A stretch of 34,893 bases of DNA from an uncultured Phascolarctobacterium sp. (GTDB taxonomy: Bacteria; Bacillota; Negativicutes; Acidaminococcales; Acidaminococcaceae), in contig CANREP010000020.1 of assembly GCA_947629685.1 (NCBI GenBank), positions 1-34,893 on the forward strand, written 5' to 3'. Below, in pieces: positions 1-34,893 of this stretch (positions within the stretch are counted from its first letter, which is position 1; every line of letters begins with the position of its first letter). The position numbers and the translations under genes are program-made. The notes beneath the pieces were generated by a model. The model made no database searches. It had not been told where the DNA came from and saw nothing but the letters and a program-made list of their open reading frames with translations.

Positions 1-76
1 AGGTCTGCGTTTCGCAATCCGTGAAGGCGGCCGTACTGTTGGCGCCGGCGTTGTTTCCGAAGTAGAAGAAGTTTAA
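1..76 (+). CDS. tuf: Elongation factor Tu, C-terminal end (partial)
   Basis: The window opens inside a gene. Reading from base 2 gives 24 codons ending in GGRTVGAGVVSEVEEV and a TAA stop at 74-76. This is the C-terminal beta-barrel end of EF-Tu, the GTPase that delivers aminoacyl-tRNA to the ribosome; the REGGRTVGAGVV stretch is essentially invariant in bacterial EF-Tu. Only the end is visible, so domain completeness cannot be judged. Its position just upstream of rpsJ is the usual str-to-S10 junction of Firmicutes. Confidence 0.93.
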   Translation, partial: GLRFAIREGGRTVGAGVVSEVEEV

Positions 77-97
77 TTTTAGTTAGTTCCCGTAAAG

Positions 98-125
98 TGT
101 GAGGGGCCTAATAGCGCCCCTCATA
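98..125 (+). terminator. Hairpin after tuf, possible leaky terminator
   Basis: GAGGGGC at 101-107 pairs with GCCCCTC at 116-122, and the stem can extend outward by three more pairs. The loop is 8 bases. The tail (ATATTCTT) is only weakly T-rich, so termination may be partial. I found no good promoter between here and rpsJ, so some S10 operon transcription may read through from tuf. Confidence 0.55.
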
Positions 126-150
126 TTCTTATGTTTATTGGTATGGCCTT

Positions 151-215
151 GCGATGATGTGAAAGGTTGCTTGCCTGCACGACAGGGAGATTTTCACGGA
201 GTATGTCCGTTCTTA
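151..215 (+). promoter_or_regulatory. Structured 5' leader of the S10 operon
   Basis: GTGAAA at 159-164 pairs with TTTCAC at 192-197. It encloses a small CCTG/CAGG hairpin (174-186), and a GGAGTATGTCC element follows at 198-208. From memory, a similar arrangement (GATGTGAAAGGTTGC, then a stem, then a CACGGAGTATGTCC segment) precedes rpsJ in other Firmicutes, where it is a candidate ribosomal-protein autoregulatory leader. Its ligand is not established by this sequence. Confidence 0.5.
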
Positions 216-247
216 GAAACTGGGCGATTTTAGGAGGAAATTTTTTA

Positions 248-559
248 ATGGCTAAATCTCAAAAAATCAGAATACGCCTGAAAGCGTATGATCATAAAGC
301 ACTCGATCAAAGTGCTGTAAAAATTGTTGAAACTGCAAAACGTATCGGTGCGCAAGTTTCTGGTCCGATCCCCCTTCCTACTGAAAAAAATATTTATACG
401 ATTCTGCGTTCTCCTCATGTTAACAAAGACTCTCGTGAACAGTTTGAAATGCGTACTCACAAAAGACTTGTTGATATTCTGGAACCCACTGCGAAAACCG
501 TTGATGCTCTGATGCGTCTTGATCTTCCTGCTGGCGTAGATATCGAAATTAAACTGTAA
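248..559 (+). CDS. rpsJ: 30S ribosomal protein S10 (NusE)
   Basis: This 103-residue protein has the standard S10 length. It contains the conserved segment around [21 protein letters not shown] in the C-terminal half, which wraps into the 30S head. In bacteria S10 also pairs with NusB in rRNA antitermination. The start is the ATG at 248, 11 bases after an AGGAGG (232-237). The reading frame is open upstream to 167, but that extension overlaps the leader structure and has no family match. It is the first gene of the S10 block, with rplC 15 bases downstream. Confidence 0.97.
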
Positions 560-574
560 GGAGGAGGTGCAAGA

Positions 575-1216
575 ATGGCTAAAGGTATTTTAGGTAAAAA
601 ACTGGGCATGACCCAAATTTTTGAAGCTGACGGCAGACTGGTTCCTGTAACTGTTGTAGAAGCAGGCCCCTGCGTTGTACTTCAAAACAAAACCGAGGAA
701 ACAGACGGTTATAATGCTGTTCAGATCGGTTTCGGTGAAGTTAAGGAAAAACATACTACTAAACCGATGAAAGGCCATTTTGACAAAGCTGGTGTTGCTC
801 CGGTAAAATTTGTCAGAGAATTGCGCTTGTCTGCTCCTTCTGAATACACCGTTGGTCAAAAAATCGCTGCTGACATTTTCGCAGCTGGCGAACTGATCGA
901 CGTAACTGGTATTTCCCGCGGCAAAGGTTTCGCAGGCACTATTAAGCGTCATAATTTCGCTCGTGGTCCTATGAAACACGGTTCCAAATCTCATCGTGAA
1001 CCTGGTTCTATGGGTCCTATGCATTCCGGTCCTGGCGGTCGCGTAATTAAAGGTAAAAAATTGCCTGGCCGTATGGGTGGTGCACAAGTTACCGTTCAAC
1101 GTCTGACTATTGCAAGAGTTGACGCAGAACGTAATCTTATTCTGGTTAAAGGCGCTATTCCGGGCGCTACAGGTTCTTGCGTAATCGTTAAAGAAACTGT
1201 TAAACCTAACAAATAA
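575..1216 (+). CDS. rplC: 50S ribosomal protein L3
   Basis: The 213-residue protein begins [15 protein letters not shown], the L3 N-terminal signature. Its central loop is rich in Gly, Arg and Lys ([12 protein letters not shown], then [10 protein letters not shown]) and reaches toward the peptidyl-transferase centre. L3 nucleates assembly of the 3' domain of 23S rRNA. The start ATG follows a GGAGGAGGTG site. It lies second in the S10 operon, 31 bases before rplD. Length and motifs are normal for bacterial L3. Confidence 0.97.
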
Positions 1217-1247
1217 GATTTAAGCGAAAGAAAGGAGGATGCTTCTA

Positions 1248-1874
1248 ATGCCGAAGTTATCAGTATATAACCTTGCCGGTCAAGTAACCGGTGAAATAGA
1301 ATTGAATGATCAAGTATTTGGCGTTGAATTTAACGAAGCTGTTGTTCATCAGGCTATCGTTATGCAGCTGGCTAACCAACGTCAAGGCACTTCTGCTACT
1401 AAAACCCGCGGTATGGTTCGCGGCGGCGGTCGCAAACCCTGGAAACAAAAACGCACTGGCCGTGCTCGCTCTGGTTCTACCCGTTCTCCTATTTGGGTAG
1501 GCGGCGGTACCACTTTTGGCCCCCAACCTCGCAGCTATGCTAAAAAGATGCCTCGTAAAGCACGCCGTCTGGCACTTTGCTGCGCTCTGTCCGCTAAAGT
1601 TGCTGCCGGTGAAATGGTAGTTGTTGAAGGCCTGTCCTTTGACGCTCCGAAAACCAAAAACGTAGTTGCAATGCTCGGTGCATTCGATGCAGCTGACAAA
1701 AAAGCTCTCATCATCACCAACGGTGATAATGTAAACGTAGAACTTTCCGCACGTAACATGCCGAAAGTAACCGCAATTTCCAACATGGGCCTGAACTGCT
1801 TTGATATCCTCAACAGCAATAAAGTGTTCCTGGATAAAGAAATTGTAGAACAAATTGAGGAGGTGCTCGCATAA
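1248..1874 (+). CDS. rplD: 50S ribosomal protein L4
   Basis: The 208-residue protein has the long basic loop typical of L4 ([21 protein letters not shown]) that lines the polypeptide exit tunnel, followed by a globular domain that binds 23S domain I. In other bacteria L4 can repress its own S10 operon through the leader; whether that happens here is inference. I chose ATG 1248 because the in-frame ATG at 1239 lies inside the ribosome binding site (AAAGGAGGATG). The stop TAA overlaps the rplW start by one base, implying translational coupling. Confidence 0.97.
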
Positions 1875-2164
1875 TGGCTGCTAATCCTCGCGATATTTTA
1901 ATCCGTCCTATCATTACTGAAAAAACTTCCGTAATGATGCAGGAAAACAAATATACCTTCCAGGTTCCCATGGAAGCTAACAAAGTTGAAATCCGCCAGG
2001 CTGTTGAAGCTATTTTCGGCGTAAAAGTGTTGAGTGTGAACACTATCCGCGTATTTGGCAAAACCAAACGCATGGGTAAATATGTTGGCAAACGTTCCGA
2101 TTATAAGAAAGCTATCGTGAAGCTTGCTGAAGGCAATACGATTCCCCTTTTCGAAGGAATGTAA
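1874..2164 (+). CDS. rplW: 50S ribosomal protein L23
   Basis: The 96-residue protein opens with the L23 signature [17 protein letters not shown] and contains the conserved [21 protein letters not shown] segment. L23 sits at the tunnel exit and docks trigger factor and SRP. The start overlaps the rplD stop (TAATG), and rplD's own terminal GAGGAGG supplies the binding site. It is a normal member of the S10 operon, 28 bases ahead of rplB. Confidence 0.97.
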
Positions 2165-2192
2165 TTAACGTATTATAAGGAGGTTAAATTAA

Positions 2193-3023
2193 ATGGCTAT
2201 TAAAAGCTTTAATCCGTATTCTCCTTCCAGACGCTTTATTACTGTGTCTGCCTTCGAAGAGATTACGACTGATAAGCCCTACCGTCCGCTCGTTGAAAAA
2301 CTCAACAAACATGCGGGCCGTAATAATACAGGTAAAATGACTGTACGCCATCAGGGCGGCGGTCATAAAAGACAATATCGTATCATTGATTTCAAACGCA
2401 ATAAAGACGGTATCCCGGCTCGCGTTGCTACCATTGAATACGATCCTAACCGTAACGCTCGTATCGCTCTGCTGAACTATGCAGACGGTGAAAAACGTTA
2501 CATCATCGCTCCGCTTGATCTCAAAGTTGGCGATATGGTTGTAAGCGGTCCGGAAGCCGACATCAAGGTTGGCAACTGCCTGCCGCTGAAAAACATCCCT
2601 CTCGGTACTATGGTACACAATGTTGAAATGAAAATCGGTAAAGGCGGCCAAATGGCACGCAGCGCTGGCGCTTCCGCTCAGCTGATGGCTAAAGAAGGCG
2701 ACTACGCTCTGCTCCGTCTTCCTTCCGGTGAAATTCGCAAAGTACATATTAACTGCCGTGCTACTATCGGCCAGGTTGGCAACCTTGATGCTGAAAACAT
2801 CTGCATCGGTAAAGCTGGTCGCAGCCGTTGGCTGGGCATCCGTCCTGCTAACCGCGGCGTAGTTATGAATCCTAACGACCATCCGCATGGCGGTGGCGAA
2901 GGCCATTCTCCTGTTGGTCGTAAACGTCCTGTTACTCCTTGGGGCAAATGTGCTTTCGGTACTCGTACCCGTAAAGAGAAAAAAGCTTCTAGCAAGCTGA
3001 TTTTAAAACGTAGAACCAAATAA
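2193..3023 (+). CDS. rplB: 50S ribosomal protein L2
   Basis: The 276-residue protein has the L2 order: an OB-like RNA-binding domain with [17 protein letters not shown] near residue 45, then an SH3-like barrel. The invariant [13 protein letters not shown] loop is near residue 225, with the histidine important for peptidyl transfer and subunit association. The basic tail ends KLILKRRTK. The start ATG follows AAGGAGG. Length and motifs are standard. Next is rpsS, 32 bases downstream. Confidence 0.98.
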
Positions 3024-3055
3024 TCATAACAGGATAAGGAAAGGAGGCTAACCTA

Positions 3056-3331
3056 GTGTCCAGATCAGTTAAAAAAGGACCTTTTGTCCATGCAAGTCTT
3101 TTGAAAAAAATTGATGCGCTTAATGCCGCTAATGATAAAAAAGTTGTAAAGACCTGGTCTCGCAGCTCTACTATTATTCCGTCTTTCGTTGGTCACACCA
3201 TTGCGGTTCATGACGGACGCAAACATGTTCCGGTATTCATTACCGAGGATATGGTAGGCCACAAACTGGGAGAATTCGCTCCCACTCGTACTTACAAAGG
3301 TCATGCCGATAAGACCACTGGTTTAAAATAA
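3056..3331 (+). CDS. rpsS: 30S ribosomal protein S19
   Basis: The 91-residue protein begins [11 protein letters not shown] and has the conserved [23 protein letters not shown] and [11 protein letters not shown] segments of S19. S19 sits in the 30S head with S13 and contacts the A-site finger. It uses a GTG start at 3056, eight bases after AAGGAGG. This is one of several non-ATG starts in the operon. Confidence 0.97.
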
Positions 3332-3353
3332 GGGGAAAGGGGGCACAAATAAC

Positions 3354-3686
3354 ATGGAAGCAAAAGCAATTGCAAAATATGTTCGCATTGCGCCGCGCAA
3401 ACTGCGCATCGTAATCAATCTCATCCGCGGCAAATCCGTTGGTGAAGCATTCGCGATCCTCAAATACACCCCGAAGGTTGGTTCTGAGGTAATCGAAAAG
3501 GTTCTGCGCAGTGCAGTAGCAAACGCAGAGCACAATTTTGACATGAACGTGGATAACCTGATCGTATCTACCTGCTTCGTAGATCAAGGTCCTACCATGA
3601 AACGTATTCATCCTCGTTCCCGTGGACAGGCTTTCAAAATTTTGAAACGTTCCAGCCACGTAACTGTAGCAGTTAAAGAAAAATAA
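3354..3686 (+). CDS. rplV: 50S ribosomal protein L22
   Basis: The 110-residue protein has L22's N-terminal [21 protein letters not shown] segment and the C-terminal beta-hairpin ([16 protein letters not shown]) that reaches into the exit tunnel and is a macrolide-resistance site in other species. The tip of the hairpin is intact here. The ATG follows an AAGGGGG-type site. It lies between rpsS and rpsC as in nearly all bacteria. Confidence 0.97.
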
Positions 3687-3710
3687 TCCCGTCAGAAGGA
3701 GGAAAAGATA

Positions 3711-4379
3711 GTGGGTCAAAAAGTTAATCCGCATGGTCTCCGCGTTGGTGTTATCAAAGGATGGGATTCCGAATGGTATGCTGACAAAGACTATGAGAAA
3801 TTTTTGTTAGAAGATATTAAAATCCGTGAATTTATTAAAGAAAAACTGTTCTTGTCCGGTATTTCTAAAGTTGAAATCGAACGTGCTTCCAATAAAGCCC
3901 GCATTTCTATCCATACTGCAAAACCTGGTATGGTAATCGGCCGTCAGGGCAGCAACATCGAACTGCTGAAATCTGACCTGAAGAAAATGACCGACAGTGC
4001 AATCGATATCAACATCGTTGAAGTAAAAACCCCGGATATGGACGCAACTTTGGTTGCAGAGAACATCGCAGCTCAGCTGGAACGCCGTATCGCTTTCCGC
4101 CGTGCTATGAAACAATGCGTTGGCCGTACCATGCGTATGGGCGCTAAAGGTATCAAAGTACAGGTTGGCGGTCGTCTTGGCGGCGCTGAAATCGCTCGTA
4201 GCGAAAGCTATCGTGAAGGCAGCATTCCTCTGCACACTCTGCGTGCTGACATTGATTACGGTACTGCAGAAGCACATACCACTTATGGCCGCATCGGCGT
4301 AAAAGTATGGATCTACAAAGGTGAAGTCCTTCCTGAAAGCAAAGAAGCAGTTAAAGCTGCTCCGGCAAAGGAGGCATAA
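3711..4379 (+). CDS. rpsC: 30S ribosomal protein S3
   Basis: The 222-residue protein starts [17 protein letters not shown] and carries a type II KH domain with the GRQG loop at residues 77-80, followed by the C-terminal domain with [14 protein letters not shown]3 lines the mRNA entry tunnel with S4 and S5 and contributes to helicase activity. The start is GTG after AGGAGG. The short Ala/Lys-rich tail (KAAPAKEA) is variable in the family. Only six bases separate it from rplP. Confidence 0.97.
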
Positions 4380-4385
4380 TCAGAC

Positions 4386-4838
4386 ATGTTATTACCGAAG
4401 AGAGTTAAACATCGTAAACAACATAGAGGTCGTATGACCGGTCGTGCTATGCGCGGTAATAAAATCGCTCATGGTGACTTCGGTCTGGTAGCACTGGAAC
4501 CTGCATGGGTAACCAACCGTCAAATCGAAGCAGCACGTATTGCTATGACCCGTTACATCAAACGTGGCGGTCAAGTTTGGATTCAAATTTTCCCGGATAA
4601 ACCGATCACTGCAAAACCGGCTGAAACCCGTATGGGTTCTGGTAAAGGTTCTCCGGAATATTGGGTAGCAGTAGTAAAACCCGGCCGTGTACTGTTTGAA
4701 ATGAACGGCGTAAGCGAAGAAGTAGCTAAGGAAGCTATGCGTCTTGCTAGTCACAAACTGCCGATCAAATGCAAATTTGTGACCCGTGCTCAACAGGAAG
4801 CCGAAGCTGCCGCACAAGAAAAGGGTGGTGAAGCTTAA
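4386..4838 (+). CDS. rplP: 50S ribosomal protein L16
   Basis: The 150-residue protein begins [21 protein letters not shown] and has the conserved [20 protein letters not shown] segment. L16 sits near the central protuberance and positions the A-site tRNA elbow. It is a few residues longer than the usual 136-145 because of an acidic Ala-rich tail ([13 protein letters not shown]). The upstream binding site (AAAGGAGG) lies within the end of rpsC. The stop overlaps the rpmC start by one base. Confidence 0.97.
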
Positions 4839-5032
4839 TGAAAACAACAGAAATTCGTGAAATGTCTGCTGCTGAGTTAGACACCAAATTGGCAGGTTTG
4901 AAAGAAGAACTTTTCAATCTGCGTTTTCAAATGGCAACCGGTCAATGTGAAAACCCGATGAAAATTCGTGAAGTGAAAAAATCCATTGCCCGTATCAAAA
5001 CCATTCAGCGTGAACGTGAACTGAACGCTTAA
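4838..5032 (+). CDS. rpmC: 50S ribosomal protein L29
   Basis: This 64-residue, mostly helical protein has the L29 pattern: an N-terminal helix with [10 protein letters not shown], the [16 protein letters not shown] segment and a basic C-terminal helix ([16 protein letters not shown]). L29 lies beside L23 at the tunnel exit. The ATG overlaps the rplP stop (TAATG), so translation is probably coupled. Length is normal. Confidence 0.97.
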
Positions 5033-5065
5033 TCGTTTTGAAGTATGAACAAGGAGGAAACAGTC

Positions 5066-5326
5066 GTGACCGAAGAAAGAAACGCACGTGTTACCCGTAT
5101 TGGTAAAGTTGTCAGCGATAAAATGCAGAAAACTGTAGTTGTTGCAGTAGAACGTTTCGTTCAGCATCCGCTGTACAAAAAAGGCGTACAACATACTATC
5201 AAATTTAAAGCTCATGACGAAAATAACGAAGCACATATCGGCGACGTAGTGCAAATCATGCAGACTCGTCCGCTGTCCAAAGATAAATGCTGGCGCGTTA
5301 TTGAGATTTTAGAGCGTGCAAAATAA
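5066..5326 (+). CDS. rpsQ: 30S ribosomal protein S17
   Basis: The 86-residue OB-fold protein has the S17 motifs [21 protein letters not shown] and [21 protein letters not shown]17 is a primary 16S-binding protein in the 30S body. I chose the GTG at 5066 because an AAGGAGG lies at 5051-5057. The in-frame ATG at 5045 would put that binding site inside the coding region and add seven residues that lack a family counterpart. Confidence 0.95.
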
Positions 5327-5363
5327 TTATTGCCAATAAGAGATTGGCAAGGGAGGGAAATCC

Positions 5364-5732
5364 ATGATACAACAACAAACTATCCTTAATGTTGGTGATA
5401 ACACCGGCGCTAAGAAAGTTATGTGTATTCGTGTATTAGGCGGTTCTTACCGTAAATATGCTAATATCGGTGACGTTATCGTGTGTGCTGTTAAAGATGC
5501 ATCACCCGGTGGCGTTGTAAAAAAAGGTGACGTAGTTAAAGCAGTTGTTGTTCGTTCCGTAAAAGGTGTTCGTCGTCCCGACGGTTCCTACATCCGTTTC
5601 GATGAAAACGCTGCTGTTGTAATAAAAGACGATAAGAGTCCTCGCGGCACCCGTATTTTCGGGCCTGTAGCTCGCGAACTGCGCGACAAGGACTTCATGA
5701 AAATTATTTCTCTGGCACCGGAAGTGCTGTAA
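5364..5732 (+). CDS. rplN: 50S ribosomal protein L14
   Basis: The 122-residue protein starts [22 protein letters not shown] and includes [18 protein letters not shown] and [16 protein letters not shown], all diagnostic for L14. L14 forms intersubunit bridges and is the docking site for RsfS. The ATG follows GGGAGGG. The 37-base gap after rpsQ contains a short TTGCCAA/TTGGCAA inverted repeat (5330-5350), possibly a small hairpin. Confidence 0.97.
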
Positions 5733-5770
5733 GAAATCAAATAACGCACTAATAAGGAGGTGTTCTTGAC

Positions 5771-6100
5771 ATGGCAAATGCTGTAAAGCTGCATGTTAAA
5801 AAAGGCGATACCGTTCTTGTTTTATCCGGTAAGGACAAAGGCAAGCAAGGTAAAATCGTTGAAGCTCTGCCTAAGAAAGCCAAAGTTGTGGTTGAAGGCG
5901 TAAATAAAGTAAAACGTCATACCAAACCGTCTCAAGCAAATCCTCAGGGCGGTATTATTACTAAAGAAGCTCCGATTTCTTCTTCTAAAGTAATGCTGGT
6001 ATGCCCGGCTTGCAAAAAAGCTACCCGTATTAAAAAGACCGCTGTTGCTGGTGCATTCGTAAGAACCTGCAAAAAATGCGGCGAAGTTATAGATAAATAA
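5771..6100 (+). CDS. rplX: 50S ribosomal protein L24, zinc-ribbon form
   Basis: The 109-residue protein has the KOW motif near its N terminus ([22 protein letters not shown], written by position 9-30) and the conserved NKVKRHTKP segment. L24 initiates large-subunit assembly. The C-terminal part has two CxxC pairs at C78/C81 and C100/C103, forming a likely zinc ribbon that occurs in a subset of bacterial L24 proteins. The ATG follows AAGGAGGTG. Confidence 0.97.
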
Positions 6101-6126
6101 ATTCCGGGAAAGGAGGAACTAATTGA

Positions 6127-6672
6127 ATGGCAAAGACCAGATTGCAAGAAAAATATTTGTCTGAAGCTGTTAAAGGCCTGATGGACAAATTCCAGTATAA
6201 AAACGTTATGGAAATTCCTAAAATTGAAAAAGTTGTCATCAACATGGGTGTTGGCGAAGCAGTTGGCAACAGCAAAGCTCTGGAATCTGCAGTTGCTGAT
6301 ATGACCGTTATCGCAGGTCAGAAACCTGTTATCACTAAAGCTAAAAAATCCATTGCAGCTTTCAAAGTACGTCAAGGTATGCCGTTAGGTGCAAAAGTTA
6401 CCCTGCGTGGTGACCGTATGTACTATTTCCTTGATAAGCTGATGAATCTCGCTCTTCCGCGTGTACGTGACTTCCGCGGTGTAAGTGCTACATCTTTTGA
6501 TGGACGCGGCAACTACGCTTTAGGACTTAAAGAACAATTGATTTTCCCGGAAATTGAATACGATAAGATTGATAAAGTACGCGGAATGGATATTATCATT
6601 GTTACTACCGCTAAGACTGACGAGGAAGCTAGAGAACTGCTCAGACTCCTCGGAATGCCGTTCAGCGCATAA
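6127..6672 (+). CDS. rplE: 50S ribosomal protein L5
   Basis: The 181-residue protein has the L5 signatures [12 protein letters not shown] near residue 37, [22 protein letters not shown] and the C-terminal [19 protein letters not shown]5 binds 5S rRNA with L18 and contacts the P-site tRNA. The start ATG follows AAAGGAGG. Length is normal and it lies between rplX and the S14 gene. Confidence 0.97.
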
Positions 6673-6689
6673 GGTGAGGAGGGAATACT

Positions 6690-6875
6690 TTGGCTAAGAA
6701 AGCCCTGATTGAAAAATGGAAAAGCGAACCTAAATACGAAGTTCGCCGTTATAACCGCTGCAAAATCTGCGGCAGACCTCATGGCTATATGCGTAAATTT
6801 GGCCTCTGCCGTATCTGCTTCCGTGAATACAGCTACAAAGGCGCTATTCCGGGCGTAACCAAAGCAAGCTGGTAA
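6690..6875 (+). CDS. rpsZ: 30S ribosomal protein S14 type Z
   Basis: This 61-residue S14 is the short zinc-binding form. Cysteines at 24, 27, 40 and 43 form the CxxC-x12-CxxC ribbon (CKIC and CRIC). In Bacillus the same form is replaced by a Cys-less copy when zinc is scarce; no second copy is visible here. The start is a TTG at 6690 after GAGGAGGG. The gene is sometimes named rpsN. Confidence 0.96.
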
Positions 6876-6906
6876 TACCGACAACAAGGAAGGAGGGTAT
6901 ATAAGT

Positions 6907-7305
6907 ATGGTAATGACTGACCCGATCGCTGATATGCTTACCCGTATCCGTAATGCAAATTCAGTTCATCACGATAAAGTTGAAATCCCCGGCAGCAAGA
7001 TTAAAGTTGCTATTGCTGAAATCCTGAAAGCCGAAGGTTTCATTAAAGATTTTGAAGTAATTGCTGATAACAAACAGAACGTTATTCGTGTTAGCCTGAA
7101 ATACGGTGCTAATAAGGAAAAAGTTATTTCCGGCATTAAACGTATTTCCAAACCCGGTCTGAGAGTTTACTCTCAAAAAGACCAACTGCCTAGAGTCCTT
7201 GGTGGTCTCGGTATCGCAGTAATTTCTACTTCCCAAGGTCTGATGACCGATAAAGCAGCTCGTAAAGCTGGTTTAGGTGGCGAAGTACTCGCATACGTAT
7301 GGTAA
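6907..7305 (+). CDS. rpsH: 30S ribosomal protein S8
   Basis: The 132-residue protein begins with [15 protein letters not shown], the S8 signature, and ends with the conserved [23 protein letters not shown]8 is a primary 16S binder and in E. coli the translational repressor of the spc operon. Two starts are possible, ATG 6907 and ATG 6913; the AAGGAGGG site at 6889-6896 suits either. Confidence 0.97.
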
Positions 7306-7332
7306 TACTAAAAAGATAGGAGGTGCTCGTAC

Positions 7333-7881
7333 GTGTCTAGAATTGGTAAGATGCCAATTACTGTTCCCGCTGGTGTAACAGTTACTATTGAAAACAATTT
7401 CGTGACCGTTAAAGGTCCTAAAGGCGAACTTTCCCGCCAGATCAATAAAAACATGAAACTGACCCTGGACAACGGTGTTCTGACCGTAGAACGTCCCAGC
7501 GATGAAAAAGAAGATCGCGCTATGCACGGTCTGTCCCGTACCCTGATCAACAACATGATCATCGGCGTAACTCAAGGTTTCAGCAAAACTCTGGAGATTA
7601 ATGGTGTTGGTTACCGTGCTGCTAAACAAGGTCAAAACATTAACTTCACTCTCGGATTCTCTCATCCGGTAGTTAAAGAGCCGCCTGCTGGTATTACCTT
7701 TGAAGTACCTGCTCCGAACAAGATCGTTGTAAGCGGTGCTGATAAAGAAGTTGTAGGCGCAGTTGCTGCCGAAATCCGTACCCTGCGTCCGCCTGAACCG
7801 TATAAAGGCAAAGGTATTCGTTATGAAGGCGAATATGTACGTCGTAAGATTGGTAAAGCCGGCGCTAAAGGCAAGAAATAA
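7333..7881 (+). CDS. rplF: 50S ribosomal protein L6
   Basis: The 182-residue protein begins [14 protein letters not shown] and shows the two repeated L6 folds. The C-terminal signature [23 protein letters not shown] is complete. L6 supports the sarcin-ricin loop region where elongation factors bind. It uses a GTG start at 7333 after AGGAGGTG. Length and tail (AGAKGKK) are normal. Confidence 0.97.
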
Positions 7882-7906
7882 TTTCTAAAAGAAGGGAGTG
7901 AAACTC

Positions 7907-8269
7907 TTGCTTAACAGAGTTGATAAAAACGAGAAACGTCAAAAACGTCATCTCCGTTCTCGTAGATATATTTACGGTACTGCAGAAAGACCGCGTCTCA
8001 ACGTATATCGTTCCTTGTCCAACATTTATGCACAAGTGATTAACGATGAAACCGGTGAAACCATTGCTGCTGCAAGCACCGTAGAAAAAGAATTGAAAGC
8101 TACCTATGGCGGCAACATCGAAGCTGCTAAAGTTGTAGGCAAAGCTATTGCTGAAAAAGCACTGGCTAAAGGTGTTAAAGAAGTAGTATTCGACCGCGGC
8201 GGTTACCTGTATCACGGCCGTATCGCTGCACTGGCTGAAGCCGCTCGCGAAGCTGGCTTAGTATTCTAA
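7907..8269 (+). CDS. rplR: 50S ribosomal protein L18
   Basis: The 120-residue protein has the basic N-terminal tail ([11 protein letters not shown]) and the core motifs [18 protein letters not shown] and [21 protein letters not shown] of L18, which carries 5S rRNA into the 50S. I chose TTG 7907, eight bases after AAGGGAG; the in-frame GTG at 7898 overlaps that site. A TTG start would make this one of two in the operon, the other being S14. Confidence 0.95.
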
Positions 8270-8286
8270 GAGAAGGAGGAAACACA

Positions 8287-8787
8287 ATGGCGAATTTCGA
8301 AAATAAAGAAAACGAATTAAAAGAGAAAGTCGTTTTCATCAACCGTGTTGCTAAGGTTGTTAAAGGCGGACGTCGTTTCTCCTTCGCTGCACTTGTTGTT
8401 GTAGGTGACGAAAACGGTCATGTAGGCATGGGCTTGGGCAAAGCTGCAGAAGTTCCTGAAGCTATCCGCAAAGGCGTTGAAGATGCTAAGAAAAACCTGG
8501 TATCTGTTGCTCTTGTTGGTACCACCATTCCTCATGAAGTAATCGGTGTATTTGGCGCTGGCCGCGTATTCCTGAAACCGGCTGCAGAAGGTACCGGCGT
8601 AATTGCCGGCGGCCCTGTTCGTGCGGTATTGGAACTGGCTGGTGTTCGTGATATTCTTACTAAATCTCAGGGCTCTTCCAACCCGAACAATGTTGTTCGC
8701 GCAACTATCGAAGGCTTGAAAGCTCTGAAGAATGCTGAAGCTGTTGCTGCTCTGCGTGGTAAGACCGTAGAAGAATTGTTGGGCTAA
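8287..8787 (+). CDS. rpsE: 30S ribosomal protein S5
   Basis: The 166-residue protein has the double-stranded-RNA-binding fold with [23 protein letters not shown] and the C-terminal domain with [12 protein letters not shown]-type residues ([17 protein letters not shown]). S5 shapes decoding accuracy with S4. The start ATG follows GAAGGAGG, and the 17-base spacing from rplR is typical for this operon. Confidence 0.97.
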
Positions 8788-8800
8788 GGAGGACTTTGTG

Positions 8801-8980
8801 ATGGCACAAATTAAAATCACCCTGACCCGCAGCCTGATCGGTTACCCGAAAGATCAACGCGCAACCGTTAAAGCTCTGGGTTTAGGCAAAATCAATACTA
8901 GTGTTGTAAAAGAAGACACTCCGACTATTCGCGGCATGGTTCACAAAGTAGAACATCTCGTGAAAGTTGAAGAAGCGTAA
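8801..8980 (+). CDS. rpmD: 50S ribosomal protein L30
   Basis: The 59-residue protein reads [19 protein letters not shown] and then [13 protein letters not shown], the L30 signature, with the terminal [17 protein letters not shown] 8801 is preferred over the adjacent GTG 8798: the AAGGAGG at 8786-8792 is eight bases from the ATG and L30 proteins start M-A. Its small size is normal. Confidence 0.96.
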
Positions 8981-9000
8981 GACAAGGAGGTGTAGTGAAT

Positions 9001-9441
9001 ATGAATTTACATGAATTGTCTCCCGCTCCGGGATCTAAACGTGTTCATGTTCGTGTAGGCCGTGGTTTGGGTTCCGGTCTTGGCAAAACTTCCGGTAAAG
9101 GCCAAAAAGGTCAGAAATCCCGTTCCGGCGGTGTTAAACGTCCGGGCTTCGAAGGTGGTCAAAGACCTCTGTACCTGCGCCTCCCGAAACGTGGTTTCTA
9201 TAACAGATTCGGCAAGGATTATGTTGAAATCAATGTAAGCGTTCTGAACCGCTTTGAAGACGGCACCGTTGTGGAACCGGTAATGCTGATTGAAGAAGGC
9301 ATTGTGAAAAACGTTCGTGACGGTATCAGAATCCTTGGCAATGGCGAACTGACCAAAAAACTTACCGTTCAAGCTATGGGCTTCAGCAAGAGCGCTGAAG
9401 AAAAAATTATTGCAGCCGGCGGTAAAGTTGAGGTGATCTAA
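9001..9441 (+). CDS. rplO: 50S ribosomal protein L15
   Basis: The 146-residue protein starts [14 protein letters not shown] and has the Gly/Lys-rich extension ([25 protein letters not shown], residues about 19-44) that penetrates the 50S. The globular C-terminal domain follows. ATG 9001 lies ten bases after AAGGAGG; an in-frame GTG at 8995 would be too close. Only one base separates it from secY, as expected for coupled translation. Confidence 0.96.
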
Positions 9442-9442
9442 A

Positions 9443-10699
9443 GTGTTAGCAGCCCTTGCGAACATATTTAGAATTACGGAACTCAGGCAAAAAGTTGTTT
9501 TTACTCTCGCCATGTTCATCGTATTCCGGGCTGGAACACATATACCTGTTCCTGGCGTAAACGCTACTGTTATCGAGCAGTTATTCCGCAGCGGTAATCT
9601 CTTCGGTCTGCTTGATATGTTCAGCGGCGGCGCCTTGAGCAAATTCTCAATTTTTGCTATGAGTATTACCCCATATATTAATGCTTCAATTATTTTGCAG
9701 CTGTTGAAGGTAGTCGTACCGACCTTGGAACAATGGTCCAAGGAAGGCGAGGAAGGCTATAAGAAGAACGTGAAGCTTACCCGTATGCTGACGGTGGTGC
9801 TGGCGTTCATCCAGGCTTGCGGCATGGCTTATGGCTTGAAGATGGCAATCAATAACCCCGGGATTATTTCAATCCTGCTGATTGCCGTTACCCTTACTGC
9901 CGGCACCGTCTTTCTGATGTGGATCGGCGAGCAGATTACTGCCAGGGGCGTCGGCAACGGTATCTCACTGATTATCTTTGCCGGTATCGTTTCCAGACTG
10001 CCGGACGGGCTCAAAATTATTTTCCAATATTTACAGGCTGGCACTGTTAACCTGCTGAACGTTATTTTGTTCGCGGTGATTGCTTTGGCGATGATAGTTT
10101 TTGTAATTATGATCTCTCAAGGCATTCGCAAAATACCTGTTCAATACGCAAAACGTGTAGTCGGTAAAAAAATGTATGGCGGCCATACCAGTTATATTCC
10201 TTTAAAGGTTAATCAGGCGGGTGTTATCCCGATCATCTTTGCGTCTTCCGTACTGATGTTTCCGGTTACGATAGCACAGTTTGTAGACGTACCCTGGGTT
10301 AAGAAAATGGGCCAGTTGTTTGAGTGGGGCAGCCCGCTGCAGACAACACTGTATGTTCTGATGATCCTGTTCTTCACTTACTTCTATACTGCGGTAAGCC
10401 TGAACATCGGCGATATGTCCGACAACATCAAAAAGAACGGCGGCTTTATCCCCGGCCTGCGTCCTGGTAAGCCAACAACCGATTATCTGGACAAAGTTAT
10501 GTCCAGGATCACTCTGGCAGGTGCGATCTTCCTATCGTTGATTGCGCTCATGCCTCATGTAGTAGGCTGGATTACCAGCATCGAAGGTATCTACTTCGGC
10601 GGTACAGCACTTTTAATCGTAGTCGGTGTAGCATTGGATACTATGAAGCAAATAGAGTCCCTGGTACTGATGCGTCACTATCATGGCTTTATGAAATAG
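9443..10699 (+). CDS. secY: Protein translocase subunit SecY
   Basis: The 418-residue membrane protein has about ten hydrophobic spans and the SecY motifs: an N-terminal cytosolic helix (RITELRQKVVFTLAMFIVFR), the plug region after GGALSKFSIFAMSITPYI, and the C5 loop near SDNIKKNGGFIPGLRPG. SecY forms the export channel with SecE and SecG and accepts SecA. The start is GTG 9443, with the binding site GAGGTGAT inside the end of rplO. Its place between rplO and adk is the conserved spc order. Confidence 0.97.
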   Translation: MLAALANIFRITELRQKVVFTLAMFIVFRAGTHIPVPGVNATVIEQLFRSGNLFGLLDMFSGGALSKFSIFAMSITPYINASIILQLLKVVVPTLEQWSKEGEEGYKKNVKLTRMLTVVLAFIQACGMAYGLKMAINNPGIISILLIAVTLTAGTVFLMWIGEQITARGVGNGISLIIFAGIVSRLPDGLKIIFQYLQAGTVNLLNVILFAVIALAMIVFVIMISQGIRKIPVQYAKRVVGKKMYGGHTSYIPLKVNQAGVIPIIFASSVLMFPVTIAQFVDVPWVKKMGQLFEWGSPLQTTLYVLMILFFTYFYTAVSLNIGDMSDNIKKNGGFIPGLRPGKPTTDYLDKVMSRITLAGAIFLSLIALMPHVVGWITSIEGIYFGGTALLIVVGVALDTMKQIESLVLMRHYHGFMK

Positions 10700-10711
10700 G
10701 AGGAATTCAGA

Positions 10712-11362
10712 ATGTATATTCTTTTAATGGGACCTCCGGGTGCTGGCAAAGGCACTCAAGCAGAAAAACTTATCAATGAATTCAAAATCCCTCATATCTC
10801 CACTGGAGACATGTTCCGTGCAGCTGTAAAACAGGGCACCGAGCTTGGTAAAGAGGCAAAAAGATATATGGACGCCGGCGGACTTGTTCCCGACGTCGTT
10901 ACCATTGGAATCGTGCGCGAAGGTTTAGCTAAACCCGAATGTGCAAAAGGTTTCATTTTAGATGGTTTTCCGAGAACTGAGGAGCAGGCAGTTGCTCTTG
11001 ACGGAATTCTGAAAGACCTGGGCATTAAGTTGACCGGTGTGGTTAATATCGTTGTTCCCGATGCTGAACTAGTTGGCAGGGTAACTGGCAGACGCATCTG
11101 CAAAGCATGCGGCGCTACCTACCATGTAAGCTTCAACCCCAGCAAAGTGGAAGATGTGTGCGATAAATGCGGCGGTAACCTGTATCAGCGTGATGATGAT
11201 AAAGAAGCTACCGTAAAAAATCGCCTGGAAGCATATCACTCCCAGACGGAACCGTTGATCGAGTACTACAAGAAACAGGGCGTATATAAAGAAATCGATG
11301 GCCTGCAGGCTATTGACAAAGTATATGCCGATGTCAAAGCTAGTCTCGTTGGCAATAATTAA
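10712..11362 (+). CDS. adk: Adenylate kinase, zinc-lid form
   Basis: The 216-residue enzyme converts ATP plus AMP to two ADP. It has the P-loop [10 protein letters not shown] at 7-16, the AMP-site TGDMFR near 31-36, DGFPRT at 84-89 and a LID domain with a four-cysteine zinc site (C130, C133, C150, C153) as in Gram-positive and other long-type kinases. The start ATG follows AGGAGG. The gene after it is normally map, but here infA follows after only 12 bases. Confidence 0.97.
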
Positions 11363-11374
11363 GGAGGTACTGCT

Positions 11375-11735
<361 letters not shown>

Positions 11736-11752
11736 GAAGGAGGTGTGCATGA

Positions 11753-12121
11753 ATGGCACGTATTTCTGGTGTCGACTTACCGAGAGACAAACGTATTGAA
11801 TACGCTCTGCCGTACATCTACGGTATCGGTCTTACTCTGTCTCGTGAAATCCTGGCTAAAACTGGTATCAATCCGGACACTCGCGTTCGCGACCTGACCG
11901 AAGAAGAAGTTGCTAAGATCCGTGAAACGATTGACAGCGACTATAAAGTAGAAGGTGACCTCCGCCGTGAGGAATCCCTGAACATTAAACGCCTGATCGA
12001 AATTGGCAGCTATCGTGGCAGAAGACATCGTATGGGTCTGCCCGTTCGTGGTCAGAATACTAAAAACAATGCCCGCACCCGTAAAGGTCCGAAACGTACT
12101 ATTGCAGGCAAGAAGAAATAA
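11753..12121 (+). CDS. rpsM: 30S ribosomal protein S13
   Basis: The 122-residue protein begins [23 protein letters not shown] and has the helix-hairpin-helix DNA/RNA-binding core, then the basic tail [21 protein letters not shown] that touches the P-site tRNA. S13 forms head bridges with L5. The ATG follows AAGGAGGTG. Length and motifs are standard. Confidence 0.97.
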
Positions 12122-12143
12122 TTAGCGAGGGAGGGATAAACCA

Positions 12144-12536
12144 GTGGCTGGCAAGAAAGTTGTTCGCAACAAGAAAAAAGTTAGCAAAAATATCATCAAC
12201 GGTGTAGCGCACATCCGCTCCACCTTCAATAATACAATCGTTACCATCGCTGATACCGAAGGTAATGTTCTGAGCTGGGCTTCCGCAGGTGGACTTGGTT
12301 TCCGCGGCAGCCGTAAAAGCACTCCGTTTGCCGCTCAAATGGCTGCTGAAGAAGCAACCAAGGCAGCAATGGAACATGGCTTGAAACAAGTTGAAGTTTA
12401 CGTTAAAGGTCCTGGCGCTGGTCGTGAAGCTGCAATCCGTGCACTTCAGGCTGCAGGTCTCGAAGTTAACTCCATTAAAGACGTTACTCCGATTCCGCAC
12501 AATGGCTGCCGTCCGCCTAAACGCAGAAGAGTATAA
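12144..12536 (+). CDS. rpsK: 30S ribosomal protein S11
   Basis: The 130-residue protein has the S11 signatures [34 protein letters not shown] and the terminal [17 protein letters not shown]11 sits on the 30S platform by the E site. It uses GTG 12144 after GGGAGGG. It is joined to rpsD by a 17-base gap. Confidence 0.97.
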
Positions 12537-12553
12537 TTGGAGGTGTAACTTAG

Positions 12554-13147
12554 ATGGCAATTGATAGAACGCCTGTCCTGAAAAGATGCAGATCTTTAGG
12601 TATGTCTCCGGCTTTTCTGGGCATTAGCAAAGAATCTAACCGTCAGGTTAGACGTCAGAACAGAAAAAAGAGCGAGTATGGCATTCAGTTAACTGAAAAA
12701 CAGAAAGCTAAATTTATCTATGGCGTACTGGAAAAACAATTCCGTGGCTACTATGATAAAGCAAAGAAAATGGAAGGCATTGCCGGTGAAAACCTGCTGA
12801 TCCTTCTGGAAAGAAGAATTGACAACGTGGTATTCCGTCTTGGTCTGGCTAATACCCGCCGTCAAGCTCGTCAAATCGTTAGACACGGCCATATTGCTGT
12901 AAACGGCAAACGTCTGGACATTCCTTCTGCTTTGATTAAAGTAGGCGACGTTATCTCCGTTATGGAAAACAGCCGTGCTAAAGAATATTTCAAAGGTATG
13001 GAAGAAACTCTGGCAACCAAAGCTGTTCCGGCTTGGTTGGTGCTTGACGCTCAAAACCTGGGCGGTAAAGTAGATCGTTTCCCGACTCGTGAGGAAATTG
13101 ATGTTCCTATTGAAGAACATCTCATCGTAGAATTGTACTCCAAATAA
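12554..13147 (+). CDS. rpsD: 30S ribosomal protein S4, short Cys-poor form
   Basis: The 197-residue protein has the conserved [26 protein letters not shown] segment and the S4 RNA-binding domain (roughly residues 86-150, [20 protein letters not shown]). The N terminus ([15 protein letters not shown]) is shorter than the classical MARY form and has only one cysteine, so no zinc knuckle can form. Similar short forms occur in some Clostridia. S4 starts 30S assembly and may repress this operon. The ATG follows GGAGGTG. Confidence 0.96.
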
Positions 13148-13180
13148 TTAGTGAACATCTTATGCCACCCAACTGTGAGG

Positions 13181-13197
13181 CGTATTGTGTTAATACG
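13181..13197 (+). promoter_or_regulatory. Small hairpin before the rpoA ribosome binding site
   Basis: The 71-base gap between rpsD and rpoA is the longest inside the superoperon. CGTATT (13181-13186) pairs with AATACG (13192-13197) around a 5-base loop, just ahead of AAGGAGG. It may modulate rpoA translation; no T-run follows, so it is not a terminator. Confidence 0.3.
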
Positions 13198-13218
13198 TGA
13201 AAGAAGGAGGCTTTCCGC

Positions 13219-14181
13219 ATGATTGAAATAGAAAAACCCAAGATGGTTACAGCTGATATCAGCGAAGATGGCCGTTATGGCAAATTTGTATGGGAGCCGT
13301 TGGAAAGAGGCTATGGCATTACACTGGGCAACAGCCTGCGCCGTGTTCTGCTTTCCTCCTTGCCGGGGGCAGCAGTTACCCATGTAAAGATTGATGGCGT
13401 ACTGCACGAGTTTGCTACAATTCCTGGTGTTAGAGAAGATGTTGCTGACATCATCCTCAACATCAAGGCCCTGTGCCTGAAAATGGAATGCGAAGAGGAA
13501 AAAATCCTGCGTATTGAATGCTCTGGTGAGCAGGAAGTCACTGCTGCAAACATTATTGCAGACAGCGATGTAGAGATTTTAAACCCTGAGCTGCACATTG
13601 CGACTTTAGATAAAGATGCTGTGTTCAATATGGAAATCCATGTTAACAAAGGTCTTGGCTATGTACCGTCCGAAAAGAACAAGCTGGCAGATCAGCCGAT
13701 TGGAGTAATCCCGGTTGACTCCATCTATTCTCCTATTACCAGGGTAAAATTCGGTGTAACCGATACCCGTGTTGGCAATGTTACCAACTACGACAAGCTT
13801 ACTCTGGAAGTATGGACCGACGGCAGCGTTATGCCGGATGAAGCTGTGAACATGGCTTCCAGCATCATGATTGATTATCTCAAGTTATTCCAGACCGGCG
13901 ATGTAACTAAACCGATGATTAGTGTTGCCGGCGGTTCCGACCCGGAAGGTGAAGAACCGAAAGTTGAAGGACCTGGCGCAATGTCTATCGACGACCTTGA
14001 TCTGTCCGTCCGCAGCAATAACTGCCTGAGACGTGCAGGTATCAACACCGTTGAAGAATTAACCCAGAAATCCGAAGAAGATATGATGAAAGTACGTAAC
14101 TTAGGCCGTAAGTCCCTTGATGAAGTTAAGAAAAAATTAGCTGATTTAGGTTTGTCTTTACGCAAGAGTGACGAAGAATAA
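13219..14181 (+). CDS. rpoA: DNA-directed RNA polymerase subunit alpha
   Basis: The 320-residue protein has the alpha N-terminal assembly domain ([23 protein letters not shown] near 35-57 and the [21 protein letters not shown] segment) and, after an acidic linker ([11 protein letters not shown]), the C-terminal DNA-binding domain with [20 protein letters not shown] and [13 protein letters not shown]. The helix-hairpin-helix residues that bind UP elements are present. The ATG follows AAGGAGG. It is followed by rplQ after 18 bases. Confidence 0.98.
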
Positions 14182-14199
14182 TAAGGGGGTCGGAAACGA

Positions 14200-14538
14200 A
14201 TGGCATACAGAAAACTGGGCCGTAATTCCAGCAACCGTAAAGCTTTGTTTCGCAGCATTTTAACTTCCTTCTTCAAATATGGTAAAATCGAAACCACCAT
14301 TACCAAAGCTAAAGAAGTTGCAAGCAAATCTGCACAACTGATTACTTTGGCAAAACAAAACGACCTGCATGCACGTCGTCAAGTTTTGGCTATCCTGGTT
14401 GACGAAGATGTAACCAGAAAACTGTTTGAAGAAATTGCTCCGAAATATGAAGGCAGACAAGGCGGCTTTACTCGTATTTATAGAGTTGGTCCTCGTCGCG
14501 GTGATGCTGCTGAAATGGCAATCATTGAGCTCATCTGA
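14200..14538 (+). CDS. rplQ: 50S ribosomal protein L17
   Basis: The 112-residue protein begins [38 protein letters not shown] (residues 2-39 overall), the L17 signature, and ends [20 protein letters not shown]. It is the last gene of the superoperon. The start ATG follows TAAGGGGG. Two terminators lie directly downstream. Confidence 0.97.
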
Positions 14539-14549
14539 TCAGAGCTTTC

Positions 14550-14578
14550 AAAGCAGGAACTTTTGTTCCTGCTTTTTT
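14550..14578 (+). terminator. Intrinsic terminator of the ribosomal superoperon
   Basis: AAAGCAGGAAC (14550-14560) pairs perfectly with GTTCCTGCTTT (14565-14575) around a TTTT loop, followed by a T-run. This is a textbook Rho-independent terminator just 11 bases after rplQ. Confidence 0.92.
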
Positions 14579-14601
14579 CATTATATGCATAAATTGATTT
14601 A

Positions 14602-14627
14602 AAACCTGTCTGGAGGCAGGTTTTTTT
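14602..14627 (+). terminator. Second tandem terminator
   Basis: AAACCTGTC (14602-14610) pairs with GGCAGGTTT (14615-14623) with one G-T wobble and a TGGA loop, followed by seven Ts. Together with the hairpin 25 bases upstream it insulates the very active ribosomal operon from the MATE gene. Confidence 0.85.
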
Positions 14628-14732
14628 ATTTTTATGAGGAAGAATAACTATAATTTACTGGATAGACACAAAATTTTATCTGAAAAGATTATAATTAAAT
14701 TAAACGATAGTTAATGAGCGGGAAGTGGTATT

Positions 14733-16115
14733 ATGGAGAAAAATAGGAATCAGCTTGGCAGCGAAAAAATAAACGTCCTGCTGCGTCGCTTTGCTACGCC
14801 CAGTATTATTGCTATGATGGTAGGGGCGCTTTATAATATCATTGACCAGTTTTTCATCGGTAATTATATCGGTATGTATGGAAATGCGGCTACTAATGTT
14901 GCGCTGCCTTTTACGACTATCTGTATGTCATGGGCGCTTATGAGCGGTTTGGGCGGTGCCTCAGGTTTTAATCTGAATCTTGGCGCAGGCAAAAAGGATA
15001 TTGCTGCCCGTTATATGGGTACTTCACTGACTATGCTGGTGGCCGGGGGAATTATTTTGTCTGCCATCGTCATGCTGTTTTTAAAGCCGTTGCTGCTTTT
15101 TTGCGGTTCTACGCCGGAAGTGATGCCCTATGCGCTAAGCTTTACCAGTATCAGCTGTCTCGGCTTCCCACTCTTGGTTTTTTCTACCGGGGCCTGCCAT
15201 CTGATCCGCGCTGACGGCAGTCCGCGTTACGCAATGTTTACGGCGCTCAGCGGAGCGGTACTGAACTGCTTTTTAAATCCGTTCTTTATTTCCGTGCTGG
15301 GCTTCGGTATTGCCGGCTCGGCGATGGCGACTGTAGTGGGGCAGTCTGTTTCCTCGTTGCTGGCTGTTTGGTATTTTTGCTGCCGCCTGCAGTCGGTAAG
15401 CCTGGCAAGAGAATGTTTCAGGCCGTCCTGCTCCCGGATAGGCCATGTCATGGGTCTGGGTTCGTCAAACTGCATCAACCAGCTGGGCATGATGGTGGTA
15501 CAGATAACGTTAAATAACACGCTTACCTATTACGGCGCTCAATCGGTGTACGGCAGCGATATCCCGTTGGCTGTAGTGGGGATCATTACTAAGGTCAATA
15601 TGATTTTCTTTTCGGTTATTATCGGTATTTCCCAGGGAATGCAGCCCATTGCCAGCTTTAATTACGGGGCAGGCAATTACGCGCGCGTCGTGGCAGTACT
15701 GAAACTGGCGCTGCAGACTGGCGCCTGCATCTCCTTGTTTTCGTTTATCTGCTTCCAGTGCTTTGCCAGGGAGCTGGCAGGTATTTTCGGCGAAGGGTCG
15801 GAAGTTTATTTCCAGTTTGCCGAGGAGTATTTCCATATCTACCTGTTTGGCACACTGTATAATTTTTTGCAGCCCATTATATCTAACTTTTTTTCTGCTA
15901 TCGGAAAAGCGCAGAAAGGTGTATTATTATCCTTGACAAGGCAGGTAATTTTCCTGCTGCCGCTGATAATCATGCTGCCGCGCTTTTTCGGTATCGACGG
16001 CGTCATGTATGCAGGCGTTACCGCAGATACCTGCGCGGGGCTTTTGGCGCTTTGGATGGCTTACAGGCAGGGCAGGAGCCTGCTGGGCAAGAACGGCGCA
16101 GTATGTGATAAATAA
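14733..16115 (+). CDS. MATE family multidrug/cation antiporter
   Basis: This 460-residue membrane protein has about twelve hydrophobic segments in two halves. The MATE features include an early MVGALYNIIDQFFIGNYIG helix, the GLGGASGFNLNLGAG loop after TM2, and a matching GISQGMQPIASFNYGAG motif in the second half. Family members of the MepA type export drugs or metabolites using Na+ or H+. The substrate here is unknown. The ATG at 14733 follows GCGGGAAGTG, a weak site. It is followed by the HD-domain gene after 24 bases, so the two may share a transcript. Confidence 0.9.
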   Translation: MEKNRNQLGSEKINVLLRRFATPSIIAMMVGALYNIIDQFFIGNYIGMYGNAATNVALPFTTICMSWALMSGLGGASGFNLNLGAGKKDIAARYMGTSLTMLVAGGIILSAIVMLFLKPLLLFCGSTPEVMPYALSFTSISCLGFPLLVFSTGACHLIRADGSPRYAMFTALSGAVLNCFLNPFFISVLGFGIAGSAMATVVGQSVSSLLAVWYFCCRLQSVSLARECFRPSCSRIGHVMGLGSSNCINQLGMMVVQITLNNTLTYYGAQSVYGSDIPLAVVGIITKVNMIFFSVIIGISQGMQPIASFNYGAGNYARVVAVLKLALQTGACISLFSFICFQCFARELAGIFGEGSEVYFQFAEEYFHIYLFGTLYNFLQPIISNFFSAIGKAQKGVLLSLTRQVIFLLPLIIMLPRFFGIDGVMYAGVTADTCAGLLALWMAYRQGRSLLGKNGAVCDK

Positions 16116-16139
16116 TAATGCAGGGAAGGAAGGTGCACG

Positions 16140-17351
16140 ATGCTTACCAAGAACTTTATCGAATTTCTTTACGAGGCGGCGCATATCCAGCGCTGGAACG
16201 ACCATATCCGTCCCGGCGGCTTTACGGAGCTGGATAAACAGGCGCATAAAATGATGATCCTGTATGTGCTGGCGCGCCATGAAGAGGATGACCACGGTGC
16301 CCGGCTGGATTGGCGCGTACTTATTGAAGGCGGTATTTTTGAATTTCTGCACCGTAATGTACTGACGGATATCAAGCCGCCGGTTTTTCATGAGCTGATG
16401 CGGGTGCATGGCGATAAGCTCAATAAATGGGTTTTTGATGAACTCAAACGGCGTATTCCCGATATAGACGCTGCTTTCATGCAGAAGATGAGCCAGTATT
16501 TTGGTGATGCGGCAGACCATAGGCTGGAGAAAAAGCTGCTGCGGGCAGCGCATTATCTGGCAACTCAGTGGGAGTTTGAAAAAATCTATCATTTCAACCA
16601 GGGGATTTACGGTATTGAAGAAACAAAACAGGCCATTGAAAGCGAGATTGAGGATCATTTTGATTTGGCAGGCGTGCAGAAGCTGGCGCTGAAAGGCAAA
16701 AGCAGTAAGTTTATCGACCTGGTAGGACAGCTGCGTTTTCAAAAGCGCTGGGCCCAGTCGCCCCGTGTGCCGGAAACCTCCGTTATGGGGCATGTGCTTT
16801 TGGTGGCAATCATGGGATATTTCTGCGCCGTGCAGCTGAAAGCTTCTGACGAGCGTATCGTAGGCGACTTTTTGTGCGGGCTGTTCCACGATTTGCCGGA
16901 GGTATTGACCAGAGATATTATTTCGCCGGTTAAACGCAGCGTCAAAGGACTGGATGAGCTGATTAAGAAGATTGAAGAAAGGCAGATTGCCGAAAAAATC
17001 CTGCCGCTTTTGCCGTACAGCTGGCATAAGGATATTATTTACTATACCCAGAATGAATTTGACGATAAGGTGCTTATCGACGGAGTGGTAACACTCACCA
17101 CGCCGGAAAAAATCAACGCGGAATATAATCAGGGCGGCTATCATCCCATCGACGGCAGTATGCTCAAAGGCTGCGATAATCTGGCTGCTTTTGTAGAAGC
17201 GTGGCTGTCGCGCAGATACGGCATTACTTCCAAACATCTGGAAGAGGCGGAACAGGCTATCAGAGAACAGTATGAAGGAAAAATTGTCGGCGGCATCGAC
17301 TTTGGTAAGATTTATCAGGAGTTTCAAACTGATAATATGTTAAAAAGTTAA
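16140..17351 (+). CDS. Tandem HD-domain hydrolase-like protein, degenerate first half
   Basis: The 403-residue soluble protein is related to the YfbR-like HD family, whose studied members are 5'-nucleotidases. The second half keeps the metal ligands: H218 (SVMGH), H250-D251 (LFHDLPEVLTRDI) and D346 (GCDNLAAF). The first half repeats the same layout: QRWNDH aligns with QKRWAQ, KQAH36 with MGH218, and IFEFLHRNVLTDI with LFHDLPEVLTRDI, but the HD pair is replaced by EF and the last Asp by Ala. So one active and one dead HD domain seem fused. The start ATG follows GGAAGGAAGGTG. Its context between a MATE pump and gdhA gives no clear role; its substrate is unknown. Confidence 0.8.
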   Translation: MLTKNFIEFLYEAAHIQRWNDHIRPGGFTELDKQAHKMMILYVLARHEEDDHGARLDWRVLIEGGIFEFLHRNVLTDIKPPVFHELMRVHGDKLNKWVFDELKRRIPDIDAAFMQKMSQYFGDAADHRLEKKLLRAAHYLATQWEFEKIYHFNQGIYGIEETKQAIESEIEDHFDLAGVQKLALKGKSSKFIDLVGQLRFQKRWAQSPRVPETSVMGHVLLVAIMGYFCAVQLKASDERIVGDFLCGLFHDLPEVLTRDIISPVKRSVKGLDELIKKIEERQIAEKILPLLPYSWHKDIIYYTQNEFDDKVLIDGVVTLTTPEKINAEYNQGGYHPIDGSMLKGCDNLAAFVEAWLSRRYGITSKHLEEAEQAIREQYEGKIVGGIDFGKIYQEFQTDNMLKS

Positions 17352-17399
17352 CATAGTTTTATCAGTAATGCAGAAATACTGTATGCAGAAATAGTTTTA

Positions 17400-17429
17400 T
17401 AGACAGCGTAGTATTTGTATCAGTATAAT
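17400..17429 (+). promoter_or_regulatory. Probable gdhA promoter
   Basis: TAGACA (17400-17405) and TATAAT (17424-17429) are separated by 18 bases. Two direct repeats lie directly upstream (ATGCAGAAATA at 17368 and 17383; ATAGTTTTAT at 17353 and 17391), the last ending in the -35 box, which could be regulator sites. Confidence 0.6.
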
Positions 17430-17472
17430 AAAAATGTATTGAGTCATGTACCGAAAAAGGAGGCTATCGAAT

Positions 17473-18708
17473 ATGAATATTTTTGAAATGGCAAAAATCC
17501 CTCTGCAAAAAGCTATTGAGACCATAAATCTTGACCCGGGCGCTGCAGCTATCATCGCTGTACCTGAGCGTACACTGGAAGTTTCCATCCCTGTCAAGAT
17601 GGATGACGGCAGCACTAAGGTGTTTACCGGCTACCGCAGCCAGCACAGCAGTATTTTAGGCCCTGCTAAAGGCGGCGTGCGCTATCATCAGAACGTGTCT
17701 CTGGACGAAGTAAAGACGCTGGCTTTCTGGATGACCTGCAAATGCGCAGTTGCCGGACTGCCCTATGGCGGCGGCAAAGGCGGCATCATCGTCGATCCTT
17801 CCACCTTGTCTAAACGTGAACTGGAAGCTCTGACTAGGGCTTATATCGATAAGATTGCGCCGATTATCGGTGAAAAACGCGATATTCCCGCACCTGATAT
17901 GAATACTAACGCTCAGATCATGGGCTGGATGATGGACGAATACAGCAAGATTACCGGTCAATTTGAGCCAGGCTTCATCACCGGTAAAGCTATCTGCGTA
18001 GGCGGCTCGCTGGGACGTACTGCTGCAACCGGCCGCGGCGTCGTTGTCGCAGCACTGGAAGCGCTGAAACTGAAAAATATTGCTCCGGCAGACGCTACCT
18101 GCGCCGTACAGGGCTTCGGCAATGTTGGCAGCTGGACAGCTAAACTATTCTATGATGCAGGCGTGAAGATTGTTGCGCTCAGCGACGTTAACGGCGCTAT
18201 TTATAACAAAGACGGCTTCAATCCGTATGAAGTGGATGCATTCGTACAAAAGACCGGCAGTGTTGTCAACTATCCTGGCAGCGAAGCTATCAGCAACGCT
18301 GATTTGCTGGCTATGGAAGTTACCGTTTTGGCTCCCTGCGCAATGGAACTGCAGATTACCGGCGAGAATGCCGATGCTGTCAAAGCGCTTATCGTAGCTG
18401 AGGGCGCTAACGGACCTACCACTCCCGATGCTGACGAGATCCTGGATAAAAAAGGCATCATGGTTATTCCTGACATCCTCGCTAACGGCGGCGGCGTAAC
18501 CGTAAGCTATTTTGAATGGGTACAGAATCTGTATCGTTATTTCTGGTCCGAAGAAGAAGTTATCGAAAAACAGACTGTCATGATGCGTACTGCTTTCAAA
18601 AATGTGTATGAAGCAGCGCAGAAATATAATGTCGATATGCGTGTAGCAGCTTATATCGTTGCTTTGAGTACTCTTGCCGAAGCAATGAAGATCAGAGGAA
18701 TGTATTAA
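17473..18708 (+). CDS. gdhA: Glutamate dehydrogenase (Glu/Leu/Phe/Val family)
   Basis: The 411-residue enzyme interconverts glutamate and 2-oxoglutarate plus ammonia. The catalytic domain has lysines at 66 (GPAKGG), 90 (WMTCK) and 102 (GGGKGG) and the catalytic Asp 142 in PAPDMNTN. The Rossmann motif GFGNVG is at 213-218, followed by ALSDVNGA, whose Asp suggests NAD+ rather than NADP+. The GGGKGG and NGGG loops vary slightly from the common GGAKGG and NAGG. ATG 17473 follows AAAGGAGG; the frame opens earlier without support. Codon use resembles the ribosomal genes, implying high expression. Next to a branched-chain amino-acid importer it probably serves amino-acid fermentation. Substrate choice within the family is not proven. 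Confidence 0.93.
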   Translation: MNIFEMAKIPLQKAIETINLDPGAAAIIAVPERTLEVSIPVKMDDGSTKVFTGYRSQHSSILGPAKGGVRYHQNVSLDEVKTLAFWMTCKCAVAGLPYGGGKGGIIVDPSTLSKRELEALTRAYIDKIAPIIGEKRDIPAPDMNTNAQIMGWMMDEYSKITGQFEPGFITGKAICVGGSLGRTAATGRGVVVAALEALKLKNIAPADATCAVQGFGNVGSWTAKLFYDAGVKIVALSDVNGAIYNKDGFNPYEVDAFVQKTGSVVNYPGSEAISNADLLAMEVTVLAPCAMELQITGENADAVKALIVAEGANGPTTPDADEILDKKGIMVIPDILANGGGVTVSYFEWVQNLYRYFWSEEEVIEKQTVMMRTAFKNVYEAAQKYNVDMRVAAYIVALSTLAEAMKIRGMY

Positions 18709-18738
18709 AAACTGCTCTGACTGGAATATGTCAGTACT

Positions 18739-18770
18739 AAAAGCAGCCTACTTATGCAGGCTGCTTTTTT
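18739..18770 (+). terminator. Terminator of gdhA
   Basis: AAAAGCAGCCT (18739-18749) pairs with AGGCTGCTTTT (18758-18768) around an 8-base loop, ending in a T-run. It lies 30 bases after the gdhA stop. Confidence 0.9.
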
Positions 18771-18866
18771 GTCATGTAAGCGGTGGTGTACAAGTTCAGA
18801 GCAAAGAGTATGGGGGATGCAAAAGGGCAGCTTGTATAAAGTTTAATTAAAATAATTACTGCTAAA

Positions 18867-18882
18867 TGTAAATAACTTTACA
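18867..18882. promoter_or_regulatory. Palindromic candidate operator upstream of livK
   Basis: TGTAAA, four bases, TTTACA: a perfect 6-base inverted repeat about 220 bases upstream of the livK promoter. It resembles a dimeric helix-turn-helix regulator site. The AT-richness makes chance occurrence possible. Confidence 0.3.
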
Positions 18883-19070
18883 AAATAACGAAGTAAGAAA
18901 AATTTTTTACAAAAAATAAAAAAAATCAGTTTTTTCTTGTGCGTATTGAAAGGACATTCGGCAGATGAGTTTGCGGCAATGTATTTTATATAAAAACAAA
19001 ACGAGGGAAAAACAGTAAATGTCCACAAGTCACTGTAGCATTAAATTGAAAAATAATAAAATATAATAGA

Positions 19071-19101
19071 AAAAGTGTTACAAAAAGTGTGAAAAAAGTG
19101 T
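19071..19101 (+). repeat. Three phased AAAAGTGT repeats upstream of livK promoter
   Basis: AAAAGTGT occurs three times with GTGT at 19075, 19087 and 19098, that is, steps of 12 and 11 bases, close to a helical turn. The A-tracts end right at the -35 box. They may bend DNA, act as an UP element for the alpha subunit, or bind a regulator. Confidence 0.5.
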
Positions 19102-19102
19102 G

Positions 19103-19131
19103 TTGTAAAAAATCTGTACAGATGCTATAAT
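19103..19131 (+). promoter_or_regulatory. Promoter of the liv operon
   Basis: TTGTAA (19103-19108), a 17-base spacer and TATAAT (19126-19131) with an extended TGC just before the -10. The predicted start is near 19138, giving a leader of about 50 bases with a small GCTGC/GCAGC hairpin (19147-19164) before the binding site GAAGAGAGG. Confidence 0.8.
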
Positions 19132-19187
19132 CTGCTTAAACTTACAGCTGCGGAGCAAGGCAGCAGAAGGAAGAGAGGTTATGTAAT

Positions 19188-20348
19188 ATGAAGATGAAAA
19201 AGGTGTTATCCATCCTGCTGGCATCTGCAGTTATGGTAAGTGCCCTTACCGGCTGCGGCAGCGATAAAAAAGAAAGCGCTGCTGACAGCAATACCATTAA
19301 ATTGGGCGTGTTCCTGCCACTGACCGGCGATAACGCAGCCGGCGGCGAACTGGAACTGCGCGGCATCAAGCTGGCTAATAAGCTGCATCCTGAAGTATTA
19401 GGCAAAAAGGTCGAGCTTGTCGTTGCCGACAATAAATCCGACAAAGCAGAAGCTGCTTCCGTTGCAGCCCGTCTGATTGAAAAAGATAAAGTAGTTACCC
19501 TGCTGGGCAGCTATGGTTCCTCCCTTGCTATGGCGGCAGGCAATATCGTCAAGGAAAGCAAGGTTCCGGCTATCGGTACCAGCTGCACCAATCCTCAGGT
19601 TACGGCGAACAATGATTATTATTTCCGTGCCTGCTTCATCGATCCTTTCCAGGGAACTGTAATGGCTAACTATGCATATAATAAAGGCGCGCGTAAGGTT
19701 GCCATCGTACAGGAAGTTTCCAACGACTACTCCGTAGGCCTGGCAAAATTCTTCAAAGAAGCTTTCGTTAAATTGACCGGCGACAAAGACGCAATCATCG
19801 ATATTGCCAACTATCAGACCGGCGATAAAGACTTTACCGCAGTACTGACTAATCTGAAAGCTAAAAATCCCGACGCTGTATTTGCACCGGGCAACTTTAC
19901 CGAATCCGCGCTGCTGATTAAACAAGCTCGCCAGCTGGGTATCGAAGCTCCTTTCATGGGCGGCGACACCTGGGAAACCCAGGAATTTATTGACGTAGGC
20001 GGCAAAGAAGTAGAAGGCGCTGTAATGTCTACTGCTTTTGACCGTGAAAAAGCTTCTACCGAAGAAGCTCAGAAATTCCTGAAAGCTTATACTGATGAAT
20101 ATAAGAGTGAACCTTCCGCTCTTACCGCAATGGCTTATGACTCCTATCTGATCGCTATCGACGCTATCAAACGCGCTAACAGCACCGATCCGCAGAAGAT
20201 TCGTGACGCTATTGCTAAGACTAAGGATCTGGAAGCCGTTACCGGCAAGACCACTCTGGATGAAAACGGCGACGCTATCAAAGCTGCCGTTATCAAAGAG
20301 GTTAAAAACGGCAAATTCAAATATCTGGATTTTGTTGACGTAAAATAA
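19188..20348 (+). CDS. livK: Branched-chain amino-acid ABC transporter, substrate-binding lipoprotein
   Basis: The 386-residue protein begins with a lipoprotein signal peptide (basic MKMKK, hydrophobic stretch, lipobox LTGC with Cys 23) so the mature protein is tethered to the outer face of the cytoplasmic membrane. The two-lobe periplasmic-binding fold of the LivJ/LivK type is shown by KLGVFLPLTGDNAAGG, GSYGSSLAMAAG, PAIGTSCTNPQVT and YDSYLIAIDAIK. The actual ligand could be Leu/Ile/Val or another amino acid. The start is ATG 19188 or 19194. Codon use is as biased as in the ribosomal genes, unlike livHMGF. A hairpin separates it from livH. Confidence 0.93.
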   Translation: MKMKKVLSILLASAVMVSALTGCGSDKKESAADSNTIKLGVFLPLTGDNAAGGELELRGIKLANKLHPEVLGKKVELVVADNKSDKAEAASVAARLIEKDKVVTLLGSYGSSLAMAAGNIVKESKVPAIGTSCTNPQVTANNDYYFRACFIDPFQGTVMANYAYNKGARKVAIVQEVSNDYSVGLAKFFKEAFVKLTGDKDAIIDIANYQTGDKDFTAVLTNLKAKNPDAVFAPGNFTESALLIKQARQLGIEAPFMGGDTWETQEFIDVGGKEVEGAVMSTAFDREKASTEEAQKFLKAYTDEYKSEPSALTAMAYDSYLIAIDAIKRANSTDPQKIRDAIAKTKDLEAVTGKTTLDENGDAIKAAVIKEVKNGKFKYLDFVDVK

Positions 20349-20361
20349 TATCTGGAAACTG

Positions 20362-20400
20362 ATATGCTCCTTCTTCCGGCGGAGGCGGGAGCATATTTTG
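20362..20400 (+). terminator. Intra-operon hairpin (attenuator) between livK and livH
   Basis: ATATGCTCC (20362-20370) pairs with GGAGCATAT (20388-20396), followed by a short TTTTG. No promoter is evident before livH. Such a partial terminator or RNA-stability hairpin would let livK mRNA exceed that of the membrane and ATPase subunits. Confidence 0.7.
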
Positions 20401-20426
20401 TTGGATAAGTTTATGGTGGTGAAAAA

Positions 20427-21359
20427 ATGGACTTTTTCAGTGAATTTTTTCAGGCAATTACTAATATGTCCGCAACCAGCCTGGCGCAGCACGTGGTCAA
20501 CGGCGTTTCGCTGGGCAGCCTGTACGCGCTGATAGCGATAGGCTACACCATGGTATACGGCATTCTGCTGATGATTAACTTTGCTCATGGCGATATAGTT
20601 ATGATGGCCTGTTATTTTGCTTTCTTCGGCATTACGGTCTTTCATATTCCCTGGTATTTTACCTTCATCGGCGTTATTATCGCCACGGCGCTGTTGGGTG
20701 CGGTAATCGAAAGGACTGCATATCGCCCGCTGCGCGATGCGCCGAAAAACTCCGTCCTTATTTCCGCAATCGGCGCTTCGTTCCTGCTGGAGAATCTGGC
20801 CAACTACCTGTTCAGCGGCCGTCCGCTGCGTTTTCCCGATATCCCGCTGCTCAGCAGCAATATCGAAGTGGGGGACGTACAGATTCAGGCTATCTGCATC
20901 GTTATTCCGATTATGACTTTTTTGAGTCTGTGGCTGCTGCTGCATATCGTCAACCATACCAAGATCGGTATGGCCATGCGCGCAGTGTCCAAGGATTATG
21001 AAATTGCCCGGGTAATGGGTATCAATATCGACCGGGTTATTTCCATTACTTTCATTATCGGCAGCGCTCTTGCTGCTATCGGCGCCTTTATGTGGGGCGT
21101 GCGCTATCCGGGCATCACCCCCATGCTGGGCGTTATGCCGGGTCTTAAATGCTTTATTGCTGCAGTTATCGGAGGTATCGGCAATATTAAAGGCGCGGTT
21201 ATCGGCGGCTTTATCCTGGGTTTGGGCGAAGTATTTATCGTCGCTTTCTTCCCGCAGCTGTCCGGCTACCGCGACGCTTTTGCCTTTATCGTTCTCATCA
21301 TTATCTTATTTTATAAACCCACGGGTCTTTTGGGTGAAAAAACTACGGAGAAGGTGTAA
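20427..21359 (+). CDS. livH: Branched-chain amino-acid ABC transporter permease LivH
   Basis: The 310-residue protein has about eight hydrophobic segments and LivH motifs: VVNGVSLGSLYALIAIGYTMVYGIL at the N terminus and the cytoplasmic coupling loop with GMAMRAVSKDYEIARVMGIN, followed by AAVIGGIGNIKGAVIGG. It pairs with LivM to form the channel. The start ATG follows GGTGGTG. It is followed by livM after two bases. Confidence 0.92.
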   Translation: MDFFSEFFQAITNMSATSLAQHVVNGVSLGSLYALIAIGYTMVYGILLMINFAHGDIVMMACYFAFFGITVFHIPWYFTFIGVIIATALLGAVIERTAYRPLRDAPKNSVLISAIGASFLLENLANYLFSGRPLRFPDIPLLSSNIEVGDVQIQAICIVIPIMTFLSLWLLLHIVNHTKIGMAMRAVSKDYEIARVMGINIDRVISITFIIGSALAAIGAFMWGVRYPGITPMLGVMPGLKCFIAAVIGGIGNIKGAVIGGFILGLGEVFIVAFFPQLSGYRDAFAFIVLIIILFYKPTGLLGEKTTEKV

Positions 21360-21361
21360 GC

Positions 21362-22426
21362 ATGGACAAGAAAAGAAATATGTTGCTGACGGCAGTCTGC
21401 GTTGTTGTCCTTTTCGGTGCTGCCTGCTTCGCTCAGTTTGAACTTGATTCTTATATCCGCAGGATTATTAACCTGTGTCTGATTTATGCCATTATCGGTC
21501 TTTCCATGAACCTGACCAACGGCTTTGCCGGTCAGTTCAGCCTGGGTCAGGCTGGCTTCATGGCCGTGGGCGCTTATGTAGTCGGTATTTTCACAGTGCC
21601 GGTAGAGCTGAGGGAAAACGTATTCTACGCCGTGCCCATGAATCCGTTGATTGCCGATATCGAGATGCCGTTGTGGCTGGCGCTGCTGGTGGGTGGCCTA
21701 TTGTCTGCCCTGATCGCTTTTCTGATCGGTACGCCGGTGCTGCGTCTGCGCGGCGATTACCTGGCAATCGCTACCCTTGGTTTTTCGGAAATCATCCGCA
21801 TCATCATCACCAATGCTCAGAGCTTTACCAACGGCGCGCTGGGCATCAAAGATATACCTGCCTTGAATGATGTGCGTTATATCTATATCGCTACGGCGGT
21901 AACTTTCCTGTTTATTACGGCGCTGATAAATTCTTCTTACGGCCGCGCTTTTAAGGCTATCCGCGAAGATGAGATTGCAGCAGAAGCTATGGGCATCAAC
22001 CTGTTCCGGCATAAATGTCTGGCTTTCATGCTCAGCGCTTTCTTTGCCGGTATCGGCGGCGGTTTATACGGCGCGCTGCTGGGTACGGTAGACCCGAAGA
22101 ATTTTCTGTTTACGCTGACTTATAATTTCCTGCTGATTATCGTTTTAGGCGGCATGGGCAGCATCACCGGCAGTATGCTGGGCGCTGTCATCGTTACGGC
22201 GGGGCTGGAATTCTTGCGTATCTTTGATGAACCGATGGCTCTGTTCGGCATGGATATTCCGCTGTTCCGTCCCGGCTTCCGTATGGTCATCTTTTCCATC
22301 CTGCTCATGGTGTGCGTGCTGTTCTGGCGCAAGGGCATCATGGGTACCAGTGAGTTTACCTGGGATAAATTCATTACTTTTTGTAAAAATCCCGTAAAAT
22401 ACTGCCTGGGGAAAGGAGCTAAATAA
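21362..22426 (+). CDS. livM: Branched-chain amino-acid ABC transporter permease LivM
   Basis: The 354-residue membrane protein has the LivM hallmarks LTNGFAGQFSLGQAGFMAVGAYV, RLRGDYLAIATLGFSEIIRII and the coupling loop YGRAFKAIREDEIAAEAMGIN. The last span is followed by a short cytosolic tail. It forms the second half of the permease with LivH. The stop overlaps the livG start by one base (TAATG), indicating coupled translation. Confidence 0.92.
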   Translation: MDKKRNMLLTAVCVVVLFGAACFAQFELDSYIRRIINLCLIYAIIGLSMNLTNGFAGQFSLGQAGFMAVGAYVVGIFTVPVELRENVFYAVPMNPLIADIEMPLWLALLVGGLLSALIAFLIGTPVLRLRGDYLAIATLGFSEIIRIIITNAQSFTNGALGIKDIPALNDVRYIYIATAVTFLFITALINSSYGRAFKAIREDEIAAEAMGINLFRHKCLAFMLSAFFAGIGGGLYGALLGTVDPKNFLFTLTYNFLLIIVLGGMGSITGSMLGAVIVTAGLEFLRIFDEPMALFGMDIPLFRPGFRMVIFSILLMVCVLFWRKGIMGTSEFTWDKFITFCKNPVKYCLGKGAK

Positions 22427-23214
22427 TGAGCACCATTCTGAAAACCGATAGAATTACCATGCGTTTTGGCGGTGTTACCGCTGTTAATGAGCTGAAACTG
22501 GATATCCGCGAACATCAGATAGTGGCGTTGATTGGCCCTAACGGCGCCGGTAAGACGACGGCGTTCAATATGATTACCGGCGTGTATACCCCTACCAGCG
22601 GCGACGTGATGTATACGCTGCCTTCGGGCGAAGCCATCAAGATTACCGGCAAACGTCCCAGCGATATCGCCAAGATGGGCATTGCCCGCACTTTCCAGAA
22701 TATCCGGCTGTTCAAGGACTTATCCGTATACGAAAACGTCATGATTGCCAAGCATCTGCATCTGCAGTCCGGCTTCATGTCGGCGGCGCTGCATCTGCCC
22801 TGGTACAATAAAGAGCAGAAGGCTATGGAGCAGGACGTCAAGGAACTGCTGCAGAAGGTAGATTTGTGGGACGTGCGCGAGGAAAAGGCTTCCAGCCTGC
22901 CTTACGGCCAGCAGCGGCGGCTGGAGATTGTGCGCGCGCTGGCAACCGGGCCGCGGGTACTGCTGCTGGATGAGCCTGCGGCAGGTATGAATCCTAAAGA
23001 GACGGAAGAGCTGACGGAATTTATCCGCCGCATCCGCGATGAATATGATCTGACTATCTTTATGATCGAGCATCATATGGATCTGGTCATGGAGATTTCC
23101 GACTGGATCTACGTGCTGGATTTCGGTATGGAGATTGCTCAGGGTACGCCTGAGGAAATTCAGAATAACAGCCGCGTTATCGAGGCTTATCTGGGGGTCG
23201 AGGAAGATGCTTAA
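22426..23214 (+). CDS. livG: Branched-chain amino-acid ABC transporter ATPase LivG
   Basis: The 262-residue ATPase has Walker A GPNGAGKTT at 37-45, the FQNIRLF Q-loop, the LivG-type signature LPYGQQRRLEIVRAL, Walker B VLLLDEPAAGMN and the switch His in MIEHHMD. The long insert around residues 105-125 is normal for LivG. It hydrolyses ATP to drive uptake together with LivF. The gene overlaps livM by one base at its start and livF by eight at its end. Confidence 0.93.
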   Translation: MSTILKTDRITMRFGGVTAVNELKLDIREHQIVALIGPNGAGKTTAFNMITGVYTPTSGDVMYTLPSGEAIKITGKRPSDIAKMGIARTFQNIRLFKDLSVYENVMIAKHLHLQSGFMSAALHLPWYNKEQKAMEQDVKELLQKVDLWDVREEKASSLPYGQQRRLEIVRALATGPRVLLLDEPAAGMNPKETEELTEFIRRIRDEYDLTIFMIEHHMDLVMEISDWIYVLDFGMEIAQGTPEEIQNNSRVIEAYLGVEEDA

Positions 23215-23920
23215 AGTAGAAAATCTGGTAGTGGCCTATGGCGGCATCGAAGCCCTGAAAGGCGTATCGCTGGAAGTGCCGGAAGGCAAGATTGTAACGC
23301 TGATCGGCGCTAACGGCGCCGGCAAGAGCACGCTGCTGCGCAGTATCATGGGACTGGTAAAGCCCAAGAGCGGCAGGATTGAATACGACGGCAAAGAGCT
23401 GATCGGGCTTAATTCGCAGAAAATCGTACAGAACGGTATCACCCTTGTTCCCGAGGGACGCAGGGTATTCGTTAATCTGACGGTACTGGAAAATCTTAAG
23501 ATCGGCGCTTATATGCGCCAGGATACGGAAGGCATCGAGCGTGATATCAAACGTATTTATGAAATGTTCCCACGTCTGGAGGAACGCAGCTGGCAGATGG
23601 CCGGCACGCTTTCCGGCGGCGAACAGCAGATGCTGGCTGTGGGCAGGGCGCTGATGTGCCGTCCCCGGGTGCTGATGATGGACGAGCCGTCGCTTGGCCT
23701 TGCGCCTTTGGTTATTAAAGATATCTTCAATATTATCCAGGAGATTAACCATCAGGGTATGACCGTGCTGCTTATTGAGCAGAACGCCAATATGGCGCTC
23801 AAGATTGCCGATAAGGCCTATGTATTGGAAACCGGCAAGCTGACCATGGAGGGAACAGGGCAGGAACTGCTGGAAAATCCTGATATCAAAGCCGCTTATT
23901 TAGGCAAAAAGAAAAAATAG
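23207..23920 (+). CDS. livF: Branched-chain amino-acid ABC transporter ATPase LivF
   Basis: The 237-residue ATPase has Walker A GANGAGKST at 34-42, signature LSGGEQQMLAVGRAL, Walker B VLMMDEPSLGLAP and the H-loop variant LLIEQN typical of LivF. It pairs with LivG. ATG 23207 is chosen: the family begins MLKVENL, and AGGAAG precedes it. The frame opens 24 codons earlier inside livG without family support. A strong terminator follows. Confidence 0.93.
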   Translation: MLKVENLVVAYGGIEALKGVSLEVPEGKIVTLIGANGAGKSTLLRSIMGLVKPKSGRIEYDGKELIGLNSQKIVQNGITLVPEGRRVFVNLTVLENLKIGAYMRQDTEGIERDIKRIYEMFPRLEERSWQMAGTLSGGEQQMLAVGRALMCRPRVLMMDEPSLGLAPLVIKDIFNIIQEINHQGMTVLLIEQNANMALKIADKAYVLETGKLTMEGTGQELLENPDIKAAYLGKKKK

Positions 23921-23927
23921 AGGCTAT

Positions 23928-23970
23928 AATAGTCAACCGGCGCTTTGCCGCTGGTTGACTATTTTTTTTT
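23928..23970 (+). terminator. Terminator of the liv operon
   Basis: AATAGTCAACC (23928-23938) pairs with GGTTGACTATT (23953-23963) with an inner CGGC/GCCG pairing, followed by a run of Ts through 23970. The 3' arm contains TTGACT, which also looks like the -35 box of the ecf promoter. Confidence 0.92.
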
Positions 23971-23984
23971 ACAATTATATAATA
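23955..23984 (+). promoter_or_regulatory. Promoter of the ecf-truA operon, embedded in the liv terminator
   Basis: TTGACT (23955-23960), 18 bases, TATAAT (23979-23984). The -35 lies in the 3' arm of the liv terminator. The predicted start near 23991 gives a short leader, which favours the GTG 24017 start of ecfA1 over the ATG at 24002. Confidence 0.7.
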
Positions 23985-24016
23985 AGGTCAATGACTAAAA
24001 TATGGGGGCAGATGCT

Positions 24017-24841
24017 GTGATCTCTGTTAAGGAGCTTAAACATATATATACGGACGCTGACGGACATGAGGTCAGCGCCCTGAACGGAATAAATCTTGAC
24101 ATACCTGCCGGAGAGTTTATTGCCATCATCGGCGCTAACGGCGGCGGCAAGTCTACGTTGGCGCGGCATCTGAACGCGCTGCTGCTGCCGACGTCGGGAA
24201 AATGCATCGTAGACGGGCTGGATACGGCAGAGGAGAAAAATCTGTGGGATATCCGCCAGCATGTGGGGATGGTGTTCCAAAATCCCGATAACCAGATTGT
24301 TGCGGCCATCGTCGAAGAAGATGTGGCCTTCGGGCCGGAAAATGTTGGCGTACCCGGGCCGGAAATCAAAGGTCGTGTTGACCGGGCGCTGGCTGCCGTA
24401 GGGATGTCGGAGTATGCCAAGCACGCGCCCCATCTTTTGAGCGGCGGGCAAAAGCAGCGCATCGCCATTGCAGGCGTACTGGCGCTGGAGCCCAGGGTCA
24501 TCGTCCTGGACGAGCCTACGGCCATGCTGGATCCGCAGGGCAGAAAGGAAATCGTGCGTACGGTAAAGCAGCTGAACAAGGAAAAAGGCATTACCATCGT
24601 CTATATTACCCACTATATGACAGAAGCGCTGGAAGCCGACAGGGTCGTAGTCATGGAAAAAGGGAATATCCGTTTTTCCGGCACGCCCCACGAAGTATTC
24701 AGCAGGGTGGACGAGCTGGAAAAAGCCGGATTGGAAGCGCCGCTGGCAGCCAAGATTGCCAGCGAGCTGCGTAAAAGCGGCATCAAATTGCCTAAGGAAA
24801 TTATTACCGACGAGGAGTTGGCAGAGGTATTATGTCGATAG
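24017..24841 (+). CDS. ecfA1: ECF transporter ATPase EcfA1
   Basis: The 274-residue ATPase powers vitamin uptake as part of an energy-coupling factor module. It has Walker A GANGGGKST, the Q-loop FQNPDNQ, signature LLSGGQKQRIAIAGVLAL, Walker B VIVLDEPTAMLDP and switch His in YITHYM. The FQNPDNQ motif is typical of CbiO/EcfA. I chose GTG 24017 after GGGGG (24004-24008); an in-frame ATG at 24002 has no binding site and would lie about 11 bases from the predicted transcript start. The end overlaps ecfA2 by ten bases. The S component that gives substrate specificity is not in the window. Confidence 0.92.
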   Translation: MISVKELKHIYTDADGHEVSALNGINLDIPAGEFIAIIGANGGGKSTLARHLNALLLPTSGKCIVDGLDTAEEKNLWDIRQHVGMVFQNPDNQIVAAIVEEDVAFGPENVGVPGPEIKGRVDRALAAVGMSEYAKHAPHLLSGGQKQRIAIAGVLALEPRVIVLDEPTAMLDPQGRKEIVRTVKQLNKEKGITIVYITHYMTEALEADRVVVMEKGNIRFSGTPHEVFSRVDELEKAGLEAPLAAKIASELRKSGIKLPKEIITDEELAEVLCR

Positions 24842-25689
24842 ATATCAAAAATATTTGTTATACATATATGCGTGGCACTCCCTTTGAAAAAAAGGCGCTG
24901 GACGACGTATCCGTCAGCATCGACAAAGGCGAGATCGTGGCCGTTATCGGGCATACGGGCAGCGGCAAGTCGACGCTGGTGCAGCATCTTAACGGACTGC
25001 TCAGGCCGGATGCAGGGCAGGTTGCCGTCGACGGCATCAGTCTGGCAGGTAAAGACGCGGCGGCTAAGAAAGCGCGTCAGCTGGTAGGTATGGTGTTTCA
25101 GTACCCCGAGCATCAGATTTTTGCCGAAACGGTTTATGAAGATATTGCCTTCGGCCCCCGCAACCGGGGGTTTGAGCCGGAAGAAGTAGATAAACAGGTA
25201 CGCGAGGCCATGGCTTTTGTCGGGCTGGATTTTGAAACATTTGCCCGTCGTTCGCCTTTTCGGCTGAGCGGCGGCCAGATGCGCCGTGTGGCCATTGCCG
25301 GAGTCGTAGCCATGAATCCAGACTATCTTGTCTTGGACGAGCCGTCGGCAGGGCTGGACCCGCGCAGCCGCAATGCCGTGTTTAAGGAAATCATGGCGCT
25401 GCATAAAAGCCGCGGTATTGCCATCGTGCTGGTTACTCACAGCATGGAAGAAGCCGTAAAATACGCCAAACGGATGTTGGTAATCAACCAGGGCAGAATT
25501 TTATTTGACGGTAATCCTGCCGATATTTTTAAAAATCATCAGCAAAAGCTGGTGGAAGTAGGGATGGATGAGCCGCAGGTCTTCAAACTGGCTGCGCTGC
25601 TGCGCAAGCAGGGAATGGAACTGCCGCAGGGCATTACCGATGACGTTACGCTGCTGCAGATGATTAAGAAAGCAAAGGGGTGGAGATAA
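24832..25689 (+). CDS. ecfA2: ECF transporter ATPase EcfA2
   Basis: The 285-residue ATPase has Walker A GHTGSGKST, the Q-loop FQYPEHQIF, signature LSGGQMRRVAIAGVVAM, Walker B LVLDEPSAGLDP and switch His in LVTHSME. The FQYPEHQ motif distinguishes EcfA2 from EcfA1. They form a heterodimer that binds EcfT. The start overlaps ecfA1, and the stop overlaps the ecfT start by one base. Confidence 0.93.
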   Translation: MSIDIKNICYTYMRGTPFEKKALDDVSVSIDKGEIVAVIGHTGSGKSTLVQHLNGLLRPDAGQVAVDGISLAGKDAAAKKARQLVGMVFQYPEHQIFAETVYEDIAFGPRNRGFEPEEVDKQVREAMAFVGLDFETFARRSPFRLSGGQMRRVAIAGVVAMNPDYLVLDEPSAGLDPRSRNAVFKEIMALHKSRGIAIVLVTHSMEEAVKYAKRMLVINQGRILFDGNPADIFKNHQQKLVEVGMDEPQVFKLAALLRKQGMELPQGITDDVTLLQMIKKAKGWR

Positions 25690-26507
25690 TGCTGAGCGAT
25701 ATTACCCTGGGACAATATTTTCCGGGAAATTCTTTTATTCACCGTCTTGACCCCCGTACTAAGATTTTAGCGACGCTGATATACATTATCGCTATCTTTT
25801 TTGCCGACAGTTTTTTATCCTATGCCATCCTGACTGGCTTTGCCTTGGCAGTCATCCTGATTTCCCGGCTGCCGCTGCTGATGGTGCTGAAATCTTTGAA
25901 GCCCATCATGATTATCGTCGTGCTGACGCTGGGCATCCATATGTTTACGGCTCCGGGCGAAACGGTACTTTTTACCTGGAAGTTTTTGTCTGTAACCCAG
26001 GAAGGTTTAGAACTGGGCGTTAAGATGTCTTTGCGGCTGATGCTTTTACTGTTATTTTCATCTGTGCTGACTTTTACTACTTCGCCTATCGTGTTGACGG
26101 ACGGTATCGAAAGCCTTTTGCGCCCGTTTAAGAAGATTGGCGTACCGGCGCACGAGCTGGCCATGATGATGACTATTGCGCTGCGTTTTATTCCGACGCT
26201 GCTGGAAGAAACTGACCGTATTATGAAGGCGCAGACGGCAAGAGGCGCTGATTTCAGCAGCGGCAATCTGCTGCAGCGGGCCAAAAATATGCTGCCGCTT
26301 CTGGTGCCGCTGTTTATCAGCGCTTTCCGCAGAGCCGATGAACTGGCTGTAGCTATGGAGTCCCGCTGCTACCGCGGCGGCGAGGGGCGCACCAGGATGC
26401 ATGAGCTGCTGTATAAAGGCATCGACTACGCGGCTTTCGGCACTATTTTTGCCTTGACGGCGCTGCTGGCCTTTCTGCGCTGGGGTACTGCCTTATGCGC
26501 ACTATAA
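25689..26507 (+). CDS. ecfT: ECF transporter transmembrane subunit EcfT
   Basis: The 272-residue membrane protein begins LSDITLGQYFPGNSFIHRLDPRTKI and has about five to six hydrophobic spans. Two coupling-helix motifs typical of EcfT are present: AQTARGAD near residue 180 and SRCYRGGEGRTR near 225. It links the ATPases to interchangeable S components for vitamins or metals. ATG 25689 (TAATG) is preferred over GTG 25680, which would lie inside the binding site AAAGGGG. The end overlaps truA by 13 bases. Confidence 0.92.
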   Translation: MLSDITLGQYFPGNSFIHRLDPRTKILATLIYIIAIFFADSFLSYAILTGFALAVILISRLPLLMVLKSLKPIMIIVVLTLGIHMFTAPGETVLFTWKFLSVTQEGLELGVKMSLRLMLLLLFSSVLTFTTSPIVLTDGIESLLRPFKKIGVPAHELAMMMTIALRFIPTLLEETDRIMKAQTARGADFSSGNLLQRAKNMLPLLVPLFISAFRRADELAVAMESRCYRGGEGRTRMHELLYKGIDYAAFGTIFALTALLAFLRWGTALCAL

Positions 26508-27268
26508 AGCTTGTTATTGCCTATGACGGCAGCGGGTATCGCGGCTTTCAGAAACAGAAAAACGTAGTAGCGGTGCAGAATGTGCTGGAAGAAGCGCTGA
26601 GCAGGCTGTGCGGAGAAAAAGTTATCACGGTGGGCAGCGGGCGTACCGATACCGGCGTACACGCGCTGGCTCAGACGGTAAGTTTTACTACGGCAGGACG
26701 TATTCCCTGCGCTAATATTGTGCGGGCGGCAGAAAAAATGCTGCCGCCGGATATCGTCATCATCAGTGCGGAAGAAGTTGAACCAGGATTTCATGCCCGC
26801 ATCAGCGCCTGCTGGAAACGCTATTTATATAAGATATTGGAAAACGAGCATAACGACCCCTGTCAGGTGCGCTACGCCTGGCAGCTGCGCCAGAAACTTG
26901 ACCTTGACGCGATGAACGAGGCAGCCGCCATGCTGCTGGGAACCCATGATTTTTCTGCTTTCCGCAGCAGCGGCAGTGTGGATACTTCGCCAATCAAGAC
27001 TATGTATGAGGCAAAATGGCAGCGCAGCGGTAATGAAGTGCGTTTTACTATCGCCGGCGACGGCTTTTTATATCACATGGTACGTAACCTGGTCTGGTCC
27101 ATGGTGCAGATTGGCCTTGGCCTGCGCACGCCGCAGGATTTTGCCCGGGAGCTGGCAGCCAGCCGCTGTGAGTTTCTCAACGAGCCGGCGCCGCCGCAGG
27201 GATTATATCTGCAGGAGGTTTTTTATGAGCCTTATGCGACAATACAGACAGATGGCAAAAAACTGTAA
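26495..27268 (+). CDS. truA: tRNA pseudouridine(38-40) synthase TruA
   Basis: The 257-residue enzyme makes pseudouridine at positions 38-40 in the anticodon arm. The catalytic Asp is D52 in SGRTDTGVHALAQ. Other TruA motifs are KLVIAYDGSGYRGFQ at the N terminus, ARISACWKRYLY in the middle and DGFLYHMVRNLVWSMVQIG near the end. The start lies inside ecfT. This ecfT-truA-rplM order is conserved in Firmicutes. A strong promoter lies directly after it for rplM. Confidence 0.95.
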   Translation: MRTIKLVIAYDGSGYRGFQKQKNVVAVQNVLEEALSRLCGEKVITVGSGRTDTGVHALAQTVSFTTAGRIPCANIVRAAEKMLPPDIVIISAEEVEPGFHARISACWKRYLYKILENEHNDPCQVRYAWQLRQKLDLDAMNEAAAMLLGTHDFSAFRSSGSVDTSPIKTMYEAKWQRSGNEVRFTIAGDGFLYHMVRNLVWSMVQIGLGLRTPQDFARELAASRCEFLNEPAPPQGLYLQEVFYEPYATIQTDGKKL

Positions 27269-27285
27269 TTTTTTTACATTTTTTC

Positions 27286-27314
27286 TTGACTTACATGGAG
27301 CAGATAGCTATAAT
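27286..27314 (+). promoter_or_regulatory. Strong promoter of rplM-rpsI
   Basis: TTGACT (27286-27291), a 17-base spacer, and TATAAT (27309-27314). This nearly matches the sigma-A consensus and is preceded by T-rich DNA that may act as an UP element. The start is expected near 27321. Confidence 0.9.
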
Positions 27315-27320
27315 AAATAT

Positions 27321-27406
27321 ACGTGATTTTCCGCTAGATTTCACTAGCCCCGAAAGAAAGTGAGAAGATCGCAACGAACTGTATATTTCTTAGGAGGGAC
27401 ATAAGG
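27321..27406 (+). promoter_or_regulatory. Candidate L13 autoregulatory leader
   Basis: The 86-base untranslated leader of rplM contains GCTAG (27333-27337) paired with CTAGC (27344-27348), then CCCCGAAAG. Its position matches the L13 leader described in Firmicutes, where L13 is thought to regulate its own operon. I did not verify the full consensus. Confidence 0.45.
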
Positions 27407-27844
27407 ATGAAATCTTTTATGGCTAATCCGTCCAACATCGAACGTAAATGGTTCGTTGTTGACGCAGCTGATAAAACTCTCGGCCGCATGGCTGCTGAAG
27501 TTGCAAAAATCCTGCGCGGTAAACATAAACCGACTTTTACCCCGCATATGGACACCGGTGATCACGTAATCGTTATCAATGCAGACAAAGTTGTTCTGAC
27601 CGGTAAAAAACTTACTCACAAAATTTATTTCCGTCATTCCGGTTATCTCGGCGGCGACAGCTACACCAAAGCTGGCGATATGCTGAAGAAAAACCCGGTA
27701 AGAATGGTAGAACTTGCTGTTAAAGGCATGATTCCTAAAAACCGTCTTGGCAGCCAAATCTTCTCTAAACTTCATGTATATGCTGGCAGCGAACATCCGC
27801 ACGCAGCTCAAAAACCTGAAGTATTGGAAATTAACGTAAGATAA
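27407..27844 (+). CDS. rplM: 50S ribosomal protein L13
   Basis: The 145-residue protein has the L13 pattern [30 protein letters not shown] (positions 13-42), then [10 protein letters not shown] and [13 protein letters not shown]13 is an early assembly protein of the 50S. The start ATG follows TAGGAGGG. It is joined to rpsI by 23 bases, the universal rplM-rpsI pairing. Confidence 0.97.
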
Positions 27845-27867
27845 TAACATCCGGGAGGGAACAATAA

Positions 27868-28260
27868 ATGGCAGTAGTTACTTATAATGCGACCGGTCGT
27901 CGTAAATCTTCCGTTGCTCGCGTTCGCCTGGTTCCGGGTGAAGGCAACATCGTTATCAACGACCGTGAATTAGACAAATATTTCGGTTTGAAAACCTTAG
28001 AACTCATCGTTAACCAACCGCTGGAAATCACTGAAACCAAAGGCAAATATGACGTTTTGGTAAACGTTAACGGCGGCGGTATTTCCGGCCAGGCTGGCGC
28101 TATCCGTCACGGTATCGCACGCGCTCTGCTGAAAGTTGACGAAGAATTCCGTCCAGCTCTGAAAAAAGCTGGTCTCTTAACCCGCGACCCGCGTGAAAAA
28201 GAACGTCGTAAATACGGCTTGAAGAAAGCTCGTAAAGCTTCTCAGTTCTCCAAGCGTTAA
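27868..28260 (+). CDS. rpsI: 30S ribosomal protein S9
   Basis: The 130-residue protein has the S9 motifs [38 protein letters not shown] and the tail [12 protein letters not shown] whose last Arg contacts the P-site tRNA anticodon. It follows rplM on the same transcript, after GGGAGGG, and a strong terminator closes the pair. Confidence 0.97.
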
Positions 28261-28285
28261 TCGCGACTGCGTATTGTACGTATCC

Positions 28286-28322
28286 AAAACCCCGAAAGCA
28301 TATGCTTTCGGGGTTTTCTTTT
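28286..28322 (+). terminator. Terminator of rplM-rpsI
   Basis: A perfect palindrome, AAAACCCCGAAAGCA (28286-28300) against TGCTTTCGGGGTTTT (28303-28317), followed by CTTTT. It is symmetrical and could work on both strands. Confidence 0.92.
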
Positions 28323-28553
28323 GTTTATATGCTAAAAACATTAGTCTTTGTCGGCAAAGCAGAAAGACGTAGAAAGATTGTGCAGATAATACTGTAAAAC
28401 AATATTAGTTCGATATTTGCAGAATAAAAATAGCAACGGATAAGTTATTTATAATATTCATTATTAACAAAGATAATATTATCGGCAGCAGAGATGGCTT
28501 TAGCGCCAATATCCAGGCAAACTATTATTTTTAATAATAAAAACAATAAAAAC

Positions 28554-28597
28554 AAAAAACGCTGTATCCGCTCGCAGTTGCGGAAACAGCGTTTTTT
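28554..28597. terminator. Orphan bidirectional terminator hairpin
   Basis: AAAAAACGCTGT (28554-28565) pairs with ACAGCGTTTTTT (28586-28597), with an inner TCCG/CGGA pair. T-runs lie on both sides, so it could stop transcription from either direction. No gene sits next to it. On the minus strand a long T-rich tail follows. Confidence 0.75.
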
Positions 28598-28777
28598 GCT
28601 TAGAATTACGAAATCATACAGTTTTGGCATCTGTAACAGATGGGGCATAAGATGATGTCTTGGTTTAATTTTAGCAGTACGAGTGTACAGAAACAAATTA
28701 AATCTTTGTAAATTTTGTAAATATTATGTGATTTTCTGCCGCAAGAGAAAAATCTCCGCTATCCGGCGTCGTCTTTA

Positions 28778-28786
28778 TGTTATAAT
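28778..28786 (+). promoter_or_regulatory. Extended -10 promoter of the 93-residue gene
   Basis: TGT followed by TATAAT (28781-28786) forms an extended -10 element; the -35 is poor. Transcription would start near 28793, leaving a leader of about 40 bases with AGAAGGA ahead of the ATG. Confidence 0.55.
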
Positions 28787-28831
28787 ATTGATGAAATTTA
28801 TACATATATACAGAAGGAATTTATATATCAG

Positions 28832-29113
28832 ATGGAAGCAATCAAAATTAACGGTCATGAGCTGACAGGCGACAGCCTTGCGGCTATCGCGGAAAAAATC
28901 TTCAACGGTCAGACTTCTTATGAAAAACTGCCGTGGATGCAGGCTTTGCAGCAAGACTTAAAGGCTGCTGCAGCATCGGGCGAAGCCGGCGACAGCGCGC
29001 TGCTCAGGCTGCTGAGCGAGGAAGGTCATCCGTACCATTTCGGTTTTCTGTCCTCGCAAGAATATGATGCCACGGAACTGGAACGGCTGCGTCAGCTGGT
29101 CAATAGCAAATAA
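28832..29113 (+). CDS. Hypothetical protein, 93 residues
   Basis: I do not recognise this protein. It is acidic, soluble and probably helical, with an Ala-rich centre (LKAAAASGEAGDSALLRLL) and no signal peptide, membrane span or cysteine. Support for a real gene comes from an extended -10 promoter, an AGAAGGA site 13 bases before the ATG (rather far), codon use like its neighbours and a hairpin right after the stop. It stands alone between rpsI and a minus-strand gene. Confidence 0.65.
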   Translation: MEAIKINGHELTGDSLAAIAEKIFNGQTSYEKLPWMQALQQDLKAAAASGEAGDSALLRLLSEEGHPYHFGFLSSQEYDATELERLRQLVNSK

Positions 29114-29116
29114 AAA

Positions 29117-29157
29117 AGCAAAGCATGTCGGTAAAACAGGCTTTGCTTCTTTGTTTT
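29117..29157. terminator. Convergent terminator
   Basis: GCAAAGC (29118-29124) pairs with GCTTTGC (29140-29146). Minus-strand reading ends in TTTTTT, a good terminator for the secreted mini-protein gene. Plus-strand reading ends in TTCTTTGTTTTT and may serve the 93-residue gene. Confidence 0.75.
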
Positions 29158-29173
29158 TACTGCAGCATGACCT

Positions 29174-29374
29174 TTACCAGCGGCAATACCCGCTGTCGTC
29201 GCAGTGACGGCGCTGCTGACGGTCATAACAGCCGTAATATTCGTCCGAGGCGTTGTAGTTTTGGTAACAGCCATGATGGCGGCCGTTATGGCAATGATAA
29301 TATTGTATGTTTTCTGCAAAGGCGCTGGTGGTAAAAGCCAAGGTCAGCAGAGAAAGAATAACAAAAGATTTCAT
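29174..29374 (-). CDS. Secreted Cys/His/Tyr-rich mini-protein
   Basis: The 66-residue product has a clear Sec signal peptide (MKSF, hydrophobic VILSLLTLAFTT, then SAFA cleavage) leaving a 46-residue mature peptide. The mature part has five Cys (positions 8, 16, 29, 38, 44), five His and eight Tyr, with clusters YYHCHNGRHHGC and YYGCYDRQQRRHC. No known family is recognised. It could bind metal, be disulfide-stabilised or be antimicrobial; none is shown. ATG 29374 is seven bases after AAAGGAG; the ATG at 29380 is too close. The frame opens further, to 29428, but that overlaps the promoter. It has its own promoter and terminator. Confidence 0.75.
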   Translation of the reverse strand: MKSFVILSLLTLAFTTSAFAENIQYYHCHNGRHHGCYQNYNASDEYYGCYDRQQRRHCDDSGYCRW

Positions 29375-29399
29375 AGACATACTCCTTTCTTTACCTCTA

Positions 29400-29428
29400 A
29401 TTGTAATTTGTTCGCCGTGCTCTGTCAA
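29400..29428 (-). promoter_or_regulatory. Consensus promoter of the mini-protein gene
   Basis: Read on the minus strand: TTGACA (29428-29423), 17 bases, TACAAT (29405-29400). The -35 is a perfect consensus. The start would be near 29393, leaving a leader of about 20 bases with an AAAGGAG site. Confidence 0.85.
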
Positions 29429-29506
29429 TGGCAGGATTACACAGGAGGCAGGAGCTGTCTGGAAAACAGATAAATTTCTCAGAATAATATATGACAGGAG
29501 TTAAGT

Positions 29507-30076
29507 ATGCAGAATAATGTCGTGGCTGACAGAAATTTTTTCTGGCAGCTGTTCAAATCAACCTTTATCATCAGCGCTTTCACCATTGGCGGCGGGTATG
29601 TCATCATACCGCTGCTGAAAGCAAAATTTGTTGACGAGTTTCATTGGCTGGAGGACAAGGACGCCCTGAATATGGTGGCTATTGCCCAGTCGGCTCCGGG
29701 GGTGGTAGCGGTCAATGCGGCTATCAGCATCGGCTACCGGCTGGCAGGACTGCGGGGCACGCTGGTGGCTATCTTTGCGACGGTGCTGCCGCCGCTGATT
29801 ACGCTGAGCGCTATCAGTTACTGCTATGATGCGGTAGCAGGCAACGCCTATATCCAGCTGCTGCTCAAGGGGATGCAGTGCGGCGCTACGGCTATCATCA
29901 TCAATGTGGCTTATGAGCTGTTAGCCAAAGAATACAACAAGAAACTGGTACTGCCGCTTTTTATTATCGTCGGTACCTTTATCGCTAATTACTGTTTTCA
30001 TGTCAACTTGATGACGGCAGTCATTATCGACGGTATCCTGGGCCTGCTGCTGCTGCGGGATGCAAAGTACTGTTAA
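29507..30076 (+). CDS. chrA1: Chromate transporter family protein, half-length (first subunit)
   Basis: The 189-residue membrane protein is one CHR domain. It carries the FTIGGGYVIIPLLKAKFVDE and AQSAPGVVAVNAAISIGYRLAG motifs typical of the short-chain CHR family, and about five to six hydrophobic spans. Such short proteins usually act in pairs encoded by adjacent genes, as here. Chromate is the named substrate, but the native role in anaerobes is unclear. The ATG follows CAGGAG. The next gene begins ten bases after the stop. Confidence 0.87.
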   Translation: MQNNVVADRNFFWQLFKSTFIISAFTIGGGYVIIPLLKAKFVDEFHWLEDKDALNMVAIAQSAPGVVAVNAAISIGYRLAGLRGTLVAIFATVLPPLITLSAISYCYDAVAGNAYIQLLLKGMQCGATAIIINVAYELLAKEYNKKLVLPLFIIVGTFIANYCFHVNLMTAVIIDGILGLLLLRDAKYC

Positions 30077-30086
30077 GGAGAATGTT

Positions 30087-30653
30087 ATGATTTACTGGGA
30101 ACTTTTTTGGAGTTTTGTGCAGGTAGGCGCTTTCTGCGTAGGCGGCGGTTATGCTTCCATGCCGTTAATACAGGCGCAGGTCATCGAGCGTCATGGCTGG
30201 CTTACACTGCAGGAATTTATCGACATCTTTACTATTTCACAGATGACGCCGGGCCCCATCGGTATTAACGCAGCTACTTTCGTCGGTACTAAGGTGGCCG
30301 GCATCCCCGGTGCGATAGCGGCTACAGCAGGTTTTGTCTTTCCGTCCGTGCTGATTGTCCTGCTGTTGACCAAGCTGTTTTTTAAATACGGCAATGTGGC
30401 TGCGGTCCGAGGCATCTTAAACGGGCTGCGTCCGGCAGTGGTGGCGCTGATCTGTTCTGCTGGGATGAGCTTTATCTTCCTGGCACTGTGGAATACGGAG
30501 GCCATGCCTGCCGATTTTACCAAAGTCGATCTGATCGGCTGCATCGTGCTGCCGGTATCGGTATTGGCTATCCGTAAAAAAATGAGCGTCATCCGGGTAT
30601 TGTGTTTTTCCGGCTGCCTGGGACTGGCGCTGGGAATCTTGGGGATCAGGTAA
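30087..30653 (+). CDS. chrA2: Chromate transporter family protein, half-length (second subunit)
   Basis: The 188-residue partner has VGAFCVGGGYASMPLIQAQVIE and SQMTPGPIGINAATFVGTKVAG, the CHR motifs with the PGP core. It shows about five spans. ATG 30087 is chosen because AAGGAG ends seven bases before it; the frame is open to 30060 inside the first gene. The two CHR halves are divergent in sequence, suggesting a heterodimer. A MATE gene follows after one base. Confidence 0.87.
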   Translation: MIYWELFWSFVQVGAFCVGGGYASMPLIQAQVIERHGWLTLQEFIDIFTISQMTPGPIGINAATFVGTKVAGIPGAIAATAGFVFPSVLIVLLLTKLFFKYGNVAAVRGILNGLRPAVVALICSAGMSFIFLALWNTEAMPADFTKVDLIGCIVLPVSVLAIRKKMSVIRVLCFSGCLGLALGILGIR

Positions 30654-30654
30654 C

Positions 30655-32007
30655 ATGAAGCTGGTACAGGATCTGACCAAGGGCAGCGTTACCGGGACGA
30701 TGCTGCTGTTTTCTCTGCCGCTGATACTGGGCAATCTGCTGCAGCAGTTTTATAACATTGCCGATACGCTGATTGTCGGAAAATACCTGGGCGCGGCTGC
30801 CTTGGCTGCCGTAGGTTCTTCATACGCCCTGATGGTCTTTTTAAATTCCATCTTGCTGGGGATGTGCATGGGCTGCGGCGTGCTTTTTTCCATCTGCTGG
30901 GGGCGGGGCGACCTGTCTGCGCTCAGGCAGAAGGTCTATCTTTCCTTTCTGAGTATCGGCTTGTTTTCCGTATTGCTGACGGCGGCGGTGTTTTTCTGTA
31001 TCGACGATATCCTGCGCTGGCTACAGGTACCGCAGGAGGTTTTCCCGCTTATGCGCAACTACCTCTGGTATATTTTTTACGGTATTATCTTTACCTTTAT
31101 TTATAATTACGGAGCTTCGCTTTTGCGTGCGGTGGGCAATTCAGTCGTGCCGCTGTTTTTTTTGGGTGCGGCTGCCCTGCTCAATATCGTGCTGGATATT
31201 GCACTGATCCTCTATTTTGATATGGGCGTAGCCGGTGCCGCGCTGGCTACCGTAGCGGCGCAGCTGGCGGCGGCAGTGGGAATCACGGCCTATATCTTCC
31301 TGCGGTTTCCGCAGCTGCTGCCGGATAGGGCCAGCAGGTGTTTTTCCGGCCTTGCTGTACGTGAAATCATGCGTTTTTCCCTACTCACCTGTATGCAGCA
31401 GTCGGTGATGAATTTCGGCATCCTCATGGTGCAGGGACTGGTCAACAGCTTCGGTACCGTCATCATGGCGGCTTTTGCCGCTGCGGTCAAGATAGATTCC
31501 TTTGCTTATATGCCGGTGCAGGATTTCGGCAACGCCTTTTCTACGTTTATTGCCCAGAATTTTGGCGCCGGTAAATTAGAGCGCATCAAACAGGGCATCC
31601 GCAGCGCCTTTATCACTGCGATTAGTTTTTCCCTGTTTGTTTCCGTACTGGTATGCGTCTTTGCCCGGCAGCTGATGGAAATCTTTGTGGACAGCAGTGA
31701 AACGGCTATTATCCAGGCGGGAGTGGAATATCTTTGGATAGAAGGCAGCTTTTACTGCGGTATCGGTTGTCTGTTTCTTTTTTACGGCCTGTACCGTGCC
31801 GTCAAAATGCCGGAAATCTCCATCGTGCTGACGGTCATCTCACTTGGTACCAGGGTAGCGCTGGCCTATCTGCTATCGGCAGTGCCGGCTATCGGCGTGC
31901 TGGGTATCTGGGCGGCTATCCCCATCGGCTGGTTTTTGGCAGATGCTGCCGGCTGGCTGTATTACAGAAAGCGCAGAGCGGAGATTGCCAGGATGCTCAT
32001 GCCTTAA
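30655..32007 (+). CDS. MATE family antiporter (second copy)
   Basis: The 450-residue, roughly twelve-span protein has the MATE features LGNLLQQFYNIADTLIVGKYLG in the first half and MPVQDFGNAFSTFIAQNFGAGKLERI in the second. It is only distantly like the MATE protein at 14733, and is closer to the MATE type beginning DLTKGSVTGTMLLFSLPLILG, common in gut Firmicutes. Its start is one base after the chrA2 stop, so it belongs to that operon. The substrate is unknown. Confidence 0.9.
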   Translation: MKLVQDLTKGSVTGTMLLFSLPLILGNLLQQFYNIADTLIVGKYLGAAALAAVGSSYALMVFLNSILLGMCMGCGVLFSICWGRGDLSALRQKVYLSFLSIGLFSVLLTAAVFFCIDDILRWLQVPQEVFPLMRNYLWYIFYGIIFTFIYNYGASLLRAVGNSVVPLFFLGAAALLNIVLDIALILYFDMGVAGAALATVAAQLAAAVGITAYIFLRFPQLLPDRASRCFSGLAVREIMRFSLLTCMQQSVMNFGILMVQGLVNSFGTVIMAAFAAAVKIDSFAYMPVQDFGNAFSTFIAQNFGAGKLERIKQGIRSAFITAISFSLFVSVLVCVFARQLMEIFVDSSETAIIQAGVEYLWIEGSFYCGIGCLFLFYGLYRAVKMPEISIVLTVISLGTRVALAYLLSAVPAIGVLGIWAAIPIGWFLADAAGWLYYRKRRAEIARMLMP

Positions 32008-32037
32008 AGTAAACCTTGGCAAAAAAACAGTTGACGA
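32007..32037. promoter_or_regulatory. BirA-like operator 1, overlapping the bioB -35
   Basis: GTAAAC (32009-32014), 15 bases, GTTGAC (32030-32035). This is an imperfect inverted repeat related to the BirA box (TTGTAAACC...GGTTTACAA). It overlaps the -35 box. A 27-base segment here is an inverted copy of operator 2 (20 of 27 positions match). Confidence 0.6.
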
Positions 32038-32059
32038 TAAAATGCAGCAGCTATATAAT
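32031..32059 (+). promoter_or_regulatory. bioB promoter
   Basis: TTGACG (32031-32036), a 17-base spacer, TATAAT (32054-32059). The start is expected near 32066, exactly where operator 2 begins. Confidence 0.85.
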
Positions 32060-32065
32060 ATGAAA

Positions 32066-32096
32066 TAGTTAACTGTTTAAAAATCAAGGTTTACAT
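32066..32096. promoter_or_regulatory. BirA-like operator 2, at the transcript start
   Basis: TAGTTAAC (32066-32073), 15 bases, GTTTACAT (32089-32096). The right half matches the BirA half-site GGTTTACAA at eight of nine positions. Binding here would block the initial transcribed region. Confidence 0.65.
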
Positions 32097-32108
32097 AGGG
32101 GTGAGAAA

Positions 32109-33098
32109 ATGCAGAAGATAATTGCATTGGCTGATAAAGTTTTGGCAGGGGAGGATATTACCCGGCAGGAGGCAGAATTTTTAATCAACGTCAGCGACGA
32201 CGATACCATGCTGCTGTTGGCTATCGCCGATAAAATCAGACAGAAATTTGCCGGCAGCGACGTGGACTGCTGCGCTATTTTGAACGGACGCAGCGGCAAA
32301 TGCAGCGAAAACTGCAAGTTTTGCGCGCAGTCTGCCCATTACAACACCGGCGTTAAAGAATATCCTTTGCTTTCAGAAGAAGAAATATTTGCTGCGGCGC
32401 AAAAGGCTAAAGCGGCAGGCGCAGTACGTTTTTCCGTTGTTACCAGCGGCAGGGGGCAGAGTAAGGCAGATGATTTTGCCAATATCTGCCATGTGCTGCA
32501 ACGCATTAAAAAGGAACTGGGCATCGAGGTCTGCGCTTCTTTAGGCATCCTTACTTTAGAGCAGGCCAAAGCCTTAAAGGAAGCGGGCGTAACCCGTTAC
32601 CATTCCAATCTGGAAACGGCTGGCAGCTATTTCCCGGACATCTGCACCACTCATACCTATGAGGATAAATTCGTAACTATCAAGAACGCTCAGGCAGCAG
32701 GGCTGCGCGTCTGCAGCGGCGGCATCATGGGCCTTGGCGAAACGCCGGAGCAGCGCGTAGAAATGGCCTTCACGCTGAAAGAACTGGGCATTGATTCCGT
32801 GCCGCTCAACCTGCTGACGCCGATTGCCGGCACGCCCTTTGCTGGCAACAAGGCTTTGGCTCCGCTGGAAATACTGCGTGCTTTCGCTGTTTTCCGCTTT
32901 ATCCTGCCTCACGCGCAGATCAGGACAGCGGGCGGACGCGAAGTAAACCTGCGCGACCTGCAGGCTTTGGCTCTAAACGGCGGCGCCAGCGGCATTATGA
33001 TCGGCGGCTATCTGACCACGGCGGGCCGCGGTACGGACAAGGATCTGCAGATGCTGCGCGACCTTGGCCGCGGACGTTCGCTGCCTCAGCTTGACTAA
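32109..33098 (+). CDS. bioB: Biotin synthase
   Basis: The 329-residue radical SAM enzyme inserts sulfur into dethiobiotin. The CxxxCxxC cluster motif is C65, C69, C72 (KCSENCKFCAQS). The YNTGVKEYPLL, HSNLET and CSGGIMGLGET segments are typical, as is the GGREVNL stretch with the Arg ligand of the auxiliary [2Fe-2S] cluster. The start ATG follows AGGGGTGAG. It stands alone here; other biotin genes must lie elsewhere or be absent. Two BirA-like sites suggest repression by biotin. Confidence 0.95.
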   Translation: MQKIIALADKVLAGEDITRQEAEFLINVSDDDTMLLLAIADKIRQKFAGSDVDCCAILNGRSGKCSENCKFCAQSAHYNTGVKEYPLLSEEEIFAAAQKAKAAGAVRFSVVTSGRGQSKADDFANICHVLQRIKKELGIEVCASLGILTLEQAKALKEAGVTRYHSNLETAGSYFPDICTTHTYEDKFVTIKNAQAAGLRVCSGGIMGLGETPEQRVEMAFTLKELGIDSVPLNLLTPIAGTPFAGNKALAPLEILRAFAVFRFILPHAQIRTAGGREVNLRDLQALALNGGASGIMIGGYLTTAGRGTDKDLQMLRDLGRGRSLPQLD

Positions 33099-33112
33099 TA
33101 TATAGATAAATT

Positions 33113-33143
33113 AACGCGGTTTCCAACGGAGACCGCGTTTTTC
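33113..33143 (+). terminator. Terminator of bioB
   Basis: AACGCGGT (33113-33120) pairs with ACCGCGTT (33132-33139), extended inward by TTCC/GGAG-type pairs, followed by TTTTT. It lies about 15 bases after the bioB stop. Confidence 0.85.
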
Positions 33144-33207
33144 TCTGCCTGTTTTCAGTAACTTTTTTGTAATATATCGCAATAATAATAGCAGCTGCTT
33201 TAATTTA

Positions 33208-33216
33208 TGGTATAAT
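33208..33216 (+). promoter_or_regulatory. Extended -10 promoter of rapZ
   Basis: TGG followed by TATAAT (33211-33216) forms an extended -10 element. The -35 region is not clear. The leader would be short, with AAAGAGGTGAT before the start. Confidence 0.6.
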
Positions 33217-33249
33217 AAAAGATACTAACTTCTCAAAGAGGTGATAGTT

Positions 33250-34107
33250 ATGCAGGCTCACTTTCTTATAATAACAGGTATGTCTGGAGCCGGGAAAACC
33301 CAGGTAATCCGCACGCTGGAAGATCTCAATTTCTTCTGTATCGATAATCTGCCGGCGGCGCTCATCCCTAAGTTTGCCGAGCTGTGCCGCCAGACTTCCG
33401 AGCAGAATGTGGCTCTGGTAGTCGATATCCGCGGCGGACGCTTTTTTGATAAATTACTCAAAGTATTAAACGAAATGGAAGCAGGCGGGCAGAAATACGA
33501 GCTTATCTTCCTGGATGCTGCCGACAGCACGCTGATAAGACGCTACAAGGAAACACGCCGCCGTCATCCTCTGGGAGCCGGTACGGAGCTGTTAAAGAGT
33601 ATCAGCAACGAGCGCGAGCTGTTAAAGCCCCTGCGGGAAAAGGCTACCCGTCTGATCGATACTACCAATCTGGCTACCAGCCAGCTGAAAAACCTGATTT
33701 TTGATTTGTTCAGCGACAGTACGCAAAAAGAACGCATGAACATCATCGTGCGCTCTTTCGGCTTCAAACACGGCTTGCCCATGGACAGCGATATGGTGCT
33801 GGATGTGCGTTTCCTGCCCAATCCTTTCTATGAGGAAGATTTACGGCCGCTCACCGGCAATGATAAACCCGTGGGCGACTTTATCTGCCGCTATCCGCAG
33901 ACCTTCCAGTATCTGAAGCTGGAAGAACAGCTGCTGGATTTTTTAGTACCCCAGTATATCAGCGAAGGCAAGAGCCAGCTGGTCATCAGCGTCGGCTGCA
34001 CAGGCGGGCAGCACCGCAGCGTGTTCGTAGCCAATAAATTATACGATTATCTGCGTACTCAGGGGTATAATGTGGAAATTACCCATCGTGATATCCCTGC
34101 AAAATAA
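33250..34107 (+). CDS. rapZ: RNase adapter / nucleotide-binding protein RapZ (YvcJ)
   Basis: The 285-residue protein has an N-terminal P-loop GMSGAGKT (10-17) followed by CIDNLPAAL, and a C-terminal domain with SVGCTGGQHRSVFVANKL, the RapZ hallmark. In E. coli RapZ directs RNase E to the GlmZ small RNA; in Firmicutes (YvcJ) it binds nucleotides and affects competence. I chose ATG 33250, five bases after AGAGGTGAT; GTG 33241 lies within that site. It is followed by yvcK, the usual neighbour. Confidence 0.95.
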   Translation: MQAHFLIITGMSGAGKTQVIRTLEDLNFFCIDNLPAALIPKFAELCRQTSEQNVALVVDIRGGRFFDKLLKVLNEMEAGGQKYELIFLDAADSTLIRRYKETRRRHPLGAGTELLKSISNERELLKPLREKATRLIDTTNLATSQLKNLIFDLFSDSTQKERMNIIVRSFGFKHGLPMDSDMVLDVRFLPNPFYEEDLRPLTGNDKPVGDFICRYPQTFQYLKLEEQLLDFLVPQYISEGKSQLVISVGCTGGQHRSVFVANKLYDYLRTQGYNVEITHRDIPAK

Positions 34108-34119
34108 CGGAGGCTGATT

Positions 34120-34893
34120 ATGAGCTGGATTACCTGGCTGTGTCCGGGCATCAATATCAAACGCTGGCTGCTGCTTTTTGCGGTGGGCGTTCTGATGTGT
34201 GCCTTGGGACTGGCGTTTTTCTTTAATTATCAGATCATGGGGACGGCGGAAGAACTGCTGTTCCAGATGACCTATATGACTACGGGCCGTTATTCCAACG
34301 GCTTAATCATGCTGGCAGGCGGCATTTTACTGCTGCTGGGTTTCGGGGTGATGATTTACGGCACCAGGCGGATGATTTTTTCCGTGGTAGGCGCGGTCAT
34401 CCCCGATAAGAACGGCTCGCTGATGGAAACCATCTTCATCCAGCGTAAGCTGACCAGAGGACCTGCTATCACCGTAGTAGGCGGCGGTACGGGCCTTTCT
34501 ACGCTGCTGCGCGGCATGAAATATATTACCAATAACTGTACGGCAGTAGTAACATCTGCCGATGACGGCGGTTCTTCCGGCCGTCTGCGTAAGGAACTGG
34601 GCATTATCCCGCCCGGCGACCTGCGCAACTGTCTCACGGCGCTGGCTGACCGTGAGCCCCTTATGGAAAGACTGATGCAGTACCGTTTTCAGGGCGATTC
34701 GCCGCTGGCCGGACACTGCTTCGGCAATCTTTTTATCGCCGCTATGGCGCAGGCTGAGGGCGGCATGGAAGAAGGGTTGGACGCTACCAGCCAGATTCTC
34801 AAGGTGCGCGGCAAGGTTGTGCCTTCCACGCTGGAAAATATCCAGCTGCAGGCAGAAATGAACGACGGCACGCTGGTGCTGGGCGAATCGGAA
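34120..34893 (+). CDS. yvcK: Gluconeogenesis factor YvcK, N-terminal part (partial)
   Basis: The frame from ATG 34120 stays open for 258 codons to the window end. Two hydrophobic spans lie in the first 85 residues (WLLLFAVGVLMCALGLAFFF and LIMLAGGILLLLGFGVMIYG). They are followed by the YvcK/CofD-like domain: VVGGGTGLSTLLRGMK near 125, TSADDGGSSGRLRKELG and PPGDLRNCLTALAD. YvcK binds UDP-sugars and supports growth on gluconeogenic carbon and cell-wall synthesis. The start follows CGGAGG, 12 bases after rapZ. The membrane anchor is absent from B. subtilis YvcK but is seen in some other Firmicutes. Confidence 0.93.
   Translation, partial: MSWITWLCPGINIKRWLLLFAVGVLMCALGLAFFFNYQIMGTAEELLFQMTYMTTGRYSNGLIMLAGGILLLLGFGVMIYGTRRMIFSVVGAVIPDKNGSLMETIFIQRKLTRGPAITVVGGGTGLSTLLRGMKYITNNCTAVVTSADDGGSSGRLRKELGIIPPGDLRNCLTALADREPLMERLMQYRFQGDSPLAGHCFGNLFIAAMAQAEGGMEEGLDATSQILKVRGKVVPSTLENIQLQAEMNDGTLVLGESE

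Follow-up and report, generated by a model that had tools for sequence, protein, structure and literature searches.

BirA is the textbook single-operator switch. In Bacillus subtilis it binds a palindrome of the GTTAACC type, for which it needs both half-sites, and three operons carry one BirA operator each (PMC4016012). The organism studied here, a gut bacterium of the Phascolarctobacterium type, resembles the group II ligase regulons of B. subtilis and Staphylococcus aureus, which combine a BirA bearing a helix-turn-helix (HTH) with GTTAACC-type palindromes at the operons of biotin synthesis and uptake (PMC4016012, PMC6391492). It differs from them, as one operator per operon has been reported in these two species, whereas here two operators bracket the promoters of synthesis genes. 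The half-sites and their spacing are also those of the delta-proteobacterial sites and of the general BirA consensus TTGTAAACC-N14/15-GGTTTACAA (PMC545781), but delta-proteobacteria are reported to have 1-2 BirA sites per genome, with one per operon (PMC545781), against eight sites of the N15 or N16 form at five promoters here. Two repressor sites at biotin operons are likewise known from the tandem BioR boxes of Paracoccus and Brucella; BioR, however, is a GntR-family protein unlike BirA, and the BirA of P. denitrificans is without a DNA-binding domain (PMC4554459). As the motif found here matches BirA and the genome encodes a group II BirA, BioR is not needed. Within the reach of our literature search, outside which key regulon sources lay, no description of paired BirA operators was found; this coverage is incomplete and the novelty of the pairs is thus a moderate claim. 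With that degree of confidence, we consider paired BirA operators at biotin-synthesis promoters to be a little-described variant of the classic switch.

The window (the whole stretch of 34,893 nucleotides analysed here) contains one such pair, at the promoter of bioB:

30655..32007, + strand: membrane-protein gene 5' of bioB, MATE-type by inspection (ORF list)
32009..32035, + strand: BirA-type operator 1, GTAAAC-N15-GTTGAC (sequence, genome-wide pattern search, half-sites identical in the sister species G058)
32031..32036, + strand: predicted bioB -35 box, TTGACG (consensus scan, 11/12 matches together with the -10 box)
32054..32059, + strand: predicted bioB -10 box, TATAAT, between both operators (consensus scan; retained in relatives)
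32068..32094, + strand: BirA-type operator 2, GTTAAC-N15-GTTTAC (sequence, genome-wide pattern search, conserved in relatives)
32109..33098, + strand: bioB, biotin synthase, 329 aa (Radical_SAM and BATS domains; 98% identity in G058)

The original prediction, that two BirA-like operators flank the bioB promoter, was confirmed for both sites, which are exact and 59 bp apart from start to start. Each has exact 6-mer half-sites separated by N15 and fits the GTWAACC-N13/14-GGTTWAC palindrome type, with the inner flanking bases of the GTAAACC form on one side only; half-sites and N15 spacing match the BirA box. With a DNA-binding BirA in the genome and conservation in relatives (see below), the prediction withstood all the refuting conditions that had been set for it. 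The inverted-copy relationship that had been claimed was also reproduced: once one operator is reverse-complemented, 20 of the 27 bases agree, with the outer 10 perfect and a single mismatch in the inner 11. Operator 1 starts 2 bases past the stop of the upstream membrane-protein gene, which is on the same strand as bioB. A consensus scan places the promoter, TTGACG-17-TATAAT, at 32031-32059, and the right half of operator 1 (32030-32035) therefore contains the start of the -35 box, while operator 2 begins about 8 bases past the -10 box, at the predicted +1. A chance origin of the pair is excluded by the genome-wide pattern counts and by shuffling: the shuffled window gave 0.09 operators of such form (spacer 14-17) per shuffle, and an operator pair 27-130 bp apart arose in none of 300 window shuffles.

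In the whole genome (1.78 Mb), a search for the N15 form gave 7 matches and its reversed-pattern control 2; for N16 the numbers were 1 and 0. A search with other spacers (N13, N14, N17, N18) yielded only seven further matches (control, 3). All eight exact N15/N16 operators (8/8) are at genes of biotin synthesis or uptake and overlap the promoter, and they are distributed as three pairs and two singles among five biotin-linked promoters. The pairs belong to bioB, to membrane protein-bioWF (62 bp from start to start) and to bioY-bioD-bioA (58 bp), and the single operators to ecfA1-ecfA2-ecfT and to the MaoC-like-bioY2-thiolase operon. The upstream operator of each of the five promoters has GTTGAC as its right half, which coincides with the predicted -35 box, and in the pairs the second operator sits near +1. 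The bioY-bioD-bioA operon combines transport with synthesis genes, which blurs the split between paired and single promoters.

We favour, with a probability of about 0.7, the reading that the two sites are separate operators, at which two independently binding BirA dimers would lock the promoter twice. When biotin is plentiful, dimers of BirA with biotinyl-AMP would sit on both operators, the first covering the -35 box, which its own half-site GTTGAC supplies, and the second spanning the region from the predicted transcript start to about +28. Either dimer alone would keep RNA polymerase from binding or initiating; as one would be enough, the two should multiply repression and steepen the response with no contact between them. 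In an illustrative model, two independent locks reduce leakage by a factor of about 100 at 10 K, and the transition becomes sharper. Steeper control from the pair is possible, a loop not being required for it.

The pair in front of bioB is conserved among relatives. All seven N15 sites recur in the sister species G058, where the three pairs have spacings of 59, 59 and 63 bp, and its half-sites are identical to those of the window genome at 84 of 84 bases, versus 209 of 281 (74%) for the other aligned promoter bases (p 9e-10). Among the regions upstream of bioB in 90 Negativicutes sequences, two exact operators without overlap were present in 35 and one in a further 38, genome counts that are not independent since the species are related; when these regions were shuffled, even one operator appeared in just 0.1%. 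Within the family of the window, identified as Acidaminococcaceae from named relatives, bioB pairs occur in genera g1, g3, g4, g6, g7, g8, g11, g14, g15 and g17, and a single bioB operator in g2 and g5. A single operator is also what f17 and f27-f30 have at bioB. Many relatives thus run bioB with one operator, and the second is not essential. The named relatives with a bioB pair include Phascolarctobacterium faecium DSM 14760 (L114), and two Pelotomaculum records likewise have pairs. Because cultured relatives such as P. faecium DSM 14760 carry the pair, its role is testable.

The distances between operators differ among lineages, from 36 to 127 bp, and outside the window's own family no 10.5-bp helical phase was detected (R 0.08, p 0.92). 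Variable distances with no helical phase argue against a loop or a fixed contact. Helical phasing and looping were therefore rejected, and the suggestion that the spacing of the sites fixes a loop or a contact did not hold; judging from the sequences, looping at the pair is unlikely. More broadly, binding of the dimers could be cooperative, through direct contact or through a promoter loop, in which case the pair would act as a single unit. For most genera of the family that have pairs, the bioB spacing is 57-59 bp, which speaks for this, as do the two exceptions, g6 (44 bp) and g4 (38 bp), where adjacent dimers would be near enough to meet. However, a fixed promoter geometry can explain the 57-59 bp of the family as well, and 59 bp corresponds to 5.6 turns, which would put the dimers on nearly opposite faces of the helix. 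With the spread of distances in other lineages, this makes a cooperative unit unlikely.

Conservation extending into the spacer had also been taken as a trace of duplication of the whole site. The spacers of the two bioB operators match at 9 of 15 positions (P ~0.03 by composition), which is unremarkable, as operators at other promoters do as well or better; the spacer of bioB operator 1 is in fact closer to that of the inverted bioY operator 1 (11/15) than to that of its own partner, and in G058 the bioB match drops to 6/15. Whole-site duplication was rejected, since the resemblance is nothing unusual and does not persist in the sister species.

The position of operator 2 in the transcribed leader raises another explanation, namely that it serves mainly as a roadblock against polymerase reading through from the upstream gene. 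A terminator scan found none between the upstream membrane-protein gene and bioB, which makes roadblocking a legitimate rival. In addition, bioY-bioD-bioA likewise follows closely behind bioWF, and in several Sporomusaceae-like families both operators are downstream of the -10 box. Yet the bioWF promoter is paired despite a hairpin-like stretch upstream of it, and operator 1 would already block read-through by itself. We therefore consider it very unlikely that this is the main function of operator 2.

The genome encodes a BirA with an N-terminal HTH (HTH_11, 66.5 bits; BPL, 73.9; BPL_C, 49.3; all over cut-off). BirA is full length in most of 59 genomes of the family. In genus g16 the BirA match starts at residue 62-68, the HTH being missing; bioB is absent, and counts of the operator pattern are overall not above control. 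Genus g9, in comparison, has lost bioB but has kept a full-length BirA and one bioY2 operator. The contrast between the two genera ties the operator motif to the DNA-binding domain of BirA, the joint absence being seen in one genus only. This loss of the motif with the HTH, together with the fit to the BirA consensus (PMC545781), makes it extremely improbable that the second site is used by some other regulator, or as an RNA structure of the leader, and is not a BirA operator. The leader version is further disfavoured, as an RNA stem formed from GTTAAC and GTTTAC would contain a U-U mismatch. The bioB leader RNA folds no better than its shuffles (z 0.70) and no Rfam family matches in the window; with no stable fold and no Rfam match, an RNA leader element or riboswitch was rejected.

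The genome has two biotin ligases, the second without an N-terminal HTH. At L002:695-3142 (G000 contig C1), the gene for the latter lies between those for a beta-type subunit of a Na+ malonate decarboxylase and a HutP-like protein, and it perhaps encodes a dedicated ligase for the decarboxylase.

The paired layout at the biotin-synthesis promoters (bioB, membrane protein-bioWF and bioY-bioD-bioA) would provide a tighter and steeper shut-off than that of the single-operator transport genes; as only operator 1 is kept at the ecfA1 and MaoC-like-bioY2 promoters, we propose that their repression is less complete and their shut-off later. In a comparison of genomes, one operator was found at the MaoC-bioY2 or bioY2 promoter in 8/8, and one at the orthologous place of ecfA1 in 12/12; these counts, too, come from related genomes and are not independent. 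There are exceptions to the split: in G022 the membrane-protein promoter carries a single operator, and the half-sites of genus g18 are interleaved. One might speculate, and we put the chances at somewhat below even, that operator number is a regulatory code, with two for synthesis and one for uptake, which would have evolved repeatedly and in different geometries and by which rising biotin would shut synthesis before uptake. A lineage with two operators at synthesis genes and one at uptake genes provides a natural comparison of operator number with the threshold and steepness of the response.

The bioB promoter of g18 (L029, ~80-39 bases upstream of bioB) contains a perfect 42-bp palindrome, GTTAACTATAATTATGTTAACGTTAACATAATTATAGTTAAC, with two interleaved operators at a 15-bp offset and with TATAAT inside.

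Several genes of the regulon deserve mention. The bioWF operon, one of those with paired operators, opens with a gene (L042:1750-2250, G000 contig C1) for a membrane protein of 166 aa that gave no Pfam, NCBIfam or PDB match. This protein is conserved in six further genomes, preceding bioWF wherever its position was seen, and is a candidate part of a transporter, perhaps for pimelate. It is followed by a single 631-aa protein in which BioW and BioF are fused (L042:2247-4142). At L043:2-2910, a single-operator BirA-type promoter precedes genes for a MaoC-like protein, a second BioY, a thiolase and an acyl-CoA-ligase-like protein, which possibly form a route to the pimeloyl precursor.

The other single-operator promoter, that of the ecf operon, is located in the same window:

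23928-23963, + strand: intrinsic-terminator-like hairpin, the stem of which is the palindrome of the ecf operator (terminator scan)
23932..23959, + strand: the one BirA-type operator at the ecf operon, GTCAAC-N16-GTTGAC (pattern search, control 0)
23955..23983, + strand: predicted ecf promoter, TTGACT-17-TATAAT (11/12 matches), with the -35 box in the right half of the operator
24002..26507, + strand: ecfA1-ecfA2-ecfT, the energy-coupling module for vitamin transporters (matches above cut-off to ECF_ATPase_1 and ECF_ATPase_2 of NCBIfam)

The assignment of ecfT is based on a sub-cut-off match to ECF_T_CbiQ. The operator is like the delta-proteobacterial GTCAACC-N14-GGTTGAC (PMC545781). Terminator-like hairpin, BirA-type operator and -35 box thus share one short element (23928-23983), just 3' of an upstream liv-type gene. 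The hairpin has a stem of 15 pairs followed by a T run, and a fold of -23.1 kcal/mol (z -6.2). Only genera g1, g9 and g15 have this form, whereas the orthologous operators of g4, g6, g8 and g14 are without the hairpin.
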